NCBI RefSeq assembly: GCF_002237655.1
Contig: NZ_NOKT01000024.1
Location: 62,001-126,000, forward strand
Reading direction: 5' to 3'
From: Streptomyces sp. XY006
GTDB lineage: Bacteria > Actinomycetota > Actinomycetes > Streptomycetales > Streptomycetaceae
DNA length: 64,000 nucleotides
Shown: positions 1 to 64,000 of the stretch, in pieces
Layout: every line of letters starts with the position of its first letter
How positions within the stretch are numbered: position 1 is the first letter of the stretch
Program-made: the position numbers and the translations under genes
The notes under the pieces: generated by a model
Seen by the model: the letters and a program-made list of their open reading frames with translations, nothing else
Databases searched by the model: none
What the model was told of the DNA's origin: nothing

Positions 1-2073
1 ATCGTGGAGTTCGCGCCCCGGCTGATGCCCGTCCAGGTCGACGAGGGCGGTGGCGCCGCCCTGCTGCGCACCATCGAGGAGATGGGCCTGAGCGTCCACA
101 CGGGCGTGGGCACGCAGGAGATCGTCGTCGGCGAGGACGGTGCCGTGACCGGCATGAAGCTGTCCGACGGCTCCGAACTCGCCACCGACATGGTGGTGTT
201 CTCCGCCGGTGTCCGCCCGCGCGACCAGCTGGCCCGCGACTGCGGCCTGACCGTCGGCGAGCGCGGCGGCATCGCGGTCGACGAGCAGTGCCGTTCGGTC
301 GCCGACCCGCACGTGTTCGCGATCGGCGAGTGCGCGCTGGCGGCGGACGGCCGGGTGTACGGCCTGGTCGCGCCGGGCTACGAGCAGGCCGAGACCGCCG
401 CCGCGACGATCGCCCGGGACGAGGCGGAGTTCACCGGCGCCGACCTGTCCACCAAGCTGAAGCTGCTCGGTGTGGACGTGGCGTCCTTCGGTGACGCGCA
501 CGGCACCGCCGAGGACTGCCTGGACGTCGTCTACTCCGACTCCCGGGCGGGCCTGTACAAGAAGCTGGTCATCGCCCGGGACGGCACGCTGCTCGGCGGC
601 ATCCTGGTCGGCGACGCGGAGGCCTACGGCACGCTGAAGGCGTTCACCGGCTCCGTCCCGCCCGTCTCGCCCGAGTCGCTGGTGCTGCCCGCCGGTGCCG
701 GCGCCCCGGCCCAGCTCGGCCCGGCCGCGCTGCCGGACGAGGCGATCATCTGCTCCTGCAACAACGTCACCAAGGGCACCATCCGCGGCGCGGTCACGGA
801 GCACCAGTGCACCACCGTGCCGGAGGTGAAGAAGTGCACCAAGGCCGGTACGACCTGCGGCAGTTGCGTCAAGGTCCTCGGCCAGCTGGTCACCGCCGAG
901 CTGGAGGCGTCCGGCGTCGAGGTCGACAAGGGCCTGTGCGGCTGCTTCGCCCAGACCCGCGAGGAGCTGTACGAGATCGTCCTGGCCCTGCGCATCACCT
1001 CCTACCAGGACCTGCTGGACCGCCACGGCCGCGAGGAGGCCCGGGGCGGCGACGGCTGCGAGGTCTGCAAGCCCGCCGTGGGCTCGATCATCGCCTCCCT
1101 CGCCCCGACGATCGGCGCGAGCGGCTACGTCCTGGACGGCGAGCAGGCCGCGCTGCAGGACACCAACGACCACTTCCTGGCCAACCTGCAGAAGAACGGC
1201 TCGTACTCGGTCGTGCCGCGCATCCCCGGCGGCGAGATCGCCCCGGAGAAGCTCATCGTCATCGGCGAGATCGCCCGCGACTTCGGCCTCTACACGAAGA
1301 TCACCGGCGGTCAGCGGATCGACATGTTCGGCGCCCGCGTCGAGCAGCTGCCGCTGATCTGGGCACGGCTGGTGGACGCCGGCTTCGAGTCGGGCCACGC
1401 CTACGGCAAGTCGCTGCGCACGGTGAAGTCCTGCGTCGGCTCCACCTGGTGCCGCTACGGCGTCCAGGACTCGGTGAAGATGGCGATCGACCTGGAGCTG
1501 CGCTACCGGGGTCTGCGCTCCCCGCACAAGCTGAAGTCGGCGGTCTCCGGCTGCCAGCGCGAGTGCGCCGAGGCCCAGTCGAAGGACTTCGGCGTGATCG
1601 CCACCGCCAACGGCTGGAACCTGTACGTCGGCGGCAACGGCGGCGCCACCCCGCGCCACGCCGACCTGCTCGCGCAGGACCTGTCGGACGCCGAACTGGT
1701 CCGGCTGATCGACCGGTTCCTGATGTTCTACATCCGTACGGCCGACCGCCTGGAGCGCACCTCGACCTGGCTGGAGCGGATCCCGGGCGGCCTGGACCAC
1801 GTGCGGGACGTCGTCGTGCACGACTCGCTCGGCATCTGCGACGAGCTGGAACAGCTGATGCGGGCCCATGTCGCGCACTACCGCGACGAGTGGTCCGAGA
1901 CCATCAACGACCCCGAGAAACTGGCCCGGTTCGTGTCCTTCGTCAACGCGCCGGACACCCCCGACCCGGTCGTCGCGTTCGTGCCCGAGCGCGACCAGAT
2001 GAAGCCCGACCTGCCGCTGCTGTCCATCGGCACGCGGCCCGCCGACGTCCTGGAAGGAAGCGCCCAGCGATGA
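1..2073 (+). CDS. nirB: Nitrite reductase [NAD(P)H] large subunit, 5' end outside window
   Basis: Siroheme enzyme that reduces nitrite to ammonium in the cytoplasm using NAD(P)H. The frame is open from base 1, so the N-terminal FAD-binding part is missing; 690 codons remain. Visible in order: the rest of the FAD/NAD(P)-binding oxidoreductase domain (to about residue 240), a BFD-type [2Fe-2S] domain with CSCNN and CTKAGTTCGSC (about 248-300), a second Cys pair region near residue 360, and the sulfite/nitrite reductase domain carrying the siroheme/[4Fe-4S] cysteines in CVGSTWC and SGCQREC (about 478-525). The stop overlaps the start of nirD (ATGA), so the two are translationally coupled. In actinobacteria nirBD is normally under nitrogen control by GlnR; the promoter lies outside the window, so that is not visible. 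The GTG at base 4 is an internal valine codon. Confidence 0.97.
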   Translation: MVEFAPRLMPVQVDEGGGAALLRTIEEMGLSVHTGVGTQEIVVGEDGAVTGMKLSDGSELATDMVVFSAGVRPRDQLARDCGLTVGERGGIAVDEQCRSVADPHVFAIGECALAADGRVYGLVAPGYEQAETAAATIARDEAEFTGADLSTKLKLLGVDVASFGDAHGTAEDCLDVVYSDSRAGLYKKLVIARDGTLLGGILVGDAEAYGTLKAFTGSVPPVSPESLVLPAGAGAPAQLGPAALPDEAIICSCNNVTKGTIRGAVTEHQCTTVPEVKKCTKAGTTCGSCVKVLGQLVTAELEASGVEVDKGLCGCFAQTREELYEIVLALRITSYQDLLDRHGREEARGGDGCEVCKPAVGSIIASLAPTIGASGYVLDGEQAALQDTNDHFLANLQKNGSYSVVPRIPGGEIAPEKLIVIGEIARDFGLYTKITGGQRIDMFGARVEQLPLIWARLVDAGFESGHAYGKSLRTVKSCVGSTWCRYGVQDSVKMAIDLELRYRGLRSPHKLKSAVSGCQRECAEAQSKDFGVIATANGWNLYVGGNGGATPRHADLLAQDLSDAELVRLIDRFLMFYIRTADRLERTSTWLERIPGGLDHVRDVVVHDSLGICDELEQLMRAHVAHYRDEWSETINDPEKLARFVSFVNAPDTPDPVVAFVPERDQMKPDLPLLSIGTRPADVLEGSAQR

Positions 2074-2420
2074 CCCTGGCTCCCGAGACGACCGACCTGA
2101 AGGTCCAGCTCTCCCTGGACGGCGACTGGTTCACGGTCTGCGACCTGAGCACGCTGCTCCCGGGCCGCGGGGTGGCGGCACTGCTGCCCGACGGCCGCCA
2201 GGCGGCGATCTTCCGCGACCGCACCGGCGAACTGTTCGCCCTCGACAACCGCGACCCCTTCACGGGTGCGGCCGTCCTCTCCCGGGGGCTGACGGGCACT
2301 CACCGGGGCCGCCCCTTCGTCGCCTCCCCGCTGCTGAAGCAGCGCTTCGACCTCGCCTCCGGCCAGTGCCTGGACGACGAGACGGTGCGGGTGACGGCGT
2401 ACGCGGTGCGGACCGCGTAA
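2070..2420 (+). CDS. nirD: Nitrite reductase small subunit
   Basis: 116 aa partner subunit of NirB. The fold is Rieske-like, but the Cys/His ligands of a true Rieske cluster are absent, as usual for NirD: the positions around FRDRTGELFALDN carry no CxH pair. The ATG overlaps the nirB TGA by four bases. The C-terminal half (RPFVASPLLKQRFDLASGQC) matches the end of the family, and the length fits. It is inferred to support the electron-transfer or siroheme domain of NirB in assimilatory nitrite reduction. Confidence 0.93.
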   Translation: MTLAPETTDLKVQLSLDGDWFTVCDLSTLLPGRGVAALLPDGRQAAIFRDRTGELFALDNRDPFTGAAVLSRGLTGTHRGRPFVASPLLKQRFDLASGQCLDDETVRVTAYAVRTA

Positions 2421-2551
2421 CGGCCGGGGCCGGCTCACCGCGCACGCTGTCGAGTTGCTGTCGGGTTCCGCCGACCGGGTTCGCCTCCGGGGGTGCGTCG
2501 CGTTTCATCGGATGCGTCGCGTCACACCCCCACCTTCCTGGAGGTCCGACC

Positions 2552-3490
2552 ATGACCCGGAACCACCCCCGGCCGTCCCGGCGCACGGTGCTCGGCGGGG
2601 CCGTGGCCGCGCTCACCGTGGCCGCCGGCACTCCAGCCGCGCAGGCCGCCGGTGAAAGCCGTTGGCCGGCCGAGTTCCCGCTGCCCGACGGCTGGCTGCC
2701 CGAGGGCATCACGATCGGCGGCAGGCCGTACGCGTACCTGGGCTCCCGCGCGAACGGCGCCGTGTACCGCACCGACCTGCGCACCGGCCGGGGCCGGGTG
2801 CTGCACGCGGGCGGCCCGGGGCTCACGTCGATCGGTCTGAAGCTGGACCACGACGGGCTGCTGTACGTGGCCGGGGGTGGCGGCGGCACCGCGCGGATCG
2901 TCGACGCGCGCACCGGCGAGCTGCTCACCACCCACCGGCTCACCGAGGACGCCGCGCCCTTCGTCAACGACGTGGTGCTGCACGAGGACCGCGCCTGGTT
3001 CACCGACTCCCGCGCCGCGGTGCTGCACGGCGTGCCGCGCGGCCGCGCGGGCAGGGTCCGCGCCCTGCCGATCGGCGGCGAGTGGGTGCAGGCGCCCGCC
3101 GGGACCAACAGCGCCAACGGGCTGGTCGCCACCCCCGACGGGAGCGCGCTGATCGTCGTCAACGCGGGCCGCCTGTACCGCGTGTCCCTGCGGACCGGTC
3201 ACGCCACCGTGATCGCCCTGGAGGGAGCGGCCGACGTGACCAACGGCGACGGCCTGGTCCGCGTCGGCCGCACGCTGTACGTCGTGCAGAACCGCCTGAA
3301 CAAGGTCACCGTGTGGCACCTGGACCGGCACGCCAGGACCGCCACCCTCGCCAGGACGATCACCGACCCGCGCTTCGACGTGCCGGCGACGGCCGCCCGC
3401 TGGGGCGACCGCCTCTACCTCGTCAACGCCCGCTTCACCAGCCCGCAGACGCCCGAGACGACGTTCAACGCGGTGGCCGTGCCGCTGTAG
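2552..3490 (+). CDS. Tat-exported beta-propeller protein (often labelled superoxide dismutase in Streptomyces)
   Basis: 312 aa. The N-terminus has a twin-arginine signal (SRRTVLGGAVAALTVAAG, cleavage near AQAA, about residue 34), so it should be folded before export. The mature part is an SMP-30/YncE-like propeller with repeated short blocks such as GLLYVAGGGGGTARIVDARTG and NGLVATPDGSALIVVNAGRLY. Nothing in it resembles a metal site of a real superoxide dismutase; that label, seen on homologues, is probably wrong. ATG 2552 has a GGAGG ribosome site seven bases upstream. The gene follows nirD after 131 bp and is convergent with the SulP gene. The true role is unknown; lactonase-like sugar chemistry or a binding propeller are both possible. 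Confidence 0.8.
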   Translation: MTRNHPRPSRRTVLGGAVAALTVAAGTPAAQAAGESRWPAEFPLPDGWLPEGITIGGRPYAYLGSRANGAVYRTDLRTGRGRVLHAGGPGLTSIGLKLDHDGLLYVAGGGGGTARIVDARTGELLTTHRLTEDAAPFVNDVVLHEDRAWFTDSRAAVLHGVPRGRAGRVRALPIGGEWVQAPAGTNSANGLVATPDGSALIVVNAGRLYRVSLRTGHATVIALEGAADVTNGDGLVRVGRTLYVVQNRLNKVTVWHLDRHARTATLARTITDPRFDVPATAARWGDRLYLVNARFTSPQTPETTFNAVAVPL

Positions 3491-3505
3491 CCGCATCCAG
3501 GGGCG

Positions 3506-3535
3506 ACGCCCGGGCCCGGTTCCGGACCCGGGCGT
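3506..3535. terminator. Bidirectional hairpin between convergent genes
   Basis: Perfect 9-bp stem ACGCCCGGG (3506-3514) / CCCGGGCGT (3527-3535) with a 12-base loop. It lies in the 62-bp gap between two convergent genes, so it can serve transcripts from both sides. No T-run follows, as is common in Streptomyces. Confidence 0.6.
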
Positions 3536-3552
3536 GGTGCGGCCCGTGACCG

Positions 3553-5724
3553 CTACAGCGGGGCGCCGTGGCGCTGTTCCTCCGGCAGGGGCCGGGTGTC
3601 GAGGTAGAACCACTCGGCGTCGGCGGAGGGCAGGGGCGACGGCCGGGCCGGTCCGTCCGCCGGGGCGGCGACCGGGCGGCGCCGGGGCAGTCGGCCCGGC
3701 ACCGGGACCCCGGGGGCGGCGGCGTCCGGAGCGGCGGCATTCGGGGCGGCGGCGTCCGGGGCACGGTCCGGGCGCGTCTCCTCGCCCGGCATGAACAGCT
3801 CCACGCGCAGGCCCAGTTCCCGCTGCTGGGCGGTGAACTCCTCGACCTGGCTGCGGCAGGCGTGGTCCAGGTGGGTCACGCCGGTGAGGTCGAGCCGGAT
3901 CCGCCGCTTCCCGGACGCGGCGGCGGCCTCCAGGGCCTCGATCACCTGCGGCAGCCGCAGGAACGTGGCGTTGCCCGCCATGACGACGTTCGCCGTGTCG
4001 TCCTCGACGTGCTGGCGGACCACGGTCCGCGACATGCGCAGCGCCGCCAGCACGATCCCCGCGGCGAGCCCGAACAGCACGCCCTCCAGCAGCGCGGTCG
4101 CCACGATGACCAGCGTGGTCAGCGTCATCACCGCGAACTCGCCCTTGTCCTGCCGCCACATCTTCGGGAACTCCGCCGGGGCGAACAGCTTCCAGCCGCT
4201 GTGCACGAGCACGCCCGCGAGGACCGAGATGGGGATGAGCGCGAGCACCTGGGGCAGCAGCAGCGCGAACGCGAGCAGCCACAGGCCGTGCAGCGTGCGG
4301 GAGAGCCGGGTCTTCGCCCCGGCCTGGACGTTGGCGGAACTGCGCGCCACCACCGCGGTGATGGGCAGCGCGCCGAGGAACCCGGCGACGGTGTTGCCGG
4401 CGCCCTGGGCGATCAGCTCGGTGTTGTAGCGGGTGCGCGGACCGCTGTGCATACGGTCCACCGCGGCGGCCGTGAACAGGCTCTCGGCGGACGCGATGAC
4501 CGTGAAGGTGAGGATGGCGGTGATCACCGCCCCGTCCGCGAGTCGGGCGAACTGCTCCGCGCCCGGCACCTGTACGGACGCGAGCAGATTGCCGACCTGG
4601 AGCGTCCTCACGTCCACGCCGGGCAGCGCGGCGACGACGATGCCGATGCCGACGGCGACCAGCGCGGCCGGGATCTTCCCGGCCGGGCCGGGCACCTTCT
4701 TCCACACGAAACTGAGCACGATCGTGACCACGCCGAGCAGGGTGGCGATCATCGCCTGCGGGTCCGTCAGGACGCCGGCCAGCAGGGCGGGGATGCCAGC
4801 CATGTTCTCGACGGGCGTGCCGGGGGCCTTGGCGTCGGCCATCGGATACGCCTGGCTGAACATCAGCGGCACGCCGATGCCGGCCAGCATGCCCTGCACC
4901 ACGGCGACCGAGATGGCCTGGAACATCCGGCCGAGCCGCACCAGCCCGAGGACGATCTGCAGCAGGCCGGTGAACAGCACGATCACGCCGAGCATGGCCA
5001 CGCCGACGTCGGCGACGGTCTCCGCGACCAGCGCGGCGAGTCCGGCCGCCGGGCCGCTGACCTGGAGCGTGCTGCCCCGGATCGCGCCGACGACCAGCCC
5101 GCCGATCACCCCGGAGATGATCCCGAGCTCGGCCGGGACACCGGAGGCCACGGCGACGCCGATGCACAGCGGCAGCGCGACGAGGAAGACGACGAGCGAG
5201 GCGGTGACGTCGACGCCGATATCGCCCCGGGCCCCGCCCTTACCGCCGAGAGCTCCACGGAGCACCCCGCCGAGTGCACCAAGTCCCCCGGCGCCGCCGG
5301 ATCCGCCGACAGCCACTTCCTGAGCGCCCCGGGCCGCGCGTGCCGCACGTGCCTCGGGCTCCCGGACGGCACCCACCCGCGGCCCCCCGGCCGCGCCCCC
5401 TGCCCCGGCAGGTCGGGCGGTACCTCCACCCGGACCCCATGCGGCGCCCCCGGTGCCGCCCCCGCCGAACAGGTCCGCGGTCTCCCACCCCCCGGTGCCG
5501 GCCGCCGGGCCGGACCCCCACTCACCGGCCGTACCGCCGCCGCCCCACTCCCCGGCCGAACCGCCGCCGCCCCACTCCCCCGTCGTACCGCCGTCGCCCC
5601 AGCTCCCCGCCGTACCCCCGCCGCCCGGGGCCGTGACCGGGCCGCTGGCCGTTGCCCGGCCGGGGGCCGGGGCGGCGGCTCCGGCCCGGCCGCGGCCGCG
5701 GCCGCGGGCGTGTGCCCCGCTCAC
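3553..5724 (-). CDS. SulP-family anion (probably bicarbonate) transporter with Gly/Trp-rich N-terminal extension and STAS domain
   Basis: 723 aa from GTG 5724, whose bases overlap the stop of the upstream carbonic anhydrase gene (GTGA). Residues 1-165 are a low-complexity extension containing repeats of the type GGGGTAGEWG (about 30-100), then an Ala/Arg-rich stretch. The SulP membrane core begins at about 165 (GVDVTASLVVFLVALPLCIG) and carries about ten hydrophobic segments. A C-terminal STAS domain follows (about 580-645, RRIRLDLTGVTHLDHACRS), then an Ala/Pro-rich tail with a PDAAAP-type repeat. SulP proteins move sulfate, bicarbonate or other anions; coupling to carbonic anhydrase argues for bicarbonate. 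The frame stays open a further 300 bases upstream, but that part is antisense-free overlap with the carbonic anhydrase gene and is not coding. Confidence 0.88.
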   Translation of the reverse strand: MSGAHARGRGRGRAGAAAPAPGRATASGPVTAPGGGGTAGSWGDGGTTGEWGGGGSAGEWGGGGTAGEWGSGPAAGTGGWETADLFGGGGTGGAAWGPGGGTARPAGAGGAAGGPRVGAVREPEARAARAARGAQEVAVGGSGGAGGLGALGGVLRGALGGKGGARGDIGVDVTASLVVFLVALPLCIGVAVASGVPAELGIISGVIGGLVVGAIRGSTLQVSGPAAGLAALVAETVADVGVAMLGVIVLFTGLLQIVLGLVRLGRMFQAISVAVVQGMLAGIGVPLMFSQAYPMADAKAPGTPVENMAGIPALLAGVLTDPQAMIATLLGVVTIVLSFVWKKVPGPAGKIPAALVAVGIGIVVAALPGVDVRTLQVGNLLASVQVPGAEQFARLADGAVITAILTFTVIASAESLFTAAAVDRMHSGPRTRYNTELIAQGAGNTVAGFLGALPITAVVARSSANVQAGAKTRLSRTLHGLWLLAFALLLPQVLALIPISVLAGVLVHSGWKLFAPAEFPKMWRQDKGEFAVMTLTTLVIVATALLEGVLFGLAAGIVLAALRMSRTVVRQHVEDDTANVVMAGNATFLRLPQVIEALEAAAASGKRRIRLDLTGVTHLDHACRSQVEEFTAQQRELGLRVELFMPGEETRPDRAPDAAAPNAAAPDAAAPGVPVPGRLPRRRPVAAPADGPARPSPLPSADAEWFYLDTRPLPEEQRHGAPL

Positions 5725-6326
5725 GCGGCATGCACCCGGAAGTCGCCCTCGGGGCCGAGTTCGTAGACGAAGCCCGTGTCGACCTCGTAGTACCAGCCGT
5801 GCAGCCGCAGCCGGCCCGCGTCGAGGCGCTGCCGGACCACGGGGTACGTGCGCAGGGCCGCGAGCTGGTTGACGACGTTGCCCTGGGAGACCTCCGGCAG
5901 CGACGGGTCGTCCGGGGCCGACTCCAGCACGGAGGCCAGCTCGGGGCGGGCGATGCGCAGCCAGGCGTCCACGCCGGGCAGCGCGGACAGGTCGTCGCCG
6001 GACTTCAGCGCGCCCATCGCGCCGCAGTGTGAGTGACCGCACACCACGATGTCCTGAACCCCCAGCACCTCCAGTGCGTACTCGAGGGTGGCCGCCTCTC
6101 CGGAGGCCGCGGGCCGTCCGCAGGGCGGCACGATATTGCCCGCGTTACGCAGCTCGAATATCTCGCCGGGCCGTGCGCCCGTGATCAGCGCGGGAATGAC
6201 ACGCGAGTCCGAGCAGGTGATGAACAACACCTCCGGATATTGCCCTTCGGCCAGTTTCCGAAATGTGCCGCTGTCGAAATCCACGCGCGTCCTGAACGTA
6301 CGGGCGCGATCCAGCAGTGCCTTCAA
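5721..6326 (-). CDS. Beta-class carbonic anhydrase
   Basis: About 201 aa zinc enzyme interconverting CO2 and bicarbonate. The zinc and catalytic motifs are clear: CSDSR in FITCSDSRVIPALITG, and the HxxC motif in VCGHSHCGAMGAL. I prefer TTG 6326 because a strong AGGAGG site (6332-6337) sits five bases before it; a GTG at 6365 would add 13 residues but has no ribosome site. The gene is first in a two-gene operon with the SulP transporter and its TGA overlaps that start. The pair suggests supply of bicarbonate, or pH/CO2 balance at the membrane. A 217-bp divergent gap separates it from the response regulator at 6544. Confidence 0.93.
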   Translation of the reverse strand: MKALLDRARTFRTRVDFDSGTFRKLAEGQYPEVLFITCSDSRVIPALITGARPGEIFELRNAGNIVPPCGRPAASGEAATLEYALEVLGVQDIVVCGHSHCGAMGALKSGDDLSALPGVDAWLRIARPELASVLESAPDDPSLPEVSQGNVVNQLAALRTYPVVRQRLDAGRLRLHGWYYEVDTGFVYELGPEGDFRVHAA

Positions 6327-6494
6327 CTCGACCTCCTGAGCTGCGGTTTCACCTGGTGCATCCACCGTAGACGGGCGACCTGCAGAGGAAGGTTAAGGAA
6401 AGTCCAGCATCCGTCCAGGAATGGAACATTCTTTGTCCTGCATTCCCACGGGCAGCGTCTTCTTGTAGCGTGTGGACTCCGCGGCAGGCCATGC

Positions 6495-6527
6495 GAATTC
6501 ACGCTGCCCGGATTCATGCCGGATTCA
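6495..6527 (+). promoter_or_regulatory. Direct repeats upstream of the OmpR-type regulator
   Basis: GAATTCA (6495-6501), GGATTCA (6510-6516) and GGATTCA (6521-6527) form a direct-repeat series; the last two are 11 bp apart, the phasing typical of OmpR/PhoB-family binding sites. They sit 17-49 bp before the start codon of the regulator. Autoregulation is an inference. Confidence 0.35.
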
Positions 6528-6543
6528 CGGAGAGACAGGACGT

Positions 6544-7293
6544 ATGGGCCTACGAGTGCTGCTCATCGAGGACGACGAGACCATCGCCGAGCCGCTCACC
6601 GAGGGGCTCGGCCACTTCGGGCTGACGGTCGACCACGTGGCCACCGGGACGGACGGCCTGAGAGGCCCGTACAACGACGTCGTCCTGCTCGACCTCGGAC
6701 TGCCGGACATGGACGGCATCGACGTCTGCCGGGGCATCCGGCAGGTGTCCGACGTGCCCATCCTGATCCTCAGCGCCCGGGGCGAGGAGGCCGACCGCGT
6801 GCTGGGCCTGGAGCTGGGCGCCGACGACTACCTGGCCAAACCCTTCAGCGTGCGCGAACTGGTCGCCCGCGTACGCGCGGTGACCCGCCGCACGCAGCGC
6901 ACCTCCCAGGCGTTCCCCGAGGCGCCGGCCGCCCCGGACCCCGCCGTCGCCCCCGCTCCCGTTCCCGAGCCCGCGCACGCGCAGGACCCGGGCCCGCTCG
7001 TCGTGGACCGCCGCACCCGCCAGGTGTGGGTCGGTGACGCCGCCGTCCCGCTCACGCCCAAGGAGTTCGACCTGCTGGCGCTGCTCAGCGAGGACCCCGG
7101 CGCGGTCTACTCGCGCCAGCAGATCCTGGACCGCGTCTGGGACCCGCACTACGACGGCCCCACCAAGACGCTCGACGTCCATGTGGCGGCGCTGCGCCGC
7201 AAGCTGGGGCACCCGGCGTGGATCCGCACCCTGCGCGGCGTCGGCTTCCGGCTGGCGGTGCACGGGCCGCACGCCCCGGCGGCCTCTCCGTGA
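6544..7293 (+). CDS. OmpR/PhoB-family response regulator
   Basis: 249 aa. Receiver domain at 1-120 with the acidic pair ED9-D11, phospho-acceptor D50 (VVLLDLGLPDMDG) and the conserved Lys in DDYLAKPFS. An Ala/Pro-rich linker (about 122-150, PAAPDPAVAPAPVPEPA) is longer than usual. The winged-helix DNA-binding domain (about 153-240) has the family signature LTPKEFDLLALL and the terminal RTLRGVGFRL. ATG 6544 is chosen because the receiver domain begins there (MGLRVLLIEDDE), with GGAGAGACAGGA upstream. Its TGA overlaps the GTG of the sensor kinase, a classic coupled two-component pair. The signal is unknown. Confidence 0.94.
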   Translation: MGLRVLLIEDDETIAEPLTEGLGHFGLTVDHVATGTDGLRGPYNDVVLLDLGLPDMDGIDVCRGIRQVSDVPILILSARGEEADRVLGLELGADDYLAKPFSVRELVARVRAVTRRTQRTSQAFPEAPAAPDPAVAPAPVPEPAHAQDPGPLVVDRRTRQVWVGDAAVPLTPKEFDLLALLSEDPGAVYSRQQILDRVWDPHYDGPTKTLDVHVAALRRKLGHPAWIRTLRGVGFRLAVHGPHAPAASP

Positions 7294-8774
7294 CCCGCCG
7301 GCTGCTGCTCGGCTACCTCAGCCTCGCCGTGCTGGTGCTGCTCTGCCTGGAGATCCCGCTGGGCTTCGTGTACTCGCGCGGGGAGCGGGAGCGGGTGGTC
7401 AACGCGGCGACGGACGAGGCCGAGTCGGTCTCGGCGTACGCCGCGCTGTCGCTCGCGGCGGGGCGGGGCGAGCGGGACCTGCCGGAGCGGGTGGCGCACT
7501 GCGCGCGGCGCATCGGCGGGAAGGTGGTGATCGTCGACGCGGCCGGGACGCCGCTCGCGGCCTCGCACCCGGGGGACGCCGGGATGTCCGGCGGCCTGGC
7601 GTCGCGGCCGGGCATCGCGGCGGCGCTGCGGGGCACGTCGACGGTGGACGTGCGCACCTCCACCATCGGCGGCGTGGAGTACCTGTCGGTGGCCGCGCCG
7701 GTGGGGCAGGAGGCGCGGCCGGTGGGTGCCGTGTGGCTGACGGTGCCCACGCGGACGGTGCATGAGCGGGTCCATCACGTGTGGCTGCTGCTGGCGCTGG
7801 GCGGGTTCGCGGTGCTGACGGCGGTGGCGGTGGTGGGGTTCGCGTTCGCCCGGTGGGCCGGGCGGCCCATCCGCGAACTGGAGGAGGCCACGCACGAGTT
7901 GGCCGAGGGCGGCCGGTTCGCGCCGGTGACGATCACCAAGGGCCCGCCGGAAGTGCGCAGTCTGGCCGCCGCGTTCAACCGCACGGGGGCGCGGCTGGCC
8001 CATCTGCTGGCCTCGCAGCGGGCGTTCGCGGGTGAGGCCTCGCACCAGCTGAAGACGCCGCTGGCGGCGCTGCGGCTGCGGCTGGAGAACCTGGAGCCGG
8101 ACGTCGCCGCACGGGCGCGGGGCAGCCTCACCGCCGCCGTCACGGAGACGGACCGGCTCGCCCGGATGGTGGAGCAACTGCTGGCGATGGCCCGGCTGGA
8201 GGAGCACGCGGCCATCCCCGTGACCGTGGACCTGGGCGGGGTCTGCGCCGAGCGGCACCGCACCTGGCGGCCCGTGTTCGCGCAGCGGGACGTCTCCCTC
8301 GTGCTGTTCGCGGGGAGCGTGGGCCCGGTGCTGGCGGTGCCGGGAGCGGTCGAGCAGATCATGGACAACGTGCTGTCCAACGCCCTGCGGGCGTCCCCGG
8401 CGGGCAGCACGGTCACGATCGAGCTGCGGCTGCGGGTCCCCTCCCGGCGCGCGTTGCGCGAGTCCCGGCCGCGCTGGGTCGACCTGCATGTGACCGACGA
8501 GGGGCCCGGCATGACGGAGGAGCAGCGGGCCCGCGCCTTCGACCGCTTCTGGCGCGCCCCGGGCGCGCCCAAGGGCGGCACGGGCCTCGGACTGGCCCTG
8601 GTGCAGCGTCTGGCGCACGCCAGCGGCGGCGAGGCGACCCTGCAGGCGGCGGCGACGGGCGGCCTGGACGTGGTGATCCGCCTGCCGGCGGCCCGCCCGC
8701 CCGACGAGGAACCGGGCCCGGACGGAGACCGCCCCCGCAGGCCCAGACGAGAAGCCCCGGCCCTCCCCGCGTAA
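7290..8774 (+). CDS. Membrane sensor histidine kinase
   Basis: 494 aa, GTG start overlapping the stop of the response regulator. Transmembrane helix 1 at about 5-27, an extracytoplasmic sensor region of about 135 residues, helix 2 at about 165-187, then HAMP, and a HisKA dimerisation domain with phospho-acceptor H252 in EASHQLKTPLAALR. The HATPase domain shows the N box (IMDNVLSNALRA), G1 (DEGPGM) and G2 (KGGTGLGLALVQRL). Pro/Arg-rich tail of about 30 residues. It should phosphorylate the regulator at 6544-7293. Nothing in the neighbourhood fixes the stimulus; the divergent carbonic anhydrase/SulP operon is a possible target. Confidence 0.94.
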   Translation: MTRRLLLGYLSLAVLVLLCLEIPLGFVYSRGERERVVNAATDEAESVSAYAALSLAAGRGERDLPERVAHCARRIGGKVVIVDAAGTPLAASHPGDAGMSGGLASRPGIAAALRGTSTVDVRTSTIGGVEYLSVAAPVGQEARPVGAVWLTVPTRTVHERVHHVWLLLALGGFAVLTAVAVVGFAFARWAGRPIRELEEATHELAEGGRFAPVTITKGPPEVRSLAAAFNRTGARLAHLLASQRAFAGEASHQLKTPLAALRLRLENLEPDVAARARGSLTAAVTETDRLARMVEQLLAMARLEEHAAIPVTVDLGGVCAERHRTWRPVFAQRDVSLVLFAGSVGPVLAVPGAVEQIMDNVLSNALRASPAGSTVTIELRLRVPSRRALRESRPRWVDLHVTDEGPGMTEEQRARAFDRFWRAPGAPKGGTGLGLALVQRLAHASGGEATLQAAATGGLDVVIRLPAARPPDEEPGPDGDRPRRPRREAPALPA

Positions 8775-8971
8775 CCCTCCCGGCAACACCGCCCCGCCCT
8801 CCCGGAGCCCCGCCGCCTCTCACCCACAGGCGGCTCACAGCATGCCGCTCGCCGGCCACTGGCTGTCCACGCCCCGTCAACCCGGTGCCTCTAGCGTCCC
8901 TTTCCGCCTCCCCCCACGCACGACCCTGCCGTCGACCGGCGGCGGGGCGGTACGGCACCTCTGGAGTGAGA

Positions 8972-10129
8972 GTGGAACGTCGTAGCCTCCTGCGTGCGGC
9001 CGTCCTCGGCGGTACGTCCGCCGCCCTGGGCGGAACCCTGTGGCGCGGCGCCGCGTACGCGGCCCCGGCCCAGCCCGGCACCGGCCCCTACGGGGCGCTG
9101 GGCGCCCCGGACGCCAACGGCATCAGACTCCCCAGCGGCTTCACGAGCCGGGTGATCGCCCGTTCCGGCCAGCGGGTCGGCAGCACGTCGTACACCTGGC
9201 ACAACGCCCCGGACGGCGGCGCCTGTTACGCCGACGGCACCGGCTGGATCTATGTCTCCAACTCCGAGATCAACCCCTCGGGCGGCGCGAGCGCGGTGAA
9301 GTTCTCGTCGACCGGCGCGATCACCGGCGCGTACCGCGTCCTGTCCGGCACCCGCCAGAACTGCGCGGGCGGCACGACCCCGTGGAACACCTGGCTGTCC
9401 TGCGAGGAGGTCGACCGCGGCTACGTCTACGAGACGGACCCCTGGGGCGTGAAGGCGGCCGTCCGCCGGGACGCGATGGGCCGGTTCAAGCACGAGGCCG
9501 CGGCCGCCGACCCGGTCCGCCGGGTCGTCTACCTGACCGAGGACGTCACCGACGGCTGCTTCTACCGCTTCCGGCCGACGACCTGGGGCGACCTCTCCTC
9601 CGGCACGCTGGAGGTGATGGTGGCGGGCAGCGGCACGAGCGGCCCGGTCACCTGGGCGCGCGTGCCCGACCCGACCGGCGCGACCGCCACCCGCAACCAG
9701 GTCTCCGGCGCCAAGCGCTTCAACGGCGGCGAGGGCTGCTACTACGCCGACGACACCTGCTGGTTCACCACCAAGGGCGACAACCGCGTCTGGCAGTACA
9801 ACGCCGCCGCGCAGACCATCGAACTCGCCTACGACGACTCCCTGGTCACATCCGGCACGGCCCCCCTCACCGGCGTGGACAACGTCACCGGCTCCTCCTC
9901 CGGCGACCTCTTCGTCGCCGAGGACGGCGGCACCATGGAGATCTGCGTCATCACCCCCGCCGACGTGGTCGCCCCCTTCCTGCGCGTCGACGGCCAGTCC
10001 GCCTCGGAGATCACGGGCCCGGCCTTCTCCCCGGACGGCACCCGCCTGTACTTCTCCAGCCAGCGCGGCACCACCGGCAGCTCCTCGGGCGGCATCACCT
10101 ACGAGGTCCGCGGCCCGTTCCGCGTGTAG
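8972..10129 (+). CDS. Tat-exported PhoX-like (DUF839) protein
   Basis: 385 aa. GTG 8972 is preceded by GGAG and gives a short twin-arginine signal (VERRSLLRAAVLGGTSAALG) with a likely cleavage after AYA, about residue 32. The mature part is a DUF839/PhoX-type propeller: KHEAAAADPVRRVVYLTED, CFYRFRP and GGEGCYYADDTCWFTTKGDN are typical blocks, and the end has SPDGTRLYFSSQRG. PhoX enzymes are calcium/iron phosphatases that act on phosphate esters outside the cell. This protein is shorter than classical PhoX and I cannot confirm all metal ligands, so phosphatase activity is likely but unproven. An upstream in-frame ATG at 8885 would bury the signal peptide and is rejected. Confidence 0.8.
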   Translation: MERRSLLRAAVLGGTSAALGGTLWRGAAYAAPAQPGTGPYGALGAPDANGIRLPSGFTSRVIARSGQRVGSTSYTWHNAPDGGACYADGTGWIYVSNSEINPSGGASAVKFSSTGAITGAYRVLSGTRQNCAGGTTPWNTWLSCEEVDRGYVYETDPWGVKAAVRRDAMGRFKHEAAAADPVRRVVYLTEDVTDGCFYRFRPTTWGDLSSGTLEVMVAGSGTSGPVTWARVPDPTGATATRNQVSGAKRFNGGEGCYYADDTCWFTTKGDNRVWQYNAAAQTIELAYDDSLVTSGTAPLTGVDNVTGSSSGDLFVAEDGGTMEICVITPADVVAPFLRVDGQSASEITGPAFSPDGTRLYFSSQRGTTGSSSGGITYEVRGPFRV

Positions 10130-10150
10130 GCCCCACCCGCCGGGCTTCAC

Positions 10151-10172
10151 GTGACCATCACAAAATGGTCAC
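10151..10172. promoter_or_regulatory. Inverted repeat before the excalibur gene
   Basis: Perfect 8-bp arms GTGACCAT (10151-10158) and ATGGTCAC (10165-10172) around a 6-base AT-rich spacer. It lies 22 bp after the PhoX-like stop and 68 bp before the next start. The compact symmetry with a short spacer fits a repressor operator at least as well as a terminator. Confidence 0.5.
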
Positions 10173-10240
10173 CTCTCCCTCATCCAGGGCCGCCCGGTCC
10201 TACGGTCATCCCCTCACGTACCACCGCTGGGGGGATGACC

Positions 10241-10729
10241 ATGACCAATCCGTACGCGGGACCGCACAACGGTCCGTACCCACGGCCGGACCGGCCGGCG
10301 CCCCGCTGGGCCCGCAAGCGCTATGTGCTGCCCGCCCTCGCTCTGGCCCTGTTCCTCGGCGCCGGGATCGGGGCCGGCGGCGGGGAGAGCGGCACCGACG
10401 CGAAGCCCGCGTCCGCGAAGCCGCGGCCGACCGTCACGGTCACCACGACGGCCACGACCACCGCGACCCCGGCCGCCGAGAAGCCGGAACCGGCGCCCAC
10501 CGTCACCGCGACGAAGACCGTGCGGGCCACCACCACCGTCACCGCCCGGCCGGCGGCCGGCGGCTCCGACGACGGCGGGAGCGACGCCGGCACGGGCGGC
10601 GGCGCGGCCGTGTACTACGACAACTGCAGCGAGGTCCGGGCCGCCGGCGCCGCCCCCATCCGCCGGGGTGAACCGGGCTACGCCTCCCACCTGGACCGGG
10701 ACGGTGACGGGGTCGCCTGCGACACCTGA
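10241..10729 (+). CDS. Single-pass protein with C-terminal excalibur calcium-binding domain
   Basis: 162 aa. A cytoplasmic Pro-rich start (to about residue 25) leads to one membrane helix (YVLPALALALFLGAGIGAG), then a long Thr/Ala/Pro-rich wall-spanning linker (about 50-115), then an excalibur domain (about 122-162): VYYDNCSEVRAAG with the calcium loop DRDGDGVAC at the end. Excalibur domains bind Ca2+ and sit outside the membrane, often on proteins linked to the cell wall. A G-run (10229-10234) is six bases from ATG 10241; the in-frame ATG 10235 is too close to that run. Exact role unknown. Confidence 0.85.
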   Translation: MTNPYAGPHNGPYPRPDRPAPRWARKRYVLPALALALFLGAGIGAGGGESGTDAKPASAKPRPTVTVTTTATTTATPAAEKPEPAPTVTATKTVRATTTVTARPAAGGSDDGGSDAGTGGGAAVYYDNCSEVRAAGAAPIRRGEPGYASHLDRDGDGVACDT

Positions 10730-10821
10730 GCAGGACCCGTCGGTGACCATCGGCGGGTTCGGCCGTTCCTCCGTTGGGGGCAGTTCGTCCGGGCTGTCCT
10801 GCCGACGGAAGGGACATCACC

Positions 10822-11340
10822 GTGGACACGACCGCGCCCGCCACCGACGTACCGCGCGTGCTGCCGCGTGCCGAGTGGGTCAAGACGCTGCCGCAGACCA
10901 TCGTCGCGTCCTGCGTCCTGCTGCTCGACGCGGAGGACCGGATCCTGCTGCTGCGCTACGCCGCGGGCCAGCCGGGTGCCGGGCTCTGGGGGCTGCCGGG
11001 CGGCATGCTCGACCACGGCGAGGACCCCGTCGGTGCCGCCTGCCGGGAGGTGCACGAGGAGACCGGGCTGGTGCTGGACGGCCCGCCCCGGCTCGTCGGC
11101 TACGACCACCGCGCCGACGTGAAGGGCACGGGCCCGGTGATCGACTTCTACTACTACGGCGGCCGGCTCCCCGCCGAGGCGACCGTGCGGCGCAGCGGCG
11201 AGCACGACGACCACGGCCTGTTCGCCCTGGACGAGCTGGGCTCCACGGCCCTGCTGCCCGCGCTGCCCGCGCTCACCGCCCTGCACACCGCGGCCCTGGC
11301 CGGCACGGTCGTACCGCTGCGGGAAGGCCTGCCGGTGTGA
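10822..11340 (+). CDS. Nudix hydrolase
   Basis: 172 aa. The Nudix box is complete at about residues 57-79 (GGMLDHGEDPVGAACREVHE followed by ETG), giving the REVHEE metal-binding core. Such enzymes cleave a nucleoside diphosphate linked to another group; the substrate cannot be told from the sequence. GTG 10822 has GAAGGGA upstream; an earlier in-frame ATG (10774) lacks a ribosome site. The gene stands alone, 92 bp after the excalibur gene and convergent with the secreted esterase-like gene. Confidence 0.9.
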   Translation: MDTTAPATDVPRVLPRAEWVKTLPQTIVASCVLLLDAEDRILLLRYAAGQPGAGLWGLPGGMLDHGEDPVGAACREVHEETGLVLDGPPRLVGYDHRADVKGTGPVIDFYYYGGRLPAEATVRRSGEHDDHGLFALDELGSTALLPALPALTALHTAALAGTVVPLREGLPV

Positions 11341-11414
11341 GTCCTGCGGGGCGTCTCGTGGCCGCGCTCCCCGGTCCACGTCGGCCCCGGTGCCGTGCGG
11401 GCGGTGAGGGCCGT

Positions 11415-12761
11415 TCAGGGGGCGGGCAGGAGGTCCACGGCCCGTACCCGGTCCTGGTGGATCAGGACGTCGTAGGTGCGGGCCAGTGCGATGTCGTAGG
11501 TGTTGCGGGGTTGCGGGTAGGCGGTGCCGACGCTGCGCGTGGGCCGGGCCCCGGCCAGCCAGCGGCGGGCCGGGGCCGGGGCGGTGCGCAGGTCCAGCAC
11601 CCAGCGGTCGTGGCGCACCCGGTCGAGGGTGTGCTCGTTGCTGCCGGGCGGCATGGGGCCGACCGTGTGGGTGAGCATCCGCGTCTCCTCCGGGTCGGTG
11701 GCCTTGAACGAGCCCTGCCCGAAGGTGAGTCCGACGCTCGTGTAGCCGCCGCCGAGCCGGTCGCGCAGGACCGCGCCCTGGGTCCGGGGCAGGACCTGCG
11801 GGTCCTCGGGCCGGTAGCCGATGTGGTTGTCGTGCCCGGACAGCAGGACGCGGTGCCCGGTGTGGGCCTGCCACCAGAGCACGTTGTCCGCCATGTCCTG
11901 GTCCCGCCGGCGCATGGCGTCGGCGACCTGGTCCGGGTCCTCGAAGTCGAAGCCGTACCCGGTGGCGGTCTGGTCGATGACCGTGGCGTGCCGCAGGACC
12001 TCGGCGAACTCCCGGCGCGCGGCCGTCTGGCCGGGCGCGAGCGCGCGCAGCAGGCGCAGGGCGCGGCCGGTCCTGGCGGCCATCTCCCGCCGTTCGGCGA
12101 GCGGCCGGGCCAGATACGCCCGCTGGTACTCACCGGAGGGCACGGCCGGCCGCAGCCCCCGGTAGAGCGCCTCGAACCGCGGCACGAGCCCCGGCCGGAC
12201 GCGGGCGACGTAGTCCGTCACCCGGTCGTACAGCTCCGGGCCGGTGTAGCCCCAGTCGTCGCCCATGAAGCGGACCGGGTCGTGCGGATGGCGGCGGTTG
12301 TACTCCCGCATCCACCGCACCAGGGCCAGGTTCTCGGCGGTGGGGTTCAGCGCGTACGTGTACTGCAGGTCCTCGCGCATGATGCGCTCCGGGTCGCCCT
12401 TGCCGTGCACGACGTAGTCGTCCAGCCGGACCCCGGTGCTCCAGGCCGTCTCCAGCGCGAACGTACGGAAGCCGCGCCGCTCCACGAGGTACCGGAAGAC
12501 CCGGTCCTTCAGGGTGAGGAAGTCGTGTGACCCGTGCGTCGCCTCGCCCATCCCGACCACGGCGGCGTCCCCGACGGCCCGGCCGAGCGGCTCCAGGTCA
12601 CGCGGGTCCCCGCCGGGCTCGGCGGTGCGCAGCGGACGCGCGCCCCGCTCCAGGGCCGCCACGACCGGATCCGGCGGCGTGCGCCCGGCGGCGGCCGCGG
12701 GCGCCGGGGCGAGGAGGGCCACCGCCAGCACGAGGAGGGTCCAGGGACGCAGTGACGACAT
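11415..12761 (-). CDS. Secreted erythromycin esterase-like protein
   Basis: 448 aa. An N-terminal Sec signal peptide (WTLLVLAVALLAPAPAAAA, cleavage near 27) is followed by the erythromycin-esterase family domain. The conserved catalytic blocks can be read: GMGEATHGSHDFLTLKDR (about 71-88), FALETAWS, and later SGHDNHIGY. Family members include Ere esterases that open the macrolide ring, but many Streptomyces paralogues are exported and have unknown substrates, so macrolide resistance should not be assumed. ATG 12761 starts the signal peptide. Two tandem 21-bp direct repeats lie just upstream (12795-12836). Confidence 0.85.
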   Translation of the reverse strand: MSSLRPWTLLVLAVALLAPAPAAAAGRTPPDPVVAALERGARPLRTAEPGGDPRDLEPLGRAVGDAAVVGMGEATHGSHDFLTLKDRVFRYLVERRGFRTFALETAWSTGVRLDDYVVHGKGDPERIMREDLQYTYALNPTAENLALVRWMREYNRRHPHDPVRFMGDDWGYTGPELYDRVTDYVARVRPGLVPRFEALYRGLRPAVPSGEYQRAYLARPLAERREMAARTGRALRLLRALAPGQTAARREFAEVLRHATVIDQTATGYGFDFEDPDQVADAMRRRDQDMADNVLWWQAHTGHRVLLSGHDNHIGYRPEDPQVLPRTQGAVLRDRLGGGYTSVGLTFGQGSFKATDPEETRMLTHTVGPMPPGSNEHTLDRVRHDRWVLDLRTAPAPARRWLAGARPTRSVGTAYPQPRNTYDIALARTYDVLIHQDRVRAVDLLPAP

Positions 12762-12794
12762 GCCGGCATACGTGCCCGGCCCGCCCCGGCGGCG

Positions 12795-12836
12795 AACCCG
12801 CGTCCACCTGAACGGAACCCGCGCCCACCTGAACGG
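12795..12836. repeat. Two tandem 21-bp direct repeats upstream of the esterase-like gene
   Basis: Copy 1 at 12795-12815 and copy 2 at 12816-12836 share the core CCACCTGAACGG and differ at one base. The 21-bp period equals two helical turns, so two protein molecules could bind the same face. They are 34-75 bp before the start codon of the divergent-strand esterase-like gene, a promoter position. Confidence 0.6.
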
Positions 12837-12841
12837 AACGC

Positions 12842-12882
12842 GAGAGCGGGCCCCGCCCCCGCACAGGGTGGGGCCCGCTCTC
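12842..12882 (-). terminator. Terminator-like hairpin after ppdK
   Basis: Perfect 13-bp stem GAGAGCGGGCCCC (12842-12854) / GGGGCCCGCTCTC (12870-12882) with a 15-base loop, lying 74-114 bases past the ppdK stop in its direction of transcription. No T-run follows. Confidence 0.7.
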
Positions 12883-12955
12883 CTTCGTGGACCGGAGCCG
12901 CCGCGATCGGTGAGGGTCGGGGACCGCCGACGGCTCCGGGTTCTCCACCCCCGGG

Positions 12956-15703
<2,748 letters not shown>

Positions 15704-15905
15704 GGGTCTCGACTCCTCGAGGACGCGGTGGCTGCCCTGACGGCGAGGAACATACCCAGATCAAAGGCTTCTGGGGAGGTCCACTCGCGCGTCATGCGCC
15801 TGTAACCACTCGTCCGCCAGCGGATCGAAAGTCAAGGCTCGGCAAGCGATCACAGCCGCATGTTTTCACTTCTTGAACGCAAGAACCTTCCTGCACCCTG
15901 CTGAG

Positions 15906-15919
15906 CGCTCATGTGAGCG
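15906..15919. repeat. Inverted repeat CGCTCA-TG-TGAGCG (copy 1)
   Basis: 6-bp arms CGCTCA / TGAGCG around TG. A near-identical copy occurs at 16008-16021, with the long palindrome 15955-15985 between them. Confidence 0.6.
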
Positions 15920-15954
15920 GTGTTTCCGCACACTTGATTTCGCTCGATGAACGA

Positions 15955-15985
15955 TCAAAGGGTGGCACTCAGTGCCACCCTTTGA
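15955..15985. repeat. 31-bp perfect palindrome between ROK gene and ppdK
   Basis: 15-bp arms TCAAAGGGTGGCACT (15955-15969) and AGTGCCACCCTTTGA (15971-15985) around a single C. It is 252 bases before the ppdK start and about 125 bases past the ROK stop, both on the minus strand. A single-base centre makes it a poor RNA hairpin loop but a good cruciform or DNA-binding site; it could also end ROK transcripts. Confidence 0.75.
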
Positions 15986-16007
15986 GGAAGTGCAGCCGCT
16001 CAAGATC

Positions 16008-16021
16008 CGCTCATCTGAGCG
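16008..16021. repeat. Inverted repeat CGCTCA-TC-TGAGCG (copy 2)
   Basis: Second copy of the 14-bp element seen at 15906-15919, differing by one base in the spacer. Confidence 0.6.
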
Positions 16022-16023
16022 CA

Positions 16024-16038
16024 ACCCTTATCAAGGGT
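16024..16038. repeat. Inverted repeat ACCCTT-ATC-AAGGGT
   Basis: 6-bp arms around ATC. Its right arm continues as AAGGGTGGC, the same string found in the arm of the 31-bp palindrome, so the elements may be related binding half-sites. Confidence 0.5.
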
Positions 16039-16109
16039 GGCGAGAATCACGCTGCCACAGCCGACGGGATTTCACCATGCGGACGCGTCTTCGGCCCGAA
16101 ACGCGCTCG

Positions 16110-17312
16110 TCACACGCCGAGCGCGCGCAGCCGCTCCTCGGCCCGCTCGGGCGCGTAGAGGTGCTCCACGACCATCGCACCGGCTCCCACCAGCCCGGCC
16201 CGCTCGCCCAGCCGTGCCGTGACGACGTCGAGGTGGGCGGTGGAGCGGGGCAGCGCCCGCTGGTAGAGCAGTTCGCGCACGCCCGTGAGGAAGGCGGTTC
16301 CGGCCAGATCTCCGGCGATCATCAGCACGCCGGGGTTGAGCAGGGTCACGACGGTCGCGAGGACGTCCCCGACGCGGCGCCCGGCCTCCCGGGCGAGTCC
16401 GACCGCCTCGGGGTGCCCCGAGGCCAGCAGGTCCCGTACGTCCGAGCCGGACGCGGCCGGCACCCCCGCCTCCGCGAGCCGCCGCGCGACCGCGCCGCCG
16501 CTCGCGACGGCGGCCAGACAGCCGTAGGAGCCGCAGCGGCACAGCGCCTGGGCGCCCTCGGGCACCCGGATGTGCCCGATGTCCCCGGCTCCGCCGTCGA
16601 CGCCCCGGAACACCGCGCCGTCGACCACGACCCCGGCGCCGATGCCGGTGGAGACCTTGACCAGTACGAAGGCGGAGCAGTCGGGATAGCCGGTGCGCTG
16701 CTCGCCGTAGGCCATGAGGTTGGCGTCGTTGTCCACCAGGACCGGCACCGGGCCCGCGCCCGTGTGCTCGGTGAGGGCGCGCGCCATGCGGGCCGTTATG
16801 TCGTAGCCGTCCCAGCCGGGCATGATCGGCGGCTGCACGACGCGGCCGGTCTCGCTGTCGACCGGCCCGGGCACCGCGAGTCCGACCCCGCACACCGCCT
16901 GGGCCTGCTGCCCGGCCTTCTCCAGCAACTCGGCGAACCAGCGGCCCAGTTCGCCGAGCACCACGTCCGGGCCGTCCTCGACGACGAGGGTGCCGGAGTG
17001 CTCGGCGAGGATCTCGCCGCTCAGCGACAGCACGGCCGCCCGGGCGTGCCGGGTGTCGAGGTCGGCGGCCAGCACCACCGCGTGCTCGTCGTCGAACTCC
17101 AGCGTGATGGAGGGCCGTCCGCCCAGCGGGGAGTCCACCGGCCCCCCGGCCCCCTCGCGCAGCCAGCCCGCGCGGAAGAGCCGGTCCAGCCGCTGTCCCA
17201 CGGTCGCCCGGGACAGTCCGGTCGCCTGCTGCAGCGCTCCCCGGGTCGTGGCGCGACGACTGCGCACCAGTTCGAGCAGATCCCCGGCGCTGGCCTGAAC
17301 GCGTCCCGTCAT
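16110..17312 (-). CDS. ROK-family transcriptional repressor
   Basis: 400 aa. N-terminal winged HTH (about 10-75: TTRGALQQATGLSRATVGQRL) fused to a ROK sugar-kinase-like domain. The ROK domain has the sugar-site Asp in VDNDANLMAYGE, glycine-rich VSTGIGAGVVVDG, and the zinc motif CRCGSYGC. The presence of the HTH marks it as a regulator rather than a glucokinase. ATG 17312 fits an AAGGGGGT ribosome site five bases upstream; GTG 17318 is the alternative. It is divergent from the two glycosidase genes at 17433-20779, which are its most likely targets, with a sugar ligand as inducer. Confidence 0.92.
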   Translation of the reverse strand: MTGRVQASAGDLLELVRSRRATTRGALQQATGLSRATVGQRLDRLFRAGWLREGAGGPVDSPLGGRPSITLEFDDEHAVVLAADLDTRHARAAVLSLSGEILAEHSGTLVVEDGPDVVLGELGRWFAELLEKAGQQAQAVCGVGLAVPGPVDSETGRVVQPPIMPGWDGYDITARMARALTEHTGAGPVPVLVDNDANLMAYGEQRTGYPDCSAFVLVKVSTGIGAGVVVDGAVFRGVDGGAGDIGHIRVPEGAQALCRCGSYGCLAAVASGGAVARRLAEAGVPAASGSDVRDLLASGHPEAVGLAREAGRRVGDVLATVVTLLNPGVLMIAGDLAGTAFLTGVRELLYQRALPRSTAHLDVVTARLGERAGLVGAGAMVVEHLYAPERAEERLRALGV

Positions 17313-17356
17313 GCGCACCCCCTTGTGTTTCCCAACCCTGCATTACATATTAGGTT

Positions 17357-17408
17357 TTGCGTGTTAAATAGACGTAACCCTACGGTAGCCCCTGCCGATC
17401 CTGGCAGG
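17357..17408 (+). promoter_or_regulatory. Candidate promoter and downstream inverted repeat for the glycosidase operon
   Basis: -35 TTGCGT (17357-17362), an 18-base spacer, and -10 TACGGT (17381-17386). An inverted repeat CCTGCC-N6-GGCAGG (17391-17408) falls at the expected transcription start. The surrounding 17330-17380 is unusually AT-rich for this genome, as expected for back-to-back promoters of the ROK gene and the operon. Confidence 0.45.
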
Positions 17409-17432
17409 AGTACGTCTTTGGGAGAGCCCCGA

Positions 17433-18845
17433 GTGGATCGCATCGCCCAGCTCACCACGCGCCCCGCGGGGCGCGAGATCGCATACGATCCGGCCGCCGC
17501 GCCGCCCTCTTTGCAGGTCAGGGCCGCGCAGGTGCTGGAGGGCAACTGGACGGGCCGGTCCACCGTGCCCTCCCGCGGCCTGTATCCGCACCAGTGGTCG
17601 TGGGACTCGGCGTTCATCGCGATCGGCCTGCGGCACCTGTCGCCGTTACGGGCCCAGACGGAGCTGGAGACGCTGCTCGCGGCGCAGTGGGGGGACGGGC
17701 GGATCCCGCACATCGTCTTCAACCCCTCCGTCCCGCTCGACGCGTACTTCCCGAGCCCCGACTTCTGGCGCTCGTCGGCCGCGGGGCGCGCCGCGGGCGC
17801 CCCGCGCACCGTACAGACCTCCGGGATCGTGCAGCCACCGGTCCACGCGCTCGCGGTGTGGCTGGTGCACCTCGCCGACCCGGGCCTGTCGCGGGCGCGC
17901 GGCTTCCTGCGCCGGGCCTACCCCCGGCTCGCCGCCTGGCACCGGTACCTGGTGGCCCGGCGCGACCTGGGCGGAGGCGGCCTGGTCTCCGTCGTGCACC
18001 CCTGGGAACAGGGTATGGACAACAGCCCCTGCTGGGACCGCCCGCTGTCCCGGGTCACTCCCGCCCCGGCCCGTTCCTTCCGCCGCGCCGACCTCGACCA
18101 CGGCGCGCCCGAGGACCGGCCGACGGACCTGGACTACGGGCGCTACGTGCGGCTGGCGGCGGACTACCGGGACGGCGGATACACCGACGGGCAGGGCGAG
18201 TTCGCCGTGGAGGACCCCGCCTTCAACGCGCTGCTCATCGCCTCCGAGCACGCCCTGGCCCGGATCGCCGGCGAGCTGGGCGCATCCGGCCGGGAGCGCG
18301 CGGCCCGGGCCGAGCGGCTGACGGCGGCGCTGGTGGAGCGGCTGTGGGACCCGGCCGCCGGGATGTTCCTGTGCCGGGACGTGCGCGCCGGGGAGCCGAT
18401 CCCCGAGCGCGGCGTCTCCGGACTGATCCCGCTGCTGCTGCCCGGCCTGCCGCGCGACCTCGCGGCCACCCTGGTCCGCACGGTCTGCGGCCCCCACTTC
18501 GGCCTCGGCGGCACGACCCGCCTGGTCCCGAGCTACGACCTGCTGGGCGAGGCCTTCGACGCGCACCGCTACTGGCGCGGCCCGGCCTGGTTCAACACCA
18601 ACTGGCTGCTGGAGCGCGGCCTGCGGCTGCACGGCGAGCGCGGCCGGGCCGACGCCCTGCGCAAGGGCATCCTGCACACCGCCGGCGCCTCCGGCTTCGC
18701 GGAGTACGTCGACCCGTACACGGCACAGGCCTGCGGCACCACCGGCTTCGGCTGGACCGCCGCGCTCGCGCTCGACCTGCTGCACGACCGTCCCTCAGGG
18801 GACCGGAACGGCCTCACGGCGATCAAGGGAGGGGACCGGGGATGA
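17433..18845 (+). CDS. Six-hairpin glycoside hydrolase (GH63 / glucosylglycerate hydrolase-like)
   Basis: 470 aa, no signal peptide, so cytoplasmic. The sequence PHQWSWDSAFIAIGL (about 50-64) is the hallmark first active-site helix of bacterial GH63-type (alpha/alpha)6 enzymes such as mannosylglycerate and glucosylglycerate hydrolases. Further typical blocks are WEQGMDNSPCWD (about 190), YWRGPAWFNTNWLL (about 380) and GFAEYVDPYTAQACGTTGFGWTAAL near the end. GTG 17433 has GGGAGAG upstream. The stop overlaps the next start (ATGA), so both products are made together. Substrate is inferred to be an alpha-glucosyl compound; the precise one is not visible. Facing ROK repressor suggests sugar induction. 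Confidence 0.8.
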   Translation: MDRIAQLTTRPAGREIAYDPAAAPPSLQVRAAQVLEGNWTGRSTVPSRGLYPHQWSWDSAFIAIGLRHLSPLRAQTELETLLAAQWGDGRIPHIVFNPSVPLDAYFPSPDFWRSSAAGRAAGAPRTVQTSGIVQPPVHALAVWLVHLADPGLSRARGFLRRAYPRLAAWHRYLVARRDLGGGGLVSVVHPWEQGMDNSPCWDRPLSRVTPAPARSFRRADLDHGAPEDRPTDLDYGRYVRLAADYRDGGYTDGQGEFAVEDPAFNALLIASEHALARIAGELGASGRERAARAERLTAALVERLWDPAAGMFLCRDVRAGEPIPERGVSGLIPLLLPGLPRDLAATLVRTVCGPHFGLGGTTRLVPSYDLLGEAFDAHRYWRGPAWFNTNWLLERGLRLHGERGRADALRKGILHTAGASGFAEYVDPYTAQACGTTGFGWTAALALDLLHDRPSGDRNGLTAIKGGDRG

Positions 18846-20779
18846 CGGACCGGCATCATCTGCTCGTGCACGGCCAGACGTTCGCCGCCGTGGGCGATCG
18901 CGGCGACATCAGCGGCTACCGGGGCGGCAGCGCCCCGGACGGCATGTTCGTACGGGACGCGCGGCACCTGAGCCGCTGGCAGCTCACCGTCGACGGCGCC
19001 GTGCCGGAGACGCTGACGCCGGTGGCCGACGGGGACACCGCGCGCTGCGTCCTCGTGCCGCGCGGCGGCCGCAACGAACCGCCCGCCTGCACGCTCTTTC
19101 GCGAACAGGCCGTCGGGGACGCCTCGTTCGTGGAGTCGCTGCGCGTCACCAGCAACCGGCCGGTGCCGACGACGGTCCGCCTCGCGGTCACGGCCGACGC
19201 CGACTTCGCCGACCAGTTCGAGCTGCGCTCCGACCACCGCACCTACACGAAGGCCGGAGCCGTCCGCTCCCGTCAGGTCCTCGACCACGGCGTGGAGTTC
19301 GTCTACCGGCGCGGCGAGTGGCGCTCGGTGACGAGCGTGACGGCCGAGCCCCGGCCGGACGCCGTGGAGGAGACCGGCACCGGCGCCCGCCGCCTGGTGT
19401 GGACGGTGGACCTCGCCCCGCACGGCACCGCCGAGCTGGTCCTGCGGGTCATCGCCCGCCCGCACGGCGACCAGCGCGCCCTGCGCGTGCCCCGCTCCCC
19501 CGCCGCAGTCCAGGAGCACCTCATCGCGCGGGAGGGCGCGTTCATGGAGGGCGTGGCGTTCCCCAGCGGCTGGCCCGAGCTGGCCGCGGCCTGCGCGCGG
19601 GGCCTGGCGGACCTGGCCGCGCTGCAGGTCCCGGCGACCGGCCCGGACGGCGAGGAACTGCGCGTCCCGGCCGCCGGCGCCCCCTGGTTCCTCACCCTGC
19701 TGGGCCGGGACGCCCTGCTGACCTCGCTGTTCGCCCTGCCCTACCGGCCGGGTCTGGCCGCCGCGACGCTGCCCGCGCTCGCCGCGACCCAGGCCACCCG
19801 GACCGGCGCCGACGAGGTCGCCCAGCCGGGGAAGATCGTGCACGAGGTGCGGCACGGCGAGCTCGCCCACTTCGGCCAGGTCCCCTACCGCCGCTACTAC
19901 GGCTCGGTCGACGCCACCCCGCTGTTCCTCGTGCTGCTCGGCGCGTACACCGAGCACACCGGTGAGACGGCCCTGGCCCGCCGCCTCGAACCCCACGCCC
20001 GCGCCGCCGTCGGCTGGATGCTCGACCACGGCGGCCTCACCTCGCGCGGTTACCTGGTCTACCGCGCCGACCGGGGCGGCCTCGCCAACCAGAACTGGAA
20101 GGACTCCCCCGGCGCCATCTGCTCCGCCGACGGCACCCGCCCGCACGGCCCCGTCACGGCGGCGGGCGCCCAGGGCTACGCCTACGACGCGCTGCGCCGC
20201 ACGGCGTGGCTCGCGCGCACGGTGTGGCAGGACGGGACGTACGCGGACCTGCTGGAACAGGCGGCCGGTGATCTGCGCGACCGGTTCCAGCGGGACTTCT
20301 GGATGCCGGAGCGGTCCTTCCCGGCCCTCGCGCTGGACGGCCGCGGCGACCGGGTGGACGCGCTCGCCTCCGACGCCGGGCACCTGCTGTGGTCGGGCCT
20401 GCTGGACAAGGAGTACGGCGAACAGGTCGGGCGGCGCCTGCTGGAGCCGGACTTCTTCTCCGGCTGGGGCGTGCGCACCCTGGCCGCCGGGCAGGCGGCG
20501 TACCACCCGCTGTCCTACCACCGCGGTTCCGTCTGGCCGCACGACAACGCGCTGATCGCCCTGGGCCTGGCCCGCTACGGACTGCACGACGAGGCCCGCG
20601 CGGTCGCCCACGGCCTGGTCGACGCGGCGGCCGTGACCGGGCACCGGCTGCCGGAGGTGCTCGCCGGGTACGGGCGCGACACCCACCCGGAGCCGGTGCC
20701 GTACCCGCACGCCTGTGTGCGCGAATCCCGGTCCGCGTCCGCCCCCTTGGCGCTGCTCACGGCGGTCGGCGGCGCCTGA
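18842..20779 (+). CDS. Glycogen-debranching-type amylo-alpha-1,6-glucosidase family protein
   Basis: 645 aa. N-terminal beta-sandwich domain (about 1-200, with GMFVRDARHLSRWQLTVDG) of the glycogen-debranching N-terminal family, then an (alpha/alpha)6 barrel: PWFLTLLGRDALLTSLFALP (about 279-298) and YHRGSVWPHDNALIALGLARYG (about 558-580), where the Trp-Pro-His-Asp motif holds catalytic-region residues. Starts inside the stop of the upstream glycosidase. Homologues are annotated as glycogen debranching enzymes, but this one lacks the GH13 glucanotransferase domain, so it is a single-function alpha-glucosidase of unknown preference. Likely acts with the upstream hydrolase on the same glucoside. 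Confidence 0.82.
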   Translation: MTDRHHLLVHGQTFAAVGDRGDISGYRGGSAPDGMFVRDARHLSRWQLTVDGAVPETLTPVADGDTARCVLVPRGGRNEPPACTLFREQAVGDASFVESLRVTSNRPVPTTVRLAVTADADFADQFELRSDHRTYTKAGAVRSRQVLDHGVEFVYRRGEWRSVTSVTAEPRPDAVEETGTGARRLVWTVDLAPHGTAELVLRVIARPHGDQRALRVPRSPAAVQEHLIAREGAFMEGVAFPSGWPELAAACARGLADLAALQVPATGPDGEELRVPAAGAPWFLTLLGRDALLTSLFALPYRPGLAAATLPALAATQATRTGADEVAQPGKIVHEVRHGELAHFGQVPYRRYYGSVDATPLFLVLLGAYTEHTGETALARRLEPHARAAVGWMLDHGGLTSRGYLVYRADRGGLANQNWKDSPGAICSADGTRPHGPVTAAGAQGYAYDALRRTAWLARTVWQDGTYADLLEQAAGDLRDRFQRDFWMPERSFPALALDGRGDRVDALASDAGHLLWSGLLDKEYGEQVGRRLLEPDFFSGWGVRTLAAGQAAYHPLSYHRGSVWPHDNALIALGLARYGLHDEARAVAHGLVDAAAVTGHRLPEVLAGYGRDTHPEPVPYPHACVRESRSASAPLALLTAVGGA

Positions 20780-20869
20780 GGGGCCGGTTGGGCGTTCGTT
20801 TGCCGGGTGTTTGCCGAGCGTCGGCCCGGCGGGCTGAACACACCCGCCGGGCGCCCCGTACGGAACGGA

Positions 20870-20899
20870 GGCGGACCCGTCCCCCCACGCGGGTCCGCC
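20870..20899 (+). terminator. Hairpin after the glycosidase operon
   Basis: 10-bp stem GGCGGACCCG (20870-20879) / CGGGTCCGCC (20890-20899), 10-base C-rich loop, 90 bases past the stop and 35 bases before the next start. Could be a terminator or a leader structure of the sulfatase gene. Confidence 0.5.
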
Positions 20900-20933
20900 A
20901 CTTCGCCGGGTTTCGTACGGGAAGGACCTCCGG

Positions 20934-22715
20934 GTGCCTGTCTTCACACGCCTGAGCCAGTCGTCGCCGTCGGGCGGTCCGGAGGCCGGGCCCGCGACGG
21001 AGCCGGAGGCGGCACAGGAGGCGGGGGCATCCGCCCCCGTGTCCCGGCTCGCGCACCTGCGGGCCTGGCGCACCCGTCACCCCCGGGCCGCCCGCGCCCT
21101 GCGCCGCACCACCACCGCCCTCGCGTCCGCGCTGGTCCTCGGTGCCCTGCTCCTGCCCAACACGCTCCCCGCCCTCGCACCGGGCAGCTTCACCCGGGTC
21201 CCGGCGGAGGCGGTCGCCGGGGTCGTCGTCGCGCTGGCACTGCCCCGCCGGCCCCGGCTGGCCGCGGCCGTGCTCTACGGACTCGGCCTCACCGTGCTGA
21301 CCGCCGTGAACCTGCTCGACATGGGCTTCAACGAATACCTGGGCCGGGGCTTCAACGCCGCGCTGGACTGGGACCTGCTGCCGGACGCCCAGGCGTACGT
21401 GGCGGACACGCTGGGCGCAGCGGTCGCGACGGCGGCCGCCGTCGGCGCGGTCGTCCTGATCCTGCTGCTCGCCGCCGTCCTGGTGGCTGCCACGGTCCGG
21501 CTCGCGGAGACGCTGGCCCGCCACCGGGCCCGGGCGACCCGGGGGGCGCTGGCCGCCGGGACCGTCTGGGTCACCTGCTCCGCCCTCGGACTCACGCTGT
21601 TCGGCGGTCCGATCGCCTCCGAGCGGGCGGCCGGTGCGCTGCGCGCGCACGCCCAGCGCACGGTGGACTCGCTGCGCGACGAGGCGGCGTTCGCGCGGCA
21701 GGCGAAGGCGGACAGCTTCGGCGCCACCCCGCCCGGTCAGCTCCTGCCCGACCTGCGCGGCAAGGACGTGATCTTCACGTTCATCGAGAGCTACGGCCGC
21801 AGCGCCATCGAGGACCCGGTCATGGCTCCCGGCGTCGGGCGGACCCTCGACACGAGCACCGAGGCCCTGGCCGAGGCCGGCTTCCACGCCCGCAGCGGCT
21901 GGCTGACCTCGGCGACCTTCGGCGGCAGCAGCTGGCTCGGCCACTCCACGGCCATGTCCGGACTGTGGATCGACAACCAGCGGCGCTACCGCACCGTGAC
22001 CGCGGGCGAGCATCTGACCCTCACCAAGGCGTTCCGGAAGACGGGCGCGTGGGACACGGTCGGTGTGATGCCGGGGGTACAGAAGGGCTGGCCGGAGGAG
22101 GAGTGGTACGGCCTCGACCGGCTCTACGACGCCTTCGACCTGGGCTACCGCGGCCCGAAGTTCAGCTGGTCGACGATGCCGGACCAGTACGCGCTGGAGG
22201 CGTTCCAGCGCCGGGTGCACGGCAGGAAGCGGGACAAGCCGCTGATGTCGTTCGTCATCCTGACCTCCAGTCACCAGCCCTGGGCACCGATTCCGAGGAT
22301 GGTCGGCTGGGACGAACTCGGCGACGGCTCCGTCTTCGACGCGATCCAGAAGGCCGGCAACAAGGCCTCGGACGTCCTCACCGACACCACCAGGTCCCGC
22401 GAGGAGTACGGGAAGTCCATCCAGTACTCGGTCACCAGCCTCACCCAGTGGCTGGAGCGCTACGGCACCGACGACACCGTCCTGGTCTTCCTCGGCGACC
22501 ACCAGCCCATCGCCCGGGTCAGCGGCGACCGCGCCTCGCGGGACGTGCCGGTGTCCCTGGTCGCCAAGGACCCGAAGGTCCTGGAGAAGATCGACGGCTG
22601 GAACTGGACGGAGGGCCTCAAGCCCGCGGCCGACGCGCCGGTGTGGCGCATGGACTCCTTCCGCGACCGCTTCCTGAAGGCCTACGGCTCGACACCGCAC
22701 CCCTCGAAGGGCTGA
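20934..22715 (+). CDS. Membrane-anchored sulfatase / LtaS-like phosphotransferase family protein
   Basis: 593 aa. Cytoplasmic Ala/Pro-rich start (about 1-60), then about five hydrophobic helices to about residue 235 (TALASALVLGALLLPNTLPA; AAVLYGLGLTVLTAVNLLDM; AAVGAVVLILLLAAVLVAAT), then an extracellular alkaline-phosphatase-like domain (about 270-560). IFTFIESYGRSAIED holds the metal-binding Glu and a candidate nucleophile; later LVFLGDHQPIARVSGD has the conserved GDHQP metal motif. This architecture matches lipoteichoic-acid-synthase-like enzymes, which move phosphoglycerol or similar groups onto surface polymers; a true sulfatase is less likely because no CxPxR motif is seen. Its stop touches the stop of dusB. 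Confidence 0.82.
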   Translation: MPVFTRLSQSSPSGGPEAGPATEPEAAQEAGASAPVSRLAHLRAWRTRHPRAARALRRTTTALASALVLGALLLPNTLPALAPGSFTRVPAEAVAGVVVALALPRRPRLAAAVLYGLGLTVLTAVNLLDMGFNEYLGRGFNAALDWDLLPDAQAYVADTLGAAVATAAAVGAVVLILLLAAVLVAATVRLAETLARHRARATRGALAAGTVWVTCSALGLTLFGGPIASERAAGALRAHAQRTVDSLRDEAAFARQAKADSFGATPPGQLLPDLRGKDVIFTFIESYGRSAIEDPVMAPGVGRTLDTSTEALAEAGFHARSGWLTSATFGGSSWLGHSTAMSGLWIDNQRRYRTVTAGEHLTLTKAFRKTGAWDTVGVMPGVQKGWPEEEWYGLDRLYDAFDLGYRGPKFSWSTMPDQYALEAFQRRVHGRKRDKPLMSFVILTSSHQPWAPIPRMVGWDELGDGSVFDAIQKAGNKASDVLTDTTRSREEYGKSIQYSVTSLTQWLERYGTDDTVLVFLGDHQPIARVSGDRASRDVPVSLVAKDPKVLEKIDGWNWTEGLKPAADAPVWRMDSFRDRFLKAYGSTPHPSKG

Positions 22716-23849
22716 TCAGCCGCCGGAGGTGTCGAGTTCGGCGTCCTCGCCGACGCCGGCGCAGTCGTAGGGGTCCTTGAGCCAGCCGTCCGGCAGCACC
22801 ACCCGGTTGTTGCCGGAGGTGCGGCCGCGGGGTCCGTCGGCGCCGGCGGGCCAGGGCTGGTCGAGGTCCAGCTCGTCCAGGCCGGAGCGCAGCTCCTCCA
22901 GGGACGAGGTGATCGCGAGACGCTTGCGCATCTCGGAGCCGACCGCGAAGCCCTTGAGGTACCAGGCGACGTGCTTGCGGAAGTCGATCACGCCCCGGGA
23001 CTCGTCGCCGATCCACTCCCCGAGCAGGGTGGCGTGCCGGACCATGACGTCGGCCACCTCGCGCAGGGCGGGGCGGGCGATGTCGTCGGTGCGGCCCTCG
23101 AAGGCGGCGACCAGGTCGGCGAAGAGCCACGGCCGCCCCAGGCAGCCGCGCCCGACCACGACTCCGTCGCAGCCGGTCTCGCGCACCATCCGCAGGGCGT
23201 CCCCGGCCGACCAGATGTCGCCGTTGCCGAGGACCGGGATCTCCGGGACGTGCTCCTTGAGCCGGGCGATGGCGTCCCAGTCGGCGGTGCCGCCGTAGTG
23301 CTGGGCGGCGGTGCGGCCGTGCAGCGCGATGGCGGTGACGCCCTCCTCGACGGCGATCCGGCCGGCGTCGAGGTAGGTGATGTGGTCGTCGTCGATGCCC
23401 TTGCGCATCTTCATCGTCACGGGCAGCTCGCCCGCGCCGCTGACGGCCTCGCGCAGGATCGCCCGCAGCAGGTTCCGCTTGTACGGCAGCGCCGAGCCGC
23501 CGCCCTTGCGGGTGACCTTCGGCACCGGGCAGCCGAAGTTCAGGTCGATGTGGTCGGCCAGGTCCTCCTCCGCGATCATGCGGACGGCCTTGCCGACGGT
23601 GACCGGGTCCACGCCGTAGAGCTGGATCGACCGGGGCCGCTCACTGGCGTCGAAGTGGATGAGCTGCATGGTCTTCTCGTTGCGCTCGACCAGCGCCCTG
23701 GTGGTGATCATCTCGCTGACGAACAGCCCCTTGCCGCCGCTGAACTCCCGGCACAGGGTGCGGAAGGGCGCGTTGGTGATCCCGGCCATGGGGGCCAGGA
23801 CGACGGGCGGCTGGACGGTGTGCGGGCCGATCTGCAGGGGCGTGGACAT
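22716..23849 (-). CDS. dusB: tRNA-dihydrouridine synthase B
   Basis: 377 aa FMN enzyme that reduces specific uridines in tRNA to dihydrouridine. Clear motifs: VVLAPMAGITNAPFR (about 17-31), catalytic Cys in IDLNFGCPVPKV (about 105-116), MKMRKGIDDDH, and the FMN phosphate loop GNGDIWSAGDAL and VVVGRGCLGRPWLF. ATG 23849 has GGAGG three bases upstream. The gene is divergent from the DHA2 exporter (69-bp gap), and its stop codon lies directly next to the stop of the sulfatase-like gene with no bases between. Confidence 0.96.
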   Translation of the reverse strand: MSTPLQIGPHTVQPPVVLAPMAGITNAPFRTLCREFSGGKGLFVSEMITTRALVERNEKTMQLIHFDASERPRSIQLYGVDPVTVGKAVRMIAEEDLADHIDLNFGCPVPKVTRKGGGSALPYKRNLLRAILREAVSGAGELPVTMKMRKGIDDDHITYLDAGRIAVEEGVTAIALHGRTAAQHYGGTADWDAIARLKEHVPEIPVLGNGDIWSAGDALRMVRETGCDGVVVGRGCLGRPWLFADLVAAFEGRTDDIARPALREVADVMVRHATLLGEWIGDESRGVIDFRKHVAWYLKGFAVGSEMRKRLAITSSLEELRSGLDELDLDQPWPAGADGPRGRTSGNNRVVLPDGWLKDPYDCAGVGEDAELDTSGG

Positions 23850-23887
23850 GCCTCCATTGTGCCGTGCAATGGAATGGCAAAATTCAT

Positions 23888-23902
23888 TAGTTAGGCACAC
23901 TA
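23888..23902. promoter_or_regulatory. Short inverted repeat in the dusB/exporter divergent gap
   Basis: TAGT-N7-ACTA inside an AT-rich stretch 17 bp before the exporter start. Size and place fit a MarR-type operator, but no regulator gene is adjacent. Confidence 0.35.
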
Positions 23903-23918
23903 TCGAAATCGGCGTACG

Positions 23919-25379
23919 ATGGACCGCATGCCCGAGCTCAGTCCCCGCCGCCGCGTGCTCGTGCTCGCGATCTGCTGCATGAGCCTGCTGATCGTGAGCC
24001 TGGACAACACGGTCCTGAACGTGGCCCTGCCCGCCATGCAACAGGACCTGCACGCCAGTACCTCGGGCCTGCAGTGGACGATCGACGCCTACACGCTGGT
24101 CCTGGCCTCGCTGCTGATGCTCGCGGGCTCCACCGCCGACCGGATCGGCCGCAAGCGCGTCTTCATGGCGGGCCTGGTCGTCTTCACGCTCGGCTCGGTG
24201 CTGTGCTCCCTCGCGCCGGACCTCGACGCCCTGATCGCCTTCCGGATGGTCCAGGCGGTGGGCGGCTCCATGCTGAACCCGGTCGCCATGTCGATCATCA
24301 CCAACACCTTCACCGACCCGCGCGAGCGGGCCCGGGCGATCGGCGCGTGGGGCGCGGTCGTCGGCATCTCCATGGCCGCCGGCCCGCTGGTCGGGGGCCT
24401 GTTGGTGGAGTCGGTCGGCTGGCGCTCCATCTTCTGGATCAACCTGCCGGTGGGCCTGGCGGCCCTGCTGCTCACCCTGCGCTTCGTCCCCGAGTCCCGC
24501 GCGCCCCGGGCCCGTCGCCCGGACCCGGTCGGGCAGGTGCTGGTGATCACGCTGTTCGGTTCGCTGACGTACGCGATCATCGAGGCGCCGAGCACGCCCC
24601 CCGCGTCGCCGGCCCCGCTGCTGGTGCTGGCCCTGGCGGCCCTCGCCGCCCTGCTCCGGTACGAGCCGCGCCGCGCCGAGCCCCTGATCGACCTGCGCTT
24701 CTTCCGCTCGGCTCCGTTCAGCGGCGCGACGGCCATAGCCGTCAGCGCGTTCGCGGCGCTCGGCGGATTCCTGTTCCTGTCGACCCTGTACCTGCAGAAC
24801 GTACGGGGGCTGACCGCCCTGGAGGCGGGTCTGTGGATGCTGCCCATGGCGGTGCCCACGTTCCTGTGCGCGCCGCTGTCCGGCCGCCTGGTCGGCACGC
24901 GGGGCCCCCGGCTGTCCCTGGTGATCGCGGGCCTGGCGATGACGGCGAGCGCCGTCCTCTTCGCCGCGTTCGAGGCGGAGACGTCGAACGTCACCCTCTT
25001 CCTCGGCTACGTCCTGTTCGGTGTCGGCTTCGGCTTCGTCAACGCACCCATCACCAACACGGCGGTCTCCGGCATGCCGCGGGCCCAGGCGGGCGTGGCG
25101 GCGGCGGTCGCCTCGACGAGCCGGCAGCTCGGGCAGACGCTGGGCGTCGCGGTGGTCGGGGCGGTGCTCGCCTCGGGCGTGGGCGCGTCCTCGTACCGGG
25201 AGGCGTTCGTCTCCGCCGCGCGGCCGGGGTGGTGGATCCTCGTCGCGTGCGGGCTCGCGGTGCTGGCGCTCGGGGCCGTGACCAGTGGCCGGTGGGCCCG
25301 CGCGACCGCCGAGCGCACGGCCGCGAGGCTGGCGTCGCCGGAGGTGCGGGACGTGGCGGTGGCCGCGGAGCGCGCCTGA
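23919..25379 (+). CDS. DHA2-family (14-helix) drug:H+ antiporter
   Basis: 486 aa MFS exporter with about 14 membrane segments. Family motifs: LDNTVLNVALPAMQ in helix 1 (motif D1), GSTADRIGRKRVFMAG (motif A, about 68-83), FRMVQAVGGSM, and the motif C region GAVVGISMAAGPLVGGLL in helix 5. DHA2 members pump hydrophobic drugs and antibiotics; a substrate cannot be assigned. ATG 23919 is used; ATG 23928 is possible. There is almost no Shine-Dalgarno and the AT-rich promoter area is only about 15 bases upstream, so the mRNA may have a very short leader. Monocistronic. Confidence 0.93.
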   Translation: MDRMPELSPRRRVLVLAICCMSLLIVSLDNTVLNVALPAMQQDLHASTSGLQWTIDAYTLVLASLLMLAGSTADRIGRKRVFMAGLVVFTLGSVLCSLAPDLDALIAFRMVQAVGGSMLNPVAMSIITNTFTDPRERARAIGAWGAVVGISMAAGPLVGGLLVESVGWRSIFWINLPVGLAALLLTLRFVPESRAPRARRPDPVGQVLVITLFGSLTYAIIEAPSTPPASPAPLLVLALAALAALLRYEPRRAEPLIDLRFFRSAPFSGATAIAVSAFAALGGFLFLSTLYLQNVRGLTALEAGLWMLPMAVPTFLCAPLSGRLVGTRGPRLSLVIAGLAMTASAVLFAAFEAETSNVTLFLGYVLFGVGFGFVNAPITNTAVSGMPRAQAGVAAAVASTSRQLGQTLGVAVVGAVLASGVGASSYREAFVSAARPGWWILVACGLAVLALGAVTSGRWARATAERTAARLASPEVRDVAVAAERA

Positions 25380-25425
25380 CCGCGGGCGGGCCGGATGGTC
25401 GGTGCGATGCGCTTCACTGAGCGCC

Positions 25426-26223
25426 ATGGAGCTCACACAGGCGACCGTCGGCGACCTGCTGGACCGCATCGGCCCGGAGGACGGCTGTCTCCACCCGCCC
25501 GGTGACACCGACCCGCAGGAGCTGACCGAGCTGCTCGGGGACCGCTACGGGGCACCGCGCACGCTCGTGCTCGACGGCGTCGCCGATCCTGCGGCCGGCG
25601 AGTCCGGCTGCTCGGACCTCCTCCTGCCCTTCGGGGACCGGGCCGTGACGCTCAGGGTGTGGGCGTACGGGGGGCAGTGGGTCGGTGCGGGGACGGCGCG
25701 TGACGGTGAGGGGGTCGTGCGGCCGGTGCCGGCCGTCGCCCGGCGCGAGGTGCCCGAGCCGCCGGCGGCCGGCCCGGGCGAGGGCGTCGACTGGGTGGAG
25801 CGGCTGGAGCGGATCACCGGCTGGACGCGGACCGGCCGGCGGCCGGAGGCGGACTGGGCGCAGACCGCGGCCCGCCTGGGCACCCCGCTGCCGGGCGACT
25901 ACCGGCGCATGGTCGAGACGTTCGGCGCGGCGGCCTTCGACGCCTATCTGGACCTGTACCAGGAGCCGTGGACGCATCTGAGCGAGGACGGCCTGCTCGT
26001 CTGGGCGGGCACCGAGCACGAGGACCAGTACTGCTGGCGGACCGACGGCGACGACCCGGACCGCTGGCCCGTGGTCGTCCGGTCCTTCGACGACGAGGAC
26101 GTGCTCTTCGCCTGCGGCAGCGCGGAGTTCGTCTGCCGCATCCTCACCGACCCGCGGCACCGCTTCACCATGGCCCGCTGGTTCGACACCCACTGGTTCA
26201 TGCCCTACCGCGCGAGGGTCTGA
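25426..26223 (+). CDS. SMI1/KNR4 (SUKH)-like protein
   Basis: 265 aa soluble protein. The C-terminal half looks like a SUKH domain: LGTPLPGDYRRMVETFGAAAF (about 150-170), then LLVWAGTEHEDQYCWRTDGDDPDRWPV split over two strands and a helix ending the protein. SUKH proteins include immunity proteins against nuclease toxins and many of unknown role. No toxin gene is adjacent, so immunity is not supported by context. The N-terminal half (1-120) matches nothing I recognise. Confidence 0.7.
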   Translation: MELTQATVGDLLDRIGPEDGCLHPPGDTDPQELTELLGDRYGAPRTLVLDGVADPAAGESGCSDLLLPFGDRAVTLRVWAYGGQWVGAGTARDGEGVVRPVPAVARREVPEPPAAGPGEGVDWVERLERITGWTRTGRRPEADWAQTAARLGTPLPGDYRRMVETFGAAAFDAYLDLYQEPWTHLSEDGLLVWAGTEHEDQYCWRTDGDDPDRWPVVVRSFDDEDVLFACGSAEFVCRILTDPRHRFTMARWFDTHWFMPYRARV

Positions 26224-26357
26224 GGGCCGCGTCACGTGATCGCGGCCGCGCGGTCTGACAATCCGCCCCCGGGGAAACCCTGTTGATGTTGGTCTTGCTG
26301 CACACTCCTTGCTGCGGGCCGACCGGACGGGCCGGATTCCTGGACGCGGGAGGCGTC

Positions 26358-26564
26358 ATGGCACACATCGACACGAGCAAGGTCAGCCGCTGGGACCTGC
26401 ACGGGCGCGAGCACGTGGTGCAGGTGCTGCGCACGGGCGTGCAGCGCACGATCAGATGCGACACCTGCGGCTGGCGCCGAGGCGCCCAGTTCCTGCCCTG
26501 GCTGAAGGCGCAGGAGCACCTGGCCCAGGCCCACCAGGCGACGGTGGACCCGACGGCGGCGTGA
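26358..26564 (+). CDS. Small protein with C2H2-like zinc-binding pattern
   Basis: 68 aa from ATG 26358 with GGGAGG seven bases upstream. C34 and C37 (RCDTCGW) and H54 and H59 (EHLAQAH) give a CxxC-x16-HxxxxH spacing suited to one zinc ion. The first 30 residues are basic and polar. Conserved small Streptomyces protein of unknown function; DNA or RNA binding is a guess. The longer in-frame start at 26283 lacks a ribosome site. Confidence 0.75.
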   Translation: MAHIDTSKVSRWDLHGREHVVQVLRTGVQRTIRCDTCGWRRGAQFLPWLKAQEHLAQAHQATVDPTAA

Positions 26565-26585
26565 GCGGACGGGGCGGGAGCGGTC

Positions 26586-27452
26586 CTAGTAGAGGATCGA
26601 GGGCAGGTAGGCCCCGTCCGGCCGGTTGTAGAGGCCGACGGTCATCAGGCTCATCAGCTGCACGACCTTGAGACCGTGGGACAGGCACCACCGCAGCAGC
26701 ACCGCGTCGCTCACGGGGACGAGGATGCCCGGGCCGCCGAACTGCGGGGCCGCCGCGATCAGTGCCTGGAGGTCCGGGGTGGTCTCGCCCACGGCGTGCG
26801 CGAAGAACGCCAGGTCGGTGGCGTATCCGGTGACGCGTCCCGCGCGCTCCACGACCCGGGCCGTGCCCTGTTTCAGCGCGTCGGCGACCTCGCCGCCGCG
26901 GTCGACGCCGTGGACCTGCCGGCACAGGTCGTTGCAGACGCCCAGGTCCGCGTCCGTGGCCTCCCGCACCGTGTACCCGGGCAGCGCGCGCTCGAGCGGC
27001 GGTCCCTGCACACAGGCGACGGTGGCGCGGTGGACGAAGCCGAGGCTGACATACAGGGAGAACGACCGGTTGTGGTAGCCGCTCTGCAGCAGGCGGACGC
27101 CCGGTGCCCCGCGCTCGGCGGCCCGCTCCAGCACGTCGCGCATCAGGCGGCGGCCCACGCCCGCGTTCTGCACGGCCGGGTCGACGGTGACCGGCCCGAC
27201 CCCGACGACGGCCGAGCGCTCGTCGAGGAAGTTGCTGCCGACGATCCGCCCGTCGAGCTCGGCGACGACACCGTAGAACCCCGGGTGCGTCAGGGCGCCC
27301 TCGATCAGCGCGGCACCGGTCTCGGGGCTCGGGATGCCCGGCGGGAAGGCGTGCTCCGCGGCGACCCCGGCGAAGGCCTCGTAGCAGATGCGGCCGCACT
27401 CCGCGGCGTCGTCCGGGGTGCCCGGGCGGAGTATGAGTTCCACGATCGCCAT
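26586..27452 (-). CDS. Double-domain GNAT acetyltransferase
   Basis: 288 aa. The N-terminal half (about 5-150) is a complete GNAT fold with the acetyl-CoA loop VQNAGVGRRLMRDVLERA (Q/R-x-x-G-x-G/A) and LYVSLGF. The C-terminal half (about 155-288) is a degenerate second GNAT-like domain. Such tandem forms acetylate small molecules or proteins, substrate unknown. ATG 27452 follows an AAGGGG site. Convergent with the small zinc-finger gene. Confidence 0.85.
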   Translation of the reverse strand: MAIVELILRPGTPDDAAECGRICYEAFAGVAAEHAFPPGIPSPETGAALIEGALTHPGFYGVVAELDGRIVGSNFLDERSAVVGVGPVTVDPAVQNAGVGRRLMRDVLERAAERGAPGVRLLQSGYHNRSFSLYVSLGFVHRATVACVQGPPLERALPGYTVREATDADLGVCNDLCRQVHGVDRGGEVADALKQGTARVVERAGRVTGYATDLAFFAHAVGETTPDLQALIAAAPQFGGPGILVPVSDAVLLRWCLSHGLKVVQLMSLMTVGLYNRPDGAYLPSILY

Positions 27453-27543
27453 CCCCTTCTTCGCGCATCCCCCGCGGCGACCCGCCCCTCGGTTTCCATC
27501 CTGGGCCTCCCGGGACCCGGGCGCACCCGGTGCGGCGCCTTGC

Positions 27544-28131
27544 TCAGGGCCGCAGGCCGCGCAGCAGCACGTCGACGACCGCCGTGAAGTCCGCCTCCGC
27601 CCCCGGCTCCTCCCACTCCCGGGCGTAACAGGGGTCGTGGAAGCGGCCCGTGGCCTGGAAGACCGCGCGGGCCGTGGCCTGCGGGTCGTCCGAGGCGAAG
27701 TCGCCGCTCGCCACGCCGTCGCGGACGATACGGGTCAACTGGGCGGTCAGGTCGGCGATGTGCTCGCCGACCGCCGTGCCGTTCTCGCCCGTGAGGACCG
27801 TGTACGTGGCGAACAGCTCCGGGTCCGCGCCCGCCTTGCGGCGCTTGGCGGCGAACAGCGCGGCCAGCCAGTCGCGCAGCCGGGTCGCCGGGTCGCCGTC
27901 ACCGGCCGCGATCCCGGACAGCTCGCCGGAGGTGCGGTCCAGCCAGCGCTTGGTGACCGCCTCGCGCAGCGCCGCCTTCGTCCGGAAGTGCCGGTAGACG
28001 CTGCCGTGGCTGACGCCGAGCGCGCGGGCCACGTCCACCACGGTGGCCTTGGCCGGGCCGTGGCGGCGCAGCACCTCCTCGGTCGCTTCGAGGATGCGCT
28101 CGGCGGTCAGGGTCTCGCTGGTCGGTGCCAT
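27544..28131 (-). CDS. TetR-family repressor
   Basis: 195 aa. N-terminal TetR HTH (about 10-56): ERILEATEEVLRRHGPAKAT followed by VVDVARALGVSHGSVYRHFRTK. The C-terminal ligand domain is unassigned. The gene lies 25 bp downstream of the aldo/keto reductase on the same strand, so both are probably one transcript; the inverted repeat 29185-29206 in the promoter is its likely operator, giving autoregulation and control of the reductase. Confidence 0.92.
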   Translation of the reverse strand: MAPTSETLTAERILEATEEVLRRHGPAKATVVDVARALGVSHGSVYRHFRTKAALREAVTKRWLDRTSGELSGIAAGDGDPATRLRDWLAALFAAKRRKAGADPELFATYTVLTGENGTAVGEHIADLTAQLTRIVRDGVASGDFASDDPQATARAVFQATGRFHDPCYAREWEEPGAEADFTAVVDVLLRGLRP

Positions 28132-28156
28132 GTCCTGACCGTACCCGGAGCCCGGT

Positions 28157-29155
28157 TCACGCTTCGAGGTGCGCCATCTGCGCCGCCGGGTAGCGGTCGC
28201 CTGCCGCCGCACCGTCGGGCACGGCCTGTTCGATCGCGGCGAGGTCGCCCGCGTCCAGCGTCACGTCCAGGGCGCCCAGCGCCTCGGTGAGCCGGTCGCG
28301 GCGGCGGGCGCCGACCAGCGGCACGATGTCCTCCCCGCGGCTGAGCACCCAGGCGATGGCGATCTGCGCGACGGTGACGTCCTTCTGCTCGGCGATCTTC
28401 CGCAGCGCCTCGACGAGGCCGAGGTTGTGGGTGAGGTTGTCGCCCTGGAAGCGCGGCGACATCGCCCGGAAGTCGCCGGCGCCCAGCTGCCGGTCCGCCG
28501 TGAAGTGGCCGGAGATCAGGCCCCGGGAGAGGACCCCGTAGGCCGTGACGCCGATGCCCAGTTCGCGGACGGCCGGCAGGATCTCGGCCTCGATACCGCG
28601 CGAGATCAGGGAGTACTCGATCTGGAGGTCCGCGATCGGTGCCGTGGCGGCGGCCCGGCGGATGGTCGCGGCGCCGACCTCGCTGAGGCCGATGTGTCGT
28701 ACGTACCCCGCCTCGACCAGCTCCGCGATCGCGCCGACCGTCTCCTCGACCGGTACGCCGGGGTCGAGCCGGGCGATGCGGTAGACGTCGATGTGGTCGA
28801 CGCCGAGCCGCTGCAGGGAGTAGGCGGCGAAGTTCTTCACGGCGGCGGGCCGGCCGTCGTAGCCCGACCAGCTGCCGTCCGGGCCGCGCAGGGCACCGAA
28901 CTTCACGCTGACCAGGGCCTGTTCACGCCGGGCGGCGGGCGCCGCGCGCAGGGCCTCGCCGATCAGCATCTCGTTGTGGCCCATGCCGTAGAAGTCGCCG
29001 GTGTCGAGCAGGGTGACGCCCGCTTCGAGCGCCGCGTGGATCGTCGCGATGGACTCGGCCCGGTTCGCCTCGCCGTACAGGGCGGACATGCCCATGCAGC
29101 CGAGACCGAGGGCGGAGACCTGGGGGCCGGTGGTTCCGAGGGATCGGGTTCGCAT
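28157..29155 (-). CDS. Aldo/keto reductase with altered catalytic tetrad
   Basis: 332 aa NADPH-dependent oxidoreductase fold. Tetrad Asp and Tyr are present in [21 protein letters not shown] (about 49-69) and Lys in VSVKFG (about 84). The usual catalytic His (in xxQHRxDP) is replaced: the aligned segment reads [11 protein letters not shown], with Ala at the His place. The end carries the cofactor-binding [22 protein letters not shown] 29155 has GGAGG eight bases upstream; ATG 29161 is too close. First gene of the reductase-TetR operon. It may have lost or shifted reductase activity; close homologues with the same change occur in actinobacteria as far as I recall. Confidence 0.9.
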
Positions 29156-29184
29156 CGTCATGCCCTCCACGATGACATGACAGC

Positions 29185-29206
29185 TGACAGATTTCAATAT
29201 CTGTCA
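29185..29206. promoter_or_regulatory. Probable TetR operator in the reductase promoter
   Basis: Perfect 8-bp arms TGACAGAT (29185-29192) and ATCTGTCA (29199-29206) with a TTCAAT spacer. Extra TGACA/TGTCA elements flank it (29181-29190 and 29216-29221). On the minus strand a -35-like CTGACA (29221-29216) and a -10-like TATTGA (29199-29194) place the repeat over the -10, the right geometry for repression. Confidence 0.7.
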
Positions 29207-29279
29207 TTCAATACTTGTCAGCCCGCCTCCCGGTCCGCCTGTCCGCCACCGCGCCGTGACCGGCAGGAAGGCGGCCGGC

Positions 29280-29325
29280 AAAAAACGACGGTGCCGGGCC
29301 CCTCGCGGGAGGGGCCCGGCACCGT
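29280..29325 (-). terminator. Intrinsic terminator of glyS
   Basis: Perfect 17-bp stem (29288-29304 with 29309-29325) around a GCGG loop, starting 19 bases after the glyS stop. In the minus-strand transcript it is followed by a run of six U (29285-29280). The best-formed Rho-independent terminator in the window. Confidence 0.93.
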
Positions 29326-29343
29326 TGTGCGGAAGAGAAGGCG

Positions 29344-30726
<1,383 letters not shown>

Positions 30727-30860
30727 GGTGCTCTCTTCATTACGACGACGGGCGACGAAGCGAGATGCTTCCAGCGAATGACTCAGGTTACCGGCGGGGG
30801 CGCCCCCTCAATCAAATCGCTCCCCCTCCGGCGCCCTCAAGGCCCCGGTCAGGACGTTTG

Positions 30861-30890
30861 TTGACAACGGTTTCCATATTTGTTGAAAAT
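30861..30890 (+). promoter_or_regulatory. Promoter of the zinc uptake operon
   Basis: -35 TTGACA (30861-30866) is a consensus match; with an 18-base spacer the -10 would be GAAAAT (30885-30890). Transcription would then start at about 30897-30898, at the ATG itself. Confidence 0.6.
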
Positions 30891-30898
30891 GAGTGTCA
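30884..30898 (+). promoter_or_regulatory. Zur box upstream of znuA
   Basis: TGAAAATGAGTGTCA closely matches the 15-bp 7-1-7 Zur palindrome known from Streptomyces (TGAAAATGATTTTCA, from memory). It covers the predicted -10 and the start codon, so zinc-bound Zur would block initiation directly. Confidence 0.8.
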
Positions 30899-31863
30899 TG
30901 AACGTACGACGACGCCTCATACCCGCCGCCCTGGCCTCCGCTCTCGGCCTGGGCGCCCTGACCGCCTGCTCCAGCGACAGCGCGGCGACGGGCAACACGG
31001 ACAAGTTCGACGTCGTCGCCTCCTTCTACCCGATGGCGTTCCTCGCCGAGCAGATCGGCGGCGGCCACGTGAACGTCACCAGCCTGACCGAACCCGGCCA
31101 GGAACCGCACGACCTGGAGATCAGCACCCGGCAGCGGGCGCAGCTGGAGGAGGCCGACGCGGCGCTCTTCCTCAAGGGCCTGCAGCCCGCCGTCGACGAG
31201 GCCGTCGCGCAGACCGGCATCAAGACGAAGATCGACGCGGCCTCGCTCACCACCCTCGAGGACCACGGCACCGGCGGCCACAGCCACGAGGGCGAGGAAG
31301 GGCACGCGGAGGAGGAGGGCCACTCCGAGGAGGAGGAGCACGCCCGCGACCCGCACGTCTGGCTGGACCCGGTGAAGTACGCCGAGATCGCCGAGGGCGT
31401 CGGCAAGGCCTTCGAGAAGGCCGACCCGGACCACGCGGCCGACTACAAGAAGAACACCGAGGCGCTGGTCGCGAAGCTGAACGGCCTGAACGGGGACTTC
31501 GAGAACGGCCTGAAGAACACCAGGACCAAGGTCTTCTTCACCAACCACGCCGCCTTCGGCTACCTCGCCGAGCGCTACGGCCTCACCCAGGAGGCCATCT
31601 CCGGCCTCGACCCCGAGAGCGAGCCCAGCGGGGCCCGGGTCAGGGAGCTCCAGGAGGAGGCCAAGGCCGACGGCGTCACCACCGTCTTCTACGAGACACT
31701 GGTCTCCGACAAGACCGCGAAGACCCTCGCCCGCGACGCGAACCTGAAGACGGACGTCCTCGATCCGCTGGAGGGCATCACCGACAAGTCCCGCGGCGAC
31801 GACTACTTCCAGGTCATGGAAGCCAACCTCAAGGCCCTGCGGAAGGCCCTGGGAGCCAAGTGA
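30898..31863 (+). CDS. znuA: Zinc ABC transporter, substrate-binding lipoprotein
   Basis: 321 aa. Signal peptide with lipobox (ALGLGALTAC, Cys about 24), so anchored outside the membrane. The cluster A-I metal-binding fold shows the expected ligands: first His in EPGQEPHDLEIS, second in RDPHVWLDP after a His/Glu-rich flexible loop (EDHGTGGHSHEGEEGHAEEE, about 120-150), third in FTNHAAFGYLAERYG, and the final acidic ligand in FYETLVSD region. The His-rich loop is typical of zinc rather than manganese binders. ATG 30898 is chosen; ATG 30889 lies inside the Zur box. There is no real Shine-Dalgarno, and the promoter position suggests a leaderless mRNA. Confidence 0.93.
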   Translation: MNVRRRLIPAALASALGLGALTACSSDSAATGNTDKFDVVASFYPMAFLAEQIGGGHVNVTSLTEPGQEPHDLEISTRQRAQLEEADAALFLKGLQPAVDEAVAQTGIKTKIDAASLTTLEDHGTGGHSHEGEEGHAEEEGHSEEEEHARDPHVWLDPVKYAEIAEGVGKAFEKADPDHAADYKKNTEALVAKLNGLNGDFENGLKNTRTKVFFTNHAAFGYLAERYGLTQEAISGLDPESEPSGARVRELQEEAKADGVTTVFYETLVSDKTAKTLARDANLKTDVLDPLEGITDKSRGDDYFQVMEANLKALRKALGAK

Positions 31864-31883
31864 TCGACCCACCGGAGGACGGC

Positions 31884-32651
31884 ATGACCGAGCCCGTCGT
31901 ATCCCTGCGCGGCGTCCGCGCGGACCTGGGCTCGCGCCCCGTGCTGCGCGGCATCGACCTCACCGTGCGCCACGGCGAGGTCGTCGCGCTGCTCGGCGCG
32001 AACGGCTCGGGCAAGTCCACGGCCGTGCGCAGCGTCATCGGCCAGGTGCAGACCGCCGCCGGCGAGATCCGGCTGTTCGGCACGGACCGCGGGCGGTTCC
32101 GCGACTGGCACCGCGTCGGCTACGTGCCGCAGCGCACCACGGCCGCGTCCGGCGTGCCCGCCACGGTGACCGAGGTGGTCTCCTCCGGCCGTCTGTCCCG
32201 GGCCCGCTTCGGCGTGCTGCGCAAGGCGGACCACGCGGCCGTCCGGCGCGCCCTGGACCTCGTCGGCATGGCCGACCGGGCCAAGGACCCCGTCGACGCC
32301 CTCTCCGGCGGCCAGCACCAGCGCGTCCTGATCGCCCGCGCCCTCGCCTGCGAACCCGAGCTGCTGATCATGGACGAGCCGATGGCCGGCGTCGACCTGG
32401 CCAGCCAGGAGGTCCTCGCGCACACGCTGAGGGAACAGGTCTCCCAGGGCGCGACGGTCCTGCTCGTGCTGCACGAGCTGGGCCCGCTGGAGCCCCTCAT
32501 CGACCGGGCGGTCGTCCTGCGCGACGGCTGCGTCGTCCACGACGGCCCGCCCCCCAAGGCCGTCGGACAGCACGCCCTGCCCGGCCACGACCACGTACAC
32601 CCGCACGCACCGGCGGGCGCCGAACCGATCCGCACGGGACTGCTGAGCTGA
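31884..32651 (+). CDS. znuC: Zinc ABC transporter, ATP-binding protein
   Basis: 255 aa. Walker A GANGSGKST (38-46), Q-loop in GYVPQRT, signature LSGGQHQR, Walker B LLIMDEP, and a His in VLHELG replacing the usual SHD switch. The C-terminus is His-rich (GHDHVHPHAP), which may bind zinc. ATG 31884 follows GGAGG; 20 bp after znuA. Stop and the znuB start overlap by one base (TGATG). Confidence 0.95.
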   Translation: MTEPVVSLRGVRADLGSRPVLRGIDLTVRHGEVVALLGANGSGKSTAVRSVIGQVQTAAGEIRLFGTDRGRFRDWHRVGYVPQRTTAASGVPATVTEVVSSGRLSRARFGVLRKADHAAVRRALDLVGMADRAKDPVDALSGGQHQRVLIARALACEPELLIMDEPMAGVDLASQEVLAHTLREQVSQGATVLLVLHELGPLEPLIDRAVVLRDGCVVHDGPPPKAVGQHALPGHDHVHPHAPAGAEPIRTGLLS

Positions 32652-33553
32652 TGGACTTCCTCGACTACGCCTTCATGCAGCGGGCCCTGCTCGCCGCCGT
32701 CCTGGTCGGCATCACCGCTCCGGCCGTCGGCATCTACCTCGTGCAGCGCCGCCAGGCCCTGATGGGCGACGGCATCGGTCACGTGGCGATGACCGGCGTC
32801 GGCCTCGGCTTCCTGCTGACCTGGTCCCCGGTGTGGATGGCGACCCTGGTCTCCGTCCTCGGCGCGGTCCTCATGGAGCTGATCCGCTGGTACGGCAAGA
32901 CCCGCGGCGACATCGCCCTCGCGATGCTCTTCTACGGCGGCATGGCCGGCGGTGTGATGTTCATCAACCTCGCGCCGACGGGCTCCAACGCCAACCTCAC
33001 CTCCTACCTGTTCGGCTCCCTGTCGACGGTGTCCGAGTCGGACGTGACGGCCATCTGCGTGCTGGCCGCCTTCGTCGTGCTGGTCACCCTGGGCCTGCGG
33101 CGGCAGCTGTTCGCGGTCAGCCAGGACGAGGAGTTCGCGCGGGTGACGGGCCTGCCGGTGCGCGCCCTGAACCTGCTCACGGCGGTCACCGCGGCCGTCA
33201 CCGTGACGGTGGCGATGCGCGTGGTCGGGCTGCTCCTGGTGAGCGCGCTGATGGTGGTGCCCGTGGCGGCCGCCCAGCAGATCGCCCGCAGCTTCGCCGC
33301 GACCTTCGTGGTCGCCGTCGCCATCGGGGTGAGCGTGACGATCGGCGGCACGGTCACCTCGTACTACCAGGACGTGCCGCCCGGCGCGACGATCGTGCTG
33401 CTGACCATCGGCGCGTTCATCGTGCTGACGGCGCTCGCGGCCCCGCTGGCCCGCCGCCGCGCCCGGGCCCGGGCCGCCGCGCACGCCGCGGGCGACCCCG
33501 CCGAGTGCGCGATCCCGGGCAGCCGGGAGGCCGCCGACGAGGTCGGTGTCTGA
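32651..33553 (+). CDS. znuB: Zinc ABC transporter, permease
   Basis: 300 aa with about 8-9 membrane helices, of the ABC-3 metal permease family: QRRQALMGDGIGHVAMTGVG near the N-terminus and VGLLLVSALMVVPVAAAQQIA (about 195-215) are family marks. Starts on the last base of the znuC stop. Forms the channel of the ZnuABC importer. Confidence 0.95.
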   Translation: MDFLDYAFMQRALLAAVLVGITAPAVGIYLVQRRQALMGDGIGHVAMTGVGLGFLLTWSPVWMATLVSVLGAVLMELIRWYGKTRGDIALAMLFYGGMAGGVMFINLAPTGSNANLTSYLFGSLSTVSESDVTAICVLAAFVVLVTLGLRRQLFAVSQDEEFARVTGLPVRALNLLTAVTAAVTVTVAMRVVGLLLVSALMVVPVAAAQQIARSFAATFVVAVAIGVSVTIGGTVTSYYQDVPPGATIVLLTIGAFIVLTALAAPLARRRARARAAAHAAGDPAECAIPGSREAADEVGV

Positions 33554-33579
33554 CCGCCCTCACCCCGGGCTGGCACAAT
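33550..33579 (+). promoter_or_regulatory. Possible separate promoter for zur
   Basis: -35-like CTGACC (33550-33555), 18 bases, -10-like CACAAT (33574-33579), 33 bases before the zur start. The CCCGGGC/GCCCGGG pair around it could also form a hairpin that dampens read-through from znuB. Confidence 0.35.
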
Positions 33580-33611
33580 GGCCCGGGCAAGGCAGACGTG
33601 AGGAGGCAACG

Positions 33612-34028
33612 GTGACGACCGCTGGACCGTCCGTGAAGGGCCGCGCCACCAAGCAGCGGGCCGCCGTGGCGGCGGCCCTGCAGGAGGTCGACGAGTTCCG
33701 CAGCGCGCAGGAACTGCACGACATGCTCAAGCACAAGGGCGACTCGGTCGGGCTCACCACGGTCTACCGCACCCTGCAGTCCCTCGCCGACGCCGGCGAG
33801 GTCGACGTGCTGCGCACCGCCGACGGCGAGTCCGTCTACCGCCGCTGCTCCACCGACGACCATCACCACCACCTCGTGTGCCGCGCCTGCGGCAAGGCCG
33901 TCGAAGTCGAGGGCCCGGCCGTGGAGAAGTGGGCCGAGGCCATCGCCGCGGAGCACGGCTACGTCAACGTGGCCCACACGGTGGAGATCTTCGGCACCTG
34001 CGCCGACTGCGCGGCGGCCGCGAAGTAG
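33612..34028 (+). CDS. zur: Zinc uptake regulator (Fur family)
   Basis: 138 aa repressor that blocks zinc uptake genes when zinc is plentiful. Winged HTH at about 10-75 (GLTTVYRTLQSLADAGEVDV), then the dimer/metal domain with the structural four-Cys site C90, C93, C130, C133 and regulatory ligand candidates C79, H84-H87, E105, H122. GTG 33612 is preceded by GAGGAGG. The gene sits 58 bp after znuB; linkage plus the Zur box in front of znuA supports the zinc assignment over Fur or Nur. Confidence 0.95.
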   Translation: MTTAGPSVKGRATKQRAAVAAALQEVDEFRSAQELHDMLKHKGDSVGLTTVYRTLQSLADAGEVDVLRTADGESVYRRCSTDDHHHHLVCRACGKAVEVEGPAVEKWAEAIAAEHGYVNVAHTVEIFGTCADCAAAAK

Positions 34029-34204
34029 ACGACCGAACGCATCGCGAGCCGCGATCCGGCCTTTCGCTCCCACGCGGGCGCGCCGGCCCGGCGCCCCGAG
34101 CGGCACCTCCGTGCGGCGGTAGCCGCGGACCGGCCGGTTCTGTCGCAGGCGGCGCCGGCCCGGCCGCCGAGAGCGGCACCACCGTAGGGCGGCGGCGCAG
34201 GCGG

Positions 34205-34954
34205 TCAGCCCCCTCCTGGCTCCCCGGCACGCTCCGCACGCCTCGGCAGCGCCGAGGTGACCGCCGCGAGGAGCAGCACCGCGGCGGCGATGACGAGCAG
34301 CGCCCGCCCGGTGCCCAGCGGCACCAGCAGCAACGTGCCCAGCACACCCCCGGTGAAGATGCCGCCGACCGTGGCCGTCCAGCGCGTGCGCGCCAGCCGC
34401 TGCTGCGCCGGCATCCCGCGCAGCACCGTCCGGGGGCGCTTCAGCACATCGTTGACGAGTTCGGCGATGGCCGTCTGGGTCAGCAGGGTCGGCATGCCGG
34501 GGACGTGGACGCGCAGCGCGGTCGAGGCCCGTACCCCCATGGCCAGCGCGACGAGCGCGATGACGGCGTGGTCCTGGCCCGCGTCGGCGGCCGTCCGGGT
34601 GCCGTGCCGCCACAGCGTCACCACCCCGGCGGCCACCAGCAGCACGGCCTCGCAGCCCAGCCCGGCCGGGAACCACGCCCTGCCCCGCTCCGCGAGGGCC
34701 TTCAGCGCGACACCCGCGAGGGCGGCACCGGCGACGAACGCCCCGATCGCGGTGGCGGGCCGCGCCACCGAAACGTCGCCCTCCCTGGCGAGCGCGAAGG
34801 ACAGGAAGAGCACGTTCCCGGTCGCCAGCGCGCAGAACACCTTGCCCATCGTCAGGAAGCTGACGGCGTCGACGGCACCGGCCAGCACGGTGAGCACGGT
34901 CAGCACCGTCACCCGCCGGGCATCACTCGCGAGGGCCGGGGACGCGTCGGGCAT
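34205..34954 (-). CDS. YoaK/DUF1275 family membrane protein
   Basis: 249 aa with about six to seven hydrophobic segments. Starts with AGAVDAVSFLTMGKVFCALATGNVLFL (quoted in two parts: AGAVDAVSFLTMGKVF, ATGNVLFL), the hallmark of the DUF1275 family. Function unknown; proposed transporters. ATG 34954 has no clear ribosome site. Convergent with zur across a 176-bp GC-rich gap in which no gene is seen. Confidence 0.85.
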   Translation of the reverse strand: MPDASPALASDARRVTVLTVLTVLAGAVDAVSFLTMGKVFCALATGNVLFLSFALAREGDVSVARPATAIGAFVAGAALAGVALKALAERGRAWFPAGLGCEAVLLVAAGVVTLWRHGTRTAADAGQDHAVIALVALAMGVRASTALRVHVPGMPTLLTQTAIAELVNDVLKRPRTVLRGMPAQQRLARTRWTATVGGIFTGGVLGTLLLVPLGTGRALLVIAAAVLLLAAVTSALPRRAERAGEPGGG

Positions 34955-35062
34955 GCGGCCAGTGTGGGCGGCACGGCGGCCGCCCGCCGGGAGCGGACGG
35001 CCCAACACGCGGTCGATGGCTACGGCCGGCCTACCGCGGCCGGGCCGGGCCGCCGGCCGGGG

Positions 35063-35896
35063 CTACTGCTGCCTGCCCTCCATGGCCAGCAGCTCCTCGT
35101 TCGGGATGGCCCCGCCGAAGCGCCGGTCGCGGGAGGCGAACTCCAGGCAGGCCCGCCACAGGTCGCGCCGGTCGAAGTCCGGCCACAGCACGTCCTGGAA
35201 GACCATCTCGGCGTAGGCGCTCTGCCAGATCAGGTAGTTGGAGGTGCGCTGCTCGCCGCTCGGGCGCAGGAACAGGTCCACGTCCGGCATGTCCGGGTAG
35301 TACATGTACTTGGCGAAGGTCTTCTCGTTGACCTTGGACGGGTCGAGCCTGCCGCTGCGCACGTCCTCCGCGAGTGCCTTCGCCGCGTCGGCGATCTCGG
35401 CCCGGCCGCCGTAGTTCATGCAGAAGTACAGGGTCAGCCGGTCGTTGCCCTTGGTCTGCTCCTGGGCGATCTGGAGCTCCTTGGCGACGGACCGCCACAG
35501 CTTCGGCATCCGCCCGACCCAGCGCACCCGCACGCCCAGTTCGTCGAGCTGGTCGCGGGTCTTGCGGATGAAGTCCCGGTTGAAGTTCATCAGGAAGCGC
35601 ACCTCGTCGGGCGAGCGCTTCCAGTTCTCGGTGGAGAAGGCGTACAGCGAGATGGCGCCCACGCCCATCTCGATGGCGCCCTGCAGCACGTCCAGCACGC
35701 GCTCGGCGCCGACCTTGTGTCCCTCGGTGCGGGGCAGGCCGCGGTCCTTGGCCCAGCGGCCGTTGCCGTCCATGACGATCGCCACATGCTGCGGTACGAG
35801 CTCCCCGGGGAGCTTCGGCGGCCGCGCGCCGGACGGGTGCGGCTCCGGCGTCCTGTACTCCCGGCGCTGGCGCCCCAGGATCCCGCGTACGGCCAT
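35063..35896 (-). CDS. uppS: Isoprenyl (undecaprenyl) diphosphate synthase, cis type
   Basis: 277 aa. Condenses isopentenyl diphosphate units in cis to make the lipid carrier for cell wall assembly. Motifs: [12 protein letters not shown] with the catalytic Asp (about 39-50), [23 protein letters not shown], and [20 protein letters not shown] near the end. Extended polar N-terminus of about 35 residues, usual in actinobacteria. Lies 34 bp downstream of recO on the same strand. Confidence 0.96.
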
Positions 35897-35930
35897 GTGT
35901 GTCTCGTCTCCTCGTGCTTGCTTGCTTCGG

Positions 35931-36677
35931 TCACTTCTCGACGTAGCGCAGCGAGCGCAGGCCGCGCTCCATGTGCCAGTGCAGATAGGCGGACACCAGT
36001 CCGCTGCCCTCCCGGACGTGGCGCGCCTCGCACGCGTCGGCGGTCTCCCAGTCTCCCGTAAGCAGCGCGCCGAGGAGTTCCAGGGCCTGGGGCGAGGGTA
36101 CGACGCTGCCGGGCACGCGGCAGTCCACGCAGACGGAACCGCCCGAGGCGACCGAGAAGAACCGGTTGGGGCCCGGCATCCCGCACTTCGCGCAGTCGCT
36201 GAAGGTCGGGGCGTAGCCGTTGACGGCGAGGGAGCGGAGCAGGAACGCGTCGAGCACGAGGTGCGGCGCGTGCTCGCCCCGGGCGAGGGTGCGCAGGGCG
36301 CCGACGAGCAGCAGGTACTGCTGGACGGCCGGCTCGCCCTCGTGGTCGGTGAACCGCTCGGCGGTCTCCAGCATGGCGGTGCCGGCGGTGTACCGGGCGT
36401 AGTCGGTGACGATCCCGCCGCCGTAGGGCGCGATGGTCTCGCTCTGGGTGCACAGCGGCAGCCCGCGGCCGACCAGCTCGCTGCCCTTGGCGAAGAACTG
36501 CACGTCGACGTGGGAGAAGGGTTCGAGGCGCGCACCGAACTTCGACTTGGTCCGGCGCACGCCCCGGGCGACCGCGCGTACCCGGCCGTGACCGCGCGTG
36601 AGCAGCGTGATGATCCGGTCCGCCTCACCCAGCTTCTGGGTGCGCAGCACGATGCCGTCGTCGCGGAACAGACTCAT
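35931..36677 (-). CDS. recO: DNA repair protein RecO
   Basis: 248 aa. N-terminal OB fold ([20 protein letters not shown]), helical middle and a zinc site formed by C-x2-C (DCAKCGM) and C-x2-C (VCVDC) at about 160-188. Loads RecA on SSB-coated DNA together with RecR in the RecFOR path. ATG 36677 begins the canonical [13 protein letters not shown]. Placement before uppS is the usual actinobacterial order. Confidence 0.96.
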
Positions 36678-36703
36678 GGCGCCATTCTCGCAGGGTCAGT
36701 GCG

Positions 36704-36919
36704 TCAAGGGACCTCGCCCCTGCTGCGGGCGTTGGCGTACGCGGTCGCCGCGCGCAGCCGCTCGGCGGGGGTGGCGTGCCGGACGGCGCGGGGATCGGCG
36801 TCCCACTCCCTCCCGCCCCCGTACGGCCGCAACTGCACATAGGGCCCCTCATGCCCCATGACGATGCCGATGCGTCCGCTGCGGGTGTCCACGACGTAGG
36901 CGCCGACGGGGGGCTTCAT
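36704..36919 (-). CDS. Small conserved actinobacterial protein (MGHEGPYVQLRPYGGGREW type)
   Basis: 71 aa. The core DTRSGRIGIVMGHEGPYVQL and RPYGGGREWDADPRAVR is a motif I recognise from many small Streptomyces proteins; the end ANARSRGEV is also typical. It starts inside the stop of the upstream 68-aa gene (ATGA). Probably a small beta-barrel; homologues often sit beside HTH regulators, but none is adjacent here. Function unknown. Confidence 0.8.
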   Translation of the reverse strand: MKPPVGAYVVDTRSGRIGIVMGHEGPYVQLRPYGGGREWDADPRAVRHATPAERLRAATAYANARSRGEVP

Positions 36920-37122
36920 CGCACCACCGCCGCGGCCGGGCGGGCGGGCCGGAGGGAGGGCCGGGCCTGGTCCGTGAGCGGGCAGGGGGCTTTCCGCGCG
37001 AAACTCACCGGGGCGAGTCCCGATGCCGGCCGGGACATTCCGGTCCTGGCGTTTTCCGCCCGCAATTCTTTCACCGCGTCCTCCGCTTCTTCGGCGCAGA
37101 GCGCCGAGTGTCGTGCCTCCAC
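36916..37122 (-). CDS. Small conserved Streptomyces protein, upstream partner
   Basis: 68 aa from GTG 37122 with GGGGAGG five bases upstream. Begins with a charged helix (ALCAEEAEDAVKELRAENAR) and then RTGMSRPASGLAPVSFARKAPCPL, resembling the small proteins that commonly precede the MGHEGPYVQLRPYGGG type. Compared with the family as I remember it, the C-terminal PLVELGRC-type block is degraded here. ATGA overlap with the downstream gene. Function unknown. Confidence 0.65.
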   Translation of the reverse strand: MEARHSALCAEEAEDAVKELRAENARTGMSRPASGLAPVSFARKAPCPLTDQARPSLRPARPAAAVVR

Positions 37123-37181
37123 CGGCCTCCCCTTCCTTCCGGAGTTTCACTCTTCGCAATTTTTTGGTGACTCTCCGCGTC

Positions 37182-37187
37182 TATACT
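37182..37187 (+). promoter_or_regulatory. -10-like element TATACT
   Basis: Good match to a housekeeping -10, in a locally AT-rich stretch (37155-37190) 51 bases before the mini-ORF at 37238. No convincing -35 at the right distance. Confidence 0.3.
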
Positions 37188-37237
37188 CGGGAAGGGTCTG
37201 TGTCGTACAACTGCGGCGCGGCACAAAGGGGTTCGGC

Positions 37238-37252
37238 ATGATCGAATCGTGA
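37238..37252 (+). CDS. Four-codon upstream ORF (MIES) coupled to the acetyltransferase start
   Basis: ATG ATC GAA TCG TGA. AAAGGGG (37225-37231) sits six bases before this ATG, an ideal distance, while the acetyltransferase GTG at 37249 has no ribosome site of its own; its first bases overlap the TGA (GTGA). This looks like a translation-coupling leader. The ATG is also the last Met of a longer non-coding open frame, so expression is an inference. Confidence 0.45.
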   Translation: MIES

Positions 37253-37764
37253 ATACGACAGGGAGGCCGCCCGGGACAGCGCCGGAGCCGCGAGCGGACC
37301 GGGAATGGTCCCTGCGCGCCGCGGAACCGGCCGATGTGGAGGCGATAGCGGAACTGCGGGCGGTGGTGATGCGCCCGGATCTGGAAAGGCTGGGCCGCTA
37401 CGACCCGGACCGGGTGCGCCGGCGCCTGCGGGACGGCTTCCGCCCCGAGCACACGTCGGTCGTCCTGGTGGCGGGCGCCTTCGCGGGCAGCGTCGCCCTG
37501 CGCCCGGCGGAGGAAGGCCACTGGCTGGAGCACTTCTACCTCGCGCCCGGCGTCCAGGGCCGGGGCCTCGGCTCGGCGGTGCTGCGTACGCTGCTGAGCG
37601 GGACGGACGCCACCGGTACCGCCGTCCGTCTCGACGTCCTGCGGGGCAGCCCGGCGCGCCGCCTCTACGAACGTCACGGCTTCCGGGTGGAGAGCGAGAA
37701 CGCGACGGACGTCCTCATGCTCCGCCCCCCGGCGGGAGGCGGGGGTAATCCCCCGGCGGAATGA
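37249..37764 (+). CDS. GNAT-family N-acetyltransferase
   Basis: 171 aa. Single GNAT domain (about 20-160): acetyl-CoA loop LAPGVQGRGLGSAVLRTLL, and ARRLYERHGFRVESEN at the end of the fold. Substrate unknown. Start at GTG 37249 overlaps the stop of a four-codon ORF. Divergent from the small-protein pair; followed after 49 bp by the secreted peptidase. Confidence 0.88.
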   Translation: MNTTGRPPGTAPEPRADREWSLRAAEPADVEAIAELRAVVMRPDLERLGRYDPDRVRRRLRDGFRPEHTSVVLVAGAFAGSVALRPAEEGHWLEHFYLAPGVQGRGLGSAVLRTLLSGTDATGTAVRLDVLRGSPARRLYERHGFRVESENATDVLMLRPPAGGGGNPPAE

Positions 37765-37813
37765 GGGAGTTGCCCGGATGTGGGGTGGAGCCGGGGCGCG
37801 TCAGGATCGGCTC

Positions 37814-39295
37814 ATGGACTGGAAACAGATCACGCGTCACGCCTCACTCGCCGCGGCCTCGGCGGTGCTGCTCTCCCTCGCCGTCCCGCTGACCGCGTCC
37901 GCCGGCAGCGCCGAGCCGCTCACCTGGTCCGCCTGCTCCGGCGACGGCCTCGACCCCAGACAGCAGTGCGCCACCGTCGAAGTCCCCATGGACTATTCCG
38001 ACCCGGACGGGCGGACCATCGAGATCGCCGTCTCCCGCATTCCGAGCGAGAAGCCCTCCGCCCGCCGCGGCGCGCTGTTCCTCATCCCCGGCGGCCCGGG
38101 CGGGGACAGCCTCTCCGACCCCTCCGGCAAGGGGCAGAAGCTGCCGCGGAAGGTGCGCGAGGCCTACGACCTCATCGGCTTCGCGCCGCGCGGCATGGCG
38201 CCCTCCACCGCCGTCGACTGCAAGCTCGACCCCGCCGACCTCAGCCGGACCAAGCTGCTGCCCTGGCCCGGCCCTGACGGTTCCGTCGCCGGGAACATGG
38301 CCACCGCCCGGCGCATGGCCGAGGCCTGCGGCCGCAACGGCGGTGAGCTGATCCGGCACATCAGCACCGCCAACGAGGCACGCGACCTCGACCGCGTCCG
38401 GGCCGCGCTCGGAGAGCCGAAGATCTCCGCGTGGGGCGTCTCGTACGGCACGTACGTCGGCGCCGTCTACCGCCAGTTGTTCCCGCACCGCACCGACCGC
38501 ATCGTGCTGGACAGCAACAACGACCCCGACCCCACCCGGGTGACCCGCGGCTGGCTCGCCGCCTTCGAGCGGGGCGTGGAGGACAACTTCCCCGAGTTCG
38601 CCGCCTGGGCGTCGCGCCCCGGGAATCCGTACCGGCTGGCCGATTCCGCCGCCGGGGTGCGCTCCGGCTTCCTGCGCCTGGCCGCGCGGCTGGACCGCGA
38701 GCCGCTGCCCTGGCCCGGCGCCGACCCGGAGCGGCTGGACGGCACCGTGCTCCGCCAGACCATGCTGAGCAGCCTCTACGACCCCGACGACTATCCGGTC
38801 CTGGCCCGGACGATCCTGGCCGCCCGCAAGGGCACCGTGCCGCCCGTGCCCGAGTCCCCGCCCGAGCCGGTCCTGCAGAACGTCGCCGCGGTCGGGATCG
38901 GCACCATCTGCAACGACGTCGACTGGCCCGACTCGGCCGCCGCCTACCAGGGGGACGTCGACGAGAGCCGGGCGCGGTTCCCGCTGACGGCGGGCATGCC
39001 GCGCGGGCCGATGGCGTGCGCCGCCCTGCCGTACGAGCCGAGGGAACCGGCCGTGCGGATCACCGCCCGCGGGCCGTCCAACGTGCTGCTCGTGCAGAAC
39101 GAGCGGGATGTCGCGACCCCGCTCAGCGGCGCCCTGAGGCTGCGCCGGGCACTCGGCGACCGGGCCGTGATGGTCACCGTGAACTCCACGGGCCACGACG
39201 CCTACCTCGCCAACGGCAACGCCTGCGGCGACCGGGCCGTCTCCCGCTTCCTCGCCACCGGCGAGCGGCCCGGGTCCGACCTGTACTGCGCGTGA
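37814..39295 (+). CDS. Secreted alpha/beta-hydrolase, tripeptidyl aminopeptidase family
   Basis: 493 aa. Sec signal peptide (ASAVLLSLAVPLTASAG, cleavage about 31). Alpha/beta-hydrolase domain with oxyanion element LIPGGPGGDS, nucleophile S210 in WGVSYGTYVG, and a C-terminal TAP-like segment with the acid/base residues in QNERDVATPL and STGHDAYL. This is the SlpD/Tap family of exported Streptomyces peptidases that trim N-terminal tripeptides. The common DxRGxGxS block is altered to APRGMAPS. Monocistronic; AGGA precedes ATG 37814. Confidence 0.88.
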   Translation: MDWKQITRHASLAAASAVLLSLAVPLTASAGSAEPLTWSACSGDGLDPRQQCATVEVPMDYSDPDGRTIEIAVSRIPSEKPSARRGALFLIPGGPGGDSLSDPSGKGQKLPRKVREAYDLIGFAPRGMAPSTAVDCKLDPADLSRTKLLPWPGPDGSVAGNMATARRMAEACGRNGGELIRHISTANEARDLDRVRAALGEPKISAWGVSYGTYVGAVYRQLFPHRTDRIVLDSNNDPDPTRVTRGWLAAFERGVEDNFPEFAAWASRPGNPYRLADSAAGVRSGFLRLAARLDREPLPWPGADPERLDGTVLRQTMLSSLYDPDDYPVLARTILAARKGTVPPVPESPPEPVLQNVAAVGIGTICNDVDWPDSAAAYQGDVDESRARFPLTAGMPRGPMACAALPYEPREPAVRITARGPSNVLLVQNERDVATPLSGALRLRRALGDRAVMVTVNSTGHDAYLANGNACGDRAVSRFLATGERPGSDLYCA

Positions 39296-39320
39296 CGTCG
39301 TCAGCGGGAGGCCGGGCGGC

Positions 39321-39767
39321 TCACCCCCGGCCGAAGCGGAGGACGTACCGCCGCTGCCAGGGCGTCTCCACCGCCCGCCGGTCGTAGTGCCGCCGGACGT
39401 ACGCCACCGCCTCAGGGGCGGGTACGCCGTCCAGCACCGCGAGGCAGGCCAGGGCCGTGCCGGTCCGGCCGCGTCCGCCCCCGCAGGCGATCTCCACCCG
39501 TTCCCCGGCGGCCCGCTCCCACGCCACGGCCAGGACCGCGCGGGCGGCCGCCGTATCCGCCGGGAGCCGGAAGTCGGGCCAGCGGATCCACTCCGACTCC
39601 CAGGGCACCCCGGGCGGCCGGCGGCCCAGCAGATAGACGCCGTAGGAGGGGTGGGGCGCGGTGGGGTCGAGGGGGTGGCGCAGGCCCCGGCCGCGCACCG
39701 ACCGGCCGGAGGGCAGATGCAGGACACCGGCGTCTCGCTCGCTCCACAGGTCGCTCACGCCCGCCAT
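39321..39767 (-). CDS. Protein-tyrosine-phosphatase-like protein
   Basis: 148 aa (149 from ATG 39770; the second ATG is better spaced from a GGGG). The P-loop signature C-x5-R is present as ACGGGRGRTG, with the usual His before Cys replaced by Ala. A general-acid Asp can be placed in the WPDF loop. Small stand-alone phosphatases of this kind occur widely in Streptomyces. Activity is likely but the His change may raise the Cys pKa. Convergent with the secreted peptidase. Confidence 0.78.
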   Translation of the reverse strand: MAGVSDLWSERDAGVLHLPSGRSVRGRGLRHPLDPTAPHPSYGVYLLGRRPPGVPWESEWIRWPDFRLPADTAAARAVLAVAWERAAGERVEIACGGGRGRTGTALACLAVLDGVPAPEAVAYVRRHYDRRAVETPWQRRYVLRFGRG

Positions 39768-39800
39768 CATGCCCCGTGACCGCCGCGCGGGCGGGGGGAT

Positions 39801-40541
39801 TCAGCCCACGCCCCGCGACGCCTCGGCCGCCCGTGCCTCGATGCCCCGGAAGTGCACGGCCATGGCGCGCTGCGCGCCCTCCGCGTCACGGGCGCGCAGG
39901 GCGGTGACGATGTCGCGGTGGCGGCGGGCGGTGATCCCGGGCGGGGGGTCGTAGGGCCGGCCGCGGGCGCCGGAGACCCGCCGGAAGACCGTCCAGAAGG
40001 CGGCGAGGAGCTGTGGGACGAGGTCGTTGCCGAGGGACGCGTAGAGCACCTCGTGGAACTCGCGGTCGAGATCCGGGAAGGAGCGGTCCGCGCGGCCGTC
40101 GTCCTTCCCGGCGCCCGTTCCGGCGGCGGCCTCCATCCTGGCCACCACCTCCTCCAGCTTTTCCAGTTCCGCCTCCGTGACCGTCGTGGCCACCCGGCGG
40201 ATCAGGCCCACCTCCAGCACCTCGCGGACCTGGAGGATCTCGGCGAGGGCGCCCGGGTCGTCCTCGTGGCGGGCCAGGGTGCGGAAGGTGAGGCCGTCGA
40301 CGAGGGGGGTGAGCGAGGCCCGGCCGACATAGGTGCCGTAGCCGTGCCTGATCTCCACGATGTCGAGGGCCTGGAGGGCCTTGAGCGCCTCGCGGACGGA
40401 GTTGCGGCTGACGCCGAGGGCCTCCGTCAGCTCGGCCTCGGTGGGCAGCGGGGCCCCGGCGGTGAGTCTGCGGTCGAGGATGAGCTGGACGACCTCGCGC
40501 TGTATCCGGCTGGTCCTGGGCTCCTCGGCCATGCGCCGCAT
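39801..40541 (-). CDS. FadR-subfamily GntR regulator of the sialidase/ABC locus
   Basis: 246 aa. N-terminal winged HTH (about 8-75: AGAPLPTEAELTEALGVSRN, SVREALKALQALDIVEIRHG) and a C-terminal all-helical FCD ligand domain (about 95-235) with His/Asp metal-type residues in FPDLDREFHEVLY and RRHRDIVTAL. FCD regulators sense sugar acids and other carboxylates. It is divergent from the ABC importer with a 241-bp shared promoter region, so it is the natural repressor of that operon; a sialic acid or its breakdown product is the suspected ligand. Start 40541 chosen for an upstream G-run; 40532 is the alternative. Confidence 0.9.
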   Translation of the reverse strand: MRRMAEEPRTSRIQREVVQLILDRRLTAGAPLPTEAELTEALGVSRNSVREALKALQALDIVEIRHGYGTYVGRASLTPLVDGLTFRTLARHEDDPGALAEILQVREVLEVGLIRRVATTVTEAELEKLEEVVARMEAAAGTGAGKDDGRADRSFPDLDREFHEVLYASLGNDLVPQLLAAFWTVFRRVSGARGRPYDPPPGITARRHRDIVTALRARDAEGAQRAMAVHFRGIEARAAEASRGVG

Positions 40542-40585
40542 CGTACGCGCCCCGGACATCCCACGTCCCACCTCCGGCGCCACCG

Positions 40586-40648
40586 GGTGCGACAACGGGG
40601 CCGACAGAGAGTCAACTCGCGCCACTCTTCCGCGCCATTGGTGCGACC
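40586..40648. promoter_or_regulatory. Repeated GGTGCGAC elements in the GntR/ABC divergent region
   Basis: GGTGCGAC occurs at 40586-40593 and 40640-40647; the second extends to GGT-GCG-ACC, which resembles the GGT-N3-ACC core of FadR sites. They lie between the two divergent start codons, 54 bp apart. Confidence 0.4.
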
Positions 40649-40679
40649 TCTGACGGATGGGCCATTCGTGTGCGAGCCC

Positions 40680-40708
40680 TTGACCGGCCCCACGGCCCCT
40701 CCTATGGT
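40680..40708 (+). promoter_or_regulatory. Promoter of the ABC importer/lyase operon
   Basis: -35 TTGACC (40680-40685), exactly 17 bases, -10 TATGGT (40703-40708). Predicted start near 40715. Confidence 0.65.
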
Positions 40709-40726
40709 CGCGCTGACCGCAGGACG

Positions 40727-40738
40727 TAGGACGTCGTA
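40727..40738. promoter_or_regulatory. Near-palindrome just after the predicted transcription start
   Basis: TA-G-GACGTC-G-TA: perfect 6-bp centre with matching TA ends. About 12-23 bases after the predicted start, a suitable place for a repressor such as the divergent GntR protein. Confidence 0.4.
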
Positions 40739-40782
40739 TCTCCTCAGCCAGTCCCTTCCCCCCAGACCTCGCTGGAGGACCC

Positions 40783-42414
40783 GTGCGCGACGTGACCCCC
40801 GACGTGCCGGCGCCGCACCGCCGGTCGTTCCTGAAGTACACCGGCGCGCTGGGCGCGGCAGCCGCCGTCTCCGCGTCGCTGTCGGCCTGTTCGTCCGGGC
40901 CAGAGTCCACGAACGACACCGGCGAGGGCGGCAGCGGGGCGAACCGGACGCTGACGGCGGTGATCGGCTACGGCAACGACGGCAGCTGGGACCCCACCCA
41001 GACGGCCTCCGCGTTCTGCATGGCCGCCAACCACCACATCTACGAGGGGCTGCTGGACACGGACCCGATCTCCCGCGAGCCGTACGCGGCCCTGGCGACC
41101 GAGGTGCCGAAGGACCCGCGCGCCACGTCCTGGAGGTTCACCCTGCGGGACGGCGCGACGTTCCACGACGGCAGGCCCGTCACCGCCGACGACGTGGTCT
41201 TCGTCTTCGACCGGATCCTCGACCCGGACACCCAGACCCTCGCCAAGGGCTTCTTCGCGAGCTGGCTGAAGGAGGTCCGCAGGATCGACGCACGACAGGT
41301 CGAGCTGGTGCTCAAGTTCCCCTTCCCGGACGGGCTCTCGCGGCTGACCCTCGCCAAGATCATGCCGAGGCACGTCTTCGGACGGCCCGGCGGCTGGGAC
41401 GACGCCATCAAGGGCAAGGCGGTCGGCTCGGGCCCCTACCGGCAGACCGCGCACCACCCGAAGTCGAACACGACCTTCGAGGCGTTCGACGCCTACAACG
41501 GCCCGCGCAAGCCCGCCTTCAAGAAGATGAACTGGCTGACGATCGTGGACGCGGCCCCCCGGGTCGCGAAGATCTCCGGGTCGAGCGCGGGCGCGCAGAT
41601 CGCGGACAACATCCCGTACGCCAACATCGGCCAACTGGAGGGCAGCGGGCTCACGGTCGCCGGCGGGGCCGGGATGAACAACCTGTTCCTGATGTTCAAC
41701 ACCGCGCACAAGCCCTTCGACGACGTCCGGGTGCGCCAGGCCCTGCACTACGCCATCGACACCGGGAAGATGGTGGAGGTCGCCCTCAAGGGCCACGGCA
41801 CACCGGCCAGTTCCTTCCTCGACGAGAGCAACCCCTCCTACCGCCGCGCCACAACCGTCTACGACCACGACCCGGACCGGGCGAAGGCGCTGCTGAAGGA
41901 GGCCGGGGTCAAGGGCCTGAGCGTCGACATCCTGGCGGTGAACGTCAGCTGGATCGTCGACTGCCTGCCGACGATCAAGGCGTCCTGGGACGCGATCGGC
42001 GTGCGCACGACCCTGTCCCCGCAGGAGACCACGGCCGTGTTCACGAAGCTGGACCAGAAGCAGGACTACCAGGTCGTGGCCGCCGCCTCGAACCCCAACC
42101 AGTTCGGCCTCGACGCCGACCTGATCATGCACTACAACCACGGCCCCGGGAACCTGTGGATGCAGTACACCCGGTGGGCCTCCGACCCCGTCGCCAGGCA
42201 GCTCTTCAAGGACATGGACCGGGCGACCCGGGAGCCGGACCCCGAGAAGAAGAAGGCGATGGTCCAGGACTACATCGACGTCGTCGCCGAACAGGCCGTG
42301 CTCTACCCGGTCGTCCACAACGAGCTGATGACCGCCTGGGACCCGAGGCGGCTCAGCGGCATAAGGGCCCAGCCCTACCCGGGCATCAACCTCCTCCGGG
42401 CCAAGTGGGCCTGA
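40783..42414 (+). CDS. ABC importer, oligopeptide-type substrate-binding lipoprotein
   Basis: 543 aa. Twin-arginine signal (HRRSFLKYTGALGAAAA) ending in a lipobox (LSAC, Cys about 36), so a Tat-exported lipoprotein. The rest is a family 5 extracellular solute-binding protein (DppA/OppA type): DGATFHDGRPVTADDVVFVF, PFDDVRVRQALHYAIDT and the C-terminal LSGIRAQPY. Family 5 proteins bind peptides but also sugars, nickel, and in some bacteria sialic acid. GTG 40783 follows GGAGG. First gene of a five-gene run (binding protein, permease, permease-ATPase, ATPase, lyase) with 4-base overlaps or tiny gaps. Confidence 0.92.
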   Translation: MRDVTPDVPAPHRRSFLKYTGALGAAAAVSASLSACSSGPESTNDTGEGGSGANRTLTAVIGYGNDGSWDPTQTASAFCMAANHHIYEGLLDTDPISREPYAALATEVPKDPRATSWRFTLRDGATFHDGRPVTADDVVFVFDRILDPDTQTLAKGFFASWLKEVRRIDARQVELVLKFPFPDGLSRLTLAKIMPRHVFGRPGGWDDAIKGKAVGSGPYRQTAHHPKSNTTFEAFDAYNGPRKPAFKKMNWLTIVDAAPRVAKISGSSAGAQIADNIPYANIGQLEGSGLTVAGGAGMNNLFLMFNTAHKPFDDVRVRQALHYAIDTGKMVEVALKGHGTPASSFLDESNPSYRRATTVYDHDPDRAKALLKEAGVKGLSVDILAVNVSWIVDCLPTIKASWDAIGVRTTLSPQETTAVFTKLDQKQDYQVVAAASNPNQFGLDADLIMHYNHGPGNLWMQYTRWASDPVARQLFKDMDRATREPDPEKKKAMVQDYIDVVAEQAVLYPVVHNELMTAWDPRRLSGIRAQPYPGINLLRAKWA

Positions 42415-42418
42415 CGGC

Positions 42419-43381
42419 ATGACGGCCGTCCTGCGGATCCTGCTGCGCCGCGTCGCCCTGCTCGTGCCGCTGACGCTCGGCATCGTGCTGTTCGTCTTCC
42501 TGGTGATGCGGTTCTCGGACGTCGACCCGGCGTCCGCGTTCTTCCAGGGCGCCAACCCGACCCCGCGGCAACTGCACGACTTCCGCGAGGAACACGGCCT
42601 GCTCGACCCGCTGCCCGTGCGCTACGCCGCCTTCGTCGCCGACCTGCTCCACGGCGACCTGGGCACCAGCGCGCTGACCCGGGCACCGGTGATCGACCAG
42701 GTCATGACCGCCCTGCCGCTCACCCTCCAGCTCACCTTCCTCGGCCTCGGCATCGCGGTCGTCGCGGCCCTGCTGGGCGGCGTCACGGCGGCGATCCACC
42801 GGGACCGGCTGCCCGACCAGCTCATCCGGGTCGTGTCGCTCACCGGGGTCGCCGCTCCCGGCTTCTGGCTGGCGCTGCTGATGATCCAGTACCTGGCGGT
42901 CGACCTGGGCTGGTTCCCGACCGGCGGGTACGTCAACCCGGCCGACTCCTTCACCGGCTGGCTGCGGACGATGACCCTGCCGGCGTTGGCGCTGTCGCTG
43001 CCGGTGGCGGCGCAGCTGACCCGGATCGTGCGCACGGCCGTGGTGGAAGAACTGGACAAGGACTACGTGCGCACGGCGGTCGGCAGCGGGCTGCCGCCCC
43101 GGGTGGTGGTCGGGCGGAACGTCCTGCGGAACGCCCTGATCAACCCCCTCACCGTGCTCGGTCTGCGCGTCGGCTACCTGCTGGGCGGCGCGGTCGTCAT
43201 CGAGACGATCTTCTCGCTGCCCGGCATGGGCAAGCTGATGATCGACGCCGTGAAGAACGGCGACCCGGCCGTCGTCCAGGGTGTCGTGCTGACCACGGCG
43301 GCCGGGTTCGTGGTGGTCAACCTCGTCATCGACGTCCTGTACCTGCTGGTCAACCCGCGACTGAGGGATGCGACCACATGA
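42419..43381 (+). CDS. ABC importer permease, DppB type
   Basis: 320 aa with six membrane helices. Typical DppB features: the start LRRVALLVPLTLGIVLFVFL, the HGLLDPLPVRY loop and the coupling-helix segment containing VRTAVGSGLPPRVVVGRNVLRNAL. Four bases after the binding-protein stop; its own stop overlaps the next ATG. Forms the import channel with the DppC part of the next protein. Confidence 0.94.
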   Translation: MTAVLRILLRRVALLVPLTLGIVLFVFLVMRFSDVDPASAFFQGANPTPRQLHDFREEHGLLDPLPVRYAAFVADLLHGDLGTSALTRAPVIDQVMTALPLTLQLTFLGLGIAVVAALLGGVTAAIHRDRLPDQLIRVVSLTGVAAPGFWLALLMIQYLAVDLGWFPTGGYVNPADSFTGWLRTMTLPALALSLPVAAQLTRIVRTAVVEELDKDYVRTAVGSGLPPRVVVGRNVLRNALINPLTVLGLRVGYLLGGAVVIETIFSLPGMGKLMIDAVKNGDPAVVQGVVLTTAAGFVVVNLVIDVLYLLVNPRLRDATT

Positions 43382-45363
43382 TGACCCGCCTGACGACCCG
43401 CAAGGGCCTCACCGAGACGCTGTCCCGGCCCGGGGTGCGGCTGCGCGGCCGGCGCCGGCTCCCGCTCCTGTCGAAGGCCGCCGTCTGCTTCCTGGCGGTC
43501 GTCGTCCTCATGGCCCTGCTCGCGCCGCTCCTCGCTCCGCACGACCCGCTCGACCAGCAGCCGCCCGTCGACGGCACGGGCCACCCGTCCGCCGGGCACT
43601 GGATGGGCCAGGACAGCCTGGGCCGGGACATCCTGAGCCGGCTGATGTACGGGGCGCGCTGGTCGCTCGCGATCGGGCTGGGCGCGACCGGGCTGGCCCT
43701 GGTCGCCGGAGCGCTGCTCGGGGCGATCGCCGCGACCTCCCGCAAGGCCGTCGACGAGACGCTGATGCGCTGCCTGGACGTGGTGATGGCGTTCCCGGGC
43801 ATCGCCCTCGCGGCCGTGCTGGTGGCGGTGTTCGGCGGTGGGATCACGGTGCTGATCTGCGCGATCGCCTTCCTGTTCACCCCACCGGTGGCCCGGGTGG
43901 TCCGGGCCAACGTCCTCGACCAGTACGGCGAGGACTACGTGACCGCGGAACGGGTCATCGGCGCCCGCACCCCGCACATCGTGCTGAGGCACGTGGCGGT
44001 CAACTGTGCCGCGCCCGTCCTGGTGTTCTGCACGGTCCAGGTCGCCGAGGCGATCGTCTTCGAGGCCTCGCTGTCCTTCATCGGGGCGGGCGTGCGGCCC
44101 CCCGACCCGTCCTGGGGCAGCGTCATCGCCGACGGCAAGAACATGGTGCTGACCGGGGGCTGGTGGGCGACCGTCTTCCCCGGGCTGCTGATGCTGGTCA
44201 CGGTGCTGTCCCTGAACGTCCTGTCCGAGGGCGTCTCCGACGCGTGGGCGGCCCCCTCGGCCCGGGAGGTGCGGACGCCCGGCGAGGACCGGCTGGAGGC
44301 GCCCGAGCCCGGCAGCGGGGAGATCGTGCCGCTGCCCGGTCTGACGGAGGCGGCCCGCAGGCTGCGGGCCCGGGCCCGGCACGTCCCCCGGGACGGGCAG
44401 CCGGTGCTGGCGGTGGAGAACCTCGCGATCGGCTTCGACGGGCGGCACGGCGGCGTGGACATCGTGGACGGCATCAGCTTCGAGGTGCACCCCGGCGAAG
44501 TGCTGGGGCTGGTAGGGGAGTCGGGCTGCGGCAAGTCGCTGACCGCGCTGGCGGTCATGGGCCTCCAGCCGAAGGGCGCACGGGTGCGCGGCCAGGTCCG
44601 CTTCCACCAGCGGGACCTGCTCGCCGAGCCGGTGCGCGTGCGCCGCAGGCTCCTCGGCCACGAGATGGCGATGGTCTACCAGGACGCGCTGTCCTCCCTG
44701 AACCCCGCCATGACCATCCGCGCCCAGCTCAAGCAGGTCGTACGGCGCGGCGGGCGGCGCACTCCCGCCGAGTTGCTGACGCTGGTCGGCCTGGACCCCG
44801 AGCGCACCCTGCGCAGCTACCCGCACGAACTGTCCGGCGGGCAGCGCCAGCGCGTCCTGATCGCGCTGGCCCTGTCCCGCGACCCGAGTCTGATCGTCGC
44901 CGACGAGCCGACGACCGCGCTCGACGTCACCGTGCAGGCGCAGGTGATGGAGCTGCTGCTGCGGCTGCGCGAGGAGCTGGGCTTCGCGCTGATCCTGGTC
45001 TCGCACGACCTGGCGCTGGTCGCGGACGTCACCGACCGGGTGGTGGTGATGTACGGGGGGCAGATCGTGGAGACGGGCGTCACGGCCGACTTGGTGGAGT
45101 CCCCCGCCCACCACTACACGCGCGGCCTGCTCGGCAGCGTGCTGTCGCTGGAGTCGGCGCAGGAGCGCATGACGCAGATCAAGGGCGTCGTGCCGTCCCC
45201 GGCCGGCTTCCCCGCGGGCTGCCGCTTCGCCGGCCGGTGCCCGCGCGCGAGCGAGGTGTGCCGGACGACGGCCCCCGTCCTGGCCGGGACGCGGGCGCAC
45301 ACGGCGGCCTGCCATCACCCGGCCCTGGACCTGGCCACGACGGAGACCGAGGCCGTGTCATGA
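43378..45363 (+). CDS. Fused ABC importer permease (DppC) and ATPase (DppD)
   Basis: 661 aa. Residues about 30-295 are a complete DppC-type permease ([18 protein letters not shown] is the usual end of that family). A charged linker (about 298-345) joins it to a complete ATPase (about 345-661) with Walker A GESGCGKS (about 378-385), signature LSGGQRQR, Walker B LIVADEP and the oligopeptide-ATPase C-terminal Cys cluster ([20 protein letters not shown]). No frameshift or stop is needed, so this is a real fusion, not an assembly join. The linked ATPase must pair with the separate one at 45360. Confidence 0.94.
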
Positions 45364-46379
45364 GCGCCCTGGTGGAGCTGTCCGACGCGCACGTCGTCCA
45401 CAAGGCCCGCAGCGGGGGCGTGTTCACCCGGGACCGGGTGTACGCGCTGACCGGCGCGGACCTGGCCGTCGCGCCCGGCGAGACGGTCGGTGTGGTCGGC
45501 GAGTCGGGCTGCGGCAAGTCGACCCTGGCGAAGGTGCTGGTCGGGGTGGAGCGGCCGACCCGCGGGACGGTCGCGTTCCGGGGACGGGACCTGTGGGCGA
45601 TGCCGGCCGCAGAGCGCCGCAGGGCCGTCGGCGCGAGCACGGGCATGATCTTCCAAGACCCCTCGACCGCCCTGAACCGCCGGCTGCCCGTCCGGCGGAT
45701 CCTGCGCGACCCGCTGGACGTGCACGAGCGGGGGACCCGCGCGCAACGCGAGGAGCGCGTGCGGGAGCTGATGTCCCTGGTCGGCCTCCCCCGGGCCCTC
45801 GCCGACGCCCTGCCCGGCCAGTTGTCGGGCGGGCAGCGCCAGCGCGTCGCCATCGCCCGGGCCCTGGCCCTGGACCCGGACCTGGTCGTGGCGGACGAGC
45901 CGACCAGCGCCCTGGACGTGTCGGTCCGGGCCCAGATCCTCAACCTCCTGCTCGACCTGAAGGAACGTCTGAACCTGGCCCTGGTGTTCGTCTCGCACGA
46001 CATCCAGACGGTCCGGCGGATGAGCGACCGGGTGATCACCATGTACCTGGGCCGGATCGTCGAGGAGTCCCCGGCCGCCCTGGTCACCGACCGGGCCCGG
46101 CATCCGTACACGCGCGCCCTGTTCTCCGCCACGCCCGGTCTGCTCGACCCGATCGAGCCCATCCCGCTGGCCGGTCCCGTCCCGTCGGCGACCCGCCCGC
46201 CGAGCGGCTGCCCGTTCCGCACCCGCTGCTGGAAGGCGGACGACGTCTGCGCGGAACGGATGCCGGGCTTCTTGGCCGCGTCGGCGCCCGCGCACCGCTT
46301 CCGCTGCCACCATCCTGTCCGGGAGGACGAGTCGACCCGTGACCTCGTCCCCCGGCGCGACCCGATGGAGGCCCCATGA
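45360..46379 (+). CDS. ABC importer ATPase, DppF type
   Basis: 339 aa. Walker [10 protein letters not shown] (47-55), Q-loop IFQDPSTALNRR, signature LSGGQRQR, Walker B LVVADEP, H-loop VSHD, and the C-terminal oligopeptide domain with CPFRTRCWKADDVC and CHHP. Overlaps the genes on both sides by four bases. Second nucleotide-binding subunit of the importer. Confidence 0.94.
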   Translation: MSALVELSDAHVVHKARSGGVFTRDRVYALTGADLAVAPGETVGVVGESGCGKSTLAKVLVGVERPTRGTVAFRGRDLWAMPAAERRRAVGASTGMIFQDPSTALNRRLPVRRILRDPLDVHERGTRAQREERVRELMSLVGLPRALADALPGQLSGGQRQRVAIARALALDPDLVVADEPTSALDVSVRAQILNLLLDLKERLNLALVFVSHDIQTVRRMSDRVITMYLGRIVEESPAALVTDRARHPYTRALFSATPGLLDPIEPIPLAGPVPSATRPPSGCPFRTRCWKADDVCAERMPGFLAASAPAHRFRCHHPVREDESTRDLVPRRDPMEAP

Positions 46380-47308
46380 CGATCACCCCGCCGGCCGGTG
46401 TCATCCCGCCCCTGTGCACGCCCCTGACACCGGACGGCGAGGTGGACGTCCCCTCGCTGCTCAGGCTCGTCGACCATCTGGTGCGCGCAGGAGTGCACGG
46501 CCTGTTCGTGCTCGGCTCCACCTCCGAGGCGGCCTATCTGACCGACGCGCAGCGCAGGCTGGTGGTCGAGTCGGTCGTGCGTCACGCCGGCGGGCAGCTT
46601 CCGGTACTGGCCGGGGCGATCGACATGACCACGCCCCGGGTGCGGGACCACGTCGCCGCGGTGACGGCCGCGGGCGCGGACGCGGTCGTCGTCACCGCCC
46701 CGTTCTACGCCCGCACCCACCCGGCGGAGATCGCCCGCCACTACCGCGCGGTCGCCGCCGCGAGCCCCGTCCCGGTCCTCGCCTACGACATCCCCGTCGC
46801 CGTCCACACCAAGCTGCCCGGGGACGTCGTGCTGGAGCTGGCCGCCGACGGGGTGCTGGCCGGGCTGAAGGACTCCAGCGGCGACCTGGCCGCCTTCCGG
46901 CAGGTCGTGACCGGCGTCCGCGACCACCGGGGCATCACCGGCTTCAGCGTGCTGACCGGCTCCGAGCTGATCGTCGACGCGGCCCTGGCGATCGGCGCGG
47001 ACGGCGTGGTGCCCGGCCTGGGCAACGTCGACCCGCACGGCTACGTCCGCCTGGACCGCCTGTACCGCGCCGGGGACACCGAGGAGGCCCGTGCCGAACA
47101 GGAGCGGCTGTGCGCCCTGTTCGGCCTGGTGTCCGTCGGCGACCCGGCCCGCATGGGCCCGGGCTCCTCCGCGATCGGCGCCTTCAAGGCCGCGCTGCAC
47201 CTGCGGGGCGTGATCGACTGCCCGGTGACGGCCGAGCCGCAGGTGCCGCTGTCGCCGGGCGAGGTGGAGCGGGTCGGGAAGTACCTGGCCGCGGCCGGGC
47301 TGCTCTAG
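46376..47308 (+). CDS. DapA/NanA-family lyase, probable N-acetylneuraminate lyase
   Basis: 310 aa (beta/alpha)8 class I aldolase. Schiff-base K165 in AGLKDSSGD, catalytic Y137 in LAYDIP, and the carboxylate-binding loop GSTSE (47-51). Family members include dihydrodipicolinate synthase, N-acetylneuraminate lyase and keto-sugar-acid aldolases. The last gene of an importer operon and next to a secreted sialidase, so cleavage of sialic acid to pyruvate and an N-acetyl amino sugar is the best reading. It is not the housekeeping dapA by context. The stop TAG shares the palindromic CTAG with the stop of the convergent sialidase gene. Confidence 0.82.
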   Translation: MTITPPAGVIPPLCTPLTPDGEVDVPSLLRLVDHLVRAGVHGLFVLGSTSEAAYLTDAQRRLVVESVVRHAGGQLPVLAGAIDMTTPRVRDHVAAVTAAGADAVVVTAPFYARTHPAEIARHYRAVAAASPVPVLAYDIPVAVHTKLPGDVVLELAADGVLAGLKDSSGDLAAFRQVVTGVRDHRGITGFSVLTGSELIVDAALAIGADGVVPGLGNVDPHGYVRLDRLYRAGDTEEARAEQERLCALFGLVSVGDPARMGPGSSAIGAFKAALHLRGVIDCPVTAEPQVPLSPGEVERVGKYLAAAGLL

Positions 47309-48492
47309 AGCGCACCGGCCGGGATCCGGCGGAACTCGATCGTCTCGTAGCTGCCCCGGACGCCGGTCTCGTAGAGGATCCCCACCGACCCGCGGCCGAG
47401 CGGCACCAGGTCGGAGTAGGCGGCCGGCTGCTGGGAGAGCGTCAGCGCCCGGGTGAAGGTGGCGCCGCCGTCGGTGCTGCGCCACACGGCCATCGCCCGG
47501 CGGGCGGTGGGGTCGGACGGGCCGGAGAACAGCAACGGCGCGTGCCGGCCCGGTGGTTGCAGCACGCTCCCCTGGACGACCGGGACGTCGTTCAGGGTGG
47601 GCTGCACGGCGTAGGGCCGGTCGAGGGAGGCGCCGCCGTCGCTCGACCGGCTGTCGAGGCGGTGGCCCGCGCTGGTGCCGTGCTGGTCACGGGCGCTGAA
47701 GTACACGTCGCCGTCGGGGAGTTGGGCGGCGGTGGACTCGTTGGCGTTGTCCGTCCCGTCGTAGGAGTCGTCGACGAAGCCGGGCCGCCAGGTGCGGCCG
47801 CCGTCGTCGCTGAGGAGCGCGTGGGCGCCGTAGTGGCGGGGTTCCCGGCCGGTGTCCGGGGAGCCGGGCGGCGGGGATGCCGAGTGGTTGGCGGGGACGA
47901 CCAGACGGCCCGCGTACGGGCCCCGGGTGAGGGCGAGCGCGTGGCCGGGGCCGGTCGCGTACCAGCGCCAGGACGGGTGCTTCACCTGGGCGGTGATCTC
48001 GCGGGGCGCGGTGTAGCGGCGGCCGTCGTCCCGGCCGCGCTGCACGAAGACGCGGCGGCTCTGCTCGGGCGTGACCTCCCCGCGCATGATCTGCGCCTCC
48101 GTCACGTCCCCGCTGTTGTAGGAGGTGAGGAGCACGACGTCGCCGCTGCGCGGGTCGACGACGGGTGCCGGATTGCCCCGGGTGTCGCCGTCTCCGGCGG
48201 CGACGACCGTGAGCGGGCCCCAGCTGCAGCCGCCGTCCACCGAGCGTCTGAGCACGACGTCGATGTCGCCGCTGTCGCCCGCCCCGCCGCGTCGGCCCTC
48301 GGCGAAGGCGAGGACGGTACCCCGGGGCGTGACGACGGTGGCGGGGATGCGGTACGTGGCGTAGCCGCCCTCGCCCGAGACGTACGGGACGGAGGACGTG
48401 CAGCCGGGGGCGGCCGAGGCGGTGGCGGCTTGCGCGGTGAGGGGGGTGAGGAGGACCGAGGTGACCAGGAGGGTACGGCTGAGGAGTCTCAT
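47305..48492 (-). CDS. Secreted exo-alpha-sialidase (BNR-repeat)
   Basis: 395 aa. Signal peptide to about residue 28 (LLSRTLLVTSVLLTPLTAQA). The mature part is a six-bladed sialidase propeller: R48-I49-P50 in YATYRIPAT gives the first arginine of the carboxylate-binding triad; Asp boxes are SVDGGCSW, SDDGGRTW, SSDGGASL and STDGGATF; LAFAEGRRGGAGDSGDIDVV carries the usual Glu/Arg and Asp acid; AYSDLVPL and ILYETG sit near the Tyr/Glu pair. Releases terminal sialic acid from glycans outside the cell. Only three bases separate its start from the stop of the upstream response regulator, so it is likely co-transcribed with the two-component system. Confidence 0.9.
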   Translation of the reverse strand: MRLLSRTLLVTSVLLTPLTAQAATASAAPGCTSSVPYVSGEGGYATYRIPATVVTPRGTVLAFAEGRRGGAGDSGDIDVVLRRSVDGGCSWGPLTVVAAGDGDTRGNPAPVVDPRSGDVVLLTSYNSGDVTEAQIMRGEVTPEQSRRVFVQRGRDDGRRYTAPREITAQVKHPSWRWYATGPGHALALTRGPYAGRLVVPANHSASPPPGSPDTGREPRHYGAHALLSDDGGRTWRPGFVDDSYDGTDNANESTAAQLPDGDVYFSARDQHGTSAGHRLDSRSSDGGASLDRPYAVQPTLNDVPVVQGSVLQPPGRHAPLLFSGPSDPTARRAMAVWRSTDGGATFTRALTLSQQPAAYSDLVPLGRGSVGILYETGVRGSYETIEFRRIPAGAL

Positions 48493-48495
48493 CCC

Positions 48496-49158
48496 TCAGA
48501 TGCTCCCCGGCGTCACCATCCCCGACTCGTAGGCCACGATGACCAGCTGCGCCCGGTCCCGGACCGCAAGTTTGCCCATGATGCGGCTGACGTGGGTCTT
48601 CGCGGTCAGCGGGCTCAGGCCCAACGCCTCGGCGATCTCGGTGTTGTTGAGGCCGCGCGCGACCAGCGTGAGCACCTCCCGCTCGCGGTCGGACAGGCAC
48701 TCGGGCCCACCGGTCGCCGGTGCCGTGGGACTGCGCAGGAACCGCTCGATCAGCCGTGCCGTGGGCCCGGGCGACAGCAGGGACTCACCGGCCGCGACCG
48801 TCCGGATGGCGTCCAGGAGTTCGGCCGGCCGGGTGTCCTTGACGAGGAACCCGGACGCGCCGGCGCGCAGGGCGTCGACGATGTTCTCGTCGGTGTCGTA
48901 CGTGGTGAGCACGAGCACCCGGACGCCCGCGAGGTCCTCGTCGGCCGCGATGAGCCGGGTCGCCTCGATGCCGTCCAGGTCGGGCATGCGGATGTCCATC
49001 ACCACGAGGTCGGCGTGTGCGCCGCGGGCCAGTTCCACGGCCTGCCGGCCGGTGGCGGCCTGTCCGACGACCGCCATGTCCCGGGCGGAGTCCACGAGCA
49101 TCGCGAACGCCTCGCGCACCAGGGTCTGGTCGTCCGCGAGCAGCACCCGAATCGTCAT
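48496..49158 (-). CDS. NarL/LuxR-family response regulator
   Basis: 220 aa. Receiver domain 1-120 with D9-D10, phospho-acceptor D55 (LVVMDIRMPDLDG) and K in GFLVKDT. LuxR HTH at about 153-212 (LSDREREVLTLVARGLNNTE, IAEALGLSPLTAKTHVSRIM). Its ATG overlaps the stop of the sensor kinase (49155-49158), and the sialidase begins three bases after its stop. Probably regulates the sialidase or the next transporter. Confidence 0.94.
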   Translation of the reverse strand: MTIRVLLADDQTLVREAFAMLVDSARDMAVVGQAATGRQAVELARGAHADLVVMDIRMPDLDGIEATRLIAADEDLAGVRVLVLTTYDTDENIVDALRAGASGFLVKDTRPAELLDAIRTVAAGESLLSPGPTARLIERFLRSPTAPATGGPECLSDREREVLTLVARGLNNTEIAEALGLSPLTAKTHVSRIMGKLAVRDRAQLVIVAYESGMVTPGSI

Positions 49159-50408
49159 CCGGTCCTCTCCCCCGTCGTGGTCAGCGGCAGGACCGCCGTC
49201 ACCTCGAAACCGCCCCCGGACCGCGGCCCGGCGTCGAGTGTGCCACCTACGCTGCGGGCCCGCTCGCGCATTCCGACCAGCCCGAATCCCGGGGTGCCGC
49301 CCGCGGCCGGTCCGGCGCCGTCGTCGCTGACCGACAGGTGCAGGGCGCCCGCCCGCTCGTCCAGCTCGACCCGGACGGCCGGTCCGGGCCCGGCGTGCCG
49401 TACGGCGTTGGTGAGGGCCTCCTGCACGATGCGGTAGGCGGCGGCGCCGACGGCGGGCGGCACGTGCCGTATCCGTACGGTCTGCTCGACCCGGGCACCG
49501 GCGAGCCGCGCGGCCTCGGCCAGGTCGGGCAGCCCGTCCAGGCCCGGCAGCGGGCCGCGGGTGCCGGCGCCGTCGTGCGCGGCGTCGTGGGCGCGCAGCA
49601 CCTCCAGTGTGGTGCGCAGTTCACCGCGGGCGCCGCGGCACGTCTCGGCGATGTCGTCCAGGGCCTTGGCGACCGTCTCCCGGTCCAGCCGCTCGGGGTC
49701 GGCGGACAGGACGTGGGCGGCGACGGAGGTCTGCACGCCGATGAGGGTGATGCTGTGGGCCAGCAGGTCGTGCAGGTCCCGGGCGATCCGCAGCCGCTCC
49801 TCGGCGACGCGCCGCCGGGCCTCCTCCTCACGGGTGCGTTCGGCCCGTTCGGCCCGCTCCACGATGGAGGCGACGTACTGGCGGTAGAAGCGCACGTCGA
49901 CTCCGCAGAACAGCACGGCGACGACCCACCCGGAGATCTTCAGCAGTTCCAGGGCCTCGTGGGCGCTGACGGTGAGCATCACGCTGACGGAGAGGGTGAT
50001 GACCCCCGTGCCGACCAGGACCGTGCGCAGCGGGCGGCCGGTGACGGCGACGGTGTAGAGGGCGATGCAGGTGGCCGGGGTGGGCGCGGAGTGGACGTTG
50101 TCCAGCGCGTGGTACGGCGCGACACAGGCCACGACCAGGGCCAGCACGAGCAGCGGCCGGCGCCGCCGCCAGGGCAGCGGCGCGTGCGCGGCGAGCAGCA
50201 GCGTCCAGCCGAGCGCGTCGGGTTCGCGCCCGTCGTCGACCAGCAGCGCGATGCCGGCCGCGAGCGCCGCCGCGACGAAGGCGAGCAGGGTGTCGTTGCG
50301 GAAGGCGTGCGGTGCGGTCAGGGGGTCGCGGTTGACGGCGGCCATGACCCGCTCGGCGGTGCGCGACCGGCTCGTGGACGCGGTGGTGGGCTGCTGCACG
50401 GGCACCAT
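49155..50408 (-). CDS. Sensor histidine kinase (HisKA_3, NarL type)
   Basis: 417 aa from ATG 50408 (GTG 50399, better spaced from GAGG, is an alternative). Four to six hydrophobic helices (about 25-165) without a large external domain, then HisKA_3 with the phospho-His in IARDLHDLLAHSITLIGVQ (about 225) and a HATPase domain with IVQEALTNAVRHAG and GFGLVGMRERA. Such kinases often sense membrane or envelope state. Coupled by overlap to the response regulator. Confidence 0.92.
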   Translation of the reverse strand: MVPVQQPTTASTSRSRTAERVMAAVNRDPLTAPHAFRNDTLLAFVAAALAAGIALLVDDGREPDALGWTLLLAAHAPLPWRRRRPLLVLALVVACVAPYHALDNVHSAPTPATCIALYTVAVTGRPLRTVLVGTGVITLSVSVMLTVSAHEALELLKISGWVVAVLFCGVDVRFYRQYVASIVERAERAERTREEEARRRVAEERLRIARDLHDLLAHSITLIGVQTSVAAHVLSADPERLDRETVAKALDDIAETCRGARGELRTTLEVLRAHDAAHDGAGTRGPLPGLDGLPDLAEAARLAGARVEQTVRIRHVPPAVGAAAYRIVQEALTNAVRHAGPGPAVRVELDERAGALHLSVSDDGAGPAAGGTPGFGLVGMRERARSVGGTLDAGPRSGGGFEVTAVLPLTTTGERTG

Positions 50409-50458
50409 CCTCGGCGAGGACGGCGTCCCTCCGGGAGGGGAGGGACGCCGTCGGCGGG

Positions 50459-52549
50459 TCAGGGGGCGTGCGCGGAGACGGGCTCGTCCCGCGTCGCCGG
50501 TGTGCTGCGCGGTGCGCGCGAGAGCCTCCCCGGCCACCACATCCGCCGCTTCAGCAGCACACTCGCCGTGGTCACCAGATACGTCCGAACCAGGAACGTG
50601 TCCAGCAGCACCCCCACCGCGATGACGAATCCGAGCTCGACAAGCCCGACCATCGGCAGGGTCGTCAGCACCGCGAACGTCGCCGCGAGCACGACCCCCG
50701 CCGAGGCGATCACCCCGCCGGTCGTCCGCAGCGCGGTCAGCGCCGCCGCCTCCGGTTCGGCCCCCCGCACGGACTCCTCCCGCATGCGGTGCATCAGGAA
50801 GATGCCGTAGTCGACCCCGAGGGCGACCAGGAACACGAAGGACAGCAGCCCGAGCCCGGGATCCGTCCCGCCGAAGCCGAGCACCGGCCCGAACACCAGC
50901 CCTCCGATGCCGAGCGCCGCGCCCCACACCGCGACCACGGCCACCAGCAGCAGCAACGGCGCGACCAGGCTGCGCAACAGCCCGACCAGGATGACGAACA
51001 CCGCGGCCAGCACCAGCGGCACGATCACCTTGCGGTCCCGCGCCTCACTGGCGGCGAGGTCGATCTGCTGGGCGCTCGGCCCGCCGACGTACGCGCCCTC
51101 GGGGTCGAGTCCGGCGCGCAGGGCCTCGACGGTGCGGGTCTCGGCCGGGGTCTCCGGCGGCGCGGTGGCGAAGACGGCGATCTCGGTCCAGCCCGCGCCG
51201 CTGCGCCCGGGGACCGCCTCGGCGACCCCGTCGGTCGCCCGTGCCCGCTCCAGGACCGCCTCGGCCTCGCCGTCGGGCGCGATGACGGTCAGGGGCCGGC
51301 TGCTGCGCTCGGGGTACTCCCGCGCCAGCGTCTGCATCGCGGTGATGGACTCGGGCCGCTCGGTGAAGGAGTCCTCCTGCTTGATGCTGCCGGACAGGTT
51401 CAGCGTGCCCAGGGCGAGCGCGCCGAGCAGCACGCCACCGCCGGCCAGCACGGCGGCGGGCCGGCGCGTCGCCGAGGTGCCCATCGCGGCGAACAGCGAC
51501 CGCCGTGCCTTCGGCTCGCTGCCGAACGCGGGGATCAGCGGCCAGAAGACCCGCCGTCCGAGCAGCACCAGCACCGCGGGCAGCAGCGTCGTCATGGCGA
51601 CCAGTGCCGCGAGCACCCCGACCATGCCGACCGGCCCCATGCCGCTGCTGCTGTTGAGGTCGGCGGCGAGCAGGCACAGCAGCCCGGCCGCGACGGTCCC
51701 CGAGGAGGCGAGGACGGCCGGACCGCAGCCGCGCAGGGCGGCGCGCATGGCGTCGTAGGGCCGCTCGTGGCGGCGCAGTTCCTCGCGGTAGCGGGAGACG
51801 ATCAGCAGCGCGTAGTCGGTACCGGCGCCCAGGACGAGGACGGTCATCACGCCGCCGCTCTGCCCGGTGACGGTGACGTCGAACAGTTCGTGCAGTCCGT
51901 ACCCGGCGGCCATCGCGACGGCGGCGGCGACGCCCGCGACGGCGAGCGGGACCAGCCACAGGATGGGGCTGCGGTAGATGAGGACGAGCAGCACGGTGAC
52001 GACGCCGAGCGTGGCGAACAGCAGGGTGGCGTCGAGCGTCTCGAACACCTTGTTCATGTCGGTGTTCAGCGCCCCCGGACCGCCGACCTCGACGGTGAGT
52101 CCGCCGCCGCCCTCGGCGATGTCCCGGACGCCGTCGACGAAGGCGTCCCGGGCCTCCTCGTCCTGGCCCGGCTGGGTGCTGGAGACCGGGTACATCAGGG
52201 TGGTGCCGTCCTTCGACGGGACGCCCCGCGGCTCACCGGCCAGGTCGTAGGCGCCGCGCACCTCGGCGATCTGCTCGGTGGCCGTGCGCCGGTCGGCGTC
52301 GGTGAGTCCGCCGCCGCGGTGGTACACGAGCACCAGGTCGGTCGACTCGCCGCCCGGCAACTCGTCCTGGATGCGCGCCACCTGCGTGGAGTCGGCGCTG
52401 TCGGGCAGGTAGTCGACGGCGCGGTTCTGCTGGACGTCGGCGAACTTCCCGGCGAGCGGCCCGAGCAGCACGAGCGCGGCGATCCACAGCCCGACCACCA
52501 CCCAGGGCACGGCCCGCCGCCGCCCCGTACGTGTCCTTACGGCCCCCAT
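50459..52549 (-). CDS. MMPL/RND-family membrane transporter
   Basis: 696 aa. Twelve membrane helices in the 1+5+1+5 pattern with two external loops (about 40-175 and 395-505). Hallmarks: VLVLGAGTDYALLIVSRYREEL (quoted in parts: VLVLGAGTDYALL, SRYREEL) in the first half and LGVDYGIFLMHRMREE in the second, both with the proton-relay Asp-Tyr pair. MMPL proteins export lipids, siderophores or drugs. 50 bp upstream of the kinase start on the same strand; may form a longer transcript with it. An inverted repeat (52574-52593) lies in its promoter area. Confidence 0.94.
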   Translation of the reverse strand: MGAVRTRTGRRRAVPWVVVGLWIAALVLLGPLAGKFADVQQNRAVDYLPDSADSTQVARIQDELPGGESTDLVLVYHRGGGLTDADRRTATEQIAEVRGAYDLAGEPRGVPSKDGTTLMYPVSSTQPGQDEEARDAFVDGVRDIAEGGGGLTVEVGGPGALNTDMNKVFETLDATLLFATLGVVTVLLVLIYRSPILWLVPLAVAGVAAAVAMAAGYGLHELFDVTVTGQSGGVMTVLVLGAGTDYALLIVSRYREELRRHERPYDAMRAALRGCGPAVLASSGTVAAGLLCLLAADLNSSSGMGPVGMVGVLAALVAMTTLLPAVLVLLGRRVFWPLIPAFGSEPKARRSLFAAMGTSATRRPAAVLAGGGVLLGALALGTLNLSGSIKQEDSFTERPESITAMQTLAREYPERSSRPLTVIAPDGEAEAVLERARATDGVAEAVPGRSGAGWTEIAVFATAPPETPAETRTVEALRAGLDPEGAYVGGPSAQQIDLAASEARDRKVIVPLVLAAVFVILVGLLRSLVAPLLLLVAVVAVWGAALGIGGLVFGPVLGFGGTDPGLGLLSFVFLVALGVDYGIFLMHRMREESVRGAEPEAAALTALRTTGGVIASAGVVLAATFAVLTTLPMVGLVELGFVIAVGVLLDTFLVRTYLVTTASVLLKRRMWWPGRLSRAPRSTPATRDEPVSAHAP

Positions 52550-52573
52550 CTGTCCGGCTCCCTCCGATCGGGT

Positions 52574-52593
52574 GTCTGGAACGCACTCCAGAC
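52574..52593. promoter_or_regulatory. Candidate operator for the MMPL gene
   Basis: Perfect 7-bp arms GTCTGGA / TCCAGAC around ACGCAC, centred 34 bp before the MMPL start. Size and form suit a TetR-family dimer; no TetR gene is adjacent. Confidence 0.5.
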
Positions 52594-52671
52594 TCCCGGC
52601 GCCCGGGATCCGGCACGTCGGGCGTGAGACCGAGCCGGGGGGTACTGCGCGGGGCGGTGCGGCGGCCGGAT

Positions 52672-52687
52672 TACTCCCCGGGGAGTA
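52672..52687. repeat. 16-bp perfect palindrome TACTCCCCGGGGAGTA
   Basis: Fully self-complementary, placed directly at the edge of the 26-bp tandem repeat array, about 130 bp upstream of the MMPL gene. Confidence 0.6.
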
Positions 52688-52845
52688 CCGCCGGTGCCAC
52701 GAGGGCGTAGGAAGGCCGCCGGTGTCACGACGGCGCACGCACCGCCGGTGCCACAACGGCGCACGCACCGCCGGTGCCACAACGGCGCACGCACCGCCGT
52801 TATCAGGACGGCGTACGGGCCGCCCCTGCTACGACGGCGTACGGG
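52688..52845. repeat. Six-unit 26-bp tandem repeat array
   Basis: Units start at 52688 (28 bp), 52716, 52742, 52768, 52794 and 52820, each beginning CCGCC and containing a CGGCG(C/T)ACG core. Units 3 and 4 are identical; the last two drift. The array overlaps the final codons of the TerB-like gene (stop 52829), whose terminal sequence is itself part of the repeat. No spacers, so not CRISPR. Confidence 0.8.
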
Positions 52846-53527
52846 CCGCCGCCGCGAGCAGGCGGGTCACGTCGTCGGAGCAGATGGTGAGCGCCGCTCC
52901 GACGGTGGCGAGGACGTCCCGTTCGGCCGGGGTGTACGGCCCGTCCGCCAGGGCGATGCGCGCGCCCTGCAGCAGGATCGATTCGCGGCCGACGGTGGCG
53001 AGGTGCGGGGTGAGCGGGTCGAGGGCCTCGTGGAGCTCTATGGCCAGCCCGGCGCCGCAGGGTTCGCCGGTGATGCGGCCGGTGTCCGCCTCCAGCGCCT
53101 CGACGAGGGCGGCCAACTGCTCCTCGGTGCAGTCGTCGAAGCCGGCCGCGCGCACGGCGAGCACGGCGGACTCCAGTGCCGTACGCGAGCCGGCGCCGCC
53201 CGCGGCCAGGACCGCGAGGGCGACGGTGTGCACGGCGTCGCGGAGCATCGCCGAGAAGCGCGTGGTGGTCGGGTGGTCGAGGACGTCGGTGCCGAACTGG
53301 CGGCGGCAGGCGGCGCACTCCACGACCGGGCCGGTCTCGCCGCGCGGCAGCACGGGCACGCCGAGCAGGGTGAAGCGGCGTTGGCCGGTCAGCCGCTGGT
53401 AGTTGCGGTCACCGCCGCAGCCGGGGCAGAAGAACTCCCCGTCACCGGCGGCCGTCCACGCGGTACGGGTGCCCAGGATGCGGGCAAGCCCGGCGGCACG
53501 GCCGTTTCGTCCCCGTCCTGGCAGCAC
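52829..53527 (-). CDS. TerB-like protein with zinc ribbon
   Basis: 232 aa. N-terminal zinc ribbon with CPGCG (about 34-38) and CAAC (about 71-74), then a helical TerB/tellurite-resistance-type domain (about 90-225) with acidic ends (GFDDCTEEQLAALVEALEAD, DGPYTPAERDVLATVG). TerB-like domains bind metal and occur at the membrane; direct tellurite resistance is unproven. GTG 53527 has GGAGG. The 3' end merges into the tandem repeat array. Confidence 0.82.
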   Translation of the reverse strand: MLPGRGRNGRAAGLARILGTRTAWTAAGDGEFFCPGCGGDRNYQRLTGQRRFTLLGVPVLPRGETGPVVECAACRRQFGTDVLDHPTTTRFSAMLRDAVHTVALAVLAAGGAGSRTALESAVLAVRAAGFDDCTEEQLAALVEALEADTGRITGEPCGAGLAIELHEALDPLTPHLATVGRESILLQGARIALADGPYTPAERDVLATVGAALTICSDDVTRLLAAAARTPS

Positions 53528-53657
53528 GTCGCACCTCCGTCACGCCGCACGGCAACGTCGCCGCGCTTGCGTGATGTTAGCCACATCCGCGAGGAGGAGT
53601 CAGCACCCCGGAGGAGACCTTTCCGTGACCTCCACAGGGATTGGCCGGTATGCGACG

Positions 53658-53692
53658 GGGCTCCGCCCGCCGGACATCGGCGGACGGAGCCC
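53658..53692 (-). terminator. Terminator-like hairpin after leuA
   Basis: 15-bp stem (53658-53672 with 53678-53692) and 5-base loop, with a single mismatch that becomes a G-U pair in the minus-strand RNA. It starts 22 bases after the leuA stop. Confidence 0.75.
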
Positions 53693-53713
53693 TCAAACCG
53701 CCTGCGAGGCTGG

Positions 53714-55770
<2,057 letters not shown>

Positions 55771-56832
55771 ATGACGACCCACGGGGGCTTCGAGCCCGTC
55801 TTCTGCACCATCGTCCCGCCCCACGTCCTCGACCGGCTCGCCCAGGCCGAGGACCCCGCGCTCGCCGGACCCGCCCGCCGCACCCTGCAGCGCGACGCCT
55901 TCGAGCGCACCCAGCGCCGCCTGACCACGGTCCTCGGCGCCACGGCCGTCCCCTCGGCCGCCGACGGCAAGCCGCGGCGCACCGTCCACGACGCCCGGCA
56001 CGGCACCGACCTGCCCGGTCACCGGGTCCGCGGCGAGGGCGACGCCCCCGGCAAGGACGCCACCGCCAACCGGGCCTACGCGGGCCTCGGCGCCACCTTC
56101 GAGCTGTTCCTCCAGGCCTTCGGGCGCGACTCGATCGACGGCGACGGCCTGCCGCTGAACGCGACCGTGCACTACGACCGGGACTACAACAACGCCTTCT
56201 GGAACGGCGAGCAGATGGTCTTCGGCGACGGGGACGGCGAGATCTTCCTCGACTTCACCATCCCGATCGACGTCATCGGCCATGAACTCGCCCACGGCGT
56301 CACGCAGTACACGGCCAACCTCACCTACTTCGGCCAGCCCGGCGCGCTCAACGAGTCCCTGTCGGACGTCTTCGGCGCGCTGATCAAGCAGTACACGCTC
56401 GGCCAGACCGCCGCCGAGGCCGACTGGCTGATCGGCGCGGGGCTGCTCGCCCCGCGGGTCACGGGCACGGCGCTGCGCTCGATGAAGGAGCCGGGCACGG
56501 CGTACGACGACGACGTGCTGGGCAAGGATCCGCAGCCGGCGACCATGGACGACTTCGTCCGCACCGGCCGCGACAACGGCGGCGTCCACATCAACTCGGG
56601 CATCCCCAACCACGCCTTCTACCTCGCCGCCACGGCCCTCGGCGGCCACGCCTGGGAGCGCGCGGGGCAGGTCTGGTACGACGTGCTGACCGGCGGCGAA
56701 CTGAAGGAGCAGGCGCTGTTCGTCGACTTCGCCACGCTCACCGTCAAGGCCGCCCGGGAGCGCTTCGGCGACGGCGAGGAGCTCGACGCCGTGGCGAAGG
56801 CCTGGGAGCAGGTCGGGGTGCGGACGCTGTAG
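55771..56832 (+). CDS. M4-family (thermolysin/protealysin-like) metallopeptidase
   Basis: 353 aa zinc endopeptidase. Zinc site HELAH in DVIGHELAHGVTQYT (about 170-184) and the downstream Glu in GALNESLSDVFG; catalytic-region HINSGIPNHAFYLAA near residue 275. It lacks a signal peptide and has only a short N-terminal propeptide (about 1-45) beginning FEPVFCTIVPPHVLDRLA, the protealysin-type precursor with PPHVL. This fits the intracellular protealysin-like group. It is followed 20 bp later by a gene for an emfourin-like protein, the cognate inhibitor type. Confidence 0.93.
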   Translation: MTTHGGFEPVFCTIVPPHVLDRLAQAEDPALAGPARRTLQRDAFERTQRRLTTVLGATAVPSAADGKPRRTVHDARHGTDLPGHRVRGEGDAPGKDATANRAYAGLGATFELFLQAFGRDSIDGDGLPLNATVHYDRDYNNAFWNGEQMVFGDGDGEIFLDFTIPIDVIGHELAHGVTQYTANLTYFGQPGALNESLSDVFGALIKQYTLGQTAAEADWLIGAGLLAPRVTGTALRSMKEPGTAYDDDVLGKDPQPATMDDFVRTGRDNGGVHINSGIPNHAFYLAATALGGHAWERAGQVWYDVLTGGELKEQALFVDFATLTVKAARERFGDGEELDAVAKAWEQVGVRTL

Positions 56833-56852
56833 TTCCGTACTAGACAGGTGCC

Positions 56853-57119
56853 ATGCGTATTCAGGTGAGGCGCACGGGCGGATTCGCGGGCATCGAGCGG
56901 CACGCCGAGGTGGACACCTCGGGCCGCTCCGATGCCGCCGAGTGGCACGCGCTGGCCGAGCGGGCGCTCGCGGACGGCCGGACCACGCCGCCGATCGGGG
57001 TGCCGGACGGGTTCGCCTACCAGATCACCGTGGACGGCAGGACGGTGTACGCCGCGGATCCCCGGCTCACCGAGGAACAGCGCGGGCTGATCTCGCGCGT
57101 CCTGAAGGAGGGCGCGTAA
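56853..57119 (+). CDS. Emfourin-like inhibitor of the M4 metallopeptidase
   Basis: 88 aa. The pattern MRIQVRRTGGFAGIERHAEV at the start, a central helix, and PDGFAYQITVDGRTVYAADP matches the emfourin (protealysin-associated) family, whose known member blocks protealysin. It starts 20 bp after the peptidase stop, so it is co-transcribed. Role: keep the peptidase inactive inside the cell. Family assignment is from memory of the pattern and context. Confidence 0.8.
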   Translation: MRIQVRRTGGFAGIERHAEVDTSGRSDAAEWHALAERALADGRTTPPIGVPDGFAYQITVDGRTVYAADPRLTEEQRGLISRVLKEGA

Positions 57120-57140
57120 CGGCCTTTTCCCGCCCGGCCG

Positions 57141-57170
57141 TTGACTTCCGTTACCGCGGGTACGGATGAT
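57141..57170 (+). promoter_or_regulatory. Candidate promoter of the beta-glucosidase gene
   Basis: -35 TTGACT (57141-57146), 18 bases, -10-like GATGAT (57165-57170). The start would fall at or beside ATG 57178, suggesting a leaderless message. Confidence 0.4.
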
Positions 57171-57177
57171 CCCGCGC

Positions 57178-58491
57178 ATGGCGACTGACGCAGGCACCCC
57201 GATCCCCCGCTTCCCGCCCGGCTTCCTGTGGGGCGTGTCCACCTCGGCGCACCAGATCGAGGGCGCGGCCGAGCTGCGCGAGCCGTCGGTGTGGGACGCC
57301 TTCACGGCCGAGCCCGGGCGGGTCAAGGACGGTTCGACGGCGGCGGTGGCCTGCGACCACTTCCACCGCCACCGCGAGGACGTGGCGCTCCTTGCGGACC
57401 TGGGCGTGAACGCCTACCGCTTCTCCGTCTCCTGGCCGCGGGTGCGCTCCGAGGGCGGCCTGGACTTCTACGACCGGCTGGTGGACGACCTGTGCGCGGC
57501 GGACGTCCGCCCGGTGCCGACGCTGTTCCACTGGGACCTGCCGGCGGACCTGGACTGGCTGGAGCGCGACACGGCCGCGCGCTTCGCCGAGTACGTCGCG
57601 CTGGTCGCCGGCCGGCTCGGGGACCGCGTCAGCCGGTGGATCACGCTGAACGAGCCCGCCGAGCACACCCTGCTGGGCCACGCCCTGGGCGTGCACGCGC
57701 CGGGCAGACGGCTGATGTTCGACGCGCTGCCGGTCGCCCACCACCAGCTGCTCGCCCATGGCCTGGCCGTACGCGCCCTGCGCGCCGCCGGCGCCACGGG
57801 CATCGGCATCGCCAACTCGCACGGACCGACCTGGGCGGCCTCGACGGAGGCGGCGGACGTGGAGGCGGCGGACTTCTACGACCTGCTGCTGAACCGGCTG
57901 TTCGCCGATCCGCTGCTGCTGGGCCGCTACCCGGACGGCATCGAGGCGCTGATGCCCGGGGACGTCGAGGCCGATCTGAAGGTGATCGCCGAGCCGATCG
58001 ACTGGTACGGCGTCAACTACTACGCCCCGACCCGGGTGGGCGCACCGCAGGGCACGGAGATCGACTTCGGCGGGGTCACCATGCCGGCGGAACTGCCCTT
58101 CTCCGTGCGGGAGATCGAGGGCCACCCGGTGACCGACTTCGGCTGGCCCGTCGTACCGGAGGGCCTCACGGAGGTCCTCACCGCCTTCCGCGACCGCTAC
58201 GGCGACCGCCTCCCGCCGGTCGTCATCACCGAGAACGGCTGCTCGTACCCGGGCGTGGACGACCAGGACCGCATCGCCTATCTGGACGGCCATCTGCGGG
58301 CCCTGCACCGGGCGCTGGAAGCGGGGGTCGACGTGCGCGGCTACTTCGTCTGGTCGCTGCTGGACAACTTCGAGTGGGCGGAGGGCTACGAGCGCCGGTT
58401 CGGGCTCGTGCACGTGGACTACGCGACGCAGCGGCGCACGCCGAAGGCGTCCTACCGCTGGCTGCGGGACGTGCTCCGGGCGCAGAGATGA
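57178..58491 (+). CDS. GH1 beta-glucosidase
   Basis: 437 aa, no signal peptide, cytoplasmic. Family 1 marks: FPPGFLWGVSTSAHQIEGA near the N-terminus, acid/base Glu in TLNEPAEH (about 159-166), and nucleophile Glu in VVITENGCSYPG (about 348-359), then WSLLDNFEWAEGYERRFGL. Hydrolyses beta-glucosides such as cellobiose. ATG 57178 chosen over 57166, which lies in the probable -10. Its stop overlaps the ATG of an MFS sugar carrier, so uptake and hydrolysis are coupled. Confidence 0.94.
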   Translation: MATDAGTPIPRFPPGFLWGVSTSAHQIEGAAELREPSVWDAFTAEPGRVKDGSTAAVACDHFHRHREDVALLADLGVNAYRFSVSWPRVRSEGGLDFYDRLVDDLCAADVRPVPTLFHWDLPADLDWLERDTAARFAEYVALVAGRLGDRVSRWITLNEPAEHTLLGHALGVHAPGRRLMFDALPVAHHQLLAHGLAVRALRAAGATGIGIANSHGPTWAASTEAADVEAADFYDLLLNRLFADPLLLGRYPDGIEALMPGDVEADLKVIAEPIDWYGVNYYAPTRVGAPQGTEIDFGGVTMPAELPFSVREIEGHPVTDFGWPVVPEGLTEVLTAFRDRYGDRLPPVVITENGCSYPGVDDQDRIAYLDGHLRALHRALEAGVDVRGYFVWSLLDNFEWAEGYERRFGLVHVDYATQRRTPKASYRWLRDVLRAQR

Positions 58492-59747
58492 CCGACCTCT
58501 CGGGAGGCGCACCGGCGGCGCTCGCCGAGCCCGTCGAACGGGTCGGACGGGGCTGGACGGCGTCCCTGTCGCTGGCCAACGGCGCCATCTGGGTGGGCTG
58601 GTACGGCCCGCTGCAGATTCTGCTGGCCTCCCAGGCGGAGGACTTCGCACCGGGTTCCGGCATGTCCAAGGAGACGATGCTGGCGTGGGTGACGGGCGCG
58701 GGCGCGGCGGTGTCGCTGGTCTCCAACCCCTTCTTCGGCGCGCTCTCGGACCGGACCACCTCCCGCCGGGGCCGCCGTACGCCATGGATCGTGGCCGGGG
58801 CGGCGGGCGGGGCGCTGTCGCTGCTGCTGCTCGCGGGCGCGGGCGGTGTGTGGACGATGGCGGCCGGCTGGTGCCTGGTCCAGCTGACCCTGAACGCGGC
58901 GTTCGCGGCGGTGACGGCGGCGGTGCCGGACCGGGTGCCGCGGCTCCAGCGGGGCTCGGTGGGCGGCTGGCTGGGCGCGGCCCAGATCCTCGGCGTGGTC
59001 GGCGGGACGGGTCTCGCGACGGTGGCCGGGGGCATCGGGGCCGGGTACGCGGCGTGCGCGGTGTTCACGGCGGTGGGCGTGCTGCCGTACGTCGTCCGCC
59101 ACCAGGATCTGCGGCTGGCGGCGGCGGACCGGCCCGCCTGGTCGTGGCGCGGCTTCCTGGCCGGGTTCCGGCTGAGCCCGCGCCGGTATCCGGACCTGGC
59201 CTGGGCCTGGCTGACCCGTTTCCTGATCAACCTCAGCAACGCGCTCGTCCTGCTGTACCTGCTGTACTACCTGCGGGACCGCCTGCACTACGGCGATCCC
59301 GACAAGGGCGTGCTGATCCTGACGGCCGTGAACGGCGCGACCCTGCTCGCCACGGTCGTCGTGGGCGGCGTGTGGTCGGACCGCACGGGCCGCCGCAAGC
59401 CGTTCGTGATCTGGTCGGGCCTGCTGATGGCGGTGGCCACGGCGGCCCTGGCCGGCTGGCAGACCTGGCCCGGCGCGATCGTCGCGGCGGCGGTCCTGGG
59501 GGTCGGCTTCGGGGTGTTCACCTCGGTCGACTTCGCGCTGATGACCGATGTCCTGCCGACGGCGCTGGACCGCGGCAAGGACCTGGGTGTGATCAACGTG
59601 GCCAACGCCCTGCCACAGGTCGCGGCGCCCGCCCTCGCCGCGCCGATCGTGACGTACCTGGGCGGCTACCGGGTGCTGTACCTGGTGGCGGCCGTGATCG
59701 GTCTGGCGGGGGCGGTGCTGGTGGGACGGATCAGGGGCGTGGACTGA
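58488..59747 (+). CDS. MFS sugar transporter (beta-glucoside type)
   Basis: 419 aa with 12 membrane helices. Resembles the glycoside-pentoside-hexuronide/SLC45-like MFS group: YGPLQILLASQAEDF in helix 1, GALSDRTTSRRGRRTPWIV (motif A with the RRGRRTP extension) and VVVGGVWSDRTGRRKPFVI in the second half. Coupled by ATGA overlap to the GH1 gene, so the likely cargo is a beta-glucoside. Confidence 0.88.
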   Translation: MTDLSGGAPAALAEPVERVGRGWTASLSLANGAIWVGWYGPLQILLASQAEDFAPGSGMSKETMLAWVTGAGAAVSLVSNPFFGALSDRTTSRRGRRTPWIVAGAAGGALSLLLLAGAGGVWTMAAGWCLVQLTLNAAFAAVTAAVPDRVPRLQRGSVGGWLGAAQILGVVGGTGLATVAGGIGAGYAACAVFTAVGVLPYVVRHQDLRLAAADRPAWSWRGFLAGFRLSPRRYPDLAWAWLTRFLINLSNALVLLYLLYYLRDRLHYGDPDKGVLILTAVNGATLLATVVVGGVWSDRTGRRKPFVIWSGLLMAVATAALAGWQTWPGAIVAAAVLGVGFGVFTSVDFALMTDVLPTALDRGKDLGVINVANALPQVAAPALAAPIVTYLGGYRVLYLVAAVIGLAGAVLVGRIRGVD

Positions 59748-59760
59748 TACCCGCCTGCCT

Positions 59761-60615
59761 CTAGAGGGCGCCGGCGTCCCGGGCCGTCCAGACGCTCGGG
59801 TAGATGGGCCGGAAGCCGAGCTCCCGGCGGATGCGCCGGTTGGACATGATCCCGTGCCACGGGTCGGAATCCGTGTTCCCGTACAGCGCGGCGGGCACCT
59901 CGATGCCGTTGAGCCCGTACAGCTCGACCGTCGTGACGGGGGCGTCGTCGGCGACGTTGTAGACCCGGCCGGCGATGCCCGGGGCGTACAGCAGCCGCAT
60001 CAGGGCCTGGGCGACGTCCGCGTGATGGGCCATCTGCAGGCGCTGGTGCGGGGCCCAGTCCGGCGCCCAGCGCATGGCGTCGGCGAGATGCGGGTCGCCC
60101 TCGCCGTAGACGAAGGGGAGCCGCCCGATCCGGACGTCCAGCCCCTCCATCGCGAGCAGTTCGCGCTCGGCCTCGGCCTTGGACGCGGGGTAGGCGCCCC
60201 ACATCCGGCCGCCGGGGAGGCTCTCGTCCTCCTCGGTCAGCGGGCGTCCCCGCCCGGTGCCGTAGACGTTGCCCGTGCTCACCTGGACGAAGCGCGCCAC
60301 TCCGGCGTTCCGCGCGGCCCGTCCCAGCGCCACCGCCGCGTCCCGGTTGACGGCCCACGCCTCCTCGTCCGGCACCCCGCGGAAGGAGGCGGCGACGTTC
60401 ACCACCGCATCCACTCCGGCGAGCGCCTTGCCGAGCGTCTCCTCCTCCCGCAGGTCCCCCACGGCCACCTGGGCGCCCAGCTCCGCGAAGCGCTCACCGC
60501 GGGCCGCGTCCCGCACCAGGACCCGCACCTGCTCCCCCGGCCGCCGCTGTGCCAGCAGCCGGGGCACGAAGCGCCGTCCGACCTGTCCCGTCGTACCGGT
60601 CACCAATGTCAGCAT
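59761..60615 (-). CDS. NAD(P)-dependent epimerase/reductase (extended SDR)
   Basis: 284 aa. Nucleotide-binding TGTTGQVGRR at residues 6-15, NVAASFRG, catalytic Tyr/Lys in YPASK, and RLPFVYGEGDPHLADAM for substrate binding. GAGGAG precedes ATG 60615. Divergent from the MmyB-type regulator at 60752 (136-bp gap), a recurring actinobacterial arrangement in which the regulator controls the SDR gene. Substrate unknown. Confidence 0.9.
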   Translation of the reverse strand: MLTLVTGTTGQVGRRFVPRLLAQRRPGEQVRVLVRDAARGERFAELGAQVAVGDLREEETLGKALAGVDAVVNVAASFRGVPDEEAWAVNRDAAVALGRAARNAGVARFVQVSTGNVYGTGRGRPLTEEDESLPGGRMWGAYPASKAEAERELLAMEGLDVRIGRLPFVYGEGDPHLADAMRWAPDWAPHQRLQMAHHADVAQALMRLLYAPGIAGRVYNVADDAPVTTVELYGLNGIEVPAALYGNTDSDPWHGIMSNRRIRRELGFRPIYPSVWTARDAGAL

Positions 60616-60751
60616 GATGTGCTCCTCACGCACTGTGTCGCCTGTCGTCGGTGACCAGCCTCGGCGGACGGGACGGCGACCGGGAGAGACCTCCTCATCA
60701 GGGGATCGGCAGTCCCTGGATAAGCCGGCCGGCCTCCCGCACCCTGGAGGG

Positions 60752-61609
60752 GTGAACCGAGCCGAACTCGCCGACTTCCTGCGCCGCGGCCGCGCCCGCC
60801 TGGAGCCCTCCGACGCGGGCCTCACAGCCGGGCCCCGCCGCCGTACGCCGGGGCTGCGCCGCGAGGAGGTGGCCCAGCTGGCCGGCATGTCCGTGGACTA
60901 CTACACGCGGCTGGAGCAGTCCCGGGGCCCGCGCCCCTCGCGCCAGATGCTCAGCGCGCTGGCCCGCGCGCTGCGCCTGACGGAGGACGAGCGAGACCAC
61001 CTCTTCCATCTGACCGGCGAGGAACCGCCCCGCCGTGCGGCGACGAGCACGCACGTTCGCCCGGGGCTGCTGCTGGTCCTGGACCGGCTGCACGACTGCC
61101 CGGCCCTGGTCGTCACCGACTGCGGCGAGGTCCTCGCGCAGAACGCGATGTCGCGGGCGCTGAGCGGTGACCTGCTCGCCCGCCCGCCGCGCGAGCGCAA
61201 CATGCTCCGGCGGTTCTTCCTGGACCCCTCGGCCCAGGCGCTCTTCCCGCCCGAGGACCGCCCGGAGCGCGCCCGCGAGCAGGTGGCCGGCCTGCGCGCG
61301 GTGGCGGCGGCCCGTCCCACGGACCCGGAGCCCGCCGCGCTGGTCGCCGAACTACGCGCCGGGAGCGAGGAGTTCGCCCGCCTCTGGGACGAGCACGAGG
61401 TCGCCGTCCGGCGCGCCTCGACCAAACGCTTCCGGCACCCCGTGGTCGGCGTCCTGGAACTCGACTGCGAGGTCCTCGTCAACTCCGACCACAACCAGCA
61501 ACTGATCGTCCACACCGCCCGCCCTGGCACGGAGTCGTACGAGCGGCTACGGCTGCTGCGGGTGGTGGGCCTGCAGGACCTGACCCCGTCAGAAGCCCAG
61601 ACGCCGTAG
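60752..61609 (+). CDS. XRE-family regulator with MmyB-like ligand-binding domain
   Basis: 285 aa. N-terminal HTH_31/XRE domain (about 25-85: RRTPGLRREEVAQLAGMSVD, YYTRLEQSRGPRPS), then an MmyB-type PAS-like ligand domain (about 105-280) with DCGEVLAQNAMSRAL and HPVVGVLELDCEVLV. Members of this group have been linked to fatty-acid or flavonoid-like ligands. GTG 60752 sits only one or two bases after GGAGGG, an odd spacing, so the mRNA may be leaderless or the start slightly different. A -10-like GATAAG lies at 60718-60723. Its 3' end overlaps the era gene tail by 21 bases. Confidence 0.9.
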   Translation: MNRAELADFLRRGRARLEPSDAGLTAGPRRRTPGLRREEVAQLAGMSVDYYTRLEQSRGPRPSRQMLSALARALRLTEDERDHLFHLTGEEPPRRAATSTHVRPGLLLVLDRLHDCPALVVTDCGEVLAQNAMSRALSGDLLARPPRERNMLRRFFLDPSAQALFPPEDRPERAREQVAGLRAVAAARPTDPEPAALVAELRAGSEEFARLWDEHEVAVRRASTKRFRHPVVGVLELDCEVLVNSDHNQQLIVHTARPGTESYERLRLLRVVGLQDLTPSEAQTP

Positions 61610-62542
61610 CTGCTTGGGGTCGCGCTGCCAGTCCTTGGCCACCTTGACGTGCAGGTCGAGGAAGACCGGCGTGCCCAGCAGCGCCTCGATCTGCTTGCGG
61701 GACTTGATGCCGACCTCCTTCAGGCGCTTGCCCTTGGGGCCGATGATGATCCCCTTCTGGCTGGGGCGCTCGATGAAGAGGTTGGCGTGGATGTCGAGGA
61801 GGGGCTTGTCGGCGGGGCGGTCCTCGCGCGGGAGCATCTCCTCCACCACGACCGCGATGGAGTGCGGCAGCTCGTCGCGCACGCCCTCCAGGGCCGCCTC
61901 GCGGATCAGCTCGGCCACCATGACCTGCTCCGGCTCGTCCGTCAGGTCGCCCTCGGGGTAGAGGGCGGGGCCCTCCGGGAGCATCGGGATCAGCAGGTCC
62001 GCCAGCAGCTCGACCTGCTTGTCGCCGACCGCCGAGACCGGGACGATCTCCGCCCACTCGATGCCCAGCTCCTTGCCGAGCTGGTCGATCGCGATCAGCT
62101 GCTCGGCCAGGGTCTTGCCGTCGACGAGGTCCGTCTTGGTGACGATCGCGACCTTCGGCGACTTCTTGATGCCCGCGAGCTCCTTGGCGATGAACCGGTC
62201 GCCCGGGCCGATCCTCTCGTTGGCCGGCAGGCAGAAGCCGATCACGTCGACCTCGGCCCAGGTGGTGCGCACCACGTCGTTCAGACGCTCGCCGAGCAGC
62301 GTGCGCGGCTTGTGCAGCCCCGGGGTGTCCACCAGGATCAGCTGCGCGTCCGGCCGGTGCACGATGCCCCGCACGGTGTGCCGCGTCGTCTGCGGCCGGT
62401 TGGAGGTGATCGCCACCTTCTGCCCGACCAGAGCGTTCGTCAGCGTGGACTTGCCCGCGTTGGGACGGCCCACGAAGCAGGCGAAGCCGGCGCGGTGGAC
62501 GGTCTCGCCCGACTCTTCGGATGACTGCATGCGAACGCTCAT
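61589..62542 (-). CDS. era: GTPase Era
   Basis: 317 aa. GTPase needed for 16S rRNA maturation and small-subunit assembly. G1 GRPNAGKST (about 25-33), G2 around TSNRPQTTRH, G3 DTPG (LILVDTPGLHKPR), G4 TKTD, and a C-terminal KH domain with IIIGPKGKRLKEVG (about 260-275) that binds rRNA. ATG 62542 chosen (MSVRMQSSEES); ATG 62530 is possible. Convergent with and overlapping the XRE regulator by 21 bp. Confidence 0.97.
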   Translation of the reverse strand: MSVRMQSSEESGETVHRAGFACFVGRPNAGKSTLTNALVGQKVAITSNRPQTTRHTVRGIVHRPDAQLILVDTPGLHKPRTLLGERLNDVVRTTWAEVDVIGFCLPANERIGPGDRFIAKELAGIKKSPKVAIVTKTDLVDGKTLAEQLIAIDQLGKELGIEWAEIVPVSAVGDKQVELLADLLIPMLPEGPALYPEGDLTDEPEQVMVAELIREAALEGVRDELPHSIAVVVEEMLPREDRPADKPLLDIHANLFIERPSQKGIIIGPKGKRLKEVGIKSRKQIEALLGTPVFLDLHVKVAKDWQRDPKQLRRLGF

Positions 62543-62631
62543 GCCGCCCATTCTCCCTGATCCAACCGACCCCTCCGCACCGCGGCCCGCGCACGCCCGG
62601 CCGGGTGAGCTTTCCGAAACCCTCACGCAAC

Positions 62632-62669
62632 GAAACACCGCGGAAACACGGCCGTGCGCCGCCGGAAAC
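62632..62669 (+). promoter_or_regulatory. Probable GlnR binding site of the ammonium transporter gene
   Basis: Four half-sites spaced exactly 11 bp apart: GAAAC (62632), GAAAC (62643), GTGCG (62654), GAAAC (62665). The GlnR consensus as I know it is gTnAc-n6-GaAAc repeated at 22 bp; the two GaAAc positions (62643 and 62665) are perfect and the gTnAc positions partial. It lies 55-92 bases before the start codon. Confidence 0.65.
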
Positions 62670-62723
62670 GCACACCCGTGAACCTCTGACGAGCCCCCGC
62701 AGCGTCCACCCGTTGGAGACCCC

Positions 62724-64000
62724 GTGCCCCTGGCCGCCGCACACGCCGACACCGGCGACACCGCCTGGCTGCTCGCCGCCACCGCCCTCGTCCTGCTGAT
62801 GACCCCGGGCCTGGCCCTCTTCTACGGCGGCATGGTCCGCACCAAGAGCGTCCTGAACATGCTGATGATGAGCTTCGTGTCGATCGCCCTGGTGACGGTG
62901 GTGTGGCTGGCGGCCGGCTACTCGCTGGCCTTCGGCGAGGACGCCGCGGGAGGGCTCATCGGCGGGCTCGGCCACGCCGGCATGGCCGGCCTCGGCCCGG
63001 ACAGCGTGCAGGGCACGGTCCCCACGCTGCTGTTCGCCACCTTCCAGCTCACCTTCGCGATCATCACGGCCGCGCTGGTCAGCGGCGCGGTCGCCGACCG
63101 GGCCAAGTTCGGGGCCTGGCTGGTCTTCGTACCGGTATGGGCGCTGCTCGTATACGTTCCGGTCGCGCACTGGGTGTGGGGCCCGGGCGGCTGGATCCTG
63201 GAGCGGCTCGGCGCGCTCGACTTCGCGGGCGGGCTCCCCGTGGAGATCGTCTCCGGCGCCTCGGGACTGGCGTTGTGCCTGGTCCTGGGCCCGCGCATGG
63301 GCTTCAAGAAGGAGGCCATGCGGCCGCACAACCTGCCCATGGTGATGCTGGGCGCCGGGCTGCTGTGGTTCGGCTGGTTCGGCTTCAACGCCGGCTCCGC
63401 GCTCGGCGCCAACGGCCTCGCGGCGGCCGCGTTCCTCAACACCCTCGCCGCGGGCTGCACCGGCCTGCTCGGCTGGCTCTTCGTCGAGCAGAAGCGCGAC
63501 GGCCACCCGACCACGCTGGGCGCCGCCTCCGGCGCGGTCGCGGGCCTGGTCGCCATCACACCGTCGTGCGGGTCCGTCTCCCTGCTCGGCGCCCTGGTCG
63601 TCGGCCTCACCGCCGGCACGGTGTGCTCGTACGCCGTGAGCTGGAAGTTCAAGCTGAACTACGACGACTCCCTGGACGTCGTCGGCGTCCATCTGGTCGG
63701 CGGGGTCATCGGCACCCTCCTCATCGGCGTCTTCGCCGTCGAGGAGATGACCGGCGGCGCCGAGGGCCTGCTGTACGGCGGCGGGCTCGGCCAGCTGGGC
63801 AGGCAGCTGGTGGCCGTGGTGGTCGTCGCGGCGTACGCGTTCGGGGTGACGTACGGGATCGGCAAGCTGATCGAGGTCACGATGGGCCTGCGCGCGAGCG
63901 AGGAGCAGGAGCAGACCGGCCTGGACCTTACGGTGCACGCCGAGACGGCCTACGATCACGGGGTCCTGGGCCACGGCGCCCCGGTCTCCTCCTCCGTCGT
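62724..64000 (+). CDS. amt: Ammonium transporter (Amt family), 3' end outside window
   Basis: 425 codons are seen and the frame is open to the window end. Eleven hydrophobic helices with Amt signatures: MTPGLALFYGGMVRTKSVLN in helix 1-2, twin pore histidines H149 (VAHWVWGPGG) and H323 (VVGVHLVGGVIGT), and GASGLALCLVLG. GTG 62724 has GGAG six bases upstream. The N-terminus is short and lacks a long signal peptide. In many actinobacteria amtB is followed by glnK and glnD; that part is outside. A probable GlnR site upstream suggests induction in nitrogen limitation, like the nirBD genes at the other end of the window. Confidence 0.95.
   Translation, partial: MPLAAAHADTGDTAWLLAATALVLLMTPGLALFYGGMVRTKSVLNMLMMSFVSIALVTVVWLAAGYSLAFGEDAAGGLIGGLGHAGMAGLGPDSVQGTVPTLLFATFQLTFAIITAALVSGAVADRAKFGAWLVFVPVWALLVYVPVAHWVWGPGGWILERLGALDFAGGLPVEIVSGASGLALCLVLGPRMGFKKEAMRPHNLPMVMLGAGLLWFGWFGFNAGSALGANGLAAAAFLNTLAAGCTGLLGWLFVEQKRDGHPTTLGAASGAVAGLVAITPSCGSVSLLGALVVGLTAGTVCSYAVSWKFKLNYDDSLDVVGVHLVGGVIGTLLIGVFAVEEMTGGAEGLLYGGGLGQLGRQLVAVVVVAAYAFGVTYGIGKLIEVTMGLRASEEQEQTGLDLTVHAETAYDHGVLGHGAPVSSSV

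Follow-up and report, generated by a model that had tools for sequence, protein, structure and literature searches.

The window analysed here, meaning the whole stretch of 64,000 nucleotides of DNA from Streptomyces sp. XY006, ends within a gene for an ammonium transporter, called amt2 in this work. The gene lies on the plus strand at 62724–64000, continues for 34 bases beyond the window (L003:1724-3034 in the fetched locus) and begins with a GTG start codon, before which stands a ribosome-binding site, GGAG, at 62715–62718 on the same strand. Its product of 436 aa contains a full-length PF00909 domain (E 3.9e-128, 428 bits, profile positions 1-399 of 399). The stop codon of amt2 (L003:3032-3034) is joined by an ATGA overlap to a second plus-strand gene, glnK2, which is located wholly beyond the window end (L003:3031-3369, or 64031-64369 on the window scale) and encodes a PII protein of 112 aa. 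GlnK2 falls into the GlnK/PII family PF00543, keeps YRGAEY and the T-loop with the tyrosine that is modified, and has a P-II protein as its best PDB match. The genes downstream of glnK2 are carried on the opposite strand. On the other side, the divergent neighbour of amt2 is era (61596–62542, minus strand), a gene with GTPase and KH domains, and the two are separated by a gap of 181 bp (62543-62723) which harbours an array of predicted GlnR boxes.

The array covers 62605-62669 and is composed of three boxes in the order a3-b3, a1-b1, a2-b2, all on the plus strand. The predicted box 3 (62605–62620) reads GTGAG-n6-GAAAC, the predicted box 1 (62632–62647) GAAAC-n6-GAAAC, and the predicted box 2 (62654–62669) GTGCG-n6-GAAAC, with GTGCG as an atypical a2 half-site. 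The first-pass annotation had described only the last four half-sites, read directly from the window at 62632-62669 as GAAAC-n6-GAAAC-n6-GTGCG-n6-GAAAC. It claimed GAAAC half-sites in 11-bp phase, two of them at the exact GaAAc positions, and the window sequence bears this out: the half-sites start at 62632, 62643, 62654 (the atypical one) and 62665 in exact 11-bp phase, which places the GAAAC copies at 62632, 62643 and 62665 in 11/22-bp phase. Box 3 lies further upstream, its b3 (62616) standing 16 bp before a1 (62632). The copies at 62643 and 62665 are the exact b-sites (GaAAc) of the published a-b-a-b GlnR box, given in an excerpt of PMC10704036 for S. coelicolor as gTnAc-n6-GaAAc-n6-GtnAC-n6-GAAAc. 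The 5+6+5 half-site arrangement, GaAAc at the b positions and the 11-bp phase of such a box are all found here. At the a positions, where the consensus is gTnAc, the window has GAAAC (a1), GTGCG (a2) and GTGAG (a3); the atypical a2 and the GAAAC at a1 count against the GlnR-box reading. A listed GlnR box of S. avermitilis is GAAAC-n6-GTATC. Furthermore, a conserved stretch follows 3' of the boxes at 62675–62697 (plus strand), with the consensus cCgGTGAccCTCtGACGagcCC in the conservation profile and the block GTGAccCTCtGACGagcCC at 62678-62697, and it is likely to be the core promoter or start region. A sigma-70 consensus scan of L003:1500-3900 gave no match, and no RNA elements were detected at Rfam gathering thresholds in positions 58000-64000 of the window.

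The rarity of the array was assessed at several levels. In 20,000 dinucleotide-shuffled versions of the 181-bp gap between era and amt2, the exact pattern GAAAC-n6-GAAAC-n17-GAAAC never appeared. Throughout the genome (8,250,466 bases searched on 73 contigs), exact GAAAC-n17-GAAAC has only two sites, one upstream of amtB on contig 13 and the other upstream of amt2; with at most one mismatch the pattern has 88 matches, compared with 33 for a reversed control pattern. Within the 64-kb window, GAAAC-n6-GAAAC with at most one mismatch gives two matches, both in the array, against 0.52 expected, and as 11 of 100 shuffles reach two, this pair alone is not decisive. The looser GTNAC-n6-GAAAC with two mismatches showed no enrichment in the window (71 observed vs 80.5 expected).

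The array is also widely conserved. A scan of named genomes, covering Streptomyces, Kitasatospora, Streptacidiphilus and one 'Actinobacteria bacterium' record, supplied the best 80 loci among the matches listed, and 79 of these (L027 was dropped, its contig beginning at the gene) together with the window gave 80 upstream regions. The S. lincolnensis ortholog of amt2 is L061. In these regions, which belong to related species and are not independent, the a1-b1-b2 pattern is present exactly in 71 and in relaxed form in all 80 (shuffled means 0 and 0.1), while box 3, as GTGAG-n6/7-G[AT]AAC, is present in 76 (shuffled mean 0). The profile anchored on the relaxed pattern has the consensus GtGag, gAAAC, GAAAC-gtcaCg-GAAAC-acaccc-GTaCg-n6-GAAAC, then cCgGTGAccCTCtGACGagcCC; the 99-100% conservation of its box 1 columns is partly ensured by the anchor pattern, which favours the letters of a1, b1 and b2 but has no such effect on box 3, on a2 or on the block that follows b2. 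The shuffles, the conservation and the genomic uniqueness together rule out a chance origin of the repeats.

It had been suggested in the first-pass annotation that the main amtB-glnK-glnD operon lies elsewhere and that this gene may be a second, nitrogen-controlled transporter. Both suggestions are supported. The genome holds two PF00909 genes, and the canonical operon amtB-glnK-glnD-ffh is found on contig 13, with GTCAC-n6-GAAAC-n17-GAAAC upstream of amtB. The annotation had further proposed that glnK and glnD following directly after position 64000 would mark this as the main operon. Since glnK does follow directly and glnD does not, half of that arrangement is seen. GlnD-type domain matches in the genome are confined to contig 13 (glnD) and contig 20, where the matching 1015-aa frame was taken for glnE. 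The adjoining glnK is the one point in favour of the idea that amt2 belongs to the main amtB operon or that its repeats are accidental; with a complete amtB-glnK-glnD-ffh set on contig 13, which rules out main-operon identity, and with chance excluded by shuffles and conservation, the probability left for this idea is negligible. Moreover, the genome encodes a GlnR homologue (L204:1066-1845), which hits 4o1h, an entry named GlnR, with E 1.1e-27 and has its best match in 8hih (E 6.9e-91), a GlnR structure. The layout, genomic uniqueness and conservation of the array strongly support the predicted GlnR-type control of amt2 by nitrogen, and the gene for the regulator is present.

The known amtB promoter offers the nearest point of comparison. 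According to a portion of PMC5826061, the S. coelicolor amtB promoter has three boxes, a3-b3, a1-b1 and a2-b2, of which a2 is atypical, lies at -35 and is dispensable. The Streptomyces amtB-glnK-glnD operon (SCO5583-5585) resembles amt2-glnK2 in that an Amt gene is followed by a PII gene behind three GlnR boxes with an atypical a2 (same portion of PMC5826061). The likeness extends to the exact GAAAC-n17-GAAAC at b1-b2, present in all 30 amtB promoters examined, that of this genome included. However, the amt2 operon is without glnD, its product is 57% identical to that of amtB, and a glutamate replaces the first pore histidine. The promoters differ as well: in amtB, b3 is GTAAC, located 20 bp before a1 (30/30 promoters), and a3 is GTTCA, whereas in amt2, b3 is GAAAC, located 16-18 bp before a1 (16 bp in 61 and 18 bp in 14 of 79 named amt2 regions, with no clear b3 in 4), and a3 is GTGAG. 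The PHO-like motif GTTCA precedes b3 in 27 of the 30 amtB promoters (L002:1275-1279 in this genome) and is found near the array in just 1 of 79 amt2 regions; the window carries GTGAG at 62605-62609 where amtB has GTTCA. As the a3-b3 box of amtB is contested by PhoP (PMC5826061, in the portion available) and GTTCA is so scarce at amt2, PhoP competition may be absent there. Phosphate cross-control may accordingly be wired differently in amt2 and amtB, judging by their promoter sequences.

The same evidence bears on the identity of the regulator. Excerpts of PMC10704036 report that MtrA acts on nitrogen genes, sometimes opposing GlnR, and that the amtB promoter is a target of PhoP, AfsQ1 and GlnRII; the chief user of the boxes before amt2 could then be one of these four OmpR-type regulators instead of GlnR, whether or not it competes with GlnR. 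We consider this unlikely, given that S. coelicolor GlnR has 11-bp phasing of GAAAC b-sites as its signature and that GTTCA is nearly missing from amt2 regions.

The amt2 gene occurs in part of the genus. Among 199 Streptomyces genomes, the present one included, 63 carry a match with 75% identity or more and over 650 bits, and the lower matches listed do not exceed 62%. Its presence in only 63 of 199 genomes shows that amt2 is dispensable. Two of the 63 matches have an in-frame stop (G070:C66:38615-39877 and G176:C43:394166-395467) and are possible pseudogenes. A same-strand PII gene is located downstream of amt2 in 79 of the best 80 named loci, the remaining one (L063) ending at a contig edge, and the distance is within 60 nt in 76. 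In three loci (L041, L054 and L066), the PII gene is ~1.3-1.4 kb from amt2, behind an opposite-strand IS605-type OrfB gene. This TnpB-like gene with a Cas12f1-like domain splits amt2 from glnK2 on the minus strand at L041:3823-5034, L054:3887-5053 and L066:3851-5053, and a like OrfB frame is also present between the two genes in L114.

Additionally, era is within the flank in 74 of the best 80 named loci; L027 is cut at the contig edge, and the flanks of L065, L076, L078, L080 and L083 showed no era. These five loci are informative as to which gene the array serves. Lying in the divergent era-amt2 gap, it might control era rather than amt2, but the boxes hold their place and orientation before amt2 in the five loci, and the array is absent, in its exact and its relaxed form alike, from the era loci of 12 genomes picked for lacking amt2. 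Control of era is thus very improbable. Two of these 12 loci illustrate how the operon disappears. In L192 (genome G007), era is kept, only the last 57 codons of amt2 survive, the boxes are gone and glnK2 is intact. In L193, era stands beside the genes that in the present genome lie beyond glnK2, with neither amt2 nor glnK2 between them. These two arrangements indicate that loss of amt2 by deletion occurs.

The differing N-terminus of the transporter, remarked on in the first-pass annotation, is real but not what matters most. When Amt2 is aligned to solved AmtB structures, the sole means by which pore residues were placed, Glu174 falls at the first twin-His position and the second histidine is kept. 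Glu174 aligns with the glutamate in the sequence of the 2now entry, and it sets Amt2 outside the canonical twin-His (His-His) AmtB subtype. In fetched locus sets which may repeat genomes, glutamate holds this position in all 116 Streptomycetaceae amt2 copies and in all 13 relatives from other families, and histidine in 30/30 Streptomyces amtB copies and 8/8 other Amts; once identical and short sequences are removed, the counts are 122/122 Glu in the Amt2 group and 38/38 His in other Amts. A maximum-likelihood tree of 58 chosen rows (34 Glu and 24 His, the two Amts of this genome included, midpoint root) splits the Glu-type Amts off at a branch whose support is 100/99. The Phe gate, the Trp148-like and Asp160-like residues and the second pore His are retained in Amt2, based on the 2now alignment and motif positions. 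Two further positions set the groups apart, with Ser177 in 118/122 Glu-type proteins (Cys in 4) and Ser180 in 122/122, and alanine at these positions in 38/38 and 36/38 of the His-type. Glu174, Ser177 and Ser180 may form a polar stripe on one helix, which might hydrate the pore.

A glutamate at this site has precedents. Yeast Mep1/Mep3 and the engineered E. coli AmtB variant H168E (PDB 2now) likewise have Glu at the first twin-His with the second His kept; unlike the fungal proteins and the engineered variant, Amt2 represents a natural bacterial group, accompanied in Streptomycetaceae by a PII gene and a GlnR-type promoter. Glutamate at the first pore His is called 'the only common natural variant' in an excerpt of PMC3647058, with fungal proteins cited. 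The available part of PMC9040831 gives 22.28 nA for AmtB H168E vs 3.38 nA for the wild type, and a Km of 12.87 mM vs 0.8 mM. The variant is described there as highly active in liposomes with no potassium current, and yeast growth on 1 mM ammonium was not rescued by it within 3 days, an outcome that the authors read as toxic influx. The discussion of that paper proposes that transporter and channel mechanisms coexist in single variants and states that the natural occurrence of Glu in Mep1/Mep3 had been unclear until the model presented there.

These precedents are relevant to whether Amt2 transports at all. With its first pore His replaced and its gene paired with a PII gene, Amt2 could serve as a sensor, or sequester PII as a non-conducting decoy, and the glnK2 of L192, still open although its amt2 is cut to a remnant, leans in the same direction. 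Nevertheless, the remaining inspected pore landmarks are kept and the liposome activity of AmtB H168E is high (PMC9040831, in part), which makes a non-transporting role improbable.

The partner protein is likewise one of two. The genome has two PII genes, and GlnK2 is 83% identical to GlnK1 at the protein level. The Amt pair is at 57%. Either the PII protein is much more strongly conserved, or its gene was duplicated later or underwent conversion. A second PII beside GlnK is also known in S. hygroscopicus var. ascomyceticus, where 'GlnB' (gene 1_2537) is 66.96% identical to its GlnK, compared with 83% for the pair here, and is reported to inhibit acetyl/propionyl-CoA carboxylase (PMC8187598, excerpt). 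Its authors, in the same excerpt, regard it as the earliest example of an actinobacterium with two types of PII; a second Streptomyces PII as such is therefore already in print. The literature matches listed name neither a second Streptomyces amt-glnK pair nor a bacterial Glu-type Amt, which does not establish their absence from print.

Glu-type Amts extend beyond the Streptomycetaceae. The best 30 matches in a class-wide search of 296 genomes consisted of 9 in the genus, 8 of His-type and 13 of Glu-type elsewhere, the last falling into three families (2 in f17, 9 in f4 and 2 in f31). Relaxed phased boxes precede 8 of these 13 genes and are lacking before 5, and the exact b1-n17-b2 is found in 5/13. 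The PII gene is present in both f31 loci, and none was found in the fetched flank of the f17 and f4 loci. In family f4 (L143-L151), GlnR-like phased boxes occur in 6/9 loci, with none in L143, L145 and L148. Gene neighbours suggest that f4 represents mycobacteria, in which case its Glu-type Amts could be amtA. In M. smegmatis, amtA and amt1 (MSMEG_4635 and MSMEG_6259) are similar to amt2 as extra Amts with GlnR ChIP-seq peaks, described as GlnR-regulated in a portion of PMC3662644; unlike amt2, that portion describes no adjoining glnK for them. The M. smegmatis amtA may thus be the Glu-type ortholog that f4 represents, with 69-72% identity for f4.

Taken together, amt2-glnK2 is most probably (we would say about 85%) a second ammonium-uptake operon, activated by GlnR under nitrogen limitation and specifying a Glu-pored channel gated by PII. 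This reading is founded on the layout, uniqueness and conservation of the sites, the gene order, the fixed glutamate, the GlnR gene and the two PII genes. Points that speak against it are the departures of a1 and a2 from the consensus, a b3-a1 spacing unlike that of amtB, the presence of amt2 in only 63 of 199 genomes, the 5 of 13 Glu-type genes elsewhere that lack such boxes, and the missing yeast growth and potassium current of AmtB H168E. When nitrogen becomes limiting, GlnR, a response regulator, would occupy the boxes a3-b3, a1-b1 and a2-b2 before amt2 and bring in RNA polymerase; the weak a2 would lie at -35, an arrangement already proposed for amtB. From their ATGA overlap, amt2 and glnK2 would be made together. 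Amt2 is expected to form a trimeric ammonium channel with a Glu-His pore in place of His-His and, judging from AmtB H168E and from yeast Mep1/Mep3, might conduct more ammonium at lower affinity, with both flux and Km raised. When nitrogen returns, GlnK2 (or GlnK1) would plug Amt2; the one GlnD of the cell would be expected to act on both PII proteins. It would be odd for starvation to switch on a low-affinity path unless this were meant for short ammonium pulses, a use with which a PII valve alongside would fit.

The unexpected part of the locus is the Glu-type pore group with its adjoining PII. A bacterial Amt with a fixed glutamate and a His-His AmtB, in the same cell and behind the same kind of promoter, provide a clean natural pair for testing the residue, and the pair also allows PII gating of a Glu-type pore to be tested. 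About a third of the sampled Streptomyces genomes (63/199) have a second Amt of one kind beside amtB. A more tentative and still doubtful extension is that actinomycete Glu-pore Amts are the natural bacterial counterpart of fungal Mep1/Mep3, a high-flux and partly channel-like path for NH4+, which in Streptomyces would be equipped with a PII valve and a GlnR promoter, maybe without the phosphate (PhoP) input of amtB.
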